64,000 nucleotides of DNA from Natronorubrum texcoconense (GTDB lineage Archaea > Halobacteriota > Halobacteria > Halobacteriales > Natrialbaceae), in contig NZ_FNFE01000002.1 of the NCBI RefSeq assembly GCF_900100335.1, positions 186,001 through 250,000 on the forward strand. Direction: 5' to 3'. The stretch's first letter is position 1. Every line of letters starts with the position of its first letter. Made by a program: the position numbers and the translations under genes. Below the pieces are notes generated by a model, which did no database searches, was not told the DNA's origin, and saw only the letters and a program-made list of their open reading frames with translations. Below, one piece after another: positions 1-64,000 of the stretch.

Positions 1-598
1 CCGCGCCGCAGTCGAACTCGCCGTCCGGGATGTCGTAATCGACCGAGGCGGACGCCTCCGTCGAGCCGTCTCCGTCGACGGTAACGCCGCCGTCGGCGGC
101 CGCGATCTCGCCTTCCTCGAGTTCCTCGGCGGCGTACTCGATCGAGCGAACGATGTTCTGGTAGCCGGTACACCGACAGAGGTTGCCGCTGATCGCCTCC
201 CGGATCTCCGCTTCGCTCGGGTTCGGATTCTCGTCGAGCAGGGCCTTCCCGGACATGAGCATCCCCGGCGTGCAGTAGCCACACTGCAGGCCGTGTTCCT
301 CGCGGAATCCCTCCTGTAGCGGATGTAACTCGCCGCGGGCCTCCGGGAGCTCTTCCATGCCCTCGACGGTCGCGAGTTCGCTCCCCGCGGCCTGCGTCGC
401 GAACATGAGACAGGACTTGATCGGTTCGCCGTCTTTGAGGACGGTACAGGCCCCGCAGTTTCCGGTGTCGCAGCCGATGTGCGTGCCGGTCAGGTCGAGT
501 TCCTCCCTGATCGCGTGGACGAGCAGCTGTCGGGGTTCGACCTCGATCGTGTGTTCGGTTCCGTTGACCGTCAGCGTAATCTCTCGTGTGTCTGTCAC
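1..598 (-). CDS. coxS: CoxS-like [2Fe-2S] subunit of a molybdenum hydroxylase (partial)
   Basis: Small iron-sulfur subunit of a CO-dehydrogenase/xanthine-dehydrogenase-type enzyme, passing electrons from the molybdopterin site to the flavin subunit. The N-terminal ferredoxin-like domain carries CDTGNCGAC plus an upstream Cys; the C-terminal helical domain has CGYCTPGM and NLCRCTGY, so both 2Fe-2S clusters are intact. The GTG start overlaps the coxM stop (GTGA), implying translational coupling. About 199 residues are visible with no stop before the window edge. The usual length is about 160, so there is an acidic C-terminal extension of unknown role. The large CoxL subunit is not seen and presumably lies beyond the left edge. 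Whether the substrate is CO or another compound cannot be told without CoxL. Confidence 0.9.
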
Positions 599-1482
599 TG
601 TGATACCCTCCGTTTGACGACCCCGGCGCGTTCGGCGGCGTCGCCGAGCGCGCGCTGGGTGAGGACGTTCACCATTCGTTCCTTGTAGCCGGCGTCGCCG
701 TGCTCGTCGGACTCGGGATTCGACTGCTCGGCCGCCAGCTCCCCGGCGCGTTTGAACAGGTCGCTGCCGGGACGTTCGCCCTCGAGGTGGTCCTCCGCAT
801 CGGTCGCGCGGACGTTCGTGATGTCGACCGCGGTGAGACCGATCCCCGCCCGCTCGATCCGACCGTCCTCGTCGAAGACGAGTCGCGCGGCCGAGCCGAC
901 CATCGCGTAGTCGCCGACTTTGCGCTTCAGTTTGTGGTAGGCGCTCCCCTCGCGCGGCTCCGGCGTCGGCACGCGAATCTCGGTGACGAGTTCGTTCTCG
1001 TCGAGGGTCGTGTCGTAGGGAAGGAGGAAGAAGTCCTTCGCCGGGATGACTCGCTCGCCGTCCGGCCCGTGGGCGACGACCTCACCCTCGTGGGCGAGCA
1101 GGACGCTGCCCCAGTCGCCCTTCGGATCCGCCTGGGCGACGCCGCCGACGACCGTTCCGCGATTGCGGATCTGCGGGTCCGCGACCAGCGGCGCCGCGTC
1201 GGCGAAGCTGCCGTAGTTCTCGTCGACCAATTCCGACTGTTCGACGTCGGCGTGGCGCGCGAGCGCGCCGATCGTGAGCCAGCCGTCTTCCTCCTCGAGG
1301 TAGTCGAGGCTCTCGATGCGGTTGATGTCGATAACCGTCTCCGGAACCGCGAGTCGGAACCGGAGCATCGGGACCATGCTCTGACCGCCCGAGAGGATCG
1401 CCCGGTCGTCTAAGCTCTCGAGCAGGCTTACGGCTTCCTCGACCGTCTGAGGCTCGTGCTGTTCGAACTGCGCCGGCTTCAT
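595..1482 (-). CDS. coxM: CoxM-like FAD-binding subunit of a molybdenum hydroxylase
   Basis: Medium, flavin-binding subunit of the CO-dehydrogenase/xanthine-dehydrogenase family, about 295 residues, the usual size. It begins [11 protein letters not shown] and has the two FAD loops expected of the family: LSGGQSMVP near residue 35 and [11 protein letters not shown] near 115. The C-terminal third matches the CO dehydrogenase flavoprotein C-terminal domain. The ATG overlaps the coxG stop by 4 bases and its own stop overlaps the coxS GTG, so coxG-coxM-coxS form a tight operon. An in-frame extension upstream of the chosen ATG is arginine-rich and is the shadow of coxG. Confidence 0.92.
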
Positions 1483-2075
1483 AACATTCCGCGGATCCGG
1501 TCTGTGATACCCGAATCCGTCTCCTCGTCGACGTCGCTCATCTGCCGTTCGATGTCGCTGAAGAAGTTGCCGACGATCTTGTTGGCGACGGGCTCGATCA
1601 CGCGCGAGCCGAGCTGGGCGATCCGGCCCGAGATGTCGGCCTCGGTCCACCACTCGATCCGCGAGCCCTCGCCCTCCTCGAGCGGGTGGATCTGCATCCC
1701 CGAGTCCATGCTGAAACTGCTCCCGCTCGCGGTTCCGCTCCCGGTGGCGGTCATGATGAAGTCCTCCTCGTCGCGCTCCTGGATCGTCACGGACGTCTCG
1801 AACCGCGGTTTGACGCTCCCGACGCCGACCTGCATCAACGCGGCGTACTCCCGGCCCTCGACGAACGCGCGTTCGGCGACGTCCTCCGGGTCGGCCTCGG
1901 GTAGCGTCTCGAGGTCCTCGTCGGGTTCGTAGTCGTCGAAGCTGAAGTCGTCGTCCATCGGGGTGATGTACTTACAGCCCTTCAGCGAGTTCCGGACCGC
2001 GACCGGGTCGGAGAGGACGATCCACGCCTTCTCGGGGGGAACGTCCTCGAGTTCGAATTCGCCGTCGAACTCCAT
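1479..2075 (-). CDS. coxG: CoxG-like SRPBCC-domain protein
   Basis: Carbon monoxide dehydrogenase subunit G family (SRPBCC/START-like fold, PF06240). In bacteria CoxG helps recruit CO dehydrogenase to the membrane or helps assembly. The protein is about 198 residues. The N terminus (MEFDGEFELEDVPPEKAW) and the SDPVAVRNSLKGC segment are typical of the family. I chose the ATG at 2075; a GTG three codons earlier is also open. It is the first gene of the cox operon and overlaps coxM by 4 bases. A TATA-like box 50-60 bases upstream and an inverted repeat just beyond it may control the operon. Confidence 0.85.
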   Translation of the reverse strand: MEFDGEFELEDVPPEKAWIVLSDPVAVRNSLKGCKYITPMDDDFSFDDYEPDEDLETLPEADPEDVAERAFVEGREYAALMQVGVGSVKPRFETSVTIQERDEEDFIMTATGSGTASGSSFSMDSGMQIHPLEEGEGSRIEWWTEADISGRIAQLGSRVIEPVANKIVGNFFSDIERQMSDVDEETDSGITDRIRGML

Positions 2076-2125
2076 TACGACCACCCGTTCCGCAGTCGTG
2101 TTTGTGATTCTCTACCAGCCATCAT

Positions 2126-2136
2126 CTTTTATAACC
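2126..2136 (-). promoter_or_regulatory. TATA-like box for the cox operon
   Basis: On the minus strand the sequence reads gttataaaaga, an archaeal TATA-type element. Transcription would start near 2105, leaving about 30 bases of leader before coxG. Judged by eye only. Confidence 0.45.
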
Positions 2137-2137
2137 C

Positions 2138-2150
2138 TGCACTATGTGCA
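2138..2150. repeat. Inverted repeat beside the cox promoter (possible operator)
   Basis: TGCAC-TAT-GTGCA is a perfect 5-base inverted repeat with a 3-base spacer, just upstream of the coxG TATA-like box in the cox/moeA divergent region. The arms are short, so chance is possible. Confidence 0.3.
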
Positions 2151-2239
2151 TACTATTTACCACAGTATATGTTATACCGTACCACCCCAATAAACATTAG
2201 TGTTAATCGCGGATCACGTCGATCCGGAAAGTTACGAGT

Positions 2240-3469
2240 ATGACGGGGGAGATATCGCACGACGGTGACGACCTGATCGACCTCGACGACGCGGTCGACC
2301 GGATGCGAACGCTCCGTTCGATGTGGCTGGCCGACCGATCGACCGAGCGCGTGTCGCTCGAGCGATCCGCCGGACGGGTGCTCGCGGAGCCGATCCGCGC
2401 GCCGGTAGACGTTCCCGCGCGGAGCCACGCGACGATGGACGGGTTCGCGTTCGACGCGACCGACGAGTATCCGTTCGAGGTGGTCGACCGGTCGGTGTTT
2501 CCGGAGGACGATCCGGGAGCGCTCGCCGACGGCACGGCGGTCCGGATCGCCACCGGATCGCCGCTTCCGCCGGCGGCCAACGCGGTACTGAAGCGGGAGG
2601 AGGCAGCCGTCGACGACGGACGACTAACGGGGCCGACGCTCGAGCCCGGAACCTACGTCTACGAACGAGGCAGCAACGTCGCGGAGGGTGAACAGCTGTT
2701 CGACGCAGGCGAACGCCTCGGCGCGAAGGATACGCTGTTGCTCGGTGACCTCGAAATCGACGAGGTGACGGTTTTCGAACCGCTCTCTGTCGGGTTGCTC
2801 GCGACCGGGACGGAGATCCACGAGGGTCGCCACCGCGACCTCGACTCGCCGATGCTGGCCGGACTCGTTCGCTCGTGGGGCCACGAGGCTACCTACGAGG
2901 GATCGGTTCCCGACGAGAACGATCTGGTCGCGTCACGGATCGACGAACTGGCCAGCGAGCACGACGTCGTGCTCACGACCGGCGGCACCAGCGTCGGGAA
3001 GAAGGACTACGTCGTTCGCTCGCTCGACGCCCTCGGCGACGTGCTCTTTCACCGCGTGCGGCTTCGACCGGGCAAACCGATCGCCGTCGCGCGCCTCCCC
3101 GACTACGACGCGGTGGCGATCGCCATCCCGGGGAAACCCGTTGGCGCGCACCTGGTAACGGCGCTCGTCGCCCGACCCTTTTTCACCGGTGACGACGCCC
3201 TGCCGACGATTTCGGCACGGATGGCTCGAGCCGTCGACATCGCGACGCCGGGCTTCACGTACGCCATTCCGGTCACGCTCGAGGACGGCGTCGCGATGCC
3301 GCTCGGCCACGTCGACTCCGCGCTCGCGGTCTACGACGAGACGTTCGACCCGAGCGTCCTCTCCTCGAGTACGCGCGCGAGTCGGGCCGACGGGATCGTT
3401 CTGACCGAGGACGCGATCCGAGCGGACGAACGGGTCGCGGTCGTTCCCCACACCGTTCTCGAGCGGTGA
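2240..3469 (+). CDS. moeA: Molybdopterin molybdenumtransferase MoeA
   Basis: Inserts molybdate into adenylylated molybdopterin, the last common step of molybdenum cofactor synthesis. At 409 residues it has normal MoeA length. The family motif MDGFAFDA lies near residue 65 and the MoCF-domain motif GGTSVGKKDYV near 250, followed by RLRPGKPIA and IPGKPVGA. It is divergent from the cox operon and followed 13 bases later by a MocA-like gene, so cofactor maturation is placed next to its likely client enzyme. The A/T-rich divergent region starts about 70 bases upstream. Confidence 0.93.
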   Translation: MTGEISHDGDDLIDLDDAVDRMRTLRSMWLADRSTERVSLERSAGRVLAEPIRAPVDVPARSHATMDGFAFDATDEYPFEVVDRSVFPEDDPGALADGTAVRIATGSPLPPAANAVLKREEAAVDDGRLTGPTLEPGTYVYERGSNVAEGEQLFDAGERLGAKDTLLLGDLEIDEVTVFEPLSVGLLATGTEIHEGRHRDLDSPMLAGLVRSWGHEATYEGSVPDENDLVASRIDELASEHDVVLTTGGTSVGKKDYVVRSLDALGDVLFHRVRLRPGKPIAVARLPDYDAVAIAIPGKPVGAHLVTALVARPFFTGDDALPTISARMARAVDIATPGFTYAIPVTLEDGVAMPLGHVDSALAVYDETFDPSVLSSSTRASRADGIVLTEDAIRADERVAVVPHTVLER

Positions 3470-3482
3470 TTGAGGTGAAGCG

Positions 3483-4205
3483 ATGACGAAAATGACCGAG
3501 AGCACACCCGACGCGGAGCGGGAGTCGCCCTCGTCAGAGAATCTTCCGGTGGTCGACGTGGATCAGCGCTCGAGGCCACTCGAGCAGGAACTCGATCGCG
3601 ACGACGGCGATGGACGTTCCCGCGACCAACCGGCGGTCGCCGGAGTGCTCCTCGCCGGCGGAACGAGCAGTCGGTTCGGGAGCGAGAACAAACTCTTGGC
3701 GACGATCGACGGCGAGACGATCGTTCGTCGCGCCGCGCGAACGCTCCTCGAGAGCGACGTCGACCCGGTCGTCGCGGTGCTCGGCCACGAGGCCGACCGG
3801 GTTCGGGCCGCACTCGAGGGACTCCCGATCGAAACCGTCGTCAACGAAGCGTACGACACCGGTCAGGCCTCGTCGCTGCGGACGGGCATTCGAGCAATCC
3901 GAGACCGCGAGGAAAAATGTGAGGCGGCGGTCGTCGCGCTCGGCGACATGCCGTTCGTCGCGCCCACGACCGTGAACGCGCTACTGACGGCGTACGCCGA
4001 AAACGCCGGCGACGCGATCGCACCGGCGTTCGAGAGCGTCCGCGGCAATCCGGTGCTGTTCGACGAGCGGTTCTTCGACGCGCTCGGGGACGTCGACGGC
4101 GATATCGGCGGACGCGAGATCCTGCTCGGGAGCGACGCGAGCGTGCTCGTGGCCGTCGACGACCCCGGTGTGCGCCGCGACGTCGACCACCCTAACGACC
4201 TGTAG
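3483..4205 (+). CDS. MocA-like molybdenum cofactor nucleotidyltransferase
   Basis: NTP-transferase of the MobA/MocA family, probably adding CMP to molybdopterin to make the dinucleotide cofactor used by CO-dehydrogenase-type enzymes. The nucleotide-binding loop VLLAGGTSSRFGSENK lies near residue 55, the metal-binding ALGDMPFV near 155 and GNPVLF near 188. The first ~45 residues are an acidic, low-complexity extension. A purine-rich gaggtgaa ribosome binding site precedes the ATG; a second ATG three codons later is possible. The spacing to moeA suggests one transcript. CTP versus GTP use is inferred from the cox neighbourhood. Confidence 0.82.
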   Translation: MTKMTESTPDAERESPSSENLPVVDVDQRSRPLEQELDRDDGDGRSRDQPAVAGVLLAGGTSSRFGSENKLLATIDGETIVRRAARTLLESDVDPVVAVLGHEADRVRAALEGLPIETVVNEAYDTGQASSLRTGIRAIRDREEKCEAAVVALGDMPFVAPTTVNALLTAYAENAGDAIAPAFESVRGNPVLFDERFFDALGDVDGDIGGREILLGSDASVLVAVDDPGVRRDVDHPNDL

Positions 4206-4266
4206 ACGCAGCCGTGTCGTGTCAACCCCATCGCACCCACACAGCCGGCTCGAGCGATCTGCGGAA

Positions 4267-4419
4267 CTACTCCGTTTCGAGTTTTCTGACGACGATCTGA
4301 CCGTCTTCGACGTGCCACTCGACTCGGTCTCCGGCGCCGACATCGAGGAAGTTGCGGACCGGTTTCGGCACCGTGGTCAGGTTCTTCTCGGAAACTTTCG
4401 TATCGGTAAGGGTTCCCAT
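4267..4419 (-). CDS. AbrB/SpoVT-type DNA-binding protein (antitoxin-like)
   Basis: Swapped-hairpin AbrB-like DNA-binding domain of about 50 residues. It contains TVPKPVRNFLDVGAGDRVEW, the typical core of this family. I placed the start at MGTLTDTKVSEKN because haloarchaeal relatives begin there; an ATG ten codons upstream is also in frame. Such proteins are autoregulators or VapB-type antitoxins. No PIN or other toxin gene lies next to it. The gene follows the 97-residue winged-helix-like gene on the same strand after 62 bases and could share its transcript. Confidence 0.7.
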   Translation of the reverse strand: MGTLTDTKVSEKNLTTVPKPVRNFLDVGAGDRVEWHVEDGQIVVRKLETE

Positions 4420-4481
4420 CGCCGTAGGGTAGAGCCGTAGTCGATACATAGCTTACGCTATACCTGCGGACGGGGGACGGG

Positions 4482-4775
4482 TTAGCCGCTCGAGCGCCAC
4501 CGATGAGCACCGCCGTCGGAAGCCTTCGAGAAGTCGAGGTCGTACCGGTCGGATTCGATGAGAACTTTTCCGGGCACGTACCGGTCTTCGGCCCCGTCGA
4601 CCGGCTCGAGGAGGTTTCTGTCCGCCATCGTCGAGAGTACGTCTCGAACCGTTCCTTCGCGGCCGGGGATCAAATTCGCCTCTTCCATCACGCCGTCGAC
4701 GTCGACCTGCCCCCGGAGGAATGCCAGCCGAATCGCCGACACCCACGCGGGTTCACGCTTCGTTTCCCGACACAT
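4482..4775 (-). CDS. Small winged-helix-like haloarchaeal protein
   Basis: A 97-residue acidic protein beginning MCRETKREPAWVS. The segment from residue 14 to 70 (FLRGQVDVDGVMEEAN, then VRDVLSTMADRNLLEP) has the pattern of a winged helix: a helix-turn-helix followed by a short beta wing ending in YVPGKVL. I do not recognise a named family with certainty. A TATA-like box lies 25-30 bases before the ATG, giving a leaderless transcript. The downstream AbrB-like gene is in the same orientation. A much longer open frame extends upstream but is the antisense shadow of the neighbouring genes. Confidence 0.65.
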   Translation of the reverse strand: MCRETKREPAWVSAIRLAFLRGQVDVDGVMEEANLIPGREGTVRDVLSTMADRNLLEPVDGAEDRYVPGKVLIESDRYDLDFSKASDGGAHRWRSSG

Positions 4776-4798
4776 GAAGGGGTAGTTGTGAGGGATGG

Positions 4799-4808
4799 AG
4801 TTATAGTT
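4799..4808 (-). promoter_or_regulatory. TATA-like box for the winged-helix gene
   Basis: Reads aactataact on the minus strand, 24-33 bases before the ATG at 4775, as expected for a leaderless haloarchaeal transcript. Confidence 0.4.
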
Positions 4809-4944
4809 TCTGACGGGACTGTGCAAGCGATTGGTCAGTGGCGACCCGATCCACGACCGCGGTTCGGCGAGATCGACTGCGGACGACTCCTCCGAACGTG
4901 ACGTCGGGACAGGGTTTTTGTCAACTGGCCGAATTATCAAACGC

Positions 4945-5393
4945 ATGGTCGCTCGGTACAGCCGCCGAACGGTGCTCGGCGCGGGACTCGGCAGCGTCGC
5001 CGCGGTGCTCACCGGGGGTACGCGTGGGCTCAGTATCAGACGCGACAGACGATTCGGCTGTACCACCTCGAGGTCGTCAACGAGTCCGACGAGGCCGTCA
5101 CACTCGAGGTGACCGTCACGGACGCAGTCAGCGACCGCGAGGGGACGCGAACCGCGAGCCTGGAACCCGCTGGCGGCGCGGACGGGACGCACCTCTCCGG
5201 ACTCTGGATGAAACACGCCGGCGAGTGGCACATCGACGCGGCAGTCGCGGACCACCGACTCGAACTCTCGACCGAAGAGATCAGGGACCGACTCGAGGGA
5301 TCGGGCTGGGGCGTCGACTGTGCGCACGTTACGATCGCGGTGACGGCCGACGGCGAACTCGAGAGCCGCGTGGAGCCGTCCGACGTCTGTTGA
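4945..5393 (+). pseudogene. Tat-exported hypothetical protein, frameshifted in a G run
   Basis: The first 25 codons from the ATG at 4945 encode a clean Tat signal: SRRTVLGAGLGSVAAVLTGG. Immediately after, at a run of five G (5014-5018), that frame turns into arginine-rich nonsense and stops. The other frame opens there and reads YAWAQYQTRQTIRLYHLEVV and onward as a plausible acidic mature domain of about 120 residues ending SDVC. Six Gs would join them. Either the assembly lacks one base or the gene is truly shifted. The mature part looks like a small haloarchaeal secreted domain of unknown function. Confidence 0.6.
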
Positions 5394-5488
5394 ACTCGGC
5401 GCGGTAGCGGACGGGTCGTCCCGACCACGGGTCGAAGAAAAACAAGTCGAAGAACGGAGCGTTCTCGTCGGGCCAGCGAGAGAACGAG

Positions 5489-6535
5489 CTACTGGTGGAG
5501 CGGTTTCTCGGCCATCTCCTTGCGGAGTTCGGCCAGCGCGGCTCGAGAGACGTTCCCCTCGAACGTCTGGAGGAGCGCGTACACCTCCGCTCGAGAGACC
5601 TTGACGTCGCCGTCGCGGACGACGTCCTCCGGGCGCTCGCGGAGTTCGCGCATCGTGCCGACGGCGAGCAGGTAGGGGATCGCCCACGCCGAGAGCCGGT
5701 TGCCGTGGGTTTCGGGGACGACCTCGAGGTAGCGGTGGGCGTCGTCGAGGTAGGTTTCGGCTCGTCCGGTGACGCGCTTGATGACGTTGGTGACGCCGCG
5801 CTGGTTGGACTCGTCGGTCACCGCCTCGAGGTCGACGTTTTCCTCTTCGAGCCACTCGGCGGGGAGGTAGACGTTGTTCTCCTCGTGGTAGTCCGACTCG
5901 ACGTCTTTGGCGATGTTGACCAGCTGGAGGAGGAGCGCGAACGAACGGGCGTTGTTCCGCATCTCCTCGGCGCGTTCGGGCGACGCCCCACGGGCGACCA
6001 GCCCGGTGATGAGCGTGCCGACGGTGCCGGCGGCGTACCAGCAGTACTCCTCGAGTTCCTCGAGCGTCTGTAAGCGGAGTCCGCCCTCGTCGGCGTACCG
6101 ACTCGTGAACATCGCCATCCCGTCGACGAGTTCGCGGACGGGTTCGCGCATGATCTCGCGAGGTTCTTCGTCGAGGGATTCGAACGTCCGGAGGACGCGT
6201 GGGGTCTCTGCGACGACGTTCCAGTCGTCGGTTCGCTCGTCCGGAACCCACGGCTCGACCTCGTTCATAAACGCCGAGACGGTCTGGTCGGCGTCCGGAT
6301 CGAGCAACTCGTCGTACGCCGAAAGCAGGTTGCTCTGGGCTTCCGGGGGAATGTGTCCCGCGTCCTCGATCGTATCCGCGACGCGACAGAGGAGGTAGCC
6401 GAGACAGATGTGCTTCGCCATCGGCTCCTCGAGCCGATCAATAGTGATCGAAAAAGTCCGCGAAACGTCGTGAACCGCGTCGTAACACCACTCCAGGTCG
6501 GCGTCAGTCGGCGGTTCGGGCTGGCCCGTGGTCAT
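5489..6535 (-). CDS. Squalene/phytoene synthase family protein, probably squalene synthase
   Basis: Head-to-head prenyl synthase (PF00494), 348 residues. The first aspartate-rich motif is DTIED near residue 75, the second is DVESD near 195. The SRTFSITIDRLEEPMAKHIC opening is closer to squalene synthase than to the shorter haloarchaeal CrtB. Squalene is an abundant neutral membrane lipid in haloarchaea. No carotenoid or squalene genes sit beside it, so the product is inferred from family resemblance only. The gene stands alone between the frameshifted Tat protein and a divergent short-chain reductase. Confidence 0.82.
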   Translation of the reverse strand: MTTGQPEPPTDADLEWCYDAVHDVSRTFSITIDRLEEPMAKHICLGYLLCRVADTIEDAGHIPPEAQSNLLSAYDELLDPDADQTVSAFMNEVEPWVPDERTDDWNVVAETPRVLRTFESLDEEPREIMREPVRELVDGMAMFTSRYADEGGLRLQTLEELEEYCWYAAGTVGTLITGLVARGASPERAEEMRNNARSFALLLQLVNIAKDVESDYHEENNVYLPAEWLEEENVDLEAVTDESNQRGVTNVIKRVTGRAETYLDDAHRYLEVVPETHGNRLSAWAIPYLLAVGTMRELRERPEDVVRDGDVKVSRAEVYALLQTFEGNVSRAALAELRKEMAEKPLHQ

Positions 6536-6849
6536 CTACTCTGTGAGAGTTTGTTCCCACCCCGGAAAAACACCGCGGTCTCGGCGGAATGTTCCGTTCG
6601 ATACTCGCAGCGCCGATCCTGTGTGCCCGATCGACGTCCGTGCTGGCGATCTGCATCGCCGTCAGCCGAAACCGCCAGCAATTACGATCGGCTACCTGTC
6701 CGGTCCGGTGAACGTCCGTCCAGCATCCGTGAGACGATCATCTCCCGTGGGATTCGACGCGACGACTGCGACCGGCCGCGTGTTCGATACGACACCCGCC
6801 CGGCGTATTCCGACCCGACGGCTATCCCGACCGCCGGCGAAAGGCGAGC
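6536..6849. other. Intergenic region between divergent genes
   Basis: About 310 bases between the synthase and the reductase. I see no convincing gene. Open frames here are arginine- and proline-rich shadows. A clear TATA box for either flanking gene was not found. Confidence 0.4.
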
Positions 6850-7494
6850 GTGACGCAAACCGTACTCATCGCGGGCGCTCACGGACAGGTCGGACAGCAC
6901 GTGACAGCCATTCTCGGCGAGAGCGATCACGAGGGCAAGGCGATGGTCCGGGACGACGACCAGGTCGCCGAAATGGAGTCGCAGGGGGCCGACGAAACGG
7001 TCGTCGCGGATCTGACGGAGACCGTCTCCCACGCGCTCGAGGGCTGCGACTCGATCATCTTCGCGGCGGGCTCCGGCGGAAACGACGTCTACGGCGTCGA
7101 CCGCGACGGCGCGATCAACCTGATCGAGACCGCCGAAGAGGCGGGCGTCGACCGGTTCGTCATGCTCAGTTCGATGGGTGCCGACGATCCCGAATCGGGC
7201 CCCGACGCCCTCGAGGACTACCTGACGGCGAAAGCCGAAGCCGACGACTACCTCCGCGAGAGCGCCCTCGAGGACACGATCGTTCGGCCGGGCGAGTTGA
7301 CGAACGACTCCGGCATCGGAACGATCGAGGTCGGAGACGATATCGGGCTGGACGCCGGCGATATCCCCCGTGAAGACGTCGCCCGGACGCTCGTAACCGC
7401 GCTCGAGCACGACGAACTCGTGGGGGAGACGTTCGAAATTCTCTCGGGCGACGAGCCGATCGAGGAGGCCCTCGAGACGATCGCCGCGAACTGA
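6850..7494 (+). CDS. NAD(P)-binding atypical short-chain reductase
   Basis: Rossmann-fold protein of 214 residues in the NAD(P)H-binding SDR (NmrA/SDR5-like) group. The nucleotide loop is GAHGQVGQHV near residue 9, with FAAGSGG near 75 and MLSSMGADDPE near 110, followed by YLTAKAEADDYL in place of the usual YxxxK active-site helix. It starts with GTG. Relatives act as flavin reductases, epimerase-like enzymes or redox sensors, so the substrate is unknown. The acyl-CoA dehydrogenase follows after 120 bases with its own promoter. Confidence 0.8.
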   Translation: MTQTVLIAGAHGQVGQHVTAILGESDHEGKAMVRDDDQVAEMESQGADETVVADLTETVSHALEGCDSIIFAAGSGGNDVYGVDRDGAINLIETAEEAGVDRFVMLSSMGADDPESGPDALEDYLTAKAEADDYLRESALEDTIVRPGELTNDSGIGTIEVGDDIGLDAGDIPREDVARTLVTALEHDELVGETFEILSGDEPIEEALETIAAN

Positions 7495-7579
7495 TCGTCA
7501 CTCGGCATCTGCCCCCAGTTCGGAGTCCCTCAAGCACTCGGTTCGACCGGTCAGGCGGCGAAGCGACCGCGCGCAGCAA

Positions 7580-7589
7580 CAATAATAAC
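7580..7589 (+). promoter_or_regulatory. TATA-like box for the acyl-CoA dehydrogenase gene
   Basis: caataataac sits about 26-35 bases before the ATG at 7615, consistent with a leaderless message. Confidence 0.4.
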
Positions 7590-7614
7590 AACACGTCGCC
7601 CCGAATACTCGCGC

Positions 7615-8763
7615 ATGGACTTCGCACTCTCGGCCGAGCAACAGCAGATCCGAGATATGGTATCCGAGTTCGTCGACGAAGAGGTCGTCCCCGTCGCCGA
7701 CGAGATCGATCACGAGGACGAGTACCCCGCCGATCTCGTGAGCGAGATGGCCGAACTGGGACTGATGGGGATGCCGTTTCCCGAAGAGTACGGCGGTTCC
7801 GGGCTCGACTACCACTCCTACGCGATCGGCCTCGAGGAGATTTCGCGGGGGTCGGGCGGTCTCGGAACGATCGTCGCGGCCCACACCTCGCTCGCGGGCA
7901 ACATGCTCTACGAGTTCGGCGACGAGTCCCAGAAGGAGGAGTACCTGACGCCGCTGGCTGCGGGTGAGGAGATCGGCGCGTTCGCGCTCTCGGAAGCCGG
8001 CGCGGGCAGCGACGTGCCGGCGATGGAGACAACCGCCGAAAAGGACGGAAATGAGTACGTGATCAACGGGGGCAAGCTCTGGATCTCCAACGGTTCCGTG
8101 GCCGATACGGTAACCGTCTTCGCTAAAACGGATCCCGAAGCTGGCAACAAGGGGATCTCCTCGTTCGTCGTCAAACCCGAGGCGGACGACGGCTTCATCG
8201 TCGAAGGAACGGAGGAGAAACTCGGCGACAAGGGCTGTCCGACCGCCGAGCTTCGGTTCGACGACTTGCGCATCCCCGAAGATCGACTGCTCGGCGAGGA
8301 GGGCGAGGGGTTCGTCCACGCCCTCAAAACGCTCAACGGCGGCCGAATCACCATCGCCGCCCGTGGCGTCGGGATCGCTCGCGCGGCCTTCGAGGAGGCC
8401 CGCGACTACGCCAACGAGCGCGAGCAGTTCGGCCAGCCCATCGGCGAGTTCCAGTCGATCAAGCACAAACTGGCCGACATGGACACGAAAATCCAGGCCG
8501 CGAAGATGCTCATGCACAAAGCTGCGGATAAAAAGATCCGCGGCGAGAACTACATCAAGGACGCCTCGCAGGCCAAGCTCTACGCCTCCGAGGTGAGCCG
8601 CGAGGTCGCCAACGAGGGGATCCAGATCCACGGCGGCTACGGCTACACCAAGGACTTCCCCGCCCAACGCTTCTATCGCGACGCCAAACTCAACGAGATC
8701 TACGAGGGCACGAGCGAAGTGCTGCGGAACACGATCGGGGACCAGTTGCTCGAGGAAGCCTGA
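7615..8763 (+). CDS. Acyl-CoA dehydrogenase
   Basis: FAD-dependent alpha,beta-dehydrogenation of acyl-CoA thioesters, passing electrons to electron transfer flavoprotein. At 382 residues it is full length. Family signatures are GAFALSEAGAGSDVPAMET (FAD/substrate loop, near residue 122) and the C-terminal QIHGGYGYTKDFPAQRFYRD, with the catalytic-base region IYEGTSEV near 362. It stands alone, without thiolase or hydratase neighbours, so chain length and pathway (fatty acid or branched amino acid breakdown) cannot be assigned. Confidence 0.93.
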   Translation: MDFALSAEQQQIRDMVSEFVDEEVVPVADEIDHEDEYPADLVSEMAELGLMGMPFPEEYGGSGLDYHSYAIGLEEISRGSGGLGTIVAAHTSLAGNMLYEFGDESQKEEYLTPLAAGEEIGAFALSEAGAGSDVPAMETTAEKDGNEYVINGGKLWISNGSVADTVTVFAKTDPEAGNKGISSFVVKPEADDGFIVEGTEEKLGDKGCPTAELRFDDLRIPEDRLLGEEGEGFVHALKTLNGGRITIAARGVGIARAAFEEARDYANEREQFGQPIGEFQSIKHKLADMDTKIQAAKMLMHKAADKKIRGENYIKDASQAKLYASEVSREVANEGIQIHGGYGYTKDFPAQRFYRDAKLNEIYEGTSEVLRNTIGDQLLEEA

Positions 8764-8793
8764 CGGCGGTCGTCGCTTCTCGTCCGGCGCTGG

Positions 8794-9015
8794 TTACTTT
8801 AACCACAGAACGTACACCGTAATCGCGATTCCGCCGACGATGCTCAGCGTCACGGCCGCGATCAGTCCGAGGACGACGTCGATCTGTAACAGACCGATCA
8901 CGAGCGCGAGAAACACCAACTGAAGAACGGCGAGGGCAACGCCGAACCTGAACCAGCCGGTTTCGACTGCTACCGTCGGTCCGTCGCTCGGATCGTTCGC
9001 GTCTGATGCGGACAT
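8794..9015 (-). CDS. Small two-helix membrane protein
   Basis: A 73-residue protein with a soluble acidic N terminus (about 20 residues) and two hydrophobic helices (roughly 23-43 and 48-70), ending LWLK. It lies between the acyl-CoA dehydrogenase (convergent) and the PadR gene (same strand, 63 bases upstream). I do not recognise the family. It could be co-transcribed with the PadR regulator. Confidence 0.6.
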   Translation of the reverse strand: MSASDANDPSDGPTVAVETGWFRFGVALAVLQLVFLALVIGLLQIDVVLGLIAAVTLSIVGGIAITVYVLWLK

Positions 9016-9078
9016 CGCTCCGGTGTACGTACGCCGCGGATCGGTATAGTTCTCCGCACCGAAGGCTGGCGGGCGTGA

Positions 9079-9378
9079 CTACTCCCTGCCCTCGTGGCCC
9101 TCGAGACACTCCCGAACCCAGTCGTAGTGTTCGCGAACCCGCCGCTCACCACCGTCGGTAAGGGCGTACACGTCGTATATTCCCTCCGTCCGTTTCTCGA
9201 CGAATCCCGCGTCCACCAGCGCCGACAGCGAGCCGTAGAACGCCTTCGGCTCGAGGTGGTCGTCGTAGTGGGACTCGAGACGGGATTTCAACTGCTGGCC
9301 GCGCAGTTCGCCCTCGTCCGCGGCGGCGAGCAGAACGCAGATGTCGCGGCGGCGACCGCTCCGGAGCCACTTGGTCAT
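9079..9378 (-). CDS. PadR-family transcriptional regulator
   Basis: A 99-residue winged-helix regulator. The PadR pattern is visible: CVLLAAADEGELRGQQLKSR for the first helices, LEPKAFYGSLSALVDAGFVE for the recognition helix and wing entry, and YALTDGGERRVREHYDWV for the C-terminal helix. It resembles the short haloarchaeal PadR proteins lacking a separate ligand domain. Likely targets are itself and the neighbouring membrane protein genes (8794-9015, 9438-10349). The ligand is unknown. Confidence 0.8.
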   Translation of the reverse strand: MTKWLRSGRRRDICVLLAAADEGELRGQQLKSRLESHYDDHLEPKAFYGSLSALVDAGFVEKRTEGIYDVYALTDGGERRVREHYDWVRECLEGHEGRE

Positions 9379-9437
9379 GCGCCGATATCGCCTCGACTAC
9401 GGCACGAACGTTACGGTTTCGTCCTTGCCGAGAACGG

Positions 9438-10349
9438 CTACGCGGAGCCGAGCGACCGGTAGCAGCCGACGGCGACCGCCCAGCAGCACCCGCCGAGCGC
9501 CCCGACGGCGAGCCACAGCGCGGCTCCGATCTCGAGGTGGACGGCTCCGGCCTGCGGATCGAGTTCGTGACGGAAGAGCAGCCACTGACCATCGCTACTG
9601 CCGAGTACCACGGTTCCGGAGCCGGCGGCGAGCGAGAGAAACACCGCACCGACCAGCGCGATCGAACACGCCGCGAGGGTCCCCACTGCACCCGCGGCGA
9701 CCGTCGAGAGCAGCCGTACCCCGGTTCCTCGCTCGACGGCACGGTCGCTCGAGCCGTAGATCCCGAACCCCTGTGTGTCGCCGTCGGCGAGGGGGGCGAC
9801 CCGGACGTCCGCGGGGTACTGCCACAGGACGGCGGCCATCCAGAGGTCGCCGATCGAACCCGCAGCGTTCGCCGCCAGCGGCACGACCAGCAGCGAGGAC
9901 GGGTAGACGACCATCGCGGCGAGACCGACGGTTGTAATTCCGACGAAGGGGGCAAGCAGAACGACGAGCAACTGATTTCGGGTGTAGTTCGTTCTCGCCG
10001 TCTCCGCATAGGCGTAGGGCAGCAGGAAGTGCGAGACGCCAACACCGTAGGTTGGACGTCCTCCGTAACGAGCCATGAACGCGCCGTGGAGGAGTTCGTG
10101 GGGAACGACGACGAGCGCGACCAATCCCACCGAGAGGGCGATCCAGACGAGGGCGTCCGACGGCGCGAACGCCGGGATGACGATCGGCTCGAGCGACGTC
10201 CCCCGAATCGCGGCGAGCACGTGCGCGAAACCGTAGGCGAAGCCGAAGAAGCCGACCGCAGAAACGACCGCCCACTGGATCGCGACCGACCGCGTCTTGC
10301 GAAACGTCGCGATCGGTCGCGGTGACTCGCGGGACTCCGTTCGACTCAC
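9438..10349 (-). CDS. DUF3267-type membrane metalloprotease-like protein
   Basis: Integral membrane protein of 303 residues with about six hydrophobic segments. The zinc-protease signature PHELLHG lies near residue 95, embedded after a membrane helix, as in the DUF3267 / site-2-protease-like group. Downstream, GVSHFLLPYAYAET and AANAAGSIGDLW could supply the third metal ligand region. I chose a GTG start (MSRTESRESP); the open frame continues upstream without an ATG. The substrate is unknown. The PadR gene lies immediately downstream on the same strand. Confidence 0.75.
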   Translation of the reverse strand: MSRTESRESPRPIATFRKTRSVAIQWAVVSAVGFFGFAYGFAHVLAAIRGTSLEPIVIPAFAPSDALVWIALSVGLVALVVVPHELLHGAFMARYGGRPTYGVGVSHFLLPYAYAETARTNYTRNQLLVVLLAPFVGITTVGLAAMVVYPSSLLVVPLAANAAGSIGDLWMAAVLWQYPADVRVAPLADGDTQGFGIYGSSDRAVERGTGVRLLSTVAAGAVGTLAACSIALVGAVFLSLAAGSGTVVLGSSDGQWLLFRHELDPQAGAVHLEIGAALWLAVGALGGCCWAVAVGCYRSLGSA

Positions 10350-10487
10350 GACCGCATCCTGTCGGTGGTCGAAAATATCGGTGTCGATTCCTCGCCGCCG
10401 TTGCACGCTTCGAGTACGCTTTCCCCGGCTCGGTGGGGACTCGCCGGAACCGATAGCTTCCCGGTTCTCCGTCCGCGAGTGTCGACC

Positions 10488-10796
10488 ATGACCGACGACC
10501 GAACGGCCGAGGCGAACGGCATCACGGCGACGTACGACGAGACCGAGACCGAGCGAGTCCTCGAGTTCGTGGCAACCGGCGACGGGGCGGATTCCCAGGC
10601 TCGAGCCGGCACGAGCGCCGCGATCGCCCAGAACATCGAAGGGTACGCTATGCTGAAGGTGCGACCGACGGCCGACGGCGACGAACTCGAGCGCTACTAC
10701 GGATTCGACATGGCGCTCGACCACGCCGGGGAGTTGCTGGGCGTCTCCCCGCACGACCTCCCGATTCCGACGGCGGCCGAAGATATGGGGATGTAG
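10488..10796 (+). CDS. Conserved haloarchaeal hypothetical protein
   Basis: A 102-residue acidic soluble protein beginning MTDDRTAEANGITATYDET. It contains NIEGYAMLKVRPTADGDELERYY and a C terminus rich in proline (SPHDLPIPTAAEDMGM). It has haloarchaeal composition and looks like a genuine small domain, but I cannot assign a function. Upstream is the DUF3267 gene, divergent; downstream is the convergent zinc-finger membrane protein. Confidence 0.65.
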   Translation: MTDDRTAEANGITATYDETETERVLEFVATGDGADSQARAGTSAAIAQNIEGYAMLKVRPTADGDELERYYGFDMALDHAGELLGVSPHDLPIPTAAEDMGM

Positions 10797-10836
10797 GACC
10801 GATTGCGGGCGTACCGGAAGGCCGCCACCTCCCGTC

Positions 10837-11205
10837 TCACGTAACGACCGCGTACAGAAACAGCATGCAAAAGTAGAGGAGGAGGAGCGTCCCGAGCGCC
10901 TGCAGCCGGAACCAGCGAATGTCCGTCCCTTCGTCGGCGTATGCGCGTTCGAACGCGGCCCGTTCGCGGTCGGAGAGCCTCGAGGGGTGCTCGAGGCCGC
11001 GGTGCAACGTCTCGAACCGCTCGTCGTGGAACGGCTGGTGACAGTACGGACAGCGCGCGGCCGGCTCGTCGCCGCGGACGGCCGTCTCCGGACCGGTATC
11101 GCGGATCGTCGGCCCCGGATCATCATCACCGCTGCACCCGGGAGCGTTCGTCGCGCGAGAAGCGTCGGACGGAGACACCGTCTCGGACGGTACGTGACCA
11201 TCCAT
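10837..11205 (-). CDS. Zinc-finger-like protein with a C-terminal membrane anchor
   Basis: A 122-residue protein. A C2H2-like finger, CPYCHQPFHDERFETLHRGL with a following His, lies near residues 52-74, and one transmembrane helix (LLLLYFCMLFLYAVV) forms the C terminus. The first 45 residues are polar and disordered-looking. It is divergent from the heme O synthase gene. Haloarchaeal relatives are often found beside cytochrome oxidase or heme genes, which suggests, but does not prove, a role in respiratory complex assembly. Confidence 0.72.
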   Translation of the reverse strand: MDGHVPSETVSPSDASRATNAPGCSGDDDPGPTIRDTGPETAVRGDEPAARCPYCHQPFHDERFETLHRGLEHPSRLSDRERAAFERAYADEGTDIRWFRLQALGTLLLLYFCMLFLYAVVT

Positions 11206-11363
11206 TATCGTTGCTCGCCCTCGTTTCAGCGATCGTGATTGCCGGCCTGGAGAGATATCGGACCGAACCGATTCGGTCCTACTGCCGGTCGAGACCGACC
11301 GGAGAGCGGGAAAAAGCGGGACTCATAAATACGCAGAGTCGAACGGTTCAGACGAGAACAGTC

Positions 11364-12797
11364 GTGGCAACCACATCGTCGCCCTTTCCCCGTCCGATCG
11401 GTAGCCGACAACGCTTCTCTGCGCTGCTCGCAGCGACCGCGCTCGGGGTCTACCTCCTGTTGATCATCGGCGCGACGACCTCGCTGACGAACGCGGCGTC
11501 GGCGTGTTCGACCTGGCCGACCTGCCACGCGCCGGCCGATCCGCTGAGTCAGACCGAACTCGTCATCGCCTGGGGCCACCGCCTCGCGGCGGTTATCGTC
11601 GGGCTGCTCGTCGCCGCCACGGCCGTCACGGCGGTCCTCGGCGACGTCTCGAGTCGCGTCCGATGGACGATCATCGCCGCTGCCGTCCTCTACGTGATTC
11701 AGGTCGGCGTCGGCGCCGCGACGGCGATCTTCGGACCCGCGGCGATCGTTCCCGGGCTCCACCTCACACTCGGTCTCGTGATCTTTACGGGTATCGTGCT
11801 CGCACTCGCCTGGGACCTCGAACTCGCGACCGGCGAGGCAAACGACGCAATCGAGCAACCCGAGCCGCTCGAGTCCGTCGCCGCCGACGGGGAGGCTCCC
11901 GCGTCCCGTCCGCTCCCCGCCGGCGGGCTCGTTCGAGCGCGGCTCACCGCCTTCGCCTACTTCAAGATGATGAAGCCGCGGCTGATGTGGCTGCTCTGTC
12001 TCGTCGCCGCCGCGGGGATGGCGCTGGCAGCCGGTCCCGCGCTCACCGTCTCGACGATCGTCGCCACGCTCGGCGGCGGCGTCCTCGCCATCGGCGCGAG
12101 CGGGACGTTCAACCACGTCCTCGAGCGCGACATCGACCAGAAGATGTCCCGGACCGCCGACCGGCCGCTCGCGACCGAGTTGATCCCGGTTCGGAACGCG
12201 ATGGCCTTCGGCGTGCTCCTGACGATCGCCTCGCTGGCGACGTTCCTGACGATCAATCTCCTCGCGGCCGCGCTCGGACTCGCCGCGATCGTCTTCTACA
12301 GCGTCGTCTACACGCTCGTGCTCAAACCCAACACGGTCCAGAACACGGTCATCGGCGGTGCCGCCGGCGCGTTGCCGGCGCTCATCGGCTGGGCCGCCGT
12401 CACCAACGAGATCGGCTGGCCGGCGCTCGCGCTCGCGGGCGTGATCTTCCTCTGGACACCAGCACACTTCTACAACCTCGCGCTGGCGTACAAGGACGAC
12501 TACGCTCGCGGGGGATTCCCGATGATGCCCGTCGTGCGCGGCGAGACCGAGACCCGAAAACACATCGTCTACTACATCGCCGCGACGCTCGTCTCGACGA
12601 TCGCGCTCGCCTGGATCACCGACCTCGGCGCGCTCTACGCGGCGACGGTCGCGATATTCGGCGGGATCTTCCTCTGGTTCGCCATCCGGCTCCACTTCGA
12701 GCAGACCGAGGCCGCGGCGTTCCGGTCGTTCCACGCTTCGAACGCCTTCCTCGGAGCCGTCCTGATCGCGGTGCTGATCGACGCGCTCGTGATCTGA
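11364..12797 (+). CDS. ctaB: Heme O synthase (CtaB) with an N-terminal CtaA-like domain
   Basis: Farnesylates protoheme to heme O for terminal oxidases. Residues 1-145 form a CtaA-like four-helix unit with histidines in WGHRLAA and GLHLTLG. After a linker (about residues 155-190), the UbiA prenyltransferase domain begins: NHVLERDIDQKMSRTADRPL is the first aspartate motif and YKDDYARGGFPMMPV the second. The total is 477 residues, compared with about 300 for bacterial CtaB. I chose the GTG start giving MATTSSPFPRP; the frame is open further upstream but is not protein-like. This fusion is typical of haloarchaea. Confidence 0.9.
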   Translation: MATTSSPFPRPIGSRQRFSALLAATALGVYLLLIIGATTSLTNAASACSTWPTCHAPADPLSQTELVIAWGHRLAAVIVGLLVAATAVTAVLGDVSSRVRWTIIAAAVLYVIQVGVGAATAIFGPAAIVPGLHLTLGLVIFTGIVLALAWDLELATGEANDAIEQPEPLESVAADGEAPASRPLPAGGLVRARLTAFAYFKMMKPRLMWLLCLVAAAGMALAAGPALTVSTIVATLGGGVLAIGASGTFNHVLERDIDQKMSRTADRPLATELIPVRNAMAFGVLLTIASLATFLTINLLAAALGLAAIVFYSVVYTLVLKPNTVQNTVIGGAAGALPALIGWAAVTNEIGWPALALAGVIFLWTPAHFYNLALAYKDDYARGGFPMMPVVRGETETRKHIVYYIAATLVSTIALAWITDLGALYAATVAIFGGIFLWFAIRLHFEQTEAAAFRSFHASNAFLGAVLIAVLIDALVI

Positions 12798-12856
12798 GAC
12801 GAACGTCCCGTGGCGTTCCGACATTCCTAACCGCGCGCCGTTCGTACCGTCAGCCA

Positions 12857-13498
12857 ATGCACCGCCGATCGTTTCTCGCCGTCACCGTCGGCACCGCCCT
12901 AACCGCCGGACTGGCCGGCTGTACGTCGCTGCTCGGTGAACAGTATCCGGAGGAGTTGGAGGACGTCGACCCCGACCGAGAGCTCCCGGAACCGACGCTC
13001 GGCGACGGTGACGTAACCGTCGAGGTTTACGCCGATTTCACCTGCCCGTCCTGTCACAGCTTCCAGGCGGACGTCTTCCCGACGCTCGAATCGGAGCTGA
13101 TCGAACCCGGCGAAATCACGTACCGCCACACCGACTTCCCGATCCCCGTCGAAGACGAGGCCGTCCCGATGGCGAACGCCGCTCGAGCGGTCCAGAGCGA
13201 AACCACGACCGACGACGAGCCGGCCGGGAAGTTCTTTGCGTACAAACGGGTACTGTACGAGAACGACTATACGAGCGACGAGGACCTCGCGACGGCCGCG
13301 GCAGACGTCGGCGTCGACGCCGACGTCGTCACCGGTGCGCTCGAGGGCGGAACGTACTACCCGACGATCGCCGCCGATAGGGAACGCGGCGAGGACGCCG
13401 GCGTCGGGGGAACGCCGACGGTACTCGTCGATGGCGAGGAGGTCGACGATCCGTTCGACATCGAGGAGATCGTGCAGACGGTCGAGGACGCTGCGTAG
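12857..13498 (+). CDS. DsbA-like thioredoxin-fold lipoprotein
   Basis: Exported thiol oxidoreductase or disulfide carrier of 213 residues. The signal MHRRSFLAVTVGTALTAGLA ends in a lipobox (LAGC), with a Tat-like RRSFL start. The thioredoxin fold carries the CxxC active site FTCPSCHSF near residue 62 and the cis-proline loop GGTPTVLVDG near 185. It follows ctaB after 59 bases, so a role in cytochrome maturation or in delivering reductant to copper sites is plausible. Its 3' end abuts a channel relic on the other strand. Confidence 0.85.
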   Translation: MHRRSFLAVTVGTALTAGLAGCTSLLGEQYPEELEDVDPDRELPEPTLGDGDVTVEVYADFTCPSCHSFQADVFPTLESELIEPGEITYRHTDFPIPVEDEAVPMANAARAVQSETTTDDEPAGKFFAYKRVLYENDYTSDEDLATAAADVGVDADVVTGALEGGTYYPTIAADRERGEDAGVGGTPTVLVDGEEVDDPFDIEEIVQTVEDAA

Positions 13499-13784
13499 CT
13501 ACCGCAGGGTACCGAACGCGGAGCAAGAGCACGTAGCCTGGAAGTAACTCGTCGAGCGCCCCTCGAGGACGACGATACTGTAGTGATAGAGCAGCGACAG
13601 CAGGAAGATCAATGCGACCACTCCTCCGATAGTCTTCACTGCACGACGCTGCCAGCGCTCGATGGCCAGATATTGGATAGTCGCGTACTGACTCCTCGTC
13701 TACAGAAACGGCCCCGGCGAGGACGGCCCCGGTATCGGAGAACTCCCGAAACACCGTTGTCGGCACCCAGGCGGTCCGACTCAC
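13499..13784 (-). pseudogene. Relic of a second RCK potassium channel (N-terminal part only)
   Basis: Downstream of the channel gene, a GTG at 13784 overlaps its stop (GTGA), and about 30 codons read in that frame before it degrades. A shifted frame from 13699 to 13499 then encodes ERWQRRAVKTIGGVVALIFL, a hydrophobic helix, and IVVLEGRSTSYFQ. This mirrors the intact neighbour's start: RRIVLSLVAVFGIVIVYAF followed by GMLTFEGEERTIYESIQ. The pore loop and RCK domains are missing. It looks like a deleted and frameshifted paralog formed by tandem duplication, ending directly at the convergent DsbA-like gene. Confidence 0.5.
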
Positions 13785-15409
13785 CGGGAGGCGGCAATGA
13801 ATCGATTAACGGTTTCGTCGCTGCCGGCGACGATGAGGCTGTCGCCTCGCTGGATCGTAAACTCTGGACCGAGATCAGTCAGCAACTCGCCGTCCCGTTC
13901 GGCCGCGACGACCGTACACCCCAACCATGCGCGAATATCGAGATCCGTCAGCGTTTGGCCAGCGAACTCGGGTGCCGTCGTCCGGATGATCTCGAACTGC
14001 GTTTCCGGCGTCAGCACCTCCTCGTCCTCGAGCAGGATCGAGGAGAGTATCCGTCCCGTTACCGTCGACAGGGCGAGGACGTACTCGGCGCCCGCCCGGT
14101 AGAGCTTTCGCACGGTTTCGGTCTCGTTGGCTCGCGCGATTACCTCGGTCTCGGGAGCCACCTTCTCGAGGACGAGCGTCGCGTAGATGGCGGCCGTATC
14201 GTCGTCGAGTGAGAGGACGATCGATCGGGCGCTCCCGATATCCGCAGCCTCGAGCGTATCTTCGTCGGTGACGTCTCCAACGACATCGATGCCGAGGTCT
14301 TCGCGCTTGTCGATAACCGTCCGGGAGAGCCCCTCCGCCTCGAGCGTGTTGCTGACCGTTTGGCCGACCTCCCCGTATCCGCCGATGACGACCCGAAAGG
14401 TGCGTTCTTCCGCGGGCGAGAGCGTTCGTGCGGTCAGTTCCGTGAGCGTCTCGTGAGAGCCGGCGACGAGCAGGATCGTGTGTTCGTCGATGGTCGTCTC
14501 GGGATCCGGTGCGGGGACGAACTCGCCGTTGAACCACGCGCCGATCACGGTGATGCCCATGCGGTCGCGTACGCCTGACTCGGCGATCGTCCGACCGGCG
14601 AGATCACTGTCACGCTCGACGAGAAATTCGGTGATCTCGAACTGTTCGTCGAGTTCGATCGTCTCCTGCAGTTCGGTGGTGATCGACATCGCGGCCTTCG
14701 CTGCGAGGCTGTGACCGAGAACCTGTCGCGGCCGAACGACGATATCCGCACCGGCGTAGCGATGGTAGGTCTCGGCGGCTTCGTCCTCGGCCACGCTTAC
14801 GATCTGGATCTCGTCGGTGAGTTCCCTCGCGGTGAGGATCACTTCAGGATTGGCTTCATCGGAGATGTCGACCACGAGAGCGCGGGCCTCGTCGATGTTC
14901 GCCGCTAAAAGCGTCTGTTCTTGCTCCGGATCACCCACCATCGCCTCGATGCCGTCGGCCGTGAGGTCCGTGACGGTTTCCGGGTCGTCGTCGACGAAGA
15001 CGGACGGAACGTCCGCGGCCTCGAGTTCGTCCCTGAGAACGTCTTCGCGTTCCCTGTGTGAACAGATGATGACGTGATCGGTGAGGTCGGTCGACTCCGC
15101 CGGCTGCGTCGCAAGCGCCCGCTGAAAGAGCGGCACGACGAACAGCGGCAGCGCGAGAAAGACGAGCAACACGCCGCTGAGGTTCATTCCGATAACGATG
15201 AGATTCATCGGGGCGCTGTTCCAAGCGTCCGTATCGCCGCCGAACCCGGCGGTCGTCAGCGACTCGATAACGACCTGAATCGACTCGTAGATCGTTCGCT
15301 CCTCGCCCTCGAACGTCAGCATCCCCCACTGATAGATGAAGGCGTAGACGATCACGATCCCAAAAACAGCGACGAGCGACAGCACGATTCGTCGCCACCA
15401 CGTGTTCAT
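13781..15409 (-). CDS. Potassium channel protein with two RCK (TrkA-N/TrkA-C) units
   Basis: Membrane channel of 542 residues with cytoplasmic ligand gating. Residues 1-90 have two helices flanking a pore loop (SLTTAGFGGDT). A first TrkA-N domain begins at DHVIICSHREREDVLRDELE and is followed by TrkA-C. A second TrkA-N starts at RVVIGGYGEVGQTVSNTLEA (a canonical GxGxxG) and ends in a second TrkA-C (ERDGELLTDLGPEFTIQRG). The first repeat has lost the glycine-rich loop, so only the second probably binds NAD(H). It likely handles potassium flux central to salt-in osmoadaptation. A truncated paralog follows. Confidence 0.88.
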   Translation of the reverse strand: MNTWWRRIVLSLVAVFGIVIVYAFIYQWGMLTFEGEERTIYESIQVVIESLTTAGFGGDTDAWNSAPMNLIVIGMNLSGVLLVFLALPLFVVPLFQRALATQPAESTDLTDHVIICSHREREDVLRDELEAADVPSVFVDDDPETVTDLTADGIEAMVGDPEQEQTLLAANIDEARALVVDISDEANPEVILTARELTDEIQIVSVAEDEAAETYHRYAGADIVVRPRQVLGHSLAAKAAMSITTELQETIELDEQFEITEFLVERDSDLAGRTIAESGVRDRMGITVIGAWFNGEFVPAPDPETTIDEHTILLVAGSHETLTELTARTLSPAEERTFRVVIGGYGEVGQTVSNTLEAEGLSRTVIDKREDLGIDVVGDVTDEDTLEAADIGSARSIVLSLDDDTAAIYATLVLEKVAPETEVIARANETETVRKLYRAGAEYVLALSTVTGRILSSILLEDEEVLTPETQFEIIRTTAPEFAGQTLTDLDIRAWLGCTVVAAERDGELLTDLGPEFTIQRGDSLIVAGSDETVNRFIAASR

Positions 15410-15515
15410 CGGGGTACCTATTACTGTTGGAAGTATGAAACCTACTGCTTACCCGGTTCGCTATCCGGGTATTGCGCCAGCAACACGCGCTCGATGGCCC
15501 GTTCGACCTTTCACC

Positions 15516-16523
15516 TTACTCGCCGTCGTTTCGGGCCGCGTCGATGCGCTCGAACTGCTCGTCGCTCAGTTCGATCTCGACCGCGCCGACGTTCTCTTCA
15601 AGCTGGTCTGGCGTGCGCGCACCCACGATCGGCGTGCAGGTGAACCGATCCTGGTCCATCAGCCACCGCAGGGAAACCTGCGCCGGCGTGGCGTCGACCT
15701 CGCTCGCGACTGACTCGACGGCCTCGAGGACGTCCCAGGCGCGATCCGTGGCGTAGCGGTCCTCGAACAGGTCGTCTAAACTGGCGCGGGAGCCGTCCGG
15801 CGCTTCCACGGAGCCGTCCTCGGCTTTTTCGTACTTCCCCGTCAGGAAACCGCCGCCCAGCGGCGAGTACGGACAGACGGCAAGGTCCTGGTCAGCACAG
15901 ACGTCGAGGTAGTCGCCGACGACGTCGTAGTGGGCCGCGTTGACCATCGGCTGAGTAACGTCGAAGCGCTCGAGGCCCTCGACGTCGCTGGTCCACAGCG
16001 CCTTGGTGAGCTGCCAGGCGGCCATCGTACTCGCACCGAGGTGGTTGACTTTGCCCTCGCGGACGAGGTCCGAAAGGACCGACATCGTCTCCTCGATCGG
16101 CGTCTCTTCGTCCCACCGGTGGATGTAGTAGCAGTCGAGGTAGTCAGTCCCCAGCCTGTCGAGGGTGCCCTCGATCTGAGCCCGGATGTGCTTGCGCCCG
16201 AGTCCGGAGTCGTTCGGGCCGGGCTCTCCCCAGCCGTTGAACGGGAAGTAGACTTTCGAGGCGATGACGAGGTCCTCGCGGTCGATGTCGTCGCGCGCTT
16301 CGAGCCAATCGCCGATCCACTCCTCGCTGGTGCCGTCCGGATCGCCGTAGACGTTGGCCGTGTCGATGAAGTTGATGCCGTGATCCCAGGCCGCATCGAG
16401 CAGTTCGTGGGCCTCCTCGCGGTCGGTCTCGACGACGCCGCCGGTTTCGCGTCCGAATCGCCAGGTGCCGTAACAGAGTCTCGAGACGGTCGTGCCCGTG
16501 TTGCCGAGCGTGGTGTACTCCAT
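15516..16523 (-). CDS. Aldo/keto reductase
   Basis: NADPH-dependent carbonyl reductase of the AKR superfamily, 335 residues, TIM barrel. The catalytic tetrad regions are visible: DTANVYGD (Asp, Tyr), VIASKVYF (Lys) and CYYIHRWD (His). The cofactor-binding end is PIVGARTPDQLEENVGAV. It resembles the AKR11/AKR12-like (voltage-gated K+ channel beta subunit related) group. It lies directly behind a potassium channel gene on the same strand, 106 bases upstream. A functional link with the channel is only a speculation from the family name. Confidence 0.88.
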   Translation of the reverse strand: MEYTTLGNTGTTVSRLCYGTWRFGRETGGVVETDREEAHELLDAAWDHGINFIDTANVYGDPDGTSEEWIGDWLEARDDIDREDLVIASKVYFPFNGWGEPGPNDSGLGRKHIRAQIEGTLDRLGTDYLDCYYIHRWDEETPIEETMSVLSDLVREGKVNHLGASTMAAWQLTKALWTSDVEGLERFDVTQPMVNAAHYDVVGDYLDVCADQDLAVCPYSPLGGGFLTGKYEKAEDGSVEAPDGSRASLDDLFEDRYATDRAWDVLEAVESVASEVDATPAQVSLRWLMDQDRFTCTPIVGARTPDQLEENVGAVEIELSDEQFERIDAARNDGE

Positions 16524-16657
16524 GGTGAGGAGTTTCGTCCGCCAGCGGGAAAACGGTAGGGAAGCGGCGAATCGCTCCCGATCGTCGCGTGTTTCGATCG
16601 GGGTCCTTGCAGGCCCATGGCGAGGCGTCTTGTTCGTGCCACCTGCTATGTCCGACG

Positions 16658-16990
16658 ATGGAACCGAACGAGTCGGCCGTCCGCGAGTGTGGATCGGCGG
16701 AGTCGCCGGAACCGATCGTCCACGAGTACGACGCCGAGACGCCGGCCAGCATGGCCGTCATTCACGCGATCTGTGCCGTCACGAACGTCGACCCGCTCTC
16801 TGCCCCGACTGAACTCGGGTTCGTTCTCTACGAACACGTCGATCCGGGGGCGCTCGATACGCTCCTCGGGGATGGAACCGGCGACGGCGAGACGGTCGTC
16901 TCGTTCGAGATCGCGGGCGAGCAGACGTACGCGGTCGATATTTCTGACGACGGACGTATCGAAGTTCGTCGGTCGCGCTCGTCGGGCTGA
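16658..16990 (+). CDS. HalOD1 output-domain protein
   Basis: A 110-residue single-domain protein of the HalOD1 family, a haloarchaeal output domain often attached to or encoded near response regulators. The core is ASMAVIHAICAVTNVDPLS, then GFVLYEHVDPGALDTLLG, ending VSFEIAGEQTYAVDISDDGR. I chose the ATG at 16658 (MEPNESAV); an upstream in-frame ATG would add 23 residues of poor composition. No histidine kinase or receiver gene is adjacent. A second HalOD1 gene lies at 61083. Confidence 0.75.
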   Translation: MEPNESAVRECGSAESPEPIVHEYDAETPASMAVIHAICAVTNVDPLSAPTELGFVLYEHVDPGALDTLLGDGTGDGETVVSFEIAGEQTYAVDISDDGRIEVRRSRSSG

Positions 16991-17101
16991 CGATCCGAAC
17001 ACCAGTCACAAATTCGATCGGACTGATTCGCTCGAGTCGTTCGCGATCTACCGGGTTCGAGTCCGATAACTGGTCCCTCGGTCCAATGTCGGTTGATCCG
17101 A

Positions 17102-17671
17102 CTAGCGATGGTCGGTGGGGACCGAGAACTCGAACGATACTGCGTCGTCCGTCCGGGCGACCTCGAGTACGCGTTCGACGAACGCGGTCTTCCCCGTCGA
17201 GTAGGCGACGAGATCGTCGTGTTCGGCCGCCAGGTCACGTTTCAGCGTCTCGTACTCCGCACGAAGTTCGGAGTGTTTGACGAGAACGTCCCGCGTAACC
17301 ACGCTGATCTTCCAGCCGTCGCTCGATGCTGCGAAGACGTGGTCGTTGAATCGCCGGACGTTCTCGCGGCGAAAGACGGGATGCCACTCGTCGCTGTTCT
17401 CGTGCCTGTCGCCGCCGAGTTCGGACTCGAGCGTTCGAGAGACCGCATCCACAGCGTCGTCCGCGACGACGATGTCGAGGTCGACGATGTCCTTCGCGGC
17501 GAGGCCCGGCACGGCGGTCGAACCGACGTGTTCGATTCGGTCGACGGCGGACTCGAGCGTCGCGTCGCGGAGCGCGTCGGTCACGCGCTCGCGTTCGGCA
17601 TCGAAGCGCTCGCGCCACGCGTCGTGTCTGGACGGAACGAGTTCGATCGGATCCTCGTTCGGACTGACCAT
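17102..17671 (-). CDS. GrpB family protein (nucleotidyltransferase-like)
   Basis: A 189-residue member of the GrpB/UPF0157 family, which has a minimal nucleotidyltransferase fold. The typical segments are all present: HVGSTAVPGLAAKDIVDLDI near residue 50, the metal-binding DLDIVV, RFNDHVFAAS near 110, and the C-terminal Y..LKRDLA.E..DD...Y..GKT.FV helix. Biochemical function is not established for most members; some are fused to dephospho-CoA kinase. It lies downstream of the F420 oxidoreductase gene on the same strand with a 90-base gap. Confidence 0.82.
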   Translation of the reverse strand: MVSPNEDPIELVPSRHDAWRERFDAERERVTDALRDATLESAVDRIEHVGSTAVPGLAAKDIVDLDIVVADDAVDAVSRTLESELGGDRHENSDEWHPVFRRENVRRFNDHVFAASSDGWKISVVTRDVLVKHSELRAEYETLKRDLAAEHDDLVAYSTGKTAFVERVLEVARTDDAVSFEFSVPTDHR

Positions 17672-17761
17672 TGTTTCGCAGACACGTGTTCGGTACTTGA
17701 ACGTTTGGCTCGAGGGACGACCGAGCCGACGTCGAAGCGCAGAAAACGGCGGAGATCGACC

Positions 17762-18718
17762 CTACTGGACCGACGGCAGCACTTCCTCCTCGTAGAACTC
17801 GATCGCCAGCTCCTGGTCGGGTCCGATCTGGTGGAAGTAGACGTGGTCGTAGCCGGCGTCGACGGCCTGCTCGATGCTGTCGATGTGATCCTGGGGGTCC
17901 GGACTGGTGGTCGTGCCGGACTCGGCGATATCCTCCTTTTCGACCAGCTGTGCGGCCTGCTCGAAGTGGGCCGGGTTCGGCAGTACCTGCGAGAGTTCGC
18001 CCGGCATGGAGCCGTTGGGCCAGTACTCGTAGACGGTGTCGACGGCCTCGTCTTCGGTTTCGGCGTAACAGCCGTGAAGTTGCGTGTATTTTGGGCCGTC
18101 GCCGCCGGCGTCCTCGTACGCTTCCACCGGCGCTTCCTTCGGGCCGGAACACCAGAGGCCGTCCGTGTTCTCGGCGACCCACTCGGCCGTCTGCGGGCCG
18201 AACGCACTCCCGATCGTCGTCGGCTGCTCGTCGGGACAGGTGTAGAGCCGGGCGTTCTCGACCGTGAAGTGCTCGCCGTGGTGGCTGACGGTCTCGCCCG
18301 TCCAGAGCTTACTCATTACGTCCATCGCCTCGTCAAGCATCTCGAGGCGGACGTCGTGTTCGGGCCAGCGCTCGCCCGTGACGTGTTCGTTCAGGTTCTC
18401 GCCGGTGCCAACGCCGAACGTGAATCGGTCGCCGAACATCTCGTCGACGGTGGCGACGGCGTGGGCGACGTTGATCGGATGGATGCGAATCGTCGGGCAG
18501 GTGACGCCGACGCCGACCTCGATGTCCTCGGTCGCTTCGGCGATACCACCCAGCGTGGACCAGACGAACGGCGACTCGCCCTGTGCAGAAACCCACGGGT
18601 GAAAATGATCCGAGATCGAGAGGAAGTCGAACCCGGCGTCCTCGGCGCGCCGGGCGATATCGACCAGTTCGTTCGGGCCGTGCTCCTCGCTCGAGAGGGT
18701 GTAACCGATCTGGGTCAT
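17762..18718 (-). CDS. F420-dependent LLM-class oxidoreductase, G6PDH-related family
   Basis: Coenzyme F420-dependent hydride transfer enzyme with a luciferase-like TIM barrel, 318 residues. The SDHFHPW motif near residue 35 contains the His and Trp that contact F420 and substrate in F420-dependent glucose-6-phosphate dehydrogenase. GVGVTCPTIRIHP, TFGVGTGENLNEHVTG and LYTCPDEQPTTIGSAFGP also match that subfamily. I start at MTQIGYTLSSEEHG; an ATG 22 codons upstream is in frame but reads as basic filler. The true substrate in haloarchaea is unknown. It is divergent from the ptsH gene. Confidence 0.88.
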   Translation of the reverse strand: MTQIGYTLSSEEHGPNELVDIARRAEDAGFDFLSISDHFHPWVSAQGESPFVWSTLGGIAEATEDIEVGVGVTCPTIRIHPINVAHAVATVDEMFGDRFTFGVGTGENLNEHVTGERWPEHDVRLEMLDEAMDVMSKLWTGETVSHHGEHFTVENARLYTCPDEQPTTIGSAFGPQTAEWVAENTDGLWCSGPKEAPVEAYEDAGGDGPKYTQLHGCYAETEDEAVDTVYEYWPNGSMPGELSQVLPNPAHFEQAAQLVEKEDIAESGTTTSPDPQDHIDSIEQAVDAGYDHVYFHQIGPDQELAIEFYEEEVLPSVQ

Positions 18719-18927
18719 TCTCGCGTCGCTACGACGAATCGGCGCGTAATGGTTCGGCTTGCGAGGGCTGCGGGGATCCGTCACCCCGTTCTGGAGGCGA
18801 CAGCGCAGGCGAAGGCGCCGACCTGCGATCGAGGCGAGCGACGACCGTTTTACGTCGATCGGGGCCCTACGAGCGGTATGGAATCGAACCGCCAGTCGAC
18901 GGATCCCGAACGCCCGCGAGGTCGCGC

Positions 18928-19194
18928 ATGATCGAGCGGTCGCTAACCGTCGTCCCGGAGAACGGACTGCACGCGCGCCCGGCAGCGCGGTTCGTCTCGA
19001 CGGCGAGCCAGTTCGACAGCGCGATCGAAGTGTCGGCGGCGGACGGCGATCCCGTCGACGCGAGCAGTATGCTCGCCGTCACCGGGCTGAACGTCCGCGG
19101 CGGCGAGCGGGTTCGCCTCACCGTCGACGGCCCGGACGAGGACGCCGCGTTCGAGGCGCTCGAGGAGATACTGACGACCCCGGAGGAGGAGTGA
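18928..19194 (+). CDS. ptsH: Phosphocarrier protein HPr
   Basis: An 88-residue phosphocarrier of the phosphoenolpyruvate phosphotransferase system. The active-site segment is NGLHARPAARF with the phosphorylated histidine at residue 15, exactly the canonical position. The regulatory serine helix region reads DASSMLAVTGLNVRGGERV. The gene sits 12 bases before ptsI and convergent with dhaKLM, so it most likely relays phosphate from enzyme I to DhaM. No sugar-specific EII gene is visible in the window. Confidence 0.92.
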   Translation: MIERSLTVVPENGLHARPAARFVSTASQFDSAIEVSAADGDPVDASSMLAVTGLNVRGGERVRLTVDGPDEDAAFEALEEILTTPEEE

Positions 19195-19206
19195 GGTGAC
19201 CGGTCG

Positions 19207-20895
19207 ATGACCGAACCGAACGGCGAGCGACGGCTCGAGGGAACCGGCGTGACGCCGGCCGTCGGCGTGGGCCCCGTCCACTGGCTCGCGACGGACCTCG
19301 AGTTGCCGGAGCCGCCCGACGCTGACGCCGTCGATCGGTCGAGCGAGCGCGAACGGATCGTCGCCGCTCGCGAACGGGCGCTCGAAACGCTCGAACGGGA
19401 ACGGGCGGCGGCCGTCGAGCGCGTCGGCGAGAGCGAGGCGGAGATCTTCGACGCGCACGCGGCGTTCCTGACCGATCCCCAACTCGAGGACGGCATCGAC
19501 GAGGCGGTCGACGATGACCTCCCGGCCGAACACGCGGTGCAGGCGGCGTTCGAGGGGCCGATCGCGCAGTTCGAGGCGATGGAGGGGCCGATGGCCGAAC
19601 GCGCCGACGACCTCCGGGACGTTCGCGACCGGCTCGTTCGCGAGCTTCTCGGACGGGAGACGGCGGCGATCCCGTCCGGAAGCGTCCTCCTCGCCGACCG
19701 ACTGACGCCGAGCGACACGGCCGGACTCGACCCCGATTCCGTCGCCGGCGTCGCGACGGTCACCGGCGGGCGAACCGCCCACGCGGCGATTATCGCGCGA
19801 GCGCTCGGCCTCCCCGCCGTCGTCGGCGTCGGCGAAGAGTTACGCGCGCTCGAGGCGGGAACTCAGGTGGTCGTCGACGGCGAGCGGGGCCGCGTGATCG
19901 CCGATCCCGACCCCGAAACGCGGAATCGAGCGGAACGCGACCGACGCGTCGAACCGATCGCAGAGCCCGTCGAAACCGCCGACGGCCGGCCGATCGAAGT
20001 CGCGGCGAACGTCGGCGGCGACGATTTCGCGGCCGCCGCGACCCAGGGTGCCGACGGGATCGGGCTCTTCCGGACGGAGTTTCTCTTCCTCGACCGCGAG
20101 GAGCCGCCGACCGAGGACGAACAGTGCGAGGCGTACGCGGACGCGCTCGAGACCTTTCCCGACGGGCGGGTGATCGTCCGAACCATCGACGTCGGCGGGG
20201 ACAAGCCGCTGCCCTACCGCGAGGGGGCGTCCGAACGTAATCCGTTTCTGGGTGCGCGGGGGATTCGAGTCGCCCTCGAGGAGCTGTCGGACCTCTTCGA
20301 GACGCAGCTGCGGGCGATCTGCCGGGCGGCCGCGACCGAGGGCGGGGGCGAGCTCGCGGTGATGTTCCCGATGATCGCGACGGTCGAAGAGCTCGAGGAA
20401 GCGCAGGCTCGGCTCGAGGCCGCCGCATCGGCGTTGGCCGAGGAGGGGATCGAGTACGAACGCCCCACTATCGGCGTGATGATCGAGACGCCGTCAGCGG
20501 CCTTTATCGCCGACGAACTCGCCGCACGCGTCGACTTCCTGAGCATCGGGACGAACGACCTCACGCAGTACGTGATGGCCGCCGATCGGGAAAACGAGCG
20601 CGTCGCCGACCTGCAAGATCCGTTGCACCCCGCGGTGCTCCGGGCAATCGATCGGACGACAAGCCACGGCAGCGACGCGTGGGTCGGCGTCTGCGGCGAA
20701 CTCGCCGGCGATCCGGCGGTGACCGAACTCCTGATGGGGCTCGGCGTCGACGAGCTGAGCACGAGTCCGATCGCGATCCCGGCGGTCAAACGCCGGGTTC
20801 GGGAGGTCGAGGCGTCGGCGGCGCGGGCGCTCGCCGACCGCGCGCTCGAGGCGGGGACGCGCGACGCGGTCGCGAGGCTGCTGGACGGCGAGTAG
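19207..20895 (+). CDS. ptsI: Phosphoenolpyruvate-protein phosphotransferase (PTS enzyme I)
   Basis: First enzyme of the PTS: autophosphorylates with PEP and donates phosphate to HPr. It has 562 residues, full length. The N-terminal HPr-binding/phosphohistidine domain carries TVTGGRTAHAAIIARALG with the active histidine at 192. The PEP-binding barrel shows GIGLFRTEFLFLDR, KPLPYREGASERNPFLGARG and SIGTNDLTQYVMAADREN. It follows ptsH after 12 bases and ends 15 bases from the convergent dhaM stop. The strict neighbourhood with dhaKLM points to dihydroxyacetone as the substrate route here. Confidence 0.94.
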   Translation: MTEPNGERRLEGTGVTPAVGVGPVHWLATDLELPEPPDADAVDRSSERERIVAARERALETLERERAAAVERVGESEAEIFDAHAAFLTDPQLEDGIDEAVDDDLPAEHAVQAAFEGPIAQFEAMEGPMAERADDLRDVRDRLVRELLGRETAAIPSGSVLLADRLTPSDTAGLDPDSVAGVATVTGGRTAHAAIIARALGLPAVVGVGEELRALEAGTQVVVDGERGRVIADPDPETRNRAERDRRVEPIAEPVETADGRPIEVAANVGGDDFAAAATQGADGIGLFRTEFLFLDREEPPTEDEQCEAYADALETFPDGRVIVRTIDVGGDKPLPYREGASERNPFLGARGIRVALEELSDLFETQLRAICRAAATEGGGELAVMFPMIATVEELEEAQARLEAAASALAEEGIEYERPTIGVMIETPSAAFIADELAARVDFLSIGTNDLTQYVMAADRENERVADLQDPLHPAVLRAIDRTTSHGSDAWVGVCGELAGDPAVTELLMGLGVDELSTSPIAIPAVKRRVREVEASAARALADRALEAGTRDAVARLLDGE

Positions 20896-20910
20896 CTCAG
20901 TCCTCAGGCC

Positions 20911-21294
20911 TCAGACCTTCGAGACGTCGCGGGCCTCCTCGGCGGACTCGCGAACGCTCTCGACGGTGGCCGAGGGCGACGTCGCGGCGACCGCCGCGTT
21001 GAGCGCCCCCTCGAGGACCGGCGCGTCGGCGATGACGACGTCGTCGACGCCGGCCATCTCGATCGCGAGCTCGGCGTTCATCACGGCGCTCCCCAGATCG
21101 ACGAGGACGACCACGCCGTCGCCGTCGGACGCGGTCTCGATCGCCTCCCTGATGGGGTCCGAGCTGGTGCCGATCCCGCCGTCGGGGTCGCCGCCGGCGT
21201 ACTCGAGGGCACCCTCGCCGCTCATCTCGCGGGCGATCTCACAGATCCCCTCGGCCGCTTTGGCGCTGTGGGAGACGACGACGATGCCGACCAT
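20911..21294 (-). CDS. dhaM: DhaM, PTS-dependent dihydroxyacetone kinase phosphotransfer subunit
   Basis: EIIA-mannose-like domain of 127 residues that takes phosphate from HPr and passes it to DhaL-bound ADP. The active histidine is at residue 9 (VVVSHSAK), and VLVDLGSAVMNAELAIEMAG is the typical second half. Unlike E. coli DhaM it has no fused HPr or enzyme I domain. This fits the separate ptsH and ptsI genes on the opposite strand. Its ATG overlaps the dhaL stop by one base (TGATG). It is the last gene of dhaK-dhaL-dhaM. Confidence 0.92.
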   Translation of the reverse strand: MVGIVVVSHSAKAAEGICEIAREMSGEGALEYAGGDPDGGIGTSSDPIREAIETASDGDGVVVLVDLGSAVMNAELAIEMAGVDDVVIADAPVLEGALNAAVAATSPSATVESVRESAEEARDVSKV

Positions 21295-22028
21295 CAGTCG
21301 TCACCCTCGCCCGGACTCTCGGCCTCGAGTTCCGCGGGATCGACGTCCGCCTCGGCGTCGATCTCGCGTTCGATCTCGCCGTCGAGCTCTTCGGCTGCCA
21401 CCGCGAGCAGCTCCTCCAAAATCATGAGCGTGCTCGTCGCGCCGGGGTCCTGGTGGCCGACCGAGCGCCAGCCCAGATAGGAGGCTCGTCCCTTCTTCGC
21501 GCGGATCGGCGTCGTGAACTCGACGCCACGTTGGGCAGCGTCGACCGCCTTGGCCAGTGCTTCGAGCGGGTCGAGATCGTCGACTTCGATCGATTTCTTG
21601 TAGGTGTGGACGGCGGGGGTGAGCGCGTCGACCATCGTCTTGTCGCCCACCGTCGCCTTCCCGCGGCTCTCGACGGTCTCGAGGTAGGTTTCAGCGAAGG
21701 CGACGCTAGAGTCGGCCGTGATCCCGCCCTCGAGTTCCTGACTCGCGCTCATGATCGAGCCGCCGTAGAGCGGACCGGACGCCCCGCCGATCGTCGAGAC
21801 GAGGGCGACGCCGATCGTCTTGACGACGTCGGCCGGATCGCCGGCGTCGTTCTCGGACACCTTCTCGAGGGCCGCCTGAAACCCGCGGTTCATGTTCGCG
21901 CCGTGGTCGGCGTCACCGATCGCGGAGTCCAGTTCGGTGAGCGTCTCCTTCTCTTCGGCAAGCCGATCGGCGACGGCCTCGAGTGCGGTGACGACGAGGT
22001 CGCACTGTCGCTCGAACTCCTCCGGCAT
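21294..22028 (-). CDS. dhaL: DhaL, ADP-binding subunit of dihydroxyacetone kinase
   Basis: Helical-barrel subunit of 244 residues that holds ADP/ATP as a permanent cofactor. The magnesium-binding motif is IGDADHGANMNRGF near residue 32. The glycine-rich lid is TIGGASGPLYGGS, and the C-terminal match is KGRASYLGWRSVGHQDPGA. A C-terminal acidic tail of about 30 residues is a halophilic extension. It starts two bases after the dhaK stop and overlaps dhaM, so all three are co-translated. Confidence 0.93.
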   Translation of the reverse strand: MPEEFERQCDLVVTALEAVADRLAEEKETLTELDSAIGDADHGANMNRGFQAALEKVSENDAGDPADVVKTIGVALVSTIGGASGPLYGGSIMSASQELEGGITADSSVAFAETYLETVESRGKATVGDKTMVDALTPAVHTYKKSIEVDDLDPLEALAKAVDAAQRGVEFTTPIRAKKGRASYLGWRSVGHQDPGATSTLMILEELLAVAAEELDGEIEREIDAEADVDPAELEAESPGEGDD

Positions 22029-22030
22029 GC

Positions 22031-23035
22031 TTATTCCCCGCCGGTGACCGTCAGTCCGGGCGTTTCGACCGGGTAGGCGAGCAGCTCTTTGAGTTCGTCG
22101 TCGAGTTCGAGCAGCGTGATCGAACAGCCCTCCATATCCAGCGACGTCATGTAGTCGCCGACCCGGGCGTTCCATGTCTCGATGCCCGCCTCGCCGAGCA
22201 GCTCCTGCAATCGACGATTGACGACGTAGAGCTCCATCAGCGGCGTCCCGCCCATCCCGTTGACGATCGTGGCGACCTCCGCGCCCGCCTCGAGGTCGAG
22301 GTCCTCGAGGACGGCCTCGGTGAGGTGGTCGGTGATCTCGTCGGCGCTCATGGTGTCGGTTCGCTCGGTACCGGGTTCGCCGTGGATGCCGATGCCGAGT
22401 TCGATCTCGTCTTCGCCCAGATCGAACGTCGGCTCGCCCTTTTCGGGCGTGACACACGAGGTCAGGGCCATCCCCATCGTCCCGACGCGGTCGTTGGTTT
22501 TCTCGGCGAGGCGTTTGACCTCCTCGAGGTCGTCCCCGCGGTGGGCGGCCGCGCCGGCGACCTTATGGACGAAGATCGTTCCGCAGACGCCGCGTCGACC
22601 CGACGTGTACAGCGAGTCCTCGACGGCGACGTCGTCGTCGACAACGACGGTCTCGACTTCGACGTCCGACTCCATCCCGGCCATCTCGACGGCGGTTTCG
22701 AAGTTCATCACGTCGCCCTCGTAGTTTTTGACGACGCAGAAGACGCCCTCGCCGCCGTCACAGGCTAAGATCATCTCGCTCAACTGGTCGGCCGTCGGCG
22801 AGGTGAACACCGCGCCGGCTGCCGCGCCATCGAGCATCCCGTCACCGATGTAGCCGGCGTGGGTCGGCTCGTGGCCGCTTCCGCCGCCGGAGACGATGCC
22901 GACTTTCCCCTCGACCGGCGCATCTTCGCGGACGACGACCTCCGTCTCCTCGAGTCGCCGCAGGTCGTGAGCGGCAACCATTCCCTCGAGCATTTCGTCG
23001 ACGACACCGTCGGGCTCGTTGATGAGTTTCTTCAT
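22031..23035 (-). CDS. dhaK: DhaK, dihydroxyacetone-binding subunit of dihydroxyacetone kinase
   Basis: Binds dihydroxyacetone covalently and carries out its phosphorylation together with DhaL. At 334 residues it is full length. GIVSGGGSGHEPTHAGYIG near residue 46 is the family signature. The hemiaminal-forming histidine lies in GIGIHGEPG at residue 218, the same number as in E. coli DhaK. First gene of the operon. Haloarchaea such as Haloquadratum and Haloferax use this pathway for dihydroxyacetone and glycerol-derived carbon. Confidence 0.94.
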   Translation of the reverse strand: MKKLINEPDGVVDEMLEGMVAAHDLRRLEETEVVVREDAPVEGKVGIVSGGGSGHEPTHAGYIGDGMLDGAAAGAVFTSPTADQLSEMILACDGGEGVFCVVKNYEGDVMNFETAVEMAGMESDVEVETVVVDDDVAVEDSLYTSGRRGVCGTIFVHKVAGAAAHRGDDLEEVKRLAEKTNDRVGTMGMALTSCVTPEKGEPTFDLGEDEIELGIGIHGEPGTERTDTMSADEITDHLTEAVLEDLDLEAGAEVATIVNGMGGTPLMELYVVNRRLQELLGEAGIETWNARVGDYMTSLDMEGCSITLLELDDELKELLAYPVETPGLTVTGGE

Positions 23036-23067
23036 GAAAGACCTTTATGTACATATGGCTACAAACG

Positions 23068-23078
23068 CTGATAAACGT
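23068..23078 (-). promoter_or_regulatory. Candidate TATA box for dhaKLM
   Basis: The minus strand reads gtttatcagcg here, about 33-43 bases before the dhaK ATG. Assigned by position and A/T content only. Confidence 0.3.
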
Positions 23079-23219
23079 TCTCGTGCTTTCACCTTCGGCC
23101 GAGACGACGTCTTCGTCTGCGAGCGTCGTTCTGCACCGCATCGAGAGCGGAGCCGACCCGCAACACGGGCGGCGTGACGAATCGAACTTCTTACCCGCAA
23201 CCGACCGATACCGGCCCGT

Positions 23220-24224
23220 ATGGAAGCCGAAGCCGTGGTCGAAGCGACGGACCTCGAGAAAGCCTACGGCGAGACGGTGGCGCTATCGGGGGCGTCGCTC
23301 TCCGTCGCGGGCGGCGAGGTCTTCGCACTGATCGGCCCGAACGGGGCCGGGAAGACGACGCTCGTTCGCGCGCTGACGGGAACGACGGATCCCGACTCGG
23401 GATCGGCTCGAGTGCTCGGCGACGCGCCGGCGGCGATCGACCGGGATCGCCTCGGGGTCCTCCCGCAGGAGTTCTCCCCGCCGGATCGTCTGAGCGCGCG
23501 CGAACTGCTGTCCTACTACGCCGGACTGTACGACGACCCGCGGGATCCCGACGCGGTGCTCGCCGACGTCGGCCTCGCGGATACCGGCGACACCTGGTAC
23601 GAAGACCTCTCGGGCGGCCAGCAACGTCGCGTCTGCGTCGGCTCGACGCTGGTCAACGACCCAGACGTGCTCTTTCTCGACGAACCGACGACGGGGATCG
23701 ACCCGGCCGGCCGGCGGACGGTCTGGCGGCTGATCGAGGACCTCGCGGCGGGCGGGACGACCGTCGTCCTCACCACCCACGACATGGCCGAAGCCGAGCG
23801 GTTGGCCGACCGCGTCGGCCTGCTCGCCGACGGCTCGCTCGTCGCTCGCGGGACGCCCGACGAACTCGTCCGCGACCACGGTGGCTCGAGTCGACTCACC
23901 GTCGAGACGGCCGCCGATCTCGACGCGTTCGCCGACCTCGAGTTCCCCGTCGGCCGTCCGGAACGTGGTCGATTGCAGGGACGAACGTCGGAGAGCGCGG
24001 TCGTCGTTCGCGATATCGCCCCTGCAGAGATCGGAACGGTCGTCGACTACCTCGAGGATCGCGGCCTCGAGTACACCGGCCTCTCGTGGGCCGAACCCGA
24101 CCTCGAGGACGTCTACCTCGCGCTCGCGGATCGGACGGAACTCGAGCGAACGGATAGCGGTGGCGGCGAGGCTGCCGACGAGGCCGGCGCCGACGACATC
24201 ACTCACGCGGGTGAGACGGCGTGA
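23220..24224 (+). CDS. ABC-2-type exporter, ATP-binding protein
   Basis: ATPase of an ABC exporter, 334 residues. Walker A is GPNGAGKTTLV near residue 40, the signature LSGGQQRRVC near 138, and Walker B VLFLDEPTTGIDPAG near 158; the switch His is in LTTHDMAEAE. Residues 220-310 form the C-terminal accessory domain typical of DrrA/CcmA-like exporters. The stop overlaps the permease GTG by 4 bases. Substrate not predictable; candidates are lipids, antibiotics or polysaccharide. Confidence 0.92.
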   Translation: MEAEAVVEATDLEKAYGETVALSGASLSVAGGEVFALIGPNGAGKTTLVRALTGTTDPDSGSARVLGDAPAAIDRDRLGVLPQEFSPPDRLSARELLSYYAGLYDDPRDPDAVLADVGLADTGDTWYEDLSGGQQRRVCVGSTLVNDPDVLFLDEPTTGIDPAGRRTVWRLIEDLAAGGTTVVLTTHDMAEAERLADRVGLLADGSLVARGTPDELVRDHGGSSRLTVETAADLDAFADLEFPVGRPERGRLQGRTSESAVVVRDIAPAEIGTVVDYLEDRGLEYTGLSWAEPDLEDVYLALADRTELERTDSGGGEAADEAGADDITHAGETA

Positions 24225-24994
24225 GCCGACTGCGTCGCATTCGGGCCGAAACCAGCGCGGGTTGGCGTTCGTTCGTCCGTCGCCGAACCGCGGTCTTCTT
24301 CACCTTCTTCTTCCCGGTGATTCTGATCGTCATCTTCGGCGCGCTCGTGCGAACGGATCCGACCGGCGAGGGGTTGTTCACGGAGCCGCCGGCGTACTAC
24401 GTACCGGCGTATCTCGCCGTCGTCGTGCTCTTCACGCCGCTCTCGCGGATGGGCAGCGAGGTCGCGCGCCACCGCGAGGGCAACCGCTTCGAGAAACTCG
24501 CGACGACGCCGGTAACCCGCGGTGAGTGGTTGCTGGCCCAGACGCTGGTCAACGCCGTGATCATCGGCCTCGCGAGCGTACTCATCCTCGCGCTCGTGGT
24601 CGTCCTGACCGGCGCCGAGATCGCGTTCTCGCCGTGGCTCGTCCCGTACATCCTCGTCGGCGTCGTCTGTTTCTGCGGTATCGGTGCGATGCTCGGCAGC
24701 TACACCGACTCCCAGGACGGCGCCATCGCCGCGAGCAACGCCATCGGACTCCCGTTACTGTTCCTTTCGGAGACGTTCATCTCGCTCGAGCAACTCCCCG
24801 GTTGGTTCGAACCGCTCGTGAACGTCTCGCCGCTGACGTACTTCGCTCGCGGCGTCCGCGCGGCAACCTTCCCCGAGGCTGGGACTGCTGATGTGGCGGG
24901 TCTCGAGCCCGCAGTGGCGAACTTCGCGATCTTGGCCGTGTTGGCTGTGATCGCATTCGGACTCGGCGCGCGGTCGATTCCGCGGACTGATTGA
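24221..24994 (+). CDS. ABC-2-type exporter, permease
   Basis: Membrane partner of the preceding ATPase, 257 residues with about six transmembrane helices. The family segment NRFEKLATTPVTRGEWLLAQ lies between helices 2 and 3, and LFLSETFISLEQLPGWFEPL with NVSPLTYFARGVRA marks the ABC-2 signature before the last helix. It starts with a GTG overlapping the ATPase stop, so the pair is translationally coupled. The gene ends shortly before a structured, non-coding stretch upstream of tRNA-Gln. Confidence 0.9.
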   Translation: MSRLRRIRAETSAGWRSFVRRRTAVFFTFFFPVILIVIFGALVRTDPTGEGLFTEPPAYYVPAYLAVVVLFTPLSRMGSEVARHREGNRFEKLATTPVTRGEWLLAQTLVNAVIIGLASVLILALVVVLTGAEIAFSPWLVPYILVGVVCFCGIGAMLGSYTDSQDGAIAASNAIGLPLLFLSETFISLEQLPGWFEPLVNVSPLTYFARGVRAATFPEAGTADVAGLEPAVANFAILAVLAVIAFGLGARSIPRTD

Positions 24995-25119
24995 GGGGTG
25001 GGCGTTCTCGAGTAGGAGACATCGTTCGCAGAACTGGCCGACGGCGGGACTGACTCGAGACGAAAAGTAACACTATTGTGCGGGCATCTCATATCCCGCA
25101 ACTGGAGTCCCCAAGTGAA

Positions 25120-25140
25120 CGCAGTTCCGCTGGAACTGCG
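25120..25140. repeat. Hairpin 1 upstream of tRNA-Gln
   Basis: CGCAGTTCC-GCT-GGAACTGCG is a perfect 9-base inverted repeat with a 3-base loop, lying 126 bases after the exporter permease gene. No T tract follows, so it is not an obvious intrinsic terminator. Confidence 0.5.
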
Positions 25141-25161
25141 AGTACTCGAGGATGAACGAGG

Positions 25162-25212
25162 AGCCCCGTGGTGGTGAGCAAATCCGAACGGATTTGCGAG
25201 GAACACGGGGCT
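25162..25212. repeat. Nested double hairpin upstream of tRNA-Gln
   Basis: Outer arms agccccgtg (25162-25170) and cacggggct (25204-25212) enclose inner perfect arms gcaaatccg (25178-25186) and cggatttgc (25189-25197). The outer left arm also resembles the tRNA 5' end (agtcccgtggtg). This could be a processing structure or a repeated haloarchaeal element. Confidence 0.5.
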
Positions 25213-25227
25213 TCGAACGAAGTGAGA

Positions 25228-25300
25228 AGTCCCGTGGTGTAGTGGCCAATCATATGGGCCTTTGGAGCCTATGACGGCGGTTCGAATCCGCCCGGGACTA
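25228..25300 (+). tRNA. tRNA-Gln (anticodon UUG)
   Basis: Cloverleaf of 73 bases. Acceptor arms agtcccg and cgggact pair perfectly with A as discriminator. The anticodon stem tgggc/gccta encloses the loop ctttgga, giving anticodon TTG for glutamine CAA codons. The T arm is ggcggttcgaatccgcc. CCA is not encoded. No intron is seen. Part of the T arm is repeated downstream at 25379. Confidence 0.92.
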
Positions 25301-25378
25301 TTTTGCGGCGAACAATTCGTGAGCCGCAAATATCCTCGCGGATTCGGGCCCAGAAGGCGAGAGGATTCGAGCCTTCGT

Positions 25379-25392
25379 GGTTCGAATCCGCC
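25379..25392 (+). repeat. Copy of the tRNA-Gln T-arm (possible integration scar)
   Basis: Fourteen bases, ggttcgaatccgcc, repeat exactly 100 bases downstream of the same string inside tRNA-Gln (25279-25292). No acceptor stem accompanies it, so it is not a second tRNA. Duplication of a tRNA 3' part is what integrative elements leave behind, though no integrase is present in the window. Confidence 0.5.
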
Positions 25393-25516
25393 TTCCAGTC
25401 TTCACAGCCGTTTTGGTGATTTTCCACGCGCGTGTACACTTACCACGCGAATAACCTCCAACGAGAACGTCGGCCGGCAAAGCAGCAGAGAAACAGCGAT
25501 ACCAGAAGAATGGTGT

Positions 25517-25768
25517 TCATTTGTACAGGTGATTGAGAAGATAAACGACTACTATCGCCCCGATTGGGTACAGCATCCACCCGGCGTACATAAACGTTTC
25601 ATTCCTGGGACTCAGATAGGCGTTGATAGTCATATGAACGGTCCATAGTGTAGCAACGCAAGCCATCGCAACCAACGAAACTTGAACGATCATGATGAAG
25701 AAAATCAGATCTTGCTCAAATCTGCCGACAGAGAATCGGAGCTTCAGATCCTCCTGTTCGCGGGTCAT
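25517..25768 (-). CDS. Small two-helix membrane protein
   Basis: An 83-residue protein with a charged N terminus (MTREQEDLKLRFSVGRFEQD), a first helix (FFIMIVQVSLVAMACVATLW) and a second (YPIGAIVVVYLLNHLYK). The surrounding DNA is richer in A and T than elsewhere, suggesting an acquired segment behind tRNA-Gln. I recognise no family and see no partner gene. Confidence 0.55.
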   Translation of the reverse strand: MTREQEDLKLRFSVGRFEQDLIFFIMIVQVSLVAMACVATLWTVHMTINAYLSPRNETFMYAGWMLYPIGAIVVVYLLNHLYK

Positions 25769-26488
25769 GCTCGATCAACTCTATTAGACGACATTAACTG
25801 TTCTTGCTCTGTGATGATTAGTCTTCCAGCGATCGCAGCATCCCCGAGGACCGAGCCGCTTCGATTCGAATTCGGTTAGAAGCGACTCGAGAGCCACTCG
25901 ACTTTGCAATCGCTCCGCAAACCCAGCTCTCCTGCGAGATCGGTGATATCTGCGCTACGAGCCACCGTGACCGGAAAGCCGTGTTCACGACCCGTCGATC
26001 CACCCCCCATAGCAGTCAGGAATGCGGGGTACGCTTCGAACGAGTACCGTCGAAACCGATGCGGGTGACGCCGAGCCACTGGTAGCGATGGACGCACAGT
26101 TCGACGAGGACTCGAGGTCACAGGGCGTTCCGTCGCGAGTACTGCGTGCTCGCTCGGAATCCCGCTCCATCGTCCACCGTCGTGAATACCGACTATCAAG
26201 TTCGTGACGGAGCGAAGCCGAACGTCGACGAATGAATGAGAGCACCACACACTCCAAATCATGTTGGTAGTACGCTTTTCCATAGCCGGTTGCATTCTAC
26301 ACATAGTACTTGAGAGTCCAACGCAGCAAGACGGTCACCCACTCCGGACTGGTGTCCCCTCGTCGCCTTTGTCGGTCGTTTCGACACGAATAGCGCATAA
26401 TCCGAATTGTTTCTTGATGATTACTTGAAAATATATCTGGCCAATACCTAGAACAGAAGCTTTACATCGAACTACGAACCTGTTCTGG
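25769..26488. other. Gene-poor region
   Basis: About 720 bases with several overlapping weak open frames on the minus strand (for example 25876-26304) that lack family resemblance or consistent acidic composition. One may be a decayed gene. The last 120 bases are A/T-rich and probably hold the promoter of the DUF7344-like gene. Confidence 0.4.
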
Positions 26489-27130
26489 ATGCAGACCATG
26501 ACCTCCACATCGAACCAACACCGCTGCCGCTCTGACGAACCCGCAGACACGACCGAGTCTGCTCGATCGTCGCCCCTCTCCCGAGACGACATCTTCCACG
26601 TGCTACAGACGAACCGCCGGCGGGACGCGATCGCGTACATGTTGAACAGGGACGGTCCCGTCAAGATGAGCGACGTCGCCGAGTACGTCGCTGCGAAAGA
26701 GAACGATACGACCGTCGCGAACCTGACCTCCGCACAACGCCAGCGCGTCTATATCCCGCTCTACCAGTCCCACCTCCCGAAACTCGACAAGAAAGGGATC
26801 ATCGAGTACGACCAGTCCCGCGGAATCGTCCGGTCGACGGATCGCATCGAGACCTTCCGTCCGTACCTCGAGGACACCACAGACAGTGCCGATAGCTCGA
26901 CCCGTGGCTCACCTCGGTCGATCGTGGCGAACGCCGTCGGCGACTATCACGTGACGTCCGCGTGTGCGAGCACCGGACTGCTGGTCGCGACGATGGCCGG
27001 ATTGCTGCAGCTCCCCGAGTTGACGCTCGCCGTACTCATCGTCGGCCTCTTTACGCTGGCGACGGTTGCGACGACGATCACCGACTCGCTCGCGTCGAAC
27101 GACGCCATCGACGGCCGTTCGGTCCACTGA
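26489..27130 (+). CDS. DUF7344-like HTH protein with membrane helices
   Basis: A 213-residue haloarchaeal regulator-like protein. After a polar N terminus (about 30 residues) comes a winged-helix region: SRDDIFHVLQTNRRRDAIAY, VKMSDVAEYVAAKENDTTV, then QRQRVYIPLYQSHLPKLDKK and GIIEYDQSRGIV. The C terminus has two hydrophobic helices (about 157-200). This arrangement (HTH plus helices) recurs at 47047-47578 and 47602-48228. Function unknown; the fold and the position at the edge of the polysaccharide region suggest membrane-linked transcription control. Confidence 0.8.
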   Translation: MQTMTSTSNQHRCRSDEPADTTESARSSPLSRDDIFHVLQTNRRRDAIAYMLNRDGPVKMSDVAEYVAAKENDTTVANLTSAQRQRVYIPLYQSHLPKLDKKGIIEYDQSRGIVRSTDRIETFRPYLEDTTDSADSSTRGSPRSIVANAVGDYHVTSACASTGLLVATMAGLLQLPELTLAVLIVGLFTLATVATTITDSLASNDAIDGRSVH

Positions 27131-27343
27131 TTCGAAGGCCGGTTCCACACGTCGGGCTGATGCCCGCGAGCCGCGTTCGAACGAAGTCTGCACGGTTTCT
27201 GTTCTGTGTTCGGTGACGACCGCGAGTCGCTGTCCGTAGCAGGACATCGGTATTCGTTCGTCCTCGTATTAGAACGACGGACTGAGTACCTAGCTGTCTC
27301 TTAACGGTCGCATAGTAATCGCCACGTCGGCGCTCCGTCGCGT

Positions 27344-28681
27344 ATGTTCGGAACCAGCGGTATTCGAGGAACCGTCGGCCACGACGTGACGACGGCGCTC
27401 GCACTCTCCGTCGGACGGGCCGTCGCGTCCGAGGGCTACGATCGCGTCGTCGTCGGGCGCGACGTTCGGGAGAGCGGCGACGCGCTCCTCGACGCACTGA
27501 CCGCCGGTCTCCGGGAGTGTGGCGCGGACGTGCTCGAGGCGGGCGTCGTTCCGTCGCCGACGGTTGCGAGAGCCGTCCCGTGGACGAACGCGGACGCAGG
27601 AGTCGTCGTGACGGCTTCGCACAATCCCGCGCCGGACAACGGTTTCAAACTGTGGTCCGCAACTGGACAGGCGTTCGACCCCGAGCAGTGCGAGACGATC
27701 GCGACGCGAATCGAGCGAGACGAGTACGGTCTCGGCGCCTGGAACGAGTACGGATCGATCGAGTCCCTCGACGATGCACCTGATCGACACGCGACTGCAC
27801 TGCGAGATGCCGTCTCGATCGACGACCCGCCGACCGTCGCCCTCGACGTCGGAAACGGGACGGGCGGAATCACCGCCCGCGTGCTCGCCGACCTCGGCTG
27901 TGACGTCGTCACGGTGAACGGCCACCGAGATGGACGGTTCCCAGGTCGGCCGAGCGCTACCGACGATCAATCGACTCGAGTGACCCTCTCGGACCTCTCG
28001 TCGCTCGTCGAGACGACCGATGCGGACGTCGGAATCGCCCACGACGGCGACGCAGACCGAACCCTGGCCGTCGACGACACCGGGACGTTCGTGCCGAAAG
28101 ACGTGCTCATGGCGCTGTTCGCACGCGAGGTCGCGACCGACGGCGACGTCGTCGCGGCACCGGTGGATACCAGTATGATCGTCGACGACGCGCTCGCGGC
28201 AGTCGGTGCGTCCGTGAGTCGAACGCGAGTCGGCGACGTTTTCGTCGCCGACCGTGCGAGGCGTCCGGACGTCGTCTTCGGCGGCGAGCCCAGCGGCGCG
28301 TGGATCTGGCCGACGGAGACGCTGTGCCCGGACGGCCCGTTGGCCGCGTGCAAACTCGTCGAACTCGTGGCCGACCGTGGACCGCTCTCCTCGCTCGTCG
28401 CGGACGTCGAAACGTACCCCATCCACCGACGATCGGTCGAAGTCACGGCGAAAGCGGCCGTGATGGATCGAGTTCGCGAGCGGGTCTGCGATCGGTACAC
28501 GGACATCAGCACGATCGACGGCGTCTACGCCGACGTTGGCGACGGCTGGATCTTGCTACGAGCGAGCGGCACCCAGCCGGTCGTCCGGGTCACGGCCGAA
28601 GCGCGAGCGGAATCTCGGGCCGAGCAGTTGACCACTGACGCCGTGGCGATCCTCGAGGACGCGATTGCAGCACCTCCGTGA
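27344..28681 (+). CDS. Phosphohexomutase (GlmM/ManB-like)
   Basis: Alpha-D-phosphohexomutase of 445 residues that interconverts sugar 6- and 1-phosphates, probably for nucleotide-sugar supply. The phosphoserine loop is VVTASHNPAPDNGFK near residue 90, the magnesium loop is GIAHDGDADRTLAVD near 230, the sugar-binding loop is FGGEPSGAWIW near 312, and the phosphate-binding RASGTQPVVRV near 405. Substrate (glucosamine, mannose or glucose) cannot be fixed by sequence alone. With glmS at 58 kb, glucosamine phosphate is a reasonable candidate. Confidence 0.85.
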   Translation: MFGTSGIRGTVGHDVTTALALSVGRAVASEGYDRVVVGRDVRESGDALLDALTAGLRECGADVLEAGVVPSPTVARAVPWTNADAGVVVTASHNPAPDNGFKLWSATGQAFDPEQCETIATRIERDEYGLGAWNEYGSIESLDDAPDRHATALRDAVSIDDPPTVALDVGNGTGGITARVLADLGCDVVTVNGHRDGRFPGRPSATDDQSTRVTLSDLSSLVETTDADVGIAHDGDADRTLAVDDTGTFVPKDVLMALFAREVATDGDVVAAPVDTSMIVDDALAAVGASVSRTRVGDVFVADRARRPDVVFGGEPSGAWIWPTETLCPDGPLAACKLVELVADRGPLSSLVADVETYPIHRRSVEVTAKAAVMDRVRERVCDRYTDISTIDGVYADVGDGWILLRASGTQPVVRVTAEARAESRAEQLTTDAVAILEDAIAAPP

Positions 28682-28692
28682 TCCGGACCGAG

Positions 28693-28732
28693 TCGAACCG
28701 TGTAGACCGGACGGGATCGAACCGTGTAGACC
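28693..28732 (+). repeat. Short tandem repeat
   Basis: tcgaaccgtgtagacc occurs at 28693 and again at 28717, a 24-base period, right after the phosphohexomutase stop. No function evident. Confidence 0.6.
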
Positions 28733-28870
28733 AGACGCCGTCTTCCGTATCTGCGATCAGGTTCCGGGCCGCACGACGGCTACGAGTTCCGCTGCGACGA
28801 GGGTTACCTGAACTGACGCCGCACTCCGCTCACGAACAGTTTCGACCGCTGCAACGGGCAGTTACACGCT

Positions 28871-28879
28871 CTATAAGTA
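28871..28879 (+). promoter_or_regulatory. TATA-like box for the HTH-10 gene
   Basis: ctataagta lies about 40 bases before the ATG at 28916, predicting a short leader of roughly 15 bases. Confidence 0.35.
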
Positions 28880-28915
28880 TGGGTCGCCGGTCGAATCGCA
28901 GATGATACGGCTAGT

Positions 28916-29578
28916 ATGGGATTTATCGCCGAAGTCCACCTCGTTCACGACGACCTCGCGTTGGCCCCAACGATAGCGCGCTATCCCGACGTAACGATCA
29001 GGTACGAGTACGAGGCGACGACTGCTGATCAAACGCTGCAGTTCTTCTCCGTCTTTAGCGACGAGTATGGACCCCTCGAGCGAGCGATGGACGAAGATCC
29101 CACGGTCTCGAACCCGGTGCGAGTCGCGACGTTCGAGAATCGGTCGATCTACCGCGTGACGGTCGAGACCGACGTCGAAATCGTTCCCGACCGGTGTGCG
29201 GAGAGCGGGCTGTTCGTGTTCACGATGACGAGCGCCGAACGGGGTTGGATCGCACGGGTGCATCTACCGGACCGTGACGCGCTGACCGCGTTCCGAACGT
29301 GGAGTCGCGACCGCGGCGTTTCGTTTCGGGTCACGCAGCTGTACGACCTCTCGGTCTCCGACAACGGGACGTACTTCCTGACCGAGCAACAACACGAAAT
29401 TCTCCTCATGGCGTACTACGCCGGCTACTACGACATTCCACGCGGGATCACCCAGGACGGGCTCGCCGAACGACTCGAGATTTCGGACTCGGCGGTCTCC
29501 CAGCGACTCCGACGCGCCGTTTCCGAGTTGATCGCTGCCACGCTCGAGAACGATCGTACACCGAGCAACCTGGCCTGA
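28916..29578 (+). CDS. Bat-like HTH-10 transcriptional regulator
   Basis: A 220-residue regulator of the bacterio-opsin-activator HTH-10 family. The N-terminal 150 residues form the sensor-like domain common to these proteins (starting GFIAEVHLVHDDLAL). The C-terminal HTH-10 unit reads LTEQQHEILLMAYYAGYYDI, then GLAERLEISDSAVSQRLRRA. These proteins act on local metabolic or membrane genes, with unknown ligands. It precedes an 860-base gap and the beta-helix gene and may control that gene. Confidence 0.85.
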   Translation: MGFIAEVHLVHDDLALAPTIARYPDVTIRYEYEATTADQTLQFFSVFSDEYGPLERAMDEDPTVSNPVRVATFENRSIYRVTVETDVEIVPDRCAESGLFVFTMTSAERGWIARVHLPDRDALTAFRTWSRDRGVSFRVTQLYDLSVSDNGTYFLTEQQHEILLMAYYAGYYDIPRGITQDGLAERLEISDSAVSQRLRRAVSELIAATLENDRTPSNLA

Positions 29579-30441
29579 CAGCTTCCCACCTGCCGCTGCG
29601 GCGGTTACGGGAACGTCGAACCGACGGAGACGGAGAAAGTCGCAGTGTTCGTCGTCGCTCGGGACACTGATCTGCACTCCGACTTGTGCCAGGACGACTC
29701 CCGCGTCGGACGGCAGGTTCGAGAACTCGCCGCCGGTTCGTTCCCCGGTGTCCAACGCCTTGCGAACCGACCGTTCGCAAACATCCGGAGCGCTTCGATT
29801 TTCGAATACACTATTTCTGTCCGCGTTGCCGTCCAGTCCGTACACTCGGGTCGTCCGAGGCGCCCCTGCATCTCGTTGAAACCCTCGCAGCTACAGCGAT
29901 TACACGTTTTTCGACGTGTCGTACTTCTCGACCGATCGAACGTCGACAGCTGCGTCATGGGCGTTGTGCTCGAGGTGCTAAGGCGGACGAACGGTGTTCT
30001 GTGGGCCGTGTCGCTGACGTCTCGTCTCTCGTCGGTGTTCCTGCAGATGCTAAGAGTACCACGACGATGACCTCGTTGCGTTCAACGACCTGCTGCCCCG
30101 TCCGTTTCGGCCTTACCGATGGAGTTTCGACTCCTACTGGGTAACGCTGCTCATCGGTCACCGACCAATCACGACTGTATCCCATAGGGTGGGCCCTTAC
30201 CCATATCCGTCTCGGTGACTGATACCTGTACTCTTAGATAGGTGATAACCCAGTACCCATACGCGCCCGATTCCGTGTGTTCTCGGACTTGTATTCTTCA
30301 CTTGTACGAGATGAAATCGTCTGTAGTAGTTGTTAATGTGTTTTTATTGACGATTTCGAGATTGGATTTCGGACTTAAAAGCTTGCTATCCGAATCCATA
30401 GATACTGGACCCCGTCATCACTCAAAAAGAAGTGACTATCA
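29579..30441. other. Long intergenic region before the beta-helix gene
   Basis: About 860 bases. The first half has weak open frames on both strands without family resemblance. The last 250 bases are A/T-rich and contain ttaaaag near 30375 and a tttttatt stretch near 30340, likely promoter elements for the Tat beta-helix protein. No tRNA or repeat array was seen. Confidence 0.4.
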
Positions 30442-32091
30442 ATGTCGGAAGGAAGTGGTAAACGAAGTTCGACGTGCGGTGAGTCCCATCGAAGCGAGAA
30501 TACCCGTCAACTCGACGGATCGACGACTGAAGGATCGTCGTTCTCTCGCTCACGCCGAAGGTTTTTACAAGGTGTAGCGATCACGGGTGCTGCCGGTGTC
30601 GGTTTGGCGTCGACTGTTGGTGCATACCACGAACGCTATGGACAGTACGAGGACGAGTACGACAACGTCGTAAACGTCGTCGAAGCAGGTGCAGACAGGA
30701 CCGGTGAGGAGTCGATTACCCCTGTACTCGAGGAGCTTCGGGCGGACAATACCCTGTTCGTGTTCCCCGAAGGACGGTACTACATGGACAAACAGTTCCG
30801 ATTTACGGGGTTCGAGAACGTCGGTTTCGTGGGCGACAATGCGACGCTTGTTCCGGCGAACTACCACGAGTTCGACGGACCGCGGTTCAGGCTGTTCCGT
30901 CTCGGCGTCTCGTACGCCCCTGGTAGACACCTCCGGTTCGAGGGATTCGACGTGGACCAGACGGCCCCCGACACGGGGATCCGAACGATCGAAGCGAGCG
31001 TATCCCAACGCCTCGAGGTGCGAAATATCACCATCGACGGCGAACACGACAGCGGAACGTGGGGTCCAGGGATGTTCGCGATCACCGATTCGGACGGACG
31101 AGGAACCGTCGAACGGTTTCGGGCGCCGGACGGCGGAGTTCACGCCGACGAGACGCCAAACGCGGGCAACATGTGGCGCGGTCCGATCGGCATCGAGGCG
31201 AACACCAACGTCGGCCGACTCGAGTTCGTCGACTGCGAACTCGGCGGATTTCCCGACAACGGGCTGTACGCGATCAACGAGGCGGGAACGGTCATCGTCG
31301 ACGGCGGCCGGTTCAAGAACTCTAACGGCGCGAACGTCCGAGTCGGCGGTGAGGGAAGCGTCATCAAAAACGTCTCCGTCGTCGTGGATCGGACGCGTTC
31401 CTACGACAACAGTCAGCGCGGGATCCGCCTCGAGAACGGCGATGACCTCCACGTCGACGGCGCCGAGGTGACGATCAGTTCACCGCAATCGACGAGTCAC
31501 GCGATTTCGGTGATGAACACCTGCCAGCGGTCCCGGATCGAAGACGCGACGGTCGAGATCCGAGGCGACGATGTGAACCACGGGATCGTCATCTCGCCGG
31601 AGGCCGGCTACTCGCACATCGTCGACTCCGAAATCGTTCACGAGGCCGCCGGTGGGTACCCCCTCTGGATTCGCGACACCGACAAACAGGATCGAGTGCT
31701 CGTCGAACTTCTGGATGTCTCCGGCAACGCCGGCGTCACCTCGGCCGGATTCCGTGACGGTATCCGGTGTGGCCGGGACAACTGTCGGTTCAGCACCGTC
31801 ACTGTCGATCAACCCGGTCGCGGCGGCGTCGACCGAAACGGGGTCGTCATGACGGGTGACGACTCCACCCTCTACAACTGTACGTTCCGCGCGAGCCAGT
31901 ACCCGTACGTCGATCAGGGCGACGGGAACCACCTCCGAAACTCGGAGGTCGAGTCCTCCCGCGACGGTCTCGAGGGCGTCCGGTTCTATCCGGGCATCGA
32001 CGGCCCCGAGCTCAGAGTGAATCGAATCGTCGGCGGGATCGACGACCTCGGCGCGAGCGACGTGGTGAGCTGGCGGAATACGTACCAGTAG
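30442..32091 (+). CDS. Tat-exported right-handed beta-helix protein
   Basis: Secreted protein of 549 residues. An N-terminal extension of about 35 residues precedes the Tat motif SRSRRRFLQGVAITGAAGVG. The mature part looks like a parallel beta-helix of the pectate-lyase type: an opening VVNVVEAGADRTGEESITPV, FPEGRYYMDKQFRF, then many short repeats (for example VEFVDC-like turns and RLEVRNITIDG). Such proteins bind or cleave extracellular polysaccharide or epimerise uronates. No catalytic residues could be fixed. Its place beside deacetylase and flippase genes supports a polysaccharide role. Confidence 0.82.
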   Translation: MSEGSGKRSSTCGESHRSENTRQLDGSTTEGSSFSRSRRRFLQGVAITGAAGVGLASTVGAYHERYGQYEDEYDNVVNVVEAGADRTGEESITPVLEELRADNTLFVFPEGRYYMDKQFRFTGFENVGFVGDNATLVPANYHEFDGPRFRLFRLGVSYAPGRHLRFEGFDVDQTAPDTGIRTIEASVSQRLEVRNITIDGEHDSGTWGPGMFAITDSDGRGTVERFRAPDGGVHADETPNAGNMWRGPIGIEANTNVGRLEFVDCELGGFPDNGLYAINEAGTVIVDGGRFKNSNGANVRVGGEGSVIKNVSVVVDRTRSYDNSQRGIRLENGDDLHVDGAEVTISSPQSTSHAISVMNTCQRSRIEDATVEIRGDDVNHGIVISPEAGYSHIVDSEIVHEAAGGYPLWIRDTDKQDRVLVELLDVSGNAGVTSAGFRDGIRCGRDNCRFSTVTVDQPGRGGVDRNGVVMTGDDSTLYNCTFRASQYPYVDQGDGNHLRNSEVESSRDGLEGVRFYPGIDGPELRVNRIVGGIDDLGASDVVSWRNTYQ

Positions 32092-32130
32092 GGTCGTACC
32101 TGCCTATCGACGGCGAGCTTACCGATCGTT

Positions 32131-33189
32131 TTACGTCGCTCGAATCGCGTCGCGGAACGTCACGACCTCGAGATCACGTTCCTCGACCCACTCGAGGACC
32201 TCGCGGATCCGTTCTTCGGTAACCTCCTCTTTGAACGTGTGGGCGCCGAGCACGCCGACGGCCTCCTCCTCGGCGACTCGATCGAGCCCCTCTCGAACCG
32301 CCTCGCGAGTCGTGTTCTCGGCGAAGTACGCGCGGTTAGTCTCGAAGGGATCGAACTCGTGTCGGTCGTTGACCATCGAGTCCGGATTGACGTTCGAAAT
32401 GCCGTCGTAGTACTCGCCAGCGATGTCGACCGTCCGTCCGTCGACGACGTCGTACGGCGCGAGCAGCGTGTCGACCTCGAATCCCAGTCCCTCGAGTTCC
32501 TCCTTCGACGCCCCGAGGAACTCGTGCATGAGCTCTTCCGGATAGCGCTCGACGGTCTCGCCCGCGAGAAACGACTCGCCGACCGGTTCGTCGAACTCGA
32601 GGTAGCCGCCGACGTCGTCGTGACCCGAGTCGACGACGGTCCGTTGGACGGTCGCCTCGCCGTCGGTGACCTCGATATCGTACTCGTGGTGGAATCCGTG
32701 GTTGCGCTGCTCCGGGTAGATCCGGATGTCGTCCGGATCGACGTCCTCAACGAGTTCGAACGCCGCGAGTGCGGTGTGGTCGGTCGTATGCGAGCAGATC
32801 TCCCAGCCGGCGTCGGCGAGTTCCTCCAGGTGATCGACGTCCATCCAATCGTTGTCGTTGAAGTCCTCACGGCCGATCCACTCGGAGACGATACCTGCGG
32901 TCGCCGGCGCGTCGAACTCCTGGTGGACCGGGAACGCCACCTCGTAATCCTCGATCGGCCCGTCGTCGTAGACGAAGGCGACGGCACCGCCGTCGAGGCT
33001 CGGGACGTCGTCCGACTCGTCTCCGTCCTCGGTTACACCATCCTCGTCGCTCCCATCGTCGTCGTCCGACTCGTCGTCGTTCGACCCGTTCTCGCGCCCG
33101 GTTAGCGCGTCGGTGCAGCCTGCCGTCAGTCCGATCGCGCCCGTTCCAGCGATACCGATGAAGCGACGGCGCGTCGATTCGTGACTCAT
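32131..33189 (-). CDS. Tat-exported polysaccharide deacetylase-like lipoprotein (copy 1)
   Basis: NodB-like carbohydrate esterase 4 domain, 352 residues. The Tat signal RRRFIGIAGTGAIGL ends in a lipobox (TAGC), then a highly acidic linker of 40 residues. The metal-binding motifs are intact: FVYDDGP near residue 75 for the catalytic and metal Asp pair, and SHTTDH near 135 for the two histidines. The C terminus (LEVVTFRDAIRAT) resembles the ends of copies 2 and 3 at 38228 and 43656. It probably removes acetyl groups from glycan at the cell surface. It converges with the beta-helix gene. Confidence 0.82.
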   Translation of the reverse strand: MSHESTRRRFIGIAGTGAIGLTAGCTDALTGRENGSNDDESDDDDGSDEDGVTEDGDESDDVPSLDGGAVAFVYDDGPIEDYEVAFPVHQEFDAPATAGIVSEWIGREDFNDNDWMDVDHLEELADAGWEICSHTTDHTALAAFELVEDVDPDDIRIYPEQRNHGFHHEYDIEVTDGEATVQRTVVDSGHDDVGGYLEFDEPVGESFLAGETVERYPEELMHEFLGASKEELEGLGFEVDTLLAPYDVVDGRTVDIAGEYYDGISNVNPDSMVNDRHEFDPFETNRAYFAENTTREAVREGLDRVAEEEAVGVLGAHTFKEEVTEERIREVLEWVEERDLEVVTFRDAIRAT

Positions 33190-33402
33190 CGTGTTCGGAT
33201 CGAACTCGCACGCGGTCGGCTATACTTATCCGTCCGATAAGCTCTCGTTCGGCCGAGAGTCGTCCGATTTCGACCGGCTCGATCGTCGGGAACGGTGACG
33301 AAATCGGCCGGTCGATCGAATCGGCGTCTCGTGCGGGAACGGCCCGCTGGCGGATTTAACACGGGTATAATAAGGCACCACTGCCGACACCGTCTCGGTA
33401 TC

Positions 33403-33504
33403 ATGAGTATCGCCCGTCGGCACAGGCGGTCGAACGACGACGTACCGGTTGGTCGAACGACGGCATCACCGCTCGGCCGACGGCGCCGGGTGGTCGCCGC
33501 GTGA
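33403..33504 (+). other. Short ORF overlapping the flippase start
   Basis: ATG at 33403 opens a 33-codon basic ORF whose TGA overlaps the flippase GTG (GTGA). A TATA-like tataataag at about 33366 would start transcription just before this ATG. It could be a leader peptide, a coupling ORF or the shifted 5' part of the flippase. The rest of the 33190-33500 gap shows no gene. Confidence 0.35.
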
Positions 33505-35132
33505 ACCGAAGCATCGCGAGCGGCGTCTTCTCGGTCGTCAGCGCGAAGGTCGTCGTACTCGTCCTCACCGCGCTCTCGACGCCGCTGCTGTACCGGTTTC
33601 TCGGTGCATCGGGCTACGGCGACTACGCCTTCTTGATGTCCGTCTTCGCGATCTACATGATCTTCGTGAGCTCTGGGATCACCGACGGCGTCCGGAAGTT
33701 CCTCGCCGAGGACCGCAACGCGACGAACTGGAGCGAACACGTCGTCGGCTTCTACTTCCGGCTGGCGGTCGGTCTCGCCGCCGTCGGTGCCGTGTTGCTG
33801 GTCCTCGCCGCTCAGTTCAACGTCGTCAGCTTCGCCTTCGGCGAGGAGTTCACGATCTACTTCTACGTCCTCGCCGTTCTCGTCGTGACGGCGCAGTTTC
33901 GCGACTACGCTCGAAAGACGCTCATGGGGTTCGGACTCGAGCGATACTCCGAGCCGCTGAAGATCCTCGACAAGGTCGGGTTCGTCGCCGTCGCACTTCC
34001 GCTCGCGTACGTGTTCGGCGTGATGGGTGCGCTCGCGGGTCACCTGGCCGCGAGCCTGCTCGTCGCTATCGCCGGACTGATCATCGTCCACCGTCGGATC
34101 CCGCTGTCGTGTATCTACAGCAAGCCGACGGAACGATTTCCGCGCACGGAGATGCTCACGTTCAACTCGATGAGCATCGTGCTCGTCTTCCTGCTGATGT
34201 CGCTCTACCACATCGACATCGTGATGCTCCAGCACTTCCGAGAGAGCGCGGACGTGGGGAACTACCGGGCGGCGCTGGTGCTCGCCGAGTTCCTCTGGTT
34301 CGTTCCGCTGGCGATCCAGACCGTCTTCGTCCACTCGACCTCCGAACTCTGGTCGCAGAACCGCCACCGGAAGATTTCGGAACTCGCGTCGAAGGCGACC
34401 CGGTACACGTTCCTTCTGACGGCTGTCATGGCGGTCGGTCTCGCGGCGCTGGCCGACGTCGCCGTGCCGATCTATTTCGGTTCGGAGGCGACGCCGGCGG
34501 TCGCTCCCCTCCTGTTGTTGCTCCCCGGTGCGCTCGGCTTCGCGCTCGCACGGCCGATTCTGGCGATTTCACAGGGAGAGGGAACGCTTCGGTACCCGGT
34601 CGCAGCCACCGGGGCGGCGGCCCTGATCAACGTCGTCCTGAACGTCGCGCTCATTCCGCGCTACGGGATGCACGGCGCAGCAATCGCGACCAGCGTGGGT
34701 TACGGGACGATGTTCGTCTTCCACTGCTGGAGCGCCCGAATCGTCGGCTTCGATCCGCTCGCGGACGCCCGAATCGGTCGGGTGGCGCTGACGACGGTCC
34801 TCGCTGGCGCCCCCATCGTCGCCCTCGCAACGGCGATCTCGAGTCCGTGGCTCGCCCTCGCCGTCGTCCCGCCCGTCGGGTTCGCCATCTTCGTCACCTT
34901 CGCGCTCCTCGTCGGCGCGCTCGACCCGTCCGAGCCGTTCGAAGTGCTCTCGATCTTCCCCGATCCGCTCGGCTCGAGAGCCGCGTCGGTCCAGGAGCGA
35001 CTCGAGAGCGACGGAGACGGCCAGCCACGGAGTTGGTACCAGCACCTGCTGTTCCTCGCCGGTCTGTCGCTGCTCGTCTCGGGGCTCGCACTGGGGGTGC
35101 TGGAAGCGGACGCGCTGTTGATCTCGCCCTGA
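33501..35132 (+). CDS. Oligosaccharide flippase (Wzx/MATE-like)
   Basis: Polytopic membrane protein of 543 residues with about 14 hydrophobic helices, in the polysaccharide biosynthesis / MOP exporter superfamily. The opening SVVSAKVVVLVLTALSTPLL and the loop YRFLGASGYGDYAFLMSVFA are typical. It would flip lipid-linked sugar units across the membrane. I took the GTG at 33501; no better start is visible in frame. A short ORF overlaps the start. The C-terminal 50 residues contain a polar stretch (ERLESDGDGQPRSWYQ) before a last helix. Confidence 0.88.
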   Translation: MNRSIASGVFSVVSAKVVVLVLTALSTPLLYRFLGASGYGDYAFLMSVFAIYMIFVSSGITDGVRKFLAEDRNATNWSEHVVGFYFRLAVGLAAVGAVLLVLAAQFNVVSFAFGEEFTIYFYVLAVLVVTAQFRDYARKTLMGFGLERYSEPLKILDKVGFVAVALPLAYVFGVMGALAGHLAASLLVAIAGLIIVHRRIPLSCIYSKPTERFPRTEMLTFNSMSIVLVFLLMSLYHIDIVMLQHFRESADVGNYRAALVLAEFLWFVPLAIQTVFVHSTSELWSQNRHRKISELASKATRYTFLLTAVMAVGLAALADVAVPIYFGSEATPAVAPLLLLLPGALGFALARPILAISQGEGTLRYPVAATGAAALINVVLNVALIPRYGMHGAAIATSVGYGTMFVFHCWSARIVGFDPLADARIGRVALTTVLAGAPIVALATAISSPWLALAVVPPVGFAIFVTFALLVGALDPSEPFEVLSIFPDPLGSRAASVQERLESDGDGQPRSWYQHLLFLAGLSLLVSGLALGVLEADALLISP

Positions 35133-35280
35133 GACACGGTGAGTGGTTTTCGAGAGTCACTCGAGATGCTCCCTTGCTCTCATCGGTAACTGACGACCGT
35201 TTTGGAGCTGTCGGAGTTCGAAACGACACGTGACAGCTTCGACACCGCATTTGAAGACGAATGGTTGAGAATACTTCGCT

Positions 35281-35718
35281 ATGGACGTTCTCGTTCCAAT
35301 CGACGGTTCGGATCCCTCGATGGCCGCCCTCGAATACGCCTGTACCAACTCCCCGAACTCGACGATTACGGTGCTGTACGTGAGCAGTCTGAAGAGCGGC
35401 CAAAACCGATTCATTGCGGGTGGAAGCCTCGACGAATGGAAACAGACGGAGAAACAAATTGCCGAAGGACTGCTCGAGACGGCCCGTGAGAGAGCTGAAT
35501 CGTTCGACACCGATATCGAGACGGCACACGAGTTCGGAGACCCGATACGAGACATCGTAGGGTACGCGGCGGAAAACGGTATCGATCAGATCGTCATCGG
35601 TAACCGCGGACGCGATGGCGTCAAACGATTGGCACTTGGAAGTGTCGCCGAACGGGTTGTTCGGCAGGCACCGATGCCCGTTGTCGTCGTCAAGGCAAAC
35701 GGTTCGGAGCGGAGCTAG
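35281..35718 (+). CDS. Universal stress protein (UspA family)
   Basis: A 145-residue UspA domain. It begins MDVLVPIDGSDPSMAALEYA, and the ATP-binding motif GNRGRDGVKRLALGSVAERV lies near residue 108, followed by APMPVVVVK. The glycine pattern fits nucleotide-binding Usp proteins. It is convergent with the MgtE-type transporter gene, ending 3 bases from its stop. No direct link to polysaccharide functions. Confidence 0.9.
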   Translation: MDVLVPIDGSDPSMAALEYACTNSPNSTITVLYVSSLKSGQNRFIAGGSLDEWKQTEKQIAEGLLETARERAESFDTDIETAHEFGDPIRDIVGYAAENGIDQIVIGNRGRDGVKRLALGSVAERVVRQAPMPVVVVKANGSERS

Positions 35719-35721
35719 TCT

Positions 35722-36801
35722 CTACACACCGAGTTCGATCACGAGCAGCGTTGCCAGCCCGAAGTAGATCAGGAGTCCACTCACGTCTTTGATCGTGGTG
35801 ACGATCGGATTCGACGCCGCCGCCGGGTCTTGGCCGATCAGGTAGACGAGCCACGGAATGAGGAATCCGACCAACGCCGCAACGACGGATGTGCCGACCA
35901 TCGCACCGAAGACGACGTACGCGATATCGGCCCGTCCGATCCATGCGAACGCGACGATGGCGGCGACGGCACCGACCATGAGTCCGATGATCGCACCGAC
36001 CACGGTTTCTTTCCCGATTCGACGAGCCACGTTACTCTTATCGATATGGCCGAGCACCACGCCACGGATGAAGATCGTCGACGACTGCGTACCGACGTTC
36101 CCACCCATGTCCATCACTACCGGAATGAAGAACGCGAGGATAACGACCGCCTCTAAGGTGTCCTCGTAGACGCCGATGACACCGCCGGCCAGAAATCCAC
36201 CTGCGAGCGCGACGATGAGCCACGGAACTCGGATTCGAAGAATCTCCCAGAGGGACGCATCTAACATGAGCCGACTCCGCTGTTCTTCCACGTCGGTGAG
36301 GTCGCTTGCTTTCAGTTCCGGGAGGTTCATCCCTTGCATCCGGAGCATGTCCTCACTGCTTTCTGCTTCCATCACGTCAACGAGCGTATCCGACCGAACG
36401 ATACCGACCAGTCGCTCGTCGTCATCGACGATCGGAACCGCGGGATAGTGCAGGTCCGCAACATCCATGGCGGCCTGCTCGGCGTCAGCAGTCTCGTGAA
36501 ACGACACGACCTCGTCTTTCATAATCGACGAGATAGGATCGTCATCGGGTGCTGACAACATCTCTCGAAGTGAGGCAACTCCGACGAGGCGGTCATCAGC
36601 ATCAGTGACATATGTGTAATAAATAGTGGTCTGTGTCGAATCTTTGGGTGAAAACTCCTGGAACCGATCCGTCGCCGCTTCGATGGAGGTATCAGCCGGA
36701 ACCGCGACGTATCCATCGGTCATCACGTCGCCAACCGAGAGTTCGTAGTCCTCCGCTTCTTCGGGTGGTTCGTCCATCACCTCCTCAGCTATCGTTGACA
36801 T
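35722..36801 (-). CDS. MgtE-type magnesium transporter with CBS pair
   Basis: A 359-residue transporter. Two CBS domains span residues 25-150 (VGDVMTDGYVAVPADTSI and VADLHYPAVPIVDDDERLVG). The MgtE channel domain follows with five helices: LDASLWEILRIRVPWLIVAL, PVVMDMGGNVGTQSSTIFIR (the conserved pore helix) and the terminal helix ending LVIELGV. The usual N-terminal superhelical domain of bacterial MgtE is absent. I chose MSTIAEEVMD; a strong TATA box supports a leaderless start there. Confidence 0.88.
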   Translation of the reverse strand: MSTIAEEVMDEPPEEAEDYELSVGDVMTDGYVAVPADTSIEAATDRFQEFSPKDSTQTTIYYTYVTDADDRLVGVASLREMLSAPDDDPISSIMKDEVVSFHETADAEQAAMDVADLHYPAVPIVDDDERLVGIVRSDTLVDVMEAESSEDMLRMQGMNLPELKASDLTDVEEQRSRLMLDASLWEILRIRVPWLIVALAGGFLAGGVIGVYEDTLEAVVILAFFIPVVMDMGGNVGTQSSTIFIRGVVLGHIDKSNVARRIGKETVVGAIIGLMVGAVAAIVAFAWIGRADIAYVVFGAMVGTSVVAALVGFLIPWLVYLIGQDPAAASNPIVTTIKDVSGLLIYFGLATLLVIELGV

Positions 36802-36824
36802 TCTATCCCACACATTAGAGTCGT

Positions 36825-36835
36825 ATTATATAAAT
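36825..36835 (-). promoter_or_regulatory. TATA box for the MgtE-type gene
   Basis: The minus strand reads tttatataata, 24-34 bases before the ATG at 36801. A textbook position for a leaderless archaeal transcript. Confidence 0.55.
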
Positions 36836-37139
36836 CCACATCAGACACGTGAATAGATAGTTCTGCCTTCACATCTTGTTCAGTCAGAAAACATTATCCA
36901 TATCTGATATGGGGCGGGGCGGGCGATTCACGCGTTCAATGAACGGCTGGTTCGTACTTTCAGCGCAAACAACCGATGCCGGCCCGCCGAACGTGCTCTC
37001 TCGATCCGTGGGGCACCCTCTGCTAGTTGTCGGATAGCTCGATCACGGGACAGGTACTTACTCTCCTCGTCCTAATCGCACGGTCCGAGAATTCTGAGCA
37101 GCAAAACGAAACGACGGTTCGCTGCTTCCCGACGCAACG
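36836..37139. other. Intergenic region
   Basis: About 300 bases between the mgtE promoter and the end of the glycosyltransferase gene. It contains a G-rich stretch (ggggcggggcggg near 36911) and a short palindrome cgttcaatgaacg near 36933. No gene supported. Confidence 0.4.
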
Positions 37140-38228
37140 CTACCGCACCTGCGTTTCGAGGTGTTCGCTCTCGGCCATGTCGAACACCATCGCGAACAGC
37201 AAGAATGCGATCCCGGCGACGAACAACACGACGGTCGTCGATCCATCGACCACCGCACCGAGACTCGAGAGCGCGGCGATCAGCGCCGCGCCAATGGCGA
37301 GGACGCCCGCGCCGGCCAATCCGGCGCCGACGAGGTAGAACAGCGCGAGCGGGTGGAAATCCAGGGCGAGGTACTTGGTCTTCAGCCGCCAGAGGAAGTT
37401 CTGGAGCAGCATCGTCGAGACCTTCGGGATGTAACTGGAGTACTGGATGCTCGACTCCTCGTCGCCGTAGACGGCCGGCATCGCGACGTCGGCGACCCGC
37501 ATGCCGTGGACGTTCAGCTTCACCAGCAGGTCGTTGCAGTAGCCGTAGTACTCGTAGAGGTTCTCGAGGTCGACCGCCTCGAGCGCGTCGTTCGAGATGG
37601 CGGTGTAGCCGTTCTGGGGGTCCATCGTCTTCCAGTAGCCCGAGGCGATCTTCGTCAGGAAGGTCAGAATCGCGTTGCCGACGAACCGAAACCGCGGCAT
37701 CGCGGCCCGGTACTCCTTCGAGAGGAGCCGGTTCCCCTTCGCGTAGTCGGCCTTGCCTTCGACGATCGGGTCGAGGAGTCGGGTCATTTGGGAGAGATCC
37801 ATCTGCCCGTCCGCGTCGACGGTGACCGTTGCGTCCACGCCGTCCTCGAGGGCCGCGAGGTAGCCGGTCTTGATCGCCCCGCCGGCACCGAGGTTCTCGC
37901 GGTGTTGAATCGGGACGACGCGGCCGATCGGGTCGCGTACCGACGCCCGTTTGGCGAGTGCGGAGACGCCGCCGTCGAGGGCCGCTCGATCTCCCGTGAA
38001 TCCGCCGTCGGCGACGATTTGTGCGTCCTCCCTCGGTTCGGATGGGCCGTCGGAACTAGCGTCCGCTCGGGCCGCCTCGAGGATCTCGTCCCAGGTGCCG
38101 TCGGTCGACTGATCGTCGATAGCGTAGATCCGGTCGACGTAGTCGGGCATCTCGCGAATTACGTCGCCGACGAACCCCTCCTCGTTGTAGGCGGGCATCA
38201 CGACGCCGACGCTCGCGTCCCGGTACAT
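37140..38228 (-). CDS. Membrane glycosyltransferase, GT2 (DPM1/DPG-synthase-like)
   Basis: Transfers a sugar from a nucleotide sugar, probably to a polyprenyl phosphate. 362 residues. The GT-A core begins VGVVMPAYNEEGFVGDVI, with YAIDDQSTDGTWDEI for the nucleotide loop, then an insertion of about 40 residues, ENLGAGGAIKTGY, and VTVDADGQMDLSQM (the DxD motif). Two C-terminal helices (about residues 285-350) anchor it. It overlaps the stop-to-start of the deacetylase copy 2 gene by one base, so the two are one operon. Confidence 0.88.
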   Translation of the reverse strand: MYRDASVGVVMPAYNEEGFVGDVIREMPDYVDRIYAIDDQSTDGTWDEILEAARADASSDGPSEPREDAQIVADGGFTGDRAALDGGVSALAKRASVRDPIGRVVPIQHRENLGAGGAIKTGYLAALEDGVDATVTVDADGQMDLSQMTRLLDPIVEGKADYAKGNRLLSKEYRAAMPRFRFVGNAILTFLTKIASGYWKTMDPQNGYTAISNDALEAVDLENLYEYYGYCNDLLVKLNVHGMRVADVAMPAVYGDEESSIQYSSYIPKVSTMLLQNFLWRLKTKYLALDFHPLALFYLVGAGLAGAGVLAIGAALIAALSSLGAVVDGSTTVVLFVAGIAFLLFAMVFDMAESEHLETQVR

Positions 38229-39487
38229 CAGCTCCCCTCCAGCAGCTCCGAGGCGGTTACGACCTCGACGTCGGCGTCGTCGATGTGCTCGAGGAGGTCC
38301 TCGAAGTCGTCCGTCGACAGCCCGTCCTCACCGATGTGCTCGAAATGCAAGACGGCGAGCTGGCCGTACTCCGCTGCGCGGTCGACGTACCGTTTCGTCG
38401 TCTCGCCGTCGGATCCGGAGAAGACACCGACGTTGTGCGGGTCCGTCAGCGGGAGGGCGTTCGGGCCGCCGCCGTAGCGGAACGCCTGCTCGTGGTACTC
38501 CCGAACGAGATCGATCGTCTCCGGGCCGAGGACGTTTCGCGGCGTGACGAAGTGCCTCGCGCCGTCCTCGAAGCCGCGGTTCTCGAGGAACGCCTTCGTT
38601 CGCCGGATCGCACCCTCCTGTTCCTCCGGCGAGTAGTCGTGGAGGTACTGCGCGCCGGTTCGCGGCCGCGCGGCCATATCCCAGCCGGCGTCGTCCAACT
38701 CCTCGAGTTGGTCGATCGTGAGCCGCTCGGACTCCCCCAGCGCCTCGTAGATCACGGCTTCGACGCCGGCGAAGTCGTAGTCCGCCATCGGCTCGAGCGC
38801 GTGCTCGTAGTGGCTCTCGAGCGTGCCGTCGAACAGCAGCATCACGTTCCCCGTCTCGGGTCGGTCGACGGCCCGGAGGTCGTCGATTCGACAGTCGATC
38901 GATCCCGACTGATCGCCGCGGCGGCGAGCCGCCAGGCGGATCTCGCGGACGTCCGTGAGATCCGGATCGCCATCGATCTCGCTGGTACCGAAGTCGACGC
39001 GCACCCAGCGGTCGGTCGGCCCGGTGAGGGTACGATCCATCGCGTACGCGTTCCGCGAGTTCGGCGCGTGCAACTCGAGGGTGAGGTGAAGCTGGTCGCG
39101 GCCGGTGAAGTTGACGGCCAGCGAGAGGTTCTGATCGGACAGGTCGATACCGTCAGAGCGCACCTGATAGACGGCCGCTCGGTCGGTTCCGTCGGCCGCC
39201 CGGAGGCGAGCCGACTGCGATCCCGCGTAGGGATCGTCCGTTTCGGCCTCGAGGTCGCCGGCGTCGATCATCGCCGCCCAGCCGTCGAGATCCTCGAAGT
39301 CCTCGATCGTCTCACCGGGGAGGTCGAGGGCGCCGTCATCGCCGTCCTCGTCGGGAGTTCGTGCCTCGGCTGACGGCTCGCCGCCATCGTCGCGCCACTC
39401 GCGGACGGTCGAGAGACAGCCGGCGAGACCGATTGCCCCGGCCGTGCCAACGGCGGTCACGAACGTTCGTCGGTTTCGATTCGTCAT
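38228..39487 (-). CDS. Tat-exported deacetylase-like lipoprotein (copy 2, metal site lost)
   Basis: 419 residues. Tat signal (RRTFVTAVGTAGAIGLAGC) with lipobox, an acidic linker, and a jelly-roll-like carbohydrate-binding segment (about residues 55-205). A NodB-like domain then begins NVMLLFDGTLESHYEHALE. Compared with copies 1 and 3, the DDG motif is reduced to a single Asp and the HTxxH pair is replaced (MAARPRTGAQY). The fold seems kept (FVTPRNVLGPETIDLVREYH) but metal catalysis is unlikely. The C terminus VEVVTASELLEGS matches the other copies. It may bind glycan rather than cut it. Confidence 0.78.
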   Translation of the reverse strand: MTNRNRRTFVTAVGTAGAIGLAGCLSTVREWRDDGGEPSAEARTPDEDGDDGALDLPGETIEDFEDLDGWAAMIDAGDLEAETDDPYAGSQSARLRAADGTDRAAVYQVRSDGIDLSDQNLSLAVNFTGRDQLHLTLELHAPNSRNAYAMDRTLTGPTDRWVRVDFGTSEIDGDPDLTDVREIRLAARRRGDQSGSIDCRIDDLRAVDRPETGNVMLLFDGTLESHYEHALEPMADYDFAGVEAVIYEALGESERLTIDQLEELDDAGWDMAARPRTGAQYLHDYSPEEQEGAIRRTKAFLENRGFEDGARHFVTPRNVLGPETIDLVREYHEQAFRYGGGPNALPLTDPHNVGVFSGSDGETTKRYVDRAAEYGQLAVLHFEHIGEDGLSTDDFEDLLEHIDDADVEVVTASELLEGS

Positions 39488-39676
39488 TGCTGGTGTCGAC
39501 GAACCGTTGGGTCTTTCTTATAGAGTTGTTAGGCCGCAGCGGACCGGCCCGCGTCGTTCAGACCGTCTCGTCACACGTCCGTTGTGACGATCGGTCGGCT
39601 CGTGAGACCGACTGAAACTCCATCGCGGCGTTTATCGACTCGATAATAATGCGACGCGAACGACTAGAACCGGAAA

Positions 39677-40666
39677 ATGACTCGCGTCAGCGTCATCATC
39701 CCGACGTACAACAGAGCACGGACGCTTCCACGGGCGATCGACAGCGCGCTCGCACAGACGGTCGACGACCTCGAGGTCGTCGTCGTCGACGACGGTTCGA
39801 CGGACGACACGTCCTCGGTGCTCGCCGAGTACGACGATCCGCGGGTTCGGCCCGTCGTCCACGCGACCAACCAGGGGGCGAACGTCGCTCGGAATACGGG
39901 CATCGACCACGCCCGCGGCGAGTACGTCGCCTTCCTCGACTCCGACGACGAGTGGCGCTCCGAGAAGCTCGAGCGACAGCTCGAGACCCTCGACGGACGG
40001 TCCGAGGAGTGGGTCGGCGTCTACTGCGATGCGGCGTTCGAGCTGTCGGGAACGGACGGCTGGCTTCGATCGACGGCCGCAACCGTCCTCGCTCGAGGGA
40101 ACGACCGGCCAGCGATGGAAGGCGGCGAGGAGCTGATCGGCGAGATCCTGGCGGACAACGTCCAGCCGGGCGCCGGCTCGACGCTGCTCGTTCGAACCGA
40201 CGTCGCCCGCGATATCGGCGGGTTCGACGAACAGCTCGACCGGTTTCAGGACCCCGAGTTCTGTCTCCGGGTGCTCGAGGCGGGCAACCTCGCGTACGTC
40301 GACGAGGAACTGGTCATCCGCGAGGAGACGGCGATCCCACCGGCAGACGTCATCAAAAACGCCGACGAACAGTATCTGTCGATGTACGACGAGACGGTCG
40401 AGCGCTTCGAGAGCGACGGCTACGAGATTCGCTCGAGCCACCAGCTGATCCTCGCGAAGTGTTACTTCTCGGAGGGGCGGCTCCTCCGCGGCCTCTGGCA
40501 CCTCCGACAGGCGGCGCCGTCGCGGCGGCAGTATCCGGGGCTTTGCTGGGCCGCCGGCGTCGGCGTTCGACGTCGGCCGGTGCCGATCGTCGCGACGGTC
40601 GCGTTTGTTCTGGTCGCAATCGTCCTGACGCAGGGCGCAGTCGCCCGTCGCGTCTTCACCGACTAA
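39677..40666 (+). CDS. Glycosyltransferase family 2
   Basis: 329 residues. The GT-A domain begins VSVIIPTYNRARTLPRAIDS; EVVVVDDGSTDDTSSVLAEY and AFLDSDDEWRSEKLERQL are the nucleotide and metal loops. QGANVARNTGIDHARGEYVA is also typical. The C-terminal 90 residues include a hydrophobic helix (IVATVAFVLVAIVLTQGAV), so the protein is probably membrane-attached. It is followed 151 bases later by the ATP-grasp gene on the same strand, and is divergent from the deacetylase copy 2. Confidence 0.9.
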   Translation: MTRVSVIIPTYNRARTLPRAIDSALAQTVDDLEVVVVDDGSTDDTSSVLAEYDDPRVRPVVHATNQGANVARNTGIDHARGEYVAFLDSDDEWRSEKLERQLETLDGRSEEWVGVYCDAAFELSGTDGWLRSTAATVLARGNDRPAMEGGEELIGEILADNVQPGAGSTLLVRTDVARDIGGFDEQLDRFQDPEFCLRVLEAGNLAYVDEELVIREETAIPPADVIKNADEQYLSMYDETVERFESDGYEIRSSHQLILAKCYFSEGRLLRGLWHLRQAAPSRRQYPGLCWAAGVGVRRRPVPIVATVAFVLVAIVLTQGAVARRVFTD

Positions 40667-40817
40667 CGTTCGTCCTGCCGACACGAGTACGTATAGGCAC
40701 GAGAGAATGACGTAGTATCCGTTGTTTTACTGGCTGAAACGATACGGCGTTTGCTCTCGAGCGTGCAACGGTCTTGCCGAATCGATAACTAACTCCGTCT
40801 CTCTGGCAGGACGACTC

Positions 40818-42029
40818 GTGAACGTCAGAACACTCTACCACACGGCCAGGGGGCTACAGGACCTCGCCGCGACCGAGCGCGAGTCGGCCGCCTCGCCGTC
40901 GATTCGGCGTCGGCTCTGGCTCTGGCGCCGGGGCTTTCTGAGCCGCTCCGACGCCGTCTACGACCTCGACGAGTCGACGTACCGCGACTACCTGAACGAC
41001 TATCGCCGATTCGTCCGGACGAAGCAGATCAACGGAACGTGGTCGATCGCGCTGTCGAACAAACTCCTCTTCCACCGCGTGATGCAGCCGTTCGACGACC
41101 ACCGAATGGGCGTCTACGGCATGATCCGAAACGGTTCGTTCCACAGCGTCGACGGGAGCGATAGCCGACGCGAGGTGACCGACGGTGGCGCGGTCGTCCC
41201 GACCGAGAGTGAGGGTGAGGGCGAAACCGATTCACGGGGGGCTGCCGAGCGTCGGAATTCCGGCGATACCGAGCGGCAGGACTCGAATCGTCCTGATCTG
41301 CACTCGTCCGCGGAGACCCGCAACGCCGCCCAGCGCGTCGTCGAACGGCTCGAGCGCGACGACCGACTGGTCCTCAAGTGGGTTCGCGGCGGCGGCGGGA
41401 ACAACGTCCTCCTGTGTGAACGCACGGACGACGGCTACCGGGTGAACGGCGACCGCTACGCCGAAGCCGAGTTCAGATCGCTGGTCTCGGATCTCGAGGA
41501 GTACCTCGTCTGTGAGTACGTCGAACAGGGCGCGTTCGCGGACGGCCTCTACGCGGAGACGCCGAACACGATCCGAATCATCACGATGTACGACGAGGAG
41601 CGCGACGAGCCGTTCATCGCCGCGGCGATCCAGCGGATCGGGACGTCGGACTCCGCGCCGCTGGACAACTTCACGCAGGGCGGTCTCTCCGCGGAGATCG
41701 ACCTCGAGACGGGCGAACTCGGTCCCGGTGTGCAACCTCCCGGCGACGGCGACCTCGAGTGGCACGCGGTCCACCCCGAGACGAAAACGCCCGTCGAGGG
41801 CACCCACATTCCCGGCTGGAACGAGATTCGCGAACGAGTTCTCGAGATGGCGGACGCCTGTTCGTTCGTTCCCTACGTCGGCTGGGACGTCATCGTCACG
41901 GGCGATGACGGTGAGTTCTCGGTGATCGAGGCGAACAGCTACCCAGGGCTCAAGTCCATTCAGGTCCACGGACCGTTGCTAGCGGACGACCGAGTCAGGC
42001 GATTTTACGAGCGTCACGGCGTCCGGTGA
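40818..42029 (+). CDS. Sugar-transfer-associated ATP-grasp protein
   Basis: 403 residues in the ATP-grasp group found in polysaccharide clusters (ATPgrasp_ST, PF14397). The adenine-binding lysine region is LVLKWVRGGGGNNVLLCER. Family hallmarks follow: YAETPNTIRIITMYDEE, then the metal-binding end VIEANSYPGLKSIQVHGPL. An acidic, low-complexity insertion (about residues 120-165) interrupts the N-terminal part. The family presumably ligates an amino acid or acid to a sugar; this has not been shown for haloarchaea. The GTG start (MNVRTLYHTARG) is chosen; the frame is open about 30 codons upstream. Confidence 0.82.
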   Translation: MNVRTLYHTARGLQDLAATERESAASPSIRRRLWLWRRGFLSRSDAVYDLDESTYRDYLNDYRRFVRTKQINGTWSIALSNKLLFHRVMQPFDDHRMGVYGMIRNGSFHSVDGSDSRREVTDGGAVVPTESEGEGETDSRGAAERRNSGDTERQDSNRPDLHSSAETRNAAQRVVERLERDDRLVLKWVRGGGGNNVLLCERTDDGYRVNGDRYAEAEFRSLVSDLEEYLVCEYVEQGAFADGLYAETPNTIRIITMYDEERDEPFIAAAIQRIGTSDSAPLDNFTQGGLSAEIDLETGELGPGVQPPGDGDLEWHAVHPETKTPVEGTHIPGWNEIRERVLEMADACSFVPYVGWDVIVTGDDGEFSVIEANSYPGLKSIQVHGPLLADDRVRRFYERHGVR

Positions 42030-42202
42030 ACCGTCGGCCTGTTCCGCCTGTAGCCCGGACGTTTGCGTGTCGGTTACCGAACCGTTTCTGTGCTGGAACG
42101 ATTAGTCGCGTCGCCGCGACAACCATTGCGAGCGCGATAATAGATGTATTCTCAGGTTATTCTCGCGATAGTAAACATCGGTCCTCTCGAAGGTGAGGCT
42201 GG

Positions 42203-43471
42203 ATGCAACGGAGCTCACTCTCACGACGAACAGCACTGTCACTCACGGCCGGCGCCGTCCTCGCGGGTATCGGCGCCACCACAGCGAGCAGCGAGACCGA
42301 CGAAGGAGTCTCACGGGAGTCGTTCGAAATACTCGAGGGAACGGTCCACGAGACGACGGTACACGTCACGACCGCGCAAGCGGACGGACCCACGGTCGTC
42401 GTCGTCGGCGGCGTCCACGGTAACGAGGTCGCCGGCTACGTCGCCGCGGACGAGATCGCCGACTGGACGATCGAGGCTGGCACGCTCGTCACGATTCCGG
42501 AGGCGGACGCCGTCGCGGTCGATCGCGGAACGCGGACGGGCGAGGATGGAGTCGACCTGAATCGGCAGTTCCACGAAGGGAGCGAGCCGGAGACGGAACT
42601 CTCGCGGGCGCTCTGGGACGTCGTCGTGGAGTCCGACCCCGACGTGGTCCTCGACCTCCACGAGTCGACGGGCATCTACGCCGGCGACCCCGTCGACGGC
42701 GTCGGACAGGCGATCTTCCACTCGGACGGCGACGGCGCCCCGGCCACAGCGGCCGACGCCGCCGACTACGCCACGCAGAACTACGTCGATGATCCCGACC
42801 TCGCGTTCCAGACCGGTCGGTTCTCCGGGCCCAACAGCGACCCGCAGGGGCTTCTCGTCCACAAGGCGGCTCGAGATCTGGACGCCGACGCGTACCTCGT
42901 GGAGACGCTGTCGACCGACGTCGAGCTCGAGACCCGCGTTCGTTGGCACTCGGTGATCGCCGAACGACTCGTCGAAGACGAGTTGTTCCCCGAGGAGGTG
43001 CCCGACAACGGCCACGTTCCCGACGATCCTGCCGAGGAGCCGGCGGACGACGCGGACGGCGAGTCCCCGGACGAAGCGGACGACCCCGAGGAGACGGGCG
43101 ACTCGGACGAACCGGTCGAAGAACAGCCCGACGACGAAACGCCGGACGAAGCGGACGACGCGCCAGACGACGAGATGGACACGCCGGACCGTGACTCGCT
43201 GACCGCGACGATCACGACCGATCCGAGCGACGCGGACGAACTGTCCCTCGAGTCCGGCCAGACGATCGTCCTCGACGGCTCGCGTTCGTGTGTGCCGGAC
43301 GGCGAAATCGTCTGCTACGAGTGGGACGTCGGCAACGATGGCTGCTTCGACGCGACTGGCGAGACGCTCGAGGTGACGATTAGTGCGAACGGCGACCACA
43401 CGGTCGTGTTGCGCGTAACCGACGATACCGGGACGACTGCCACAGAGGAGATTACGCTCTCGGCGAGTTGA
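42203..43471 (+). CDS. Tat-exported M14 aspartoacylase-like deacylase with PKD domain
   Basis: 422 residues. A Tat signal (SRRTALSLTAGAVLAGIGAT) is followed by a succinylglutamate desuccinylase/aspartoacylase-like zinc domain: GGVHGNEVAG supplies His and Glu, VDLNRQFHEG and DLHESTGIYAGDP follow, and LVETLSTDVE near residue 235 can hold the catalytic Glu. A very acidic linker (about residues 265-335) leads to a PKD-like domain with LDGSRSCVPDGEIVCYEWDV. It would act outside the cell, cleaving an N-acyl or amide bond. It lies between the ATP-grasp gene and a convergent deacetylase. Confidence 0.82.
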   Translation: MQRSSLSRRTALSLTAGAVLAGIGATTASSETDEGVSRESFEILEGTVHETTVHVTTAQADGPTVVVVGGVHGNEVAGYVAADEIADWTIEAGTLVTIPEADAVAVDRGTRTGEDGVDLNRQFHEGSEPETELSRALWDVVVESDPDVVLDLHESTGIYAGDPVDGVGQAIFHSDGDGAPATAADAADYATQNYVDDPDLAFQTGRFSGPNSDPQGLLVHKAARDLDADAYLVETLSTDVELETRVRWHSVIAERLVEDELFPEEVPDNGHVPDDPAEEPADDADGESPDEADDPEETGDSDEPVEEQPDDETPDEADDAPDDEMDTPDRDSLTATITTDPSDADELSLESGQTIVLDGSRSCVPDGEIVCYEWDVGNDGCFDATGETLEVTISANGDHTVVLRVTDDTGTTATEEITLSAS

Positions 43472-43655
43472 TCGGTCGTCCGCACCTGACTCTGTCCCAC
43501 GGTCGCTGCGCTGTCGACGAAACGGGACGAGGGGAGACGAAGGGTACTTTCGAGACGACGACTGCGGTAGCAGCGAATCGGTGGCACGCGAAGAACGGAT
43601 CGGATTCGGTACTGAGCGACGGGACGCACGCTACGGCTTCGGCTAACGTGGAGCG

Positions 43656-44987
43656 CTATTCGTAGTGCTGTTCGGTCCGCAGCTCCCAGAGGTCGTCGAA
43701 CGTGATGACCTCGACGTCCGCATCGTCGATGTACTCGAGGAGGTCCTCGTAGTCGTCCTCCGGCATGGTGTTGTTCGCCTCGAACTCGTGGAAGTTGAGG
43801 ATCGTACACTGGTTGTGTTCGGCGGCGAGATCGACGCAGCGCTTCGAGATGTCGATGTCGTGGCCGATGGTTCGGGGTAGCGCCAACGGATCGAAGCCGT
43901 AGACGCTCGTCGTGTTGACGTTGCCCGCCTGGTTGAAGCCACCGCAGTAGTGGTAGTCGGTCTTCTGCTCGAGGCTCGACCGGTCGTAGCTGTTGTGCGG
44001 GTAGACGATGTAGTCGGCGCCCTCGAACTCGTTGTTGATGAACCACTGTTTGTCGTTTCGGAGCCTGTTTTCGATCTCCTCGTCGTCGTCGTACTCGTGA
44101 ATTGGCGTGTGCGTGCCGTGGACGACGATCTGGTCGCCCTCCTCCTGGCGCTCCTGGAGCTCCGAGACCGACATGACGCCGTCGCGTCCCTGTTCGGTCC
44201 ACCGCGGAACCGGCGCCTGAACGGTTCGGAAGCCGTACTCGTCGTGCAGCGGCGAGGCCGTCTCGTAGTAGTCGCTGGTGCCGTCGTCCCAGACCAGCAT
44301 GACGTACCCCTGGTCGGGCTTCTCGTGGGTTCGCAGGTCGTCGATCCAGACCTCCGCCTCGTCCATCGAGTGGAGGACCTGAATCTCGAGACGGTCGAGC
44401 GAGTCCATCGCGGGTTCGTACTCGCTCTGTTCGAAGACGCCGGGACTCGAGCGGAACCAGCCCACGTCGGGCTCGCGATACGTGATTTCGCGGAGCGAGT
44501 ACACGCGCTCGCTGCCGAACTGGTCGACGAGACGCAGGTTGATCGTGATGTTCTGTGGCGTCGTCGTCCGAATCGCAAAGGAGAGGTCCGTCTCGGTGAG
44601 ATCTTCACCGCTGAGATCTCGCTGGGCGACGACGTTCTCGCTGCCGTCGGACTCCAGTTTGTAGCTCTGATCGCCGTCGAAGACGACGTCCTCGTCCGCC
44701 TCCCCGGAGCCCTGGACGACGTCCCAGGCGTCGAGGTCCTCGAAGTCATCGAAGGACGTCCCCGGCTGCCGGTACTGTTCGCGGCTGTTGTACTCGGTCT
44801 CGAGCGACGGAACGCCGTCCGCGAGCGCTGCTGCCCGCTCGGTGGTTTCTCCCTCCTCCGAGGAGTCGTCACCGTCGGAGCTGCCAGTGAGCGACTCGAG
44901 GCGATCGGTACACCCCGCGAGACCAGCGGCCGCGGTTGCACCGGACAGTGCGAGGATTCGTCGTCGCGTCGGTCGGTCGGATGTCAT
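43656..44987 (-). CDS. Tat-exported polysaccharide deacetylase-like lipoprotein (copy 3)
   Basis: 443 residues and homologous along its length to copy 2. The Tat signal RRRILALSGATAAAGLAGC ends in a lipobox. A sandwich domain (about residues 70-220) precedes the NodB-like domain, which starts VMLVWDDGTSDYYETASPLH and keeps the metal histidines in VVHGTHTPIHEY. YIVYPHNSYDRSSLE and TILNFHEFEANNTMPED follow. The C terminus (VEVITFDDLWELR) matches the other copies. In contrast to copy 2 the metal site is intact. It probably edits the surface glycan. Confidence 0.82.
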   Translation of the reverse strand: MTSDRPTRRRILALSGATAAAGLAGCTDRLESLTGSSDGDDSSEEGETTERAAALADGVPSLETEYNSREQYRQPGTSFDDFEDLDAWDVVQGSGEADEDVVFDGDQSYKLESDGSENVVAQRDLSGEDLTETDLSFAIRTTTPQNITINLRLVDQFGSERVYSLREITYREPDVGWFRSSPGVFEQSEYEPAMDSLDRLEIQVLHSMDEAEVWIDDLRTHEKPDQGYVMLVWDDGTSDYYETASPLHDEYGFRTVQAPVPRWTEQGRDGVMSVSELQERQEEGDQIVVHGTHTPIHEYDDDEEIENRLRNDKQWFINNEFEGADYIVYPHNSYDRSSLEQKTDYHYCGGFNQAGNVNTTSVYGFDPLALPRTIGHDIDISKRCVDLAAEHNQCTILNFHEFEANNTMPEDDYEDLLEYIDDADVEVITFDDLWELRTEQHYE

Positions 44988-45210
44988 AGACGAGTCGAAG
45001 GTATCGACAGCGATCCCATTATTATAGAGTCGATAGTCCGCAATCCCCCATCGTTCAGATCACCGCCGTGCGGCCGTCTCGAGGCTTAACAATGGCATAG
45101 TTAACGACCGCAGGACCGGAGGTTGGACCAATCAGGCGTACGTGCGTGACGACCAGTTCGTTCGATCGGCCGTCGTCTCTCGTGCGTCGACAATACAGTG
45201 ATCTTCGACG

Positions 45211-46905
45211 ATGAATAGGGAGCTCTTCGGCGTATTCGGGAGTATCGAGACGTTCGACCGATTCAGATCCAGCGACGAGTTCGACGAGGTGCTCGCTGGC
45301 TCGACTACCACGGTCGGGATCAGGGACTCCGACCTCGGAACCCACGGCTGGAGCGCGCGATACGCCGGCGACGACGGCTACTGCGTCATCTGGGGGGAGG
45401 TGTACGTCCCCGGCGACGCCTCGAACGCCGCTCGGTGGCTCCTCGAGCGCTACGAGGCGGACGGCCGCGAGGCCCTCTCGGAACTCAACGGCTCGTACGT
45501 CGCCGTGCTCGACTCCGCGGCCGCCGACGAAGCGATCGTCGCGACCGACGTGGTCCGTTCCCGGGAATGTTTCTACACCGACGACCCCGGCGTTCGCGTC
45601 TTCGGCACCGACCCCGCCGAGGTTAGCCGTCCCGTCGCGGACCCGACGCTCGACCGAAACGGTATCCTCGAGTTCTTGCATCTTGGCGTGACCCTCGGGG
45701 AGAAGACCGGCGTGGACGAACTGAGCCGGCTCCCGATAGACAGTGCGCTGACGGTCGATTCGGTCGACTCGCTCGACCGGTTCGTCTATCAGCCACAAGA
45801 GTTCGACTACGCGACCGAACTCGCCGAGCGTCTCGAGCGCGCGCTTCGACGGCGGTCGGCGCTCCCGGGGACGAAAGGGGTACTCCTCTCGGCGGGGTAC
45901 GATTCGCGGATCATCCTCTCGCAGGTGGCCGACATCGACCACAGTTACACGGTCGGCTCGCCGGACGCACAGGAGGTACAGGGCGCGAAACGACTCGCCG
46001 AGCAGTACGACGCGAGCCACACCGCGTTCCCGCCGGACGAGCGCTATCTCCGCGCCGACGAGTCGAAGATCCGGTACTCACAGGGGATCAAAGAGTCGTT
46101 GCACATCCATCACGCCGGCTACACCGACGAGATGGACGTCGATACGATGTATCACGGACTCCTCTGTGATACGTTCTTCCGAGGTCACTTCACCGCACAG
46201 GACAGCGTCGACGTCTTCGGCAAACGCGTCCCGGTCTCCCGACTCGATCCGGATCCGGACCCGATCGAGTCGCTGCTCGAGAAGTTCGGCTACAGCCGCG
46301 AAGCCAGCCTCGAACTCGCCGAGCGAACGTCGTTCGACGTGGAGCCGGAGGCGTTCGTCAGGGAGGCGATCGACGCCGAGTTCGACGCGAGGGGTGATCG
46401 CGCGCGGACGGTACAGAACACGCTCACCTGCGTCGGTATCGCCAATCAGCCGTCGATTCCGTTCCACAACCACCTGTCGGATCAATTCCTGACGTCGTTT
46501 CTGGCGACCGACCGCGAACTCGTCGACTGGCATCTTCGGACGCCACCGGAACACCGGACGACCGACACCTTTCTCCAGGCGTGCAAACAGCTCGACGGCG
46601 ACGTGTTGCGACACAGGCCGCCGGATCGGCCGTACGATACGATGCTGTTCAACGAGATCGAGCGATTCGTTCGTCGGAAGACGCCGTTGCTCTCGTCGTT
46701 TCAACCGCCCTGGCCCGACCGCAAGACCCTCTTCGAACGCCACGACTTCGACCGGCGGCTGCTCGCCGACGCCGAACACGTCCACGACCTCCCCGCCAGA
46801 CACAAGCTTCGGCTGATCGACCTTCGCGGATGGCTCGAGTGCTGGACGGACTCGAGAGACCGATCCATTCCGTGGCTCTCGCCACCGCAGTCGACGATCG
46901 GATAA
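45211..46905 (+). CDS. Asparagine-synthase-like protein without the glutaminase cysteine
   Basis: 564 residues. Residues 1-180 have the Ntn glutamine-amidotransferase fold (NGSYVAVLDS; TDVVRSRECFYTDDPGVRVF) but start MNRELFGVFG where AsnB has MCG, so the nucleophile Cys2 is missing. The synthetase domain has a modified ATP pyrophosphatase loop, GVLLSAGYDSRIILSQ, in place of SGGxDS. In O-antigen loci such as that of Pseudomonas aeruginosa, related WbpS amidates uronic acids. Here the amine may come from free ammonium or another partner, or the reaction may differ. It is divergent from deacetylase copy 3. Confidence 0.8.
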   Translation: MNRELFGVFGSIETFDRFRSSDEFDEVLAGSTTTVGIRDSDLGTHGWSARYAGDDGYCVIWGEVYVPGDASNAARWLLERYEADGREALSELNGSYVAVLDSAAADEAIVATDVVRSRECFYTDDPGVRVFGTDPAEVSRPVADPTLDRNGILEFLHLGVTLGEKTGVDELSRLPIDSALTVDSVDSLDRFVYQPQEFDYATELAERLERALRRRSALPGTKGVLLSAGYDSRIILSQVADIDHSYTVGSPDAQEVQGAKRLAEQYDASHTAFPPDERYLRADESKIRYSQGIKESLHIHHAGYTDEMDVDTMYHGLLCDTFFRGHFTAQDSVDVFGKRVPVSRLDPDPDPIESLLEKFGYSREASLELAERTSFDVEPEAFVREAIDAEFDARGDRARTVQNTLTCVGIANQPSIPFHNHLSDQFLTSFLATDRELVDWHLRTPPEHRTTDTFLQACKQLDGDVLRHRPPDRPYDTMLFNEIERFVRRKTPLLSSFQPPWPDRKTLFERHDFDRRLLADAEHVHDLPARHKLRLIDLRGWLECWTDSRDRSIPWLSPPQSTIG

Positions 46906-47015
46906 CGTATTCGATACAAATCGCCCGCCGCGAATACGGTTCGACGAGATAGAACACCGGCCGAAACCCGTCTAATGACGGGATAGATCTGTTGCAGCCG
47001 CCAAACCGAGACAAT

Positions 47016-47024
47016 ACTTATATG
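47016..47024 (+). promoter_or_regulatory. TATA box for the frameshifted DUF7344-like gene
   Basis: acttatatg is centred about 27 bases before the ATG at 47047, so transcription would begin at or beside that ATG. This supports 47047 rather than the GTG at 47135 as the true start. Confidence 0.5.
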
Positions 47025-47046
47025 TCACGCAGTTTTAGCGCGAGTC

Positions 47047-47578
47047 ATGCGTCTGACGCCGCCTTGGTTTCGATCCTCGTCGGAAGACCCCCCCCGGAGA
47101 GGAATCCGATGGTGATCCGGACACCAGCACCGGAGTGACGATCTATCACTCCCCGCCGAGCGATCTTTCAGAGGAGCCGTCCGTGTCCAGCCGACGAGCA
47201 ACGCACTTCGTCCCAGAGTCCGATACCGCGCTGATAGTCGAACTCGACGAGATGAGTACGCCGGTGACCGTCGACGAGGTCGCCGATAAGCTGATCGCGC
47301 CCGCGGACCCGCCGGTCGAAACCTGGGCGGCCGTCCACGAACAGTTACATCAGGATCGGCTTCCGGCACTCGACGCCTCGAACGACATCGTGTTCGACGA
47401 GTCCCAGGGGGTCGTCGAGCGGCCGCCACAGGCTCGATCCGGAACACAGAACGGCATCGCAATGGCGTCAGCCGTCTCGAGAACACCACCGATTACGGCG
47501 TCCGGCGTGGTTCTCACGGTTCTTTCGCTCGCGGTGTTGGGTGCAGCTATTTTCGTCGTACTAACGGTTGTCGTATAA
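47047..47578 (+). pseudogene. DUF7344-like HTH protein, frameshifted in a C run
   Basis: The leaderless ATG at 47047 reads MRLTPPWFRSSSEDPP and then leaves frame at a run of eight C (47088-47095). With seven Cs it continues GEESDGDPDTSTGVTIYHS into the long frame that ends at 47578. From the internal GTG at 47135 a 147-residue product is still possible. The domain has SDTALIVELDEMSTPVTVDE, VHEQLHQDRLPALDASNDIV and a single C-terminal helix, as in its DUF7344-like neighbours. Sequencing error, real mutation or phase variation are all open. Confidence 0.6.
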
Positions 47579-47601
47579 CAGTTACAGTGCGGGATCAGTC
47601 G

Positions 47602-48228
47602 TTACCGGTTGACGAGTCGGCTAACGGTCAGTACCGAAAACAGGAGGAGAATCAGCGCGCTCAACGCGATCCCCGAGAGGAACGAGGTGAACGGCAGCTC
47701 GACGACGGCACCGACCAGGAGGACGTAACAGAGGACCGTCGCGCCGATGTAGTAGTCGTCCCAGTTCTCGTCGGTCGCTTGTGCGGGCATGGATTCGTCG
47801 GCCGGCTCGATCTGGAGGTACTGATCGACCTGATTCGCGAGCGGCTTCCGTTCGACGATACCGCGGTTTTTCTGGTAGTCGATAATGCCCGCCTCGTCGA
47901 GTTTCGACAGGTGAGACTGGTAGAGCGGGATGTAGACGCGCTGGCGTTGCGTGGACGTGAGTTGTTCGACCGTCGTATCGTGTTCCCACGCCGCGACCTG
48001 CTCTGCAATATCGCGCATACGTACCGGTCCTTCGGTGCCACGAAGGTATCGAAGAACCATTCGGCGGCGTTCGTTCTGCAGCAGGTGGAAGATTTCGTCC
48101 TTCGAAAACGCAGAGGTTTCCGATGGCTGGTCGACGTCACCATCCATAGGCGCTTCCGATGGCTGATCGACGTCACCGTCCGTCTCCTGCTCACCGTGTT
48201 CTTTTTCGCTGATATATGTCGCGTTCAT
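47602..48228 (-). CDS. DUF7344-like HTH protein with membrane helices
   Basis: 208 residues, close in sequence to the protein at 26489-27130. The HTH region reads AFSKDEIFHLLQNERRRMVL, VRMRDIAEQVAAWEHDTTV, QRQRVYIPLYQSHLSKLDEA and GIIDYQKNRGIVER. Two hydrophobic helices end the protein (about residues 158-205). A repeat of GDVDQPSE in the polar N terminus shows local duplication. A TATA-like box supports a near-leaderless start. It converges with the frameshifted family member at 47047; a regulatory role is inferred from the fold. Confidence 0.8.
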   Translation of the reverse strand: MNATYISEKEHGEQETDGDVDQPSEAPMDGDVDQPSETSAFSKDEIFHLLQNERRRMVLRYLRGTEGPVRMRDIAEQVAAWEHDTTVEQLTSTQRQRVYIPLYQSHLSKLDEAGIIDYQKNRGIVERKPLANQVDQYLQIEPADESMPAQATDENWDDYYIGATVLCYVLLVGAVVELPFTSFLSGIALSALILLLFSVLTVSRLVNR

Positions 48229-48256
48229 CGCACCAATATCCCGTAAACAGAAGGGG

Positions 48257-48265
48257 GTAATAAAG
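48257..48265 (-). promoter_or_regulatory. TATA-like box for the 47602-48228 gene
   Basis: The minus strand reads ctttattac about 29-37 bases before the ATG at 48228. Confidence 0.4.
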
Positions 48266-48580
48266 CATTGGAACTGTAAATTGTCGATATTCGCGATTTA
48301 GATGATTTCACGAACCTTGATCGCTTTTCTAGTGTTTTTATATCTGGTCCAGAGCCCTCTTACTGCGCGATCATCGGCATACCTGGATCTGATTGCAGTT
48401 TTTAATTTCTTAAGCTGAATCGGAAAAATTGCGAACGGTCTATCCGAATGTGGGACTGTTGTACCCCGTGGGATCGTTCAGAACCGGCGAAAGAGACTCA
48501 CGTAGAACCTGTATCTGATTTTTGATATAATGTCCCCCGGCAGCCGGCAGACACCCCCTTCAGTAGGCCGCTTACCGTGC
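48266..48580. other. A/T-rich intergenic region
   Basis: About 315 bases between two divergent promoters, with several A/T-rich tracts (tttttatatc near 48336, tttttaatttc near 48400, tttttgatataatg near 48520). They may hold further promoter elements or an untranslated RNA; no gene was found. Confidence 0.4.
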
Positions 48581-48590
48581 CGATAATAAA
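48581..48590 (+). promoter_or_regulatory. TATA-like box for the DUF1616 gene
   Basis: cgataataaa is located 27-36 bases before the ATG at 48617, consistent with a leaderless transcript. Confidence 0.45.
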
Positions 48591-48616
48591 CCAGCTATCG
48601 CCCCAACGACTCCCTC

Positions 48617-49615
48617 ATGAGCGACAATCACTGGTGGTTTTTCGACCTCGCAGCCGTCATCGCGATCACTGGCGCAGTGACGTTCGGGATATTTTCCGGC
48701 GTCGGTGGCGTCGTCCGAACGGTGCTTCTTGTTCCGCTCGTCTGCTTTCTACCGGGCTATGCGCTCGTCTCTGCGCTGTTTCCGGACGAGCCGACCGACG
48801 AGTATCAGCCGTTCGACGACGAGGAAACCGCGCTCGGAAATCCGCTGATCGTCACTGGGGGACTCGAGTCGGTCGAACGAGTGATACTGTCAGTGGTCTT
48901 TAGCGTTGCGACCGTTCCGATGGTTGCCCTTCTGGCGTCCGCAACCCCTAGGGGTTTGACGCTCGAAACGGTGCTCCCCGGGATTGCAGTGTTCACGGTC
49001 GTGCTTTCGGTACTCGCGATTGGTTCTCGCTATCGGTGTCCAGCCGACCGCCGCTTCGCGCCGTCGCTCTCGTCCGCGCTATCGTTTCACACACCAGCGC
49101 GACCGAACGCGTACTCGCGAACGAACACCCGACCGTACAACGTGGCGATCGTCGTCGCGTTGGTCCTGTTGGTCGCGAGTGCCGGCTTCGCGATCGCGAA
49201 CCCACCCCAGGGCGACGGCTTTACCGAGTTCGCCGTCGAAACCGAGACCGTAAGCGGGGATATCGACACCATGTATCAGTCGACGTACACCGCCGGTGAG
49301 ACCGATGAACTCGCGGTGTCGATCACCAATCAGGAACACGAGGAACGCGACTACACGACCGTGGCGTTGCTCGAGCGTGTCGGCGACGGCGACGCCAACG
49401 ATAGCGATGCGACCGTCACCGAAGCGGCCGAACTCGATAGGCAGTCGGCGACGGTCGCCCACGGCGACGCACACGAGCAAACGCTCGAGATCACGCCGTC
49501 GATGCAGGGGGATGATCTCCGACTGACGCTGTTACTCTACGACGACGAGCCGCCGTCGGAGCCGACGGCCGAGAACGCCTATCGAGCGATCCACCTGCCG
49601 ATCGAAGCCGAATAG
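48617..49615 (+). CDS. DUF1616 membrane protein
   Basis: 332 residues. The N-terminal half has about four helices with a conserved-looking segment VPLVCFLPGYALVSALFPDE and LESVERVILSVVFSVATVP, typical of archaeal DUF1616 proteins. A further helix (VAIVVALVLLVASAGFAIA) precedes an extracytoplasmic beta-sandwich-like domain that ends with YRAIHLPIEAE. DUF1616 genes are frequent in archaeal surface-polysaccharide loci, but their biochemical role is unknown. The stop is directly followed by the ATG of the next gene. Confidence 0.82.
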   Translation: MSDNHWWFFDLAAVIAITGAVTFGIFSGVGGVVRTVLLVPLVCFLPGYALVSALFPDEPTDEYQPFDDEETALGNPLIVTGGLESVERVILSVVFSVATVPMVALLASATPRGLTLETVLPGIAVFTVVLSVLAIGSRYRCPADRRFAPSLSSALSFHTPARPNAYSRTNTRPYNVAIVVALVLLVASAGFAIANPPQGDGFTEFAVETETVSGDIDTMYQSTYTAGETDELAVSITNQEHEERDYTTVALLERVGDGDANDSDATVTEAAELDRQSATVAHGDAHEQTLEITPSMQGDDLRLTLLLYDDEPPSEPTAENAYRAIHLPIEAE

Positions 49616-50194
49616 ATGTTTCCGTGGGAGCACCTCGCCTTTGCGTACGTTCTGTACTCACTGTTCGCGAACGTGGCCCTCAGACGGGCACCCACGAGCC
49701 GTGAAACGGTCGCTGTCGTCATCGGCTCACAGCTCCCGGATCTCGTCGATAAACCCCTCGCCTGGACGTTCGGGATCACGGAAACCGGCTACTCGATCGG
49801 ACACTCGATCTTCGTCGCTCCGATCGTCTGCCTCGCGGTGTACGCGGTGGCCGCCCGGCACGGCGACCGACTCCTCGCCGGCGCGTTTGCACTCGCGTAC
49901 GGCTCACACCTCGTGACCGACGTCTACGACCCCTTGCGCGAAAGCTCGCGATTCGAGCCACGGGTCGTCCTTTGGCCGCTCGAGTCGCCGCCGGCGGGCG
50001 ACCACGGCGGATTTCTGGACCACTTCGCCCTCTACTTCGTCCGGTACGTAAACGAGTTGCTCGCCGGCGGCGTGACGCCGTCGGTCGCCCTCCAGCTCGG
50101 GCTCGGCGTCGCTGTCGTGGCGCTCTGGCTGGTCGACGGTGCGCCGATCGCTGCCGACGGCTACCGGTGGCTTCGGACTCGTCTGCAGGCATGA
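49616..50194 (+). CDS. Membrane-bound metal-dependent hydrolase-like protein
   Basis: 192 residues with about four to five helices, in the YdjM/DUF457-like group. The pattern MFPWEHLAFAYVLYSLFANV, GSQLPDLVDKPLAWTFG and GYSIGHSIFVAP has the spaced Glu/His/Asp/His expected of this putative hydrolase fold; AYGSHLVTDVYDP adds another His-Asp pair. It begins at the base after the DUF1616 stop, so the pair forms an operon. Substrate unknown; lipid or glycan is suggested by neighbours. Confidence 0.8.
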   Translation: MFPWEHLAFAYVLYSLFANVALRRAPTSRETVAVVIGSQLPDLVDKPLAWTFGITETGYSIGHSIFVAPIVCLAVYAVAARHGDRLLAGAFALAYGSHLVTDVYDPLRESSRFEPRVVLWPLESPPAGDHGGFLDHFALYFVRYVNELLAGGVTPSVALQLGLGVAVVALWLVDGAPIAADGYRWLRTRLQA

Positions 50195-50367
50195 GTCGGA
50201 GTCGGTCCCGCGATCCGCCTCTTTCGCTGTTTCTATCGACAGTCGATCGATCGGCCTCGAGCGGTCGCTGACACGGGTCCCGTCGAACGGTCGCTGTGCT
50301 ACCGGTCAGAGGGGGCTGCGAATTCAAACAAACCAATGACCGCGACGATCGCAGCCCTCCCTGTCGA

Positions 50368-50973
50368 CTACTCCCAATCGAGGCTATCGGGAAGATCGGC
50401 GAATCCGCCGCCCGAGTATCGGAACGCGGTCCAGCCGGCGTTCCTCGCGCCGTCGACGTCCGAATCGTCGTCGCCCACCATCGCGTAGGCTCGCGCCGGG
50501 AGCCGTGCCTCGGCGAATCGGTACGGAGCTTCGCACGGCTTGTGCGCCCCGGCCTGATAGGAGGTGACGACCGTCTCGAAGCGCTGCTCGAGGTCGTGCT
50601 CGCGAAGTTTGTACCGCTGTCAGCCCTCGAAACCGTTGGTCAGCACGCCGAGCCGATGGCCGTCCGAGAGGCGGTCTAGATCCGCGTGGACGGCGTCGGG
50701 CGGTTCGCAGGCCGGCGCCTCCCGTCTACGGAGTTCGTCCGCCAGCAGCTCCGGGTCCGAGCAGGCGTCGATACTGGCGAACGCCCGCGGAACCGGATTC
50801 GGCTCGTACGCCTCGAACAGCTCGTCGAAGACGTCAGTGTACCGTTCGATCCACTCTTCCCGTGCCTCCCCTTCGACCGTTTCGAAGGTCGCCGCCAGTA
50901 TCTCGGAGTACGCCTGACGGTGCTCGAGCAGCGTTCCGTCCAGGTCGAAAACGATCGCCTTCGCGTTCGTCAT
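50368..50973 (-). pseudogene. HAD-family hydrolase with an internal stop codon
   Basis: A HAD phosphatase-like gene of 202 codons. It opens AIVFDLDGTLLEHRQAYSEI with the nucleophile Asp, continues to LGVLTNGFEG with motif 2, then meets an in-frame TGA at 50620-50622. After it, the same frame continues QRYKLREHDLEQRFETVVTS, YQAGAHKP (motif 3 Lys) and MVGDDDSDVDGARNAGW (motif 4), ending at a TAG at 50368. Relatives have a Trp at the stop position, so a TGG to TGA change is the simplest explanation. The downstream half could still be expressed only by readthrough. Confidence 0.8.
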
Positions 50974-51094
50974 CGTCTCACAGGGTGCGGAAACCGAAGC
51001 CAAAGGTGTTCCTCCAGGCTGAACCAACGGGACGGCCAGGTGGGTCACTGAGGTCGCATCGAAAACGAGTGGTCCGACGACGGGTGAACGGCGA

Positions 51095-53077
51095 TTAGCC
51101 GGATCCGGGCCCGGCCGCACACATCGTCACTTCACCGTTCGTGTAGACCGTGGCCTGATCCGGCCGGCAGAGTTGCGGCTGATCGATCTGCTCGATCCGT
51201 CCGTTGCCGTCGGCGTCGGTGAAGTAGACCGCGTCGGTCGACTGCGTCGAGCGGTAGACCGTGTACTCGTGGTCGGCGACGCCGCCGTCCGGTACGGTCG
51301 CGGTGCCTATTCCCGACCGGGGATAGGCCCCGGTACGCCAGAACAGCGTCTGGTACGGATGATCCGTGTGGATTCGCTGATCTTCGCGAATCTCGCTTCC
51401 AGTTTGGGAGCCGGTTAGCTCGCCGATCGAGTCGACCGCGGCGAGCTCCGCTTCGTTGTACGCCAGTTGTTCGTGGTGATCGTCGAAGATCGGGTTCTCG
51501 GAGTTGCTCTCGACCGCCAGTATCATCGCACCCGGATAGACGAGGACGAAGATCAGGAGCACGGAGACGACGATTCGAGGCTCGAGTCCCCGAACCATCG
51601 TTCGCAGGCCGATCGCACCGAGAATCGCCATCGGCGCGAAGAGGAACGCGAACCACCGGGTCGGGATGAAGTTCCGGATGCCGAACATCGGCAGCCCGAG
51701 GACGAAGACGAGCATGAACGCCGCCGCTAACAGGAGCGTGAACACCGACTGTTCGGCGCGTCGGCGGTGGACGACGTACAGACAGCCGACGAACGTGACG
51801 CCGAGCAGGAAAAGGAATCCGAGGGCGTCCACGTAAGGGACGACCTGATCGAGCAGCGTCGTCGCCGCCTGTGCTGCTTCGTCCGGATCGGCGTCGCCCG
51901 AGTCGCTCGCGATGTTGAGGAAGCCGGCGCTCTCCTCTATCGTCTGGCTGAAGAAGCTCATCACGGTCGCGAGGAACGACTGATCGCCGTACGGCGTCAG
52001 CGACCAGACGAAAATCGTCAGCCCGAAGTTGAAGACGACGAGCCCGATGAGGTTGACCGGCTTCTTCGACCGGAAGACGCTCGTGTCGACGCGTGTCAGC
52101 CCGAGCGGGTCGATCTCGAAGACGATCTGGGCGAGAAACGCCGCCGCCAACAACACCAGCATGATGAACGTCGACACCTGGTGGGTGAGGATGACGGCGA
52201 CGCTGAACAGGACCAGCAACGCGAAGTCGCGGATCGTGTACTCGATGCGCATGACGCGGATCAGCGAGTACACCATCGCGAGGAAGAAGACCAGCCCGAG
52301 GCTGGTCGGAATGAGGTGCATGCCCCACATCGAGACGTGGCTGGCGAGGGCGAAGAGGGCGGTCGCCAACGTCGCCCACCGCGCGGAGACGAGCAGGTTC
52401 GCCGTGGCGTAGACGAGCAGGACCGACAGCGGCATCGCGATGCCGACGGAGAGATACAGCGCCGTCCGCAGCGACACGTCGTACAGCACCGACGACGACG
52501 CGACTAACAGGTGGTAAAACGGCGACGCGTAGTGTTTGTCGTGGGAGATGCCGCCGACGGAGCCCTCGTCGAGGATCGCCTGCGTGAGCTCCGTGTGGGT
52601 CCAGATGTCGATCCCGATGTATCCCGGCGTCGCGTAGAGGGCGGTAAACCGGAAGACGAACGCGAAGGCGACGATCTGGAGCAGCAAGATTCCGGGATGC
52701 AACTCGCGGTCGTTCACGAAGAGGATCTGCCCGATCACGAGCGTCCCGAGGACGCTCGCCACCCCGAAAAAGAGCGGCGTCCGCGCGCCTTGTATCACCG
52801 TCAGTGCCACGAGCGCCGAGAGTCCGGCCAGAACGATGCTCGGAAGCGCCATCGCCACTCCCGACGGGAGCGTCGGAAGGCTCGTCGAGTTCGCCCCCTG
52901 ATAGAGGGAGACGAGATACAGGACGCAGGCGGTCCCGAGGATCAACGGGACGGTCTCGAGATACAGCTGCGACGCGAAGAATCGAAGCGGCAACAGTGCC
53001 AGCGCGAGCACGAGACCGACGATCGCCGCGACGGTGTCGAGCCGTAACGGTCGCAGCTCCGACAGCCTGCTATACAC
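51095..53077 (-). CDS. Large multi-pass membrane protein, GT-C-like
   Basis: About 660 residues with 14 or more helices, then a soluble C-terminal domain of about 120 residues. Loops such as GIDIWTHTELTQAILDEGSV near residue 160 and the helix-loop pattern resemble GT-C type transferases or polymerases that use lipid-linked sugars, but I cannot name the family. I chose the GTG at 53077, which overlaps the upstream glycosyltransferase stop by 8 bases; a GTG at 53131 would add 18 residues. It is the last intact gene of the operon headed by the UDP-sugar dehydrogenase and may polymerise or transfer its product. Confidence 0.72.
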   Translation of the reverse strand: MYSRLSELRPLRLDTVAAIVGLVLALALLPLRFFASQLYLETVPLILGTACVLYLVSLYQGANSTSLPTLPSGVAMALPSIVLAGLSALVALTVIQGARTPLFFGVASVLGTLVIGQILFVNDRELHPGILLLQIVAFAFVFRFTALYATPGYIGIDIWTHTELTQAILDEGSVGGISHDKHYASPFYHLLVASSSVLYDVSLRTALYLSVGIAMPLSVLLVYATANLLVSARWATLATALFALASHVSMWGMHLIPTSLGLVFFLAMVYSLIRVMRIEYTIRDFALLVLFSVAVILTHQVSTFIMLVLLAAAFLAQIVFEIDPLGLTRVDTSVFRSKKPVNLIGLVVFNFGLTIFVWSLTPYGDQSFLATVMSFFSQTIEESAGFLNIASDSGDADPDEAAQAATTLLDQVVPYVDALGFLFLLGVTFVGCLYVVHRRRAEQSVFTLLLAAAFMLVFVLGLPMFGIRNFIPTRWFAFLFAPMAILGAIGLRTMVRGLEPRIVVSVLLIFVLVYPGAMILAVESNSENPIFDDHHEQLAYNEAELAAVDSIGELTGSQTGSEIREDQRIHTDHPYQTLFWRTGAYPRSGIGTATVPDGGVADHEYTVYRSTQSTDAVYFTDADGNGRIEQIDQPQLCRPDQATVYTNGEVTMCAAGPGSG

Positions 53078-54032
53078 CGTGGCCCACCTCCGTTCGTCGG
53101 CCCGACGGCCCGTCTCGCTCGAGCACGTCACGGTAGACGCCGAGGAGCCGGTCGCCCAGCGCGTCGAGACTCAGCCCGTCGATCGTCTCGCGGCCGTCGG
53201 ATCGGCGGCGAGCGTCGGCGACGTACTCGAGCCCGTCGATCAGCGCCGTGTCGTCGTCGCTGACGACGCAGCCGGTCACGTCCGCGACCGTCTCGCGGAC
53301 GAAGCCGACGTCGGTCGAGACGACCGGCAGGTTACAGGCGGCGGCCTCCTTGACGACCATCGGACCGCTCTCGCGTTCCGACGTCACGAGGAGGACGTCG
53401 CTCGCGTTCATGTAGTGTGGAATTTCCTCGTGGTCGACGCCGGTGACCGTCCGCAGTTCGAGGTCGGCGTCGGCGCGCTCGACCAGCCGTCGCGCTCGCG
53501 GGTAGTCCTTGACGGCTCGCGTCCGATCGTACGGAAAGAGCGCGATCGGTCGGTCGGTCTCCCAGCCGACGCGTTCGCGTGCGTTCGCCTGGGACATCGG
53601 TCTGAACAGGTCGGTGTCGACACCGAACGGGATCAGTTCGTGGTCGGTCTCGAGTACGTTCGACATGGCCCGACTCGGAACGATTGCCGCGTTCGCACGG
53701 CGGGCACCGAACCGGCTGAGCGAGCGGAGCCAGTCGTGGTCGCTCATCAAATCCGTCCCCCACAGGGTCACGACGACCGGCCGGGTCGGCTGCGCGAGCG
53801 CGAACGGTGCGACGAGTCCGTAGTTCGCGTGGATCAGGTCGTAGTCGCCCGAACGGAGTTCCGAGAGGATCCGCGGATAGTATCGCGCGTAGTCCGTCGG
53901 CGCTCGCGTCGAGTCGCCGCTGTGTGCGCCGGGGACGTCGAGGACGGTACAGTCGACGCCCCGATCCTGGAGGACCGACACCTGCTGGTCGAAAAACGGT
54001 CGCGGGGACGTGACCAACTGAAGTACGTTCAT
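53070..54032 (-). CDS. Glycosyltransferase family 4
   Basis: 320 residues, GT-B fold. The N-terminal Rossmann domain has YDLIHANYGLVAPFALAQP and TLWGTDLMSDHDW. The nucleotide-sugar-binding C-terminal domain includes PFGVDTDLFRPM, MNASDVLLVTSERESGPMVV and KEAAACNLPVVSTDVGFVRE, the EX7E-like region of GT4. The start MNVLQLVTSPRPFF lies 7 bases after the stop of the DUF354 gene. It belongs to the four-gene minus-strand operon for glycan assembly. Confidence 0.88.
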   Translation of the reverse strand: MNVLQLVTSPRPFFDQQVSVLQDRGVDCTVLDVPGAHSGDSTRAPTDYARYYPRILSELRSGDYDLIHANYGLVAPFALAQPTRPVVVTLWGTDLMSDHDWLRSLSRFGARRANAAIVPSRAMSNVLETDHELIPFGVDTDLFRPMSQANARERVGWETDRPIALFPYDRTRAVKDYPRARRLVERADADLELRTVTGVDHEEIPHYMNASDVLLVTSERESGPMVVKEAAACNLPVVSTDVGFVRETVADVTGCVVSDDDTALIDGLEYVADARRRSDGRETIDGLSLDALGDRLLGVYRDVLERDGPSGRRTEVGHGV

Positions 54033-54039
54033 GAGTAGG

Positions 54040-55104
54040 TTAGCGTGGATTGGTCGCCGGCGTCGGTTTCGCACCTCGCGTGCGCGCGTGTAATTCGATT
54101 TGTTCGACGACGAACGCCGTCACGTCGATCCGCTCCTCGAGCAGGCGTTCCCGTCGCTCGGCCCACGTTTCAGCGGGCGCTTCGAGGACGTCGTCGATCG
54201 TCTCGAGCGCTCGAGCGTGGCGATCGTCGCCGTTACAGCCGAACAGCAGTCCGTACTCGGCCTCGAGTTCGGCGGTGTAGCCGAGCGAGAGCGGGTTGAC
54301 GTAGACGGCCGGCGTGCCGAGCACCGCGGCTTCGGTCGCGGTCGTCGCGCCCTCGCTGACGACGATATCGGCGTAAGCGAGCAGATCGTGCAACCGTTCG
54401 GGTCGCGTCGAAAACTGGTACGACTCGAGGTCGACCGGTGGCTCACCTTCCGCCGTGAGCAACACCTCGAGACCGGCGTCCTCGAGTCGATCGATCGCCT
54501 CGCGCGGGTCGTCGAACCCCCCGTGACCGACGTCGTGGGAGGCCTCCCAGCTACTGAGACGAACGACGGCGAACGAATCGTCGGAACCGAGGCCGACCGA
54601 CTCGAGGACGGCCGGGTCGGGATCGAACCGATTCGGATGGAGGTAGGCGAGTTCGTGATACCCCGGGTAGCGCACCTGGCTCGAGCCGACGTCGTCGCGG
54701 TAACACGCCGGCGTACAGATCGCGTCCGCGAACGGGTAGGCGAGTTTCGTGATGAGCGTCGCGTGTTCGGTGTCGTAGAAGACGACGCTCTTGGTACGCA
54801 AAACGGACGCGACGTGGGCGGCGGCGACGCCGCCGATGGCCGTGACGACGTCAGGATCGATCCGTCGCGCCCGGGCCAGCAGGCGCGTCTCGTAGGTCGC
54901 CTGCACGGTGGCCAACGAGAACAGCGAGTCGGACTCGCCGGCGAGCACCTCGTGGTCGATATCGTACGCCTCGAGCAGCGCGATAGCCACGTCGCTCTCG
55001 CGGGCGAAGACGTGGACCTCGTGTCCCCGGGCTTCCAGTTCCTCGATCGGGTTTCGGAAGAAGTGGACGTGTCCGGGGTGTTGAATCGTGATCACGACTC
55101 GCAT
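54040..55104 (-). CDS. DUF354 protein (UDP-GlcNAc epimerase/GT-B-like)
   Basis: 354 residues. The DUF354 family has a GT-B fold related to UDP-GlcNAc 2-epimerase and MurG. It starts MRVVITIQHPGHVHFFRNPI, with DPDVVTAIGGVAAAHVASVL in the first domain and DIVVSEGATTATEAAVLGTP plus VYVNPLSLGYTAELEAEYGL in the second, the usual donor-binding site. Members occur in archaeal S-layer and polysaccharide loci; the reaction is not known. Gaps of 6 and 7 bases separate it from its operon neighbours. Confidence 0.85.
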   Translation of the reverse strand: MRVVITIQHPGHVHFFRNPIEELEARGHEVHVFARESDVAIALLEAYDIDHEVLAGESDSLFSLATVQATYETRLLARARRIDPDVVTAIGGVAAAHVASVLRTKSVVFYDTEHATLITKLAYPFADAICTPACYRDDVGSSQVRYPGYHELAYLHPNRFDPDPAVLESVGLGSDDSFAVVRLSSWEASHDVGHGGFDDPREAIDRLEDAGLEVLLTAEGEPPVDLESYQFSTRPERLHDLLAYADIVVSEGATTATEAAVLGTPAVYVNPLSLGYTAELEAEYGLLFGCNGDDRHARALETIDDVLEAPAETWAERRERLLEERIDVTAFVVEQIELHARTRGAKPTPATNPR

Positions 55105-55110
55105 TGGCGA

Positions 55111-56511
<1,401 letters not shown>

Positions 56512-56700
56512 AGATGATACGTGGTCGCTGGGCCGTCACACCCGCTCGTGTGACGGTTTCGTTCGGCTCGGTGCCGTTCGCGTTCCTCATCTATCCAGAG
56601 ACAGTTCGGGTGGTTTACTATAGCCAGAATAAACGGTTGCACCACGACCATCCGCTCGTGAGGCGATCTGCTGGGGGTGAGTCGGCGGCTCAGATGGTTC

Positions 56701-56716
56701 ACGTCGATATCGACGT
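56701..56716. repeat. 16-base perfect palindrome, possible operator
   Basis: acgtcgatatcgacgt is fully self-complementary and lies 6 bases before a TATA-like cttatactgg in the divergent region between the UDP-sugar dehydrogenase and the HTH membrane protein. About one such palindrome is expected by chance in a window of this size. Confidence 0.35.
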
Positions 56717-56852
56717 CAGCGGCTTATACTGGTGTTAAACGGGCCTATACGGATTCATAATGAAGGGGGCATCGGTCCGATAATTCATGCGGTCAGTTCG
56801 ATCACGAACGGCGTGACCCGAACCCACCGACCGCGTCAGAACCGTGAAACAC

Positions 56853-57494
56853 ATGGTTTCAACTTCCCAGATTGAACTCGAACCCGCGTTCGCCTCGATA
56901 CACGCCAGCGTGTCCTCGAGTACGGGTTCGGTGCCGATTCGTCGACTCGACGTCCAGACGTTCGCATCGGTAGCTCCCAGCGATAGCGATCAGTTGGGTG
57001 GACCGGTATCCTGGCTGTCGATGCTACGCGGCGCATCGATCTGGGAAGCGGCGATGATCGCGGTTCTGTTCCTACTGATTTGCGGACTCGTCGGCATCCG
57101 CCTGCGAGAACTGCTGTCGAACCGGGAGGTCGAACTCGCTACGCACCCGCTGTTGTCACAGTCAGCGGACGAGTCGGGTGAAATAACTGGCTCACCCACC
57201 GACGATCACCGACCCTACGAACAGTATCTCTCACCCGAGACACCGACCGAACTCCTGAGCGACAAGGGAGAGGTGGTTCGACTGCTCGTCGCAAATCACG
57301 GCCGCATTCGCCAACACCAGATCGCCGACGAAACCGGTTGGTCGAAGTCGAAAGTGAGCCGGATCTGCTCGCAGATGCACACCGACGGCACGATCGAGAA
57401 GACCTCGGTCGGCCGAGAAAATCTCATCACCCTGTCCGACCGAGAGCCGGAGACGGAAACGCAGTGTACCGACACCGGAAAACCGATTCAGTGA
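56853..57494 (+). CDS. Membrane-anchored MarR-like HTH protein
   Basis: 213 residues. The N-terminal 60 residues look extracytoplasmic or disordered; one helix (AAMIAVLFLLICGLVGIRL) follows. The C-terminal HTH reads LLSDKGEVVRLLVANHGRIR, then QHQIADETGWSKSKVSRICS and the wing TIEKTSVGRENLI. This topology fits the haloarchaeal DUF7343-like regulators. The ATG at 56853 is chosen; a GTG three codons upstream is also possible. It is divergent from the glycan operon and could regulate it. Confidence 0.8.
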   Translation: MVSTSQIELEPAFASIHASVSSSTGSVPIRRLDVQTFASVAPSDSDQLGGPVSWLSMLRGASIWEAAMIAVLFLLICGLVGIRLRELLSNREVELATHPLLSQSADESGEITGSPTDDHRPYEQYLSPETPTELLSDKGEVVRLLVANHGRIRQHQIADETGWSKSKVSRICSQMHTDGTIEKTSVGRENLITLSDREPETETQCTDTGKPIQ

Positions 57495-57545
57495 GTACGC
57501 ACCACACTCTCGCACCACTCTCGTACTGACTGAAACGGTTCAGTA

Positions 57546-57572
57546 CCGATCGCACGGCTGCCGTGCGATCGG
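57546..57572. repeat. 27-base inverted repeat with 13-base arms
   Basis: ccgatcgcacggc (57546-57558) and gccgtgcgatcgg (57560-57572) are perfect inverted arms around one T. It starts 51 bases after the HTH gene stop. No T tract follows. Arms this long are very unlikely by chance. Confidence 0.7.
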
Positions 57573-58111
57573 GCGTCTCTCGGTTCGACGGAGACGATCG
57601 GTCGGATTCCGCCACGCACACCACGGTCTTCCAACCGATCGCATCCGTCCCGTCGCTTCGTATCCCACACGACCACGCCAGCCCAGCGTGTAGTTGCCGT
57701 TGTCGTCGTGACCGTCCAGAGCGAGGTATCGTCCGATCCGGGGCCGAATCGGACCGGACTCGAACCCATCCACTGACGGATCCACCGCTGTTCGAAGCCG
57801 GCTCCTATCGGCTACCGAAATACCCGCCACCGGCGGAATCGGCGACTCTGGATCAGTTCCGTATCGGTACGACTGCCCGATTCTACGAGGGTGCGACCGC
57901 TCCCGCACACGGAGTCGGTCCCGCTATAGCGCTCTCGAGTGCGGGACACCCTGACAACCCACGGCTCGTTTGCAGTTCGTGCAAACGAATTCCGCATTAT
58001 ACAGACGATAGCGCTCAGCTTATCCGTGGTATAGTAATGGCCGCTGTCGGTCTTGACGGTTGTAACGACCCGCCCCGTCTCGCAGTCGACGGGCGTGGGT
58101 AGGTGATATCA
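57573..58111. other. Intergenic region before glmS
   Basis: About 540 bases. Weak overlapping frames on both strands lack family resemblance or halophilic composition. A tgcagttcgtgca hyphenated repeat occurs near 57970. No gene supported. Confidence 0.4.
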
Positions 58112-58252
58112 ATGACACACAATCGCACTGTCCGTCAGGCAGCTCCCACGCACCGACCGGGTACGACCGTTCCGAACGCGGCACCCGTTGCAGACCGTCT
58201 GACAAGCGCGACGAATCCGACGACCGCCGCTCGAGCGGAGGTGAGCGGCTGA
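58112..58252 (+). CDS. Possible short ORF coupled to glmS
   Basis: ATG at 58112 opens 46 codons (MTHNRTVRQAAPTHRPGTTV at the start) ending in a TGA that overlaps the glmS ATG (TGATG). The composition is not acidic, unlike most genes here. It may be a leader peptide or coupling ORF, or simply an accident of sequence. Confidence 0.3.
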   Translation: MTHNRTVRQAAPTHRPGTTVPNAAPVADRLTSATNPTTAARAEVSG

Positions 58253-60060
58253 TGTGCGGTATCATCGCGCGTATCGGTCACGGTGACGCCGCGGAGACGC
58301 TTCTGTCGGGACTCGAGAACCTCGAGTACCGCGGCTACGACTCGGCGGGGATCGCCGTCCAGAACGGCTCCGGCGTCAAGGTACACAAGTGCTCGGGCGA
58401 GGTCGACGACCTCAAGTCCTCGCTCGAGAGCCAGCCCCACGGCAACATGGGGATCGGCCACACGCGCTGGAGTACCCACGGCCCGCCGACCGACGCGAAC
58501 GCACACCCGCACACGGACACGGCTGGTGACGTCGCGGTCGTACACAACGGCGTCATCGACAACTACGACGAGCTCCGAACCGAACTTCAGGCGAAGGGCC
58601 ACGAGTTCGAGAGCGACACCGACACGGAAGTCATCCCCCACCTCATCGACGAGTACCGGACGGAAACCGGCGACAGCGAGGAGGCGGTCCGCCGCGCCGT
58701 CGAGACGCTCGAGGGCAGCTACGCGATCGCCGCGATCGTTGACGGCGAGGAGGCGGTGTACGCCGCACGAAAGGGTTCGCCGCTCGTCCTCGGACTCGAC
58801 GACGAGGAGTGGTTCCTCGCAAGCGACGTCCCGGCCTTCCTCGACCACACCGACGAAGTGATCTACCTCGAGGACGGCGATATCGTCGTTCTCGATCCCG
58901 ACTCCTACCGAATCACCGATCTCGAGGGCACTCCTATCGATCGATCGACCGACACCGTCGATTGGGACCCGGAGGACGCGGGGAAAGGCGAGTACGATCA
59001 CTACATGCTCAAGGAGATCAACAACCAGCCGACGTCGCTCTCGAACACGATCGAGGGCCGGATCGACGACGGCGACGTTGCGCTCGAGGAACTGCCGGCC
59101 GGCACGTTCGAAGACGTCGAGACCGTCCAGTTCGTCGCCTGCGGAACGTCCTATCACGCGGCGATGTACGGCGCCAACCTGCTTCGTTCGGCGGGGATCA
59201 GCACGGAGGTCGTCCGCGCGAGCGAGTATACGTCGATGTCGGGACCCGTAGACGAGGGGACCCTCGTCGTCGCGGTCACCCAGAGCGGTGAGACCGCCGA
59301 CACGCTCGAGGCCGTCCGCGAGGCGACCGCGCGCGGTGCCCGCTCGCTCGCCGTCACCAACGTCGTGGGATCGACGGCTGCACGCGAGGCCGACGACGCG
59401 ATCTACATCCGCGCCGGCCCGGAGGTCGGCGTCGCCGCGACGAAGACCTTCTCGTCGCAGGCGGTCACGCTCGCGTTGCTCACCCAGCGGCTCGCGGCCG
59501 ACGTTCCGACGGCGACCCCCGCCGAGGACCGCGAGACGATGCTCGAGGAGCTGAAAGAGCTCCCGGAACACGTCGAGCGAGTCCTCGAGACGACCGACGC
59601 GGCGTCGCTCGCCCGGGATACCGTCGACAGCAAGTCGTACTTCTTCATCGGCAACGGGCTCGGCCACTCGGTAGCGCTCGAGGGCGCGTTGAAGTTCAAG
59701 GAGATCACGTACGAACACGCCGAGGGGTTCGCCGCCGGGGAGCTCAAACACGGCCCGCTCGCGCTCGTGACCGACGAGACGCCGGTGTTCGCGGTCGCCA
59801 CCGGCAGCGGCGACGGGAAGACGAAGACGAACGCGATCGAAGCCCAGACCCGCGGCGCGCCGATCGTCGCCGTCAGTCCCGACGATCACCCGCTGACCGA
59901 CGTCGCCGAGGTTCACCTGTCGGTTCCCGACACGCACCCCGTCTGGGCCGGCCTGCTGGCGAACGTACAGCTCCAACTGGTCTCCTACCACGCTGCGGAC
60001 GTACTCGAGCGACCGATCGACAAGCCGCGCAACTTAGCGAAGAGCGTGACGGTCGAGTGA
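58252..60060 (+). CDS. glmS: Glutamine-fructose-6-phosphate aminotransferase (isomerizing)
   Basis: Makes glucosamine 6-phosphate from fructose 6-phosphate and glutamine, the entry step to amino sugars for surface glycans. 602 residues, full length. The glutaminase domain starts MCGIIARIG with the nucleophile Cys at residue 2 and continues EYRGYDSAGIAV. Two SIS domains follow: VACGTSYHAAMYGANLLRSA, VTQSGETADTLEAVREATAR, and FIGNGLGHSVALEGALKFKE. The C-terminal lysine region is DKPRNLAKSVTVE. No glmU partner lies next to it. Confidence 0.95.
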   Translation: MCGIIARIGHGDAAETLLSGLENLEYRGYDSAGIAVQNGSGVKVHKCSGEVDDLKSSLESQPHGNMGIGHTRWSTHGPPTDANAHPHTDTAGDVAVVHNGVIDNYDELRTELQAKGHEFESDTDTEVIPHLIDEYRTETGDSEEAVRRAVETLEGSYAIAAIVDGEEAVYAARKGSPLVLGLDDEEWFLASDVPAFLDHTDEVIYLEDGDIVVLDPDSYRITDLEGTPIDRSTDTVDWDPEDAGKGEYDHYMLKEINNQPTSLSNTIEGRIDDGDVALEELPAGTFEDVETVQFVACGTSYHAAMYGANLLRSAGISTEVVRASEYTSMSGPVDEGTLVVAVTQSGETADTLEAVREATARGARSLAVTNVVGSTAAREADDAIYIRAGPEVGVAATKTFSSQAVTLALLTQRLAADVPTATPAEDRETMLEELKELPEHVERVLETTDAASLARDTVDSKSYFFIGNGLGHSVALEGALKFKEITYEHAEGFAAGELKHGPLALVTDETPVFAVATGSGDGKTKTNAIEAQTRGAPIVAVSPDDHPLTDVAEVHLSVPDTHPVWAGLLANVQLQLVSYHAADVLERPIDKPRNLAKSVTVE

Positions 60061-60197
60061 TCGAGACGCCGCGATACTGACGACTTTTCGCCGTCCCGTC
60101 CGATACCCGACTCGCACGCTGATTCTCGAGAGCCGTCTCTCTACCCGCGATGGCGTTCCGTCCGGCTGACGCGACCTCGAGTCCCGATCTCAAGGAA

Positions 60198-60205
60198 CTT
60201 TATTC
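60198..60205 (+). promoter_or_regulatory. TATA-like box for the TrmB-family gene
   Basis: ctttattc lies 24-31 bases before the ATG at 60229, as for a leaderless transcript. Confidence 0.45.
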
Positions 60206-60228
60206 GGCCCCATGCCATATCACAACAT

Positions 60229-61020
60229 ATGGCACCATTTGACGAAGAGCAGGCCGAAGCCGAGGCGCTCGACCGATTGCAAAATCTCGGCTTGTCTCAG
60301 TACGAATCCCAGACACTGATCAACCTCCTTCGGCTCGGCACAGGAACCACACAGGACATTGCCCGCGTCAACGGTGTGCCACGTACCCGCGTGTACGAAG
60401 CGACTGATCGGCTCCACGAACTGGGCTTCATCGACATCCAGTACACGACGCCGCGGAAATTCACGGTGATATCCGAGGAAACGATCATCCGCATGCTCAA
60501 CACCCAGCGTGAAAACACGATTACCGAACTTGCGGAGCGTCTGGAGGTGATCGGGCCAGCCCAACCACAACGCGAGCAGTTCGGCGTCTGGACGGTGACC
60601 GGTCGGGAGGCGGTATCGTCTCGCATCGACGAGTTCATCGCCGACGCAGACGAGCAAATCGTCTACATGACCGTCGATGAATTACTCACCGACGACCACC
60701 TCGACCGGCTTCAGGACGCCGAAGAACGCGGGGTAGAAATCTATCTCGCGGGGATTTCGGACGACGTTCAAGACCAGATTCAGGAGATGGTGCCGTCGGC
60801 CGAGCTGTTCGAAACCCTGTGGGAGTGGCGAGATACGCCCGCCGGGAACCTGGTGATCACTGACGAAGAAACGGCGCTCGTCAGCGCGCTCGTGAACGGT
60901 TCCAGCGGCGCTACTGAGTTCGAAGAGACGGCAATCTGGGGTGCAGGCGACCGAAATAGTCTCGTTGTCGTCCTCCGAGCGATCTTCACGTGGCGACTCG
61001 ACGGAGAGCGAGCAGAGTGA
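60229..61020 (+). CDS. TrmB-family transcriptional regulator
   Basis: 263 residues. The N-terminal winged helix is typical of TrmB: LGLSQYESQTLINLLRLGTG, TTQDIARVNGVPRTRVYEAT, then LHELGFIDIQYTTPRKFTVI. After a coiled coil (TIIRMLNTQRENTITELAER) comes a PLD-like C-terminal domain (YMTVDELLTDDHLDRLQDAE; GNLVITDEETALVSALVNG) without an evident sugar-binding domain. It resembles the short TrmB-like regulators of haloarchaea. The targets are unknown; the HalOD1 gene follows. Confidence 0.88.
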   Translation: MAPFDEEQAEAEALDRLQNLGLSQYESQTLINLLRLGTGTTQDIARVNGVPRTRVYEATDRLHELGFIDIQYTTPRKFTVISEETIIRMLNTQRENTITELAERLEVIGPAQPQREQFGVWTVTGREAVSSRIDEFIADADEQIVYMTVDELLTDDHLDRLQDAEERGVEIYLAGISDDVQDQIQEMVPSAELFETLWEWRDTPAGNLVITDEETALVSALVNGSSGATEFEETAIWGAGDRNSLVVVLRAIFTWRLDGERAE

Positions 61021-61052
61021 TCAGACGGACGGTCACTCGAAAAGTCACAGGT

Positions 61053-61059
61053 CTTTATG
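61053..61059 (+). promoter_or_regulatory. TATA-like box for the second HalOD1 gene
   Basis: ctttatg sits 24-30 bases before the ATG at 61083, favouring that start over the ATG at 61074. Confidence 0.35.
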
Positions 61060-61082
61060 TGGTATGCTATAGCATGGGGTGT

Positions 61083-61397
61083 ATGGATGAGGGGGATTCA
61101 GCGGTGGATGGCAGTCAGGTTGATTCGTATGCCGTTGAGTTGCAGAAAACGTACGATTGGTCGGCGACACCACCGAGCACCGCCGCAGTCACCGCTCTCG
61201 CAACCGCCATGGGCGTCGATCCAACCGAGCTTGCAACCGAACGCGAAACCACCTTACACGATTACGTTAACTCGGACGCACTCGATGCGCTCGTCCGAGA
61301 CCAACAATCCGAACAAGTCACTGTTTCCTTCACTGTTGACCGCTATCGAATTTGGTTCGACGGCGACGAGTTGAGTATCCACTCTCACAACCGGTAA
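61083..61397 (+). CDS. HalOD1 output-domain protein
   Basis: 104 residues, second HalOD1-like protein of the window. The core reads STAAVTALATAMGVDPTELA, then TLHDYVNSDALDALVRDQQS and VTVSFTVDRYRIWFDGDELS, close to the protein at 16658. I start at MDEGDSAVDG because the TATA-like box fits; an ATG three codons earlier is possible. It lies 62 bases after the TrmB gene, on the same strand. A signal-output role is inferred from the family. Confidence 0.78.
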   Translation: MDEGDSAVDGSQVDSYAVELQKTYDWSATPPSTAAVTALATAMGVDPTELATERETTLHDYVNSDALDALVRDQQSEQVTVSFTVDRYRIWFDGDELSIHSHNR

Positions 61398-61687
61398 ACG
61401 CATCTCGATAGCGATGGACAGCACGTTTCGTCGGGCTTGTCAGTGGCGGCAAAAGTGGTATGCTGTACTCTCCGAATCGACCGCTGCTCCGTTACTTGCT
61501 CCACTTGTACTGACCGATCACTGCTACTGTCGATCGATTCTGAACTCATGCTGCATTCGCGCCCTGTATTCAGATCTGGCATCGGCTCCTCGGGATCGAG
61601 ACGGACGCAGAAGGATCGCTCACCGTTCGGTCGGAATCGCCGTTCGAAAACGGACCGCTCGAGAACGCTCGTGAATCGACGCGCCGA
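61398..61687. other. Intergenic region
   Basis: 290 bases between the HalOD1 gene and the convergent acidic membrane protein. Short open frames on both strands were not convincing. No repeat or hairpin stands out. Confidence 0.4.
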
Positions 61688-62593
61688 TCAGTCGTCCTCG
61701 AGCACCAACGTGACCGTCTCGTCGTCGCCGTCGATCTCGACGTCCACTTCGTCTGCCTCGTAGTCGTCCGCGCTCGCGATGACCGTGTAGTCGCCGTCCT
61801 CGACCTCGAACTCGGCTTCGCCATCGTCAGTGTCTTGCTCCTCGCTCGAGCCGAAGAACCCGGACTCCTCGACCTCGACGGTGGCGTCGTCGATCTCGTC
61901 GCCGTCCTCGTCCTCGACGATCGCGGTCAGGGTGTGGGTCTCGTCGTCATCGTCGTCCGCCTCGAGTACCAGCGTGATCGTCTCGTCGTCGCCGTCGATC
62001 TCGACGTCCACTTCGTCGTCCTCGTAGCCGTCCGCGCTCGCGGTGACCGTATAGTCGCCGTCCTCGAGTTCGAACTCGGCCTCGCCGTCGTCGACCGCTT
62101 GCTCTTCACTCGAGCCGATACCGCCGTCGACCTCGACGGTGGCGTCGTCGATCTCGTCACCGTCGTCATCCTCGACGATCGTGGTCAGGGTGTGGGTCTC
62201 GTCGTCGTCCTGGTCGTCGTCACCGTTCTGGTCGTCATCGCCATTCTGATCATCACCGTCGTCCTGGTCGTCACCCGTATCGTCCCCGTCACCGCTATCT
62301 GAATCCCCGTCGTCCGTGTCGGAGCCCTCATCACTGTCTTCGCCGTTCTCGTCTTCGCCGCCGTTTTCGTCGTCGGACCCCCCGTCGTCGTCCGAGCCGA
62401 CGTCGTCGGCCGATCCATCGGTGTCTCCCCAGTCGTCGTTGACCGCACCGAGCGCGCTCCCGAGGGAAGCGCCGCTGGCGGCGAGTGCGAGCCCGGCCAC
62501 CAGGAAGACGATTCCGCTGACGGTGAGCAGTACCTGTACGCCGCGCTGGGTGGACCGCGTCCGTGTCGGTTGCTGGTTGACGTTGGGGCACAT
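61688..62593 (-). CDS. Acidic membrane-anchored protein with duplicated PEGA/carboxypeptidase-like domains
   Basis: 301 residues. After MCPNVNQQPTRTRSTQRG there is one helix (VLLTVSGIVFLVAGLALAAS), then an extremely Asp/Glu-rich, low-complexity stretch (about residues 50-130) with D-D-Q-N-G repeats. Two tandem copies of an 85-residue beta domain follow, each starting ETHTLT.IVED.DGDEIDDA and ending DGDDET.TLVLE, with DGDYTV.ASAD.YE in the middle. The fold suggests PEGA or carboxypeptidase-regulatory-like domains facing outside, perhaps in the cell-surface layer. The two domains are nearly identical at the DNA level, so the duplication is recent or kept similar. Confidence 0.78.
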   Translation of the reverse strand: MCPNVNQQPTRTRSTQRGVQVLLTVSGIVFLVAGLALAASGASLGSALGAVNDDWGDTDGSADDVGSDDDGGSDDENGGEDENGEDSDEGSDTDDGDSDSGDGDDTGDDQDDGDDQNGDDDQNGDDDQDDDETHTLTTIVEDDDGDEIDDATVEVDGGIGSSEEQAVDDGEAEFELEDGDYTVTASADGYEDDEVDVEIDGDDETITLVLEADDDDDETHTLTAIVEDEDGDEIDDATVEVEESGFFGSSEEQDTDDGEAEFEVEDGDYTVIASADDYEADEVDVEIDGDDETVTLVLEDD

Positions 62594-63234
62594 TGGTGAG
62601 AGTTGAATGACAGTCTGAGTTACGTACTCGGTGCGTCGTCCGTTCGTGACGTCTCCGACTGCTTCGCAGCCGGTCGTCGTCGGCTCGCACTCCGGCTGAG
62701 CGCCGTGTCTGCGAACTGATTCGGTTGCGTAGCTGCGGGTCGGTTCGCCGGAAATCGAACCGGACGGTCGGTCTGTGTACGCTGGCGAGCGGAATACCCA
62801 CCGCGTACGAGAGAGATGACGTTCACTACCCGTTCGTTTCGTCTTTCGGCGGTTCACTATACCGCAGATAAGACCGTTTCGTCCGATGAAACAGTCCGAA
62901 ACGATACCGGAGCGAGCGGAACGATCACGGCGATACTGCCGTTACGACGCTACTCGAGAACGGACACGCCGGCGAGCCCCACCGTCTGTAGCAGTCGAGA
63001 GCCGGACCGACGTAAGGTCACACCGAACGTGTCGATGCGTTGGCGTCGAGCGTATCCGTCGATCGTCGATCCGAATACACGAGTGGCGCTCCGCCTCGTA
63101 CAGCCCTCGAGCGGAGTACGGTCCGTCAGACCGGCCCGATCGAGTTCGAATCCGAGGCCGCTCGAAGGCGATTATCAGGTGGATAACGGCTACGACGGAC
63201 CCGCTTCGTCGCGCGGATCGGAGCGGAGCGCGGG
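62594..63234. other. Intergenic region
   Basis: About 640 bases without a supported gene. Both strands have open frames rich in Arg and Ser that look like shadows or filler. It separates the acidic membrane protein from the glycosyltransferase, both on the minus strand. Confidence 0.4.
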
Positions 63235-64000
63235 TTATTCGGCGAGTCGGTTGTCGTTCACCCGGTCGAACTGGGTATGTAAAATAGTGTCACGAGCGGT
63301 TCGAACCAGGTCGAGTGCCGACGAGCCGAGAACGGCGAAACAACAGATCGCCAGGCTAGCAAGTGACGGTCGGTTTTTCGTGGCCTCCCACCCGTACCGA
63401 AGCGCCCGCCGTCGGTTGTTGCGCTCGATCTCCGTCCACCCCCACGAGAGGTGTCGGTCGTACTGCAGTTGCCGTTCGATCTCGGGGTGACGTTCGATCT
63501 CATCGCGGTACTTCGACCAGATCTGCCCGAAGATATCCGCGGTCCCGTCGAGTTCGAGTTGCAGGCGATCCGTCCGCTCGATCGCGGCCGCCGCCGATAC
63601 GTTCGAGTCGTGGAAGTGCCGAACGACCAGCGGCTCGTCCACGTACTCGTACTCGTACTCGCGGGCGATTCGAATCGCGTGATCCCAGTCTTCCCCGCAA
63701 TCGAAATTCGTATCGTAGTCACCGACCGTCTCGAAGCACTCGGCGCGGATCATGTGACTCGAGTAGGGCTTGAGATCGAAGTGGGCGAGGATCTCTGGAT
63801 AGATTTCGCCGCGGATCGACGGCGTGTAGGTGCCGGCCGTTCGGCCGTTCTGTCGGACGAGACCGCCGGTGTAGACGACGCCGCAGTCCGTGTTCGCCTC
63901 CATGACGGCGAGCTGTTTTTCGACCTTCTCGGGGTCCCAGCGATCGTCGTCGTCCAGAATACAGACGTACTCGCCGCGGGCCCGCGCTATCGCCAGATTT
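63235..64000 (-). CDS. Glycosyltransferase family 2 (partial, runs off the right edge)
   Basis: The last 255 residues or so of a GT2 enzyme. The visible start has ARARGEYVCILDDDDRWDPE, the metal-binding DxD region, then VVYTGGLVRQNGRTAGTYTP, GEDWDHAIRIAREYEYEYVD for the acceptor/catalytic region and a C-terminal helical tail (FAVLGSSALDLVRTARDTIL). The N-terminal nucleotide-binding part lies beyond the window. It indicates that further polysaccharide genes continue to the right. Confidence 0.88.
   Translation of the reverse strand, partial: NLAIARARGEYVCILDDDDRWDPEKVEKQLAVMEANTDCGVVYTGGLVRQNGRTAGTYTPSIRGEIYPEILAHFDLKPYSSHMIRAECFETVGDYDTNFDCGEDWDHAIRIAREYEYEYVDEPLVVRHFHDSNVSAAAAIERTDRLQLELDGTADIFGQIWSKYRDEIERHPEIERQLQYDRHLSWGWTEIERNNRRRALRYGWEATKNRPSLASLAICCFAVLGSSALDLVRTARDTILHTQFDRVNDNRLAE

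Follow-up and report, generated by a model that had tools for sequence, protein, structure and literature searches.

An uninterrupted run of eight C near the 5' end of a small, regulator-like haloarchaeal gene raises the question of whether the gene is turned on and off by changes in tract length, has been broken by a single mutation, or has been misread in the assembly and, along with this, where the gene begins. The run lies in the window, as we call the whole stretch of 64,000 nucleotides analyzed here (G000:C3:186001-250000), which is part of a 4.64 Mb haloarchaeal genome (G000) in 11 contigs, and it is read identically in the whole-genome copy (G000:C3:233088-233095). The initial annotation held that the run costs the ATG at 47047 its frame, and this proved correct: translation from this ATG yields MRLTPPWFRSSSEDPPRRGIRW and terminates at 47113-47115 after 22 codons, and a downstream ORF of 147 codons, from GTG 47135 to 47578, occupies another frame. 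In the closest relative (G003), both parts are joined in one 177-codon ORF, and 23 of the 23 orthologues compared are open in one frame from the ATG past the site of the run. Judging from the aligned sequences, the gene at this locus is real, and its copy in the window is frameshifted. The eight bases fall on codons 14-17, off frame, so that the length of the tract sets the frame, as slipped-strand switching would demand. It is nevertheless quite likely, in our assessment, that the locus is a conserved DUF7344-like gene starting at 47047 and broken by one extra C, and that this break is an isolated lesion rather than an evolved on/off switch. In annotation, 47047 should serve as the start of the gene, with a frameshift flag; an automatic start at GTG 47135 would be wrong. 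The features of the locus are collected in Table 1.

Table 1. Coordinates of the features at the locus (window positions) and the evidence on which each is called
Feature	Position	Strand	Evidence
Upstream neighbor, asparagine-synthase-like protein	45211..46905	+	Pfam Asn_synthase, 24.8 bits; 23/23 loci
Promoter core: BRE-like stretch and TATA box (TTATAT, 47018-47023)	47004..47024	+	Ungapped alignment on the ATG
5' part of the gene as read here: 22 codons from the ATG, closed by TGA	47047..47115	+	Translation
GCGTCTGACGC, 11 bases conserved at the nucleotide level that overlap the start codon; inverted repeat of 5-1-5 form (near-palindrome)	47049..47059	+	23 orthologues
C8 run, one-base frameshift site	47088..47095	+	Nearest relative G003 has GATCCTCCC, one base fewer
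Rest of the DUF7344-like gene, lying in the other frame, with the winged-helix domain and a C-terminal membrane helix	47116..47578	+	Orthologue alignment, Pfam, AlphaFold
Convergent neighbor, DUF7344 protein	47602..48228	-	Pfam DUF7344, 104.9 bits; adjoins the orthologue in 23/23 loci
Conserved neighbor, DUF1616 protein	48617..49615	+	Pfam DUF1616, 289.6 bits; 23/23 loci

The orthologues were collected by a protein search with the downstream ORF as the query, which produced matches in 26 of 61 genomes, and by a search of a collection of genome contigs, which added five loci in other species, one of them the same record as G005. The set of 23 is defined by the N-terminus MRLTP, with the G005 duplicate and the window's own genome removed; eight weaker matches without MRLTP (L020, L023, L024, L025, L026, L027, L029 and L030) were taken as distant homologues and left out, and L028 is the second piece of L022. 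The comparison covers one genome per species, with 10 genomes in the genus, and a plasmid collection searched for further strains returned no match. Orthologues with MRLTP were found in 19 of the 60 relatives searched, and all 23 loci share a fixed block consisting of an asparagine-synthase-like gene, the DUF7344-like gene, a convergent DUF7344 gene and a DUF1616 gene (window 45211-49615). A polysaccharide deacetylase gene (43656-44987) adjoins this block in the window.

These orthologues determine the start of the gene, for which the initial annotation had proposed the ATG at 47047 with a TATA box upstream; both proposals stand. The hexamer TTATAT lies 24 to 29 bases ahead of the ATG, and in an ungapped alignment on the ATG (the window and 22 orthologues), each of its positions, from -29 to -24, is the same in 22-23 of the 23 rows; the 23rd orthologue (G034), which is outside this alignment, has the same promoter layout. 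The spacing between the TATA box and the ATG is constant among the orthologues, with the center of the box 26-27 bases before the start codon, and MRLTP is encoded at the equivalent ATG in all 23 full-length orthologues. Given this shared ATG and the same distance to the TATA box, the start is placed at 47047, and, because the position of TTATAT is constant, the transcript is probably leaderless or near-leaderless and would begin at 47047. For Natrinema hsp70 mRNAs, expression is reported to be influenced by the bases from -4 to +6 around the start, with GUG being an inefficient start codon (PMC4574771). A gene beginning at GTG 47135, with the upstream ORF irrelevant, would still have an ORF of 147 codons that contains the entire winged-helix domain, but the equivalent of this GTG is an internal Val in 21 of the 23 orthologues (GTG in 10, GTC in 8, GTT in 3), so that 11 of those have GTC or GTT there, and all 23 begin some 27 or more codons earlier. 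Orthologues starting at the position of GTG 47135, which the initial annotation had named as the observation that would speak against its upstream start, were thus looked for and did not appear, and a start at this GTG is almost certainly wrong.

The promoter and the first codons (window 47004-47060) are conserved at the nucleotide level in the DUF7344-like family. Codons 2-3 are CGT CTG in 23 of 23 orthologues, although CGT accounts for 8.3% of the Arg codons and CTG for 27.7% of the Leu codons in a sample of the window's genome; given that the orthologues were chosen by protein sequence, this identity is not forced by the selection of rows. As controls within the same protein, a well-kept later Arg is CGT in 1 of 21 sequences, and at five other well-kept Leu columns, the modal codon reaches 30-55% in four and 91% in one. 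The 23 rows are related, so no formal probability is attached to this comparison. The symmetry of the near-palindrome (Table 1) is lost in five of the 23 orthologues, those with ACA, and is weak evidence in itself, because 0.23% of positions carry a perfect repeat of this form. The conserved 5' end suggests a signal for regulation, perhaps a site to which a protein binds, or one for initiation. A shared operator or regulon was considered and rejected: the genome contains a single instance of the conserved promoter pattern, and ATGCGTCTGACGCC, with at most 1 mismatch, occurs twice, the second occurrence probably being due to chance. The conserved promoter and first codons are the more durable lead from this locus, by which a control signal at the gene start becomes testable.

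Pfam DUF7344 (PF24035), which we take to be a family with the winged-helix fold, is the top match of the window protein, at 22.1 bits, below the gathering cut-off of 27.8, and hence the protein is called DUF7344-like only. DUF7344 is also the top Pfam match of five named orthologues (17.6, 27.9, 19.7, 26.6 and 25.0 bits), one of which just passes the same cut-off. What sets the family in the window apart from DUF7344 is a conserved N-terminus of its own, MRLTP, together with a hydrophobic helix at the C-terminus. In the AlphaFold model, helices and a two-strand beta wing are predicted with pLDDT of about 90 at residues 41-90, and a C-terminal helix spans residues 122-146 within a hydrophobic stretch (numbering of the GTG-based protein). 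VIA-align yielded hits at Z of 6-8 over residues 28-102, many winged-helix proteins among them, and such values are common and support the fold class only; the search of PDB with Foldseek returned nothing at E <= 0.001, and NCBIfam produced no match for the window protein. The model and the structural neighbors agree on a winged-helix fold, such that the DUF7344-like assignment made initially is retained, now as a DUF7344-like winged-helix protein, and a membrane-anchored DNA-binding regulator is the probable product. Because the gene neighborhood is fixed, the adjoining genes are suggested as its targets. No paper on DUF7344 was found in our literature search; CsmR, a winged-helix regulator of Haloferax, was considered and was not tied to the DUF7344-like family (PMC13286277).

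The C8 itself had been proposed as a phase-variation site, and this claim is not supported by comparison with the relatives. A C run of eight is present at the site in none of the 23 orthologues, the longest being C6 (in G027), so the tract is not kept in close relatives, as might be expected of a phase-variable gene. Aligned with 400 kb of G000, the nearest relative, G003, shows blocks mostly of 86-94% DNA identity (about 90%), and at the site, it has GATCCTCCC, without the run, where the window has GAC followed by seven more C; two synonymous base differences between the two genomes create the run, to which one extra base is added. The run at 47088-47095 is the single C/G run of at least eight bases in these 400 kb, against about 8 predicted from dinucleotide frequencies as a first-order estimate, and it is one of 2 in the complete 4.64 Mb; the other is a run of nine (C10:260536-260544), outside the ORFs scored as coding. 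The C8 is therefore unusual for the window's genome but not for random sequence of the same composition. Tracts of at least seven C are not in excess in the 64 kb window, with 2 overlapping matches vs 7.2 expected. Across G000, C/G runs of at least eight are strongly avoided, with 2 observed vs roughly 100 expected when the 400 kb dinucleotide estimate is scaled up.

A search of the genus for comparable cases identified 30 separate C/G tracts of at least eight bases in 10 genomes, of which 28, at 26 loci, were taken; the window's own tract and one at the start of a G003 contig were left out. The Pfam scan covered nine ORFs at seven loci (eight of the nine ORFs hold the tract), and the other loci were judged by frame statistics only. 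Seven of the nine ORFs matched a Pfam family, two (L096 and L104) matched none, and no two pieces belonged to one family; in the 10 genomes, assessed in these two ways, no second gene broken by such a tract was found. Two other kinds of tract were encountered in this search. An element of about 230-240 bases is common to two species (L100, G007:C61, 1501-1731; L103, G008:C48, 1501-1741), bounded by inverted copies of CACACCCCCCCCACTTTGTCCGC, with the C8/G8 conserved and on contigs of about 30 kb; as a guess, it is possibly a plasmid origin or a mobile element. One Natronorubrum assembly carries very long G runs, of 33 bases at L090 (G005:C38, 1501-1533) and 20 bases at L088 (G005:C26, 1501-1520), both outside the ORFs scored as coding, which may be assembly artefacts.

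The isolated lesion that we favor could have arisen in two steps. The Asp, Pro and Pro codons at the site happen to be GAC CCC CCC, so that a run could form, and the additional C would then come from slippage during replication in the sequenced stock or from an erroneous base call. The run was found in the window's genome only, and switching probably does not occur. If the C8 is real, the product would be a peptide of 22 residues, with the DNA-binding protein scarce or absent. The age of the lesion was approached through codon substitution: from codon 47135 on, dN/dS between the window and G003 is 0.29, compared with 0.20-0.41 in six intact orthologue pairs, and ahead of the run, 13 codons contain a single difference from G003, at a third position. 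Past the run, the frame evolves as it does in intact pairs and is therefore without decay, which means that the lesion is recent or not real. A recent mutation, an error and a switch are all compatible with this absence of decay, which does not discriminate between them.

The quality of the assembly bears on the first two of these. In 400 kb of G000, there are 56 homopolymer runs of at least six bases, 37 of them inside predicted ORFs; 42 runs align to G003, and seven of these have a gap in or near the run. Four of the seven, including the C8, are in no predicted ORF, and of the three inside one, the run at 248378 has a 3-base gap that keeps the frame, and the gaps at 124903 and 281976 are of one base each, within sequence that matches poorly. 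A scan for frameshifts in G000, with ORFs taken from the first start codon and candidates judged by a codon-position test, returned nine candidates among 273 G003 genes with a good counterpart in the 400 kb. Seven of these lack a third-position excess before the break, the upstream part not being coding-like in that frame, and inspection of the two remaining by eye suggests ORFs prolonged upstream beyond the likely start. The reverse scan returned two candidates among 279 genes, and in neither did the sequence before the break show a coding pattern. The scan missed the DUF7344-like gene itself, probably because its first part is too short, and it disclosed no other convincing frameshift among the 273 genes with a counterpart.

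An error of base calling or assembly, in which case the organism has C7 and an intact gene and there is nothing biological to explain, accounts for half of the favored explanation and has, in our view, a little less than an even chance. The C8 is the longest C run of the 400 kb, where an error would be expected; there is no sign of decay, the 23 orthologues are intact, and there is a precedent in haloarchaeal resequencing. There, three single-base losses in poly-C/G tracts of Halobacterium salinarum NRC-1 are called likely sequencing errors by the authors (PMC11834397). Against an error stand the 37 of 56 runs that lie inside ORFs with no other convincing frameshift, although none of these other runs in the 400 kb has eight bases; the clean assembly over this distance makes a plain sequencing error slightly less likely. 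The other half of the favored explanation is a genuine one-base slippage fixed in the stock, that is, a recent null allele of a dispensable gene, and, because the assembly is not full of frameshifts, we judge such a mutation to be about as likely as an error, still somewhat under even. A C7 would be slippage-prone, in a genome that avoids such runs, the sampled assembly is otherwise clean, and with MRLTP orthologues in only 19 of 60 relatives, many do without the gene; yet purifying selection in the tested orthologue pairs (dN/dS 0.20-0.41) and the fixed neighborhood would make a loss unusual.

The features that speak against an isolated lesion are those that resemble a phase-variable locus, namely a tract of off-frame length placed close to the 5' end of what looks like a regulator gene, and the lack of decay is compatible with reversible switching too. 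Phase variation, in which slipped-strand mispairing between C7 and C8 switches the regulator on in some cells of the population and off in others, would account for a C8 one base off frame near the 5' end, for a regulator-like product and for an intact frame past the lesion, but the tract is absent even at about 90% DNA identity and from all 23 orthologues, and the genome as a whole avoids long C/G runs. Also against it, a survey covering 99 prokaryotic genomes, 18 of them archaeal, reported poly(C)/(G) tracts longer than 2 bases to be generally under-represented and not shifted to 5' ends (PMC2831843). A literature search of titles and abstract starts found no homopolymer switch in a haloarchaeon, and the indel rate of Halobacterium salinarum is reported to be low, at 4.75e-11 per site per generation, a value that is not tract-specific (PMC9997560). 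Because the tract is missing in relatives, the haloarchaeal indel rate is low and the poly-C/G differences in Halobacterium are likely sequencing errors, we consider switching improbable. Its more specific form, a membrane-anchored winged-helix regulator with a C7/C8 switch recently acquired in one species and giving on and off cells, is very unlikely; if it were true, as mixed tract lengths would indicate, the locus would be one of few archaeal examples of phase variation through a homopolymer.

Rescue of the C8 allele at the level of expression would be another way for the gene to remain functional, with RNA polymerase slippage or a +1 ribosomal shift on CCC CCC C restoring some full-length protein. 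A run of eight identical bases is the kind of site described for transcriptional slippage (PMC3711429), and the frame past the run is not decayed, but the cases described are usually runs of A or T (PMC3711429), and neither a shift nor a run of eight occurs in any of the 23 orthologues, so the site is not a conserved programmed one. Such rescue is highly unlikely, and an isolated one-base lesion, mutational or technical, continues to be the preferred reading.

Phase-variable genes with poly-C/G tracts are found in Helicobacter, Neisseria and Campylobacter. The locus in the window resembles these bacterial genes in having a C8, off frame by one, near the 5' end of a regulator-like gene, and differs from them in that the tract is absent from the relatives (one genome per species) and long C/G runs are rare in the genome. 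Among archaea, a programmed -1 frameshift is reported for fucA of Sulfolobus (PMC8211752), and there too, a gene is split between two frames, and its full-length relatives have one base less in a homopolymer run. Unlike the slippery region of fucA, which is reported to be conserved among Sulfolobales (PMC8211752), the run in the window is absent in all relatives examined, and no shift site is conserved in the orthologues, all 23 of which are in one frame. The case of Halobacterium salinarum NRC-1 concerned resequenced strains, unlike the single assembly analyzed here, but as at the present locus, a poly-C/G tract in a hypothetical gene of a haloarchaeon differs by one base (PMC11834397).
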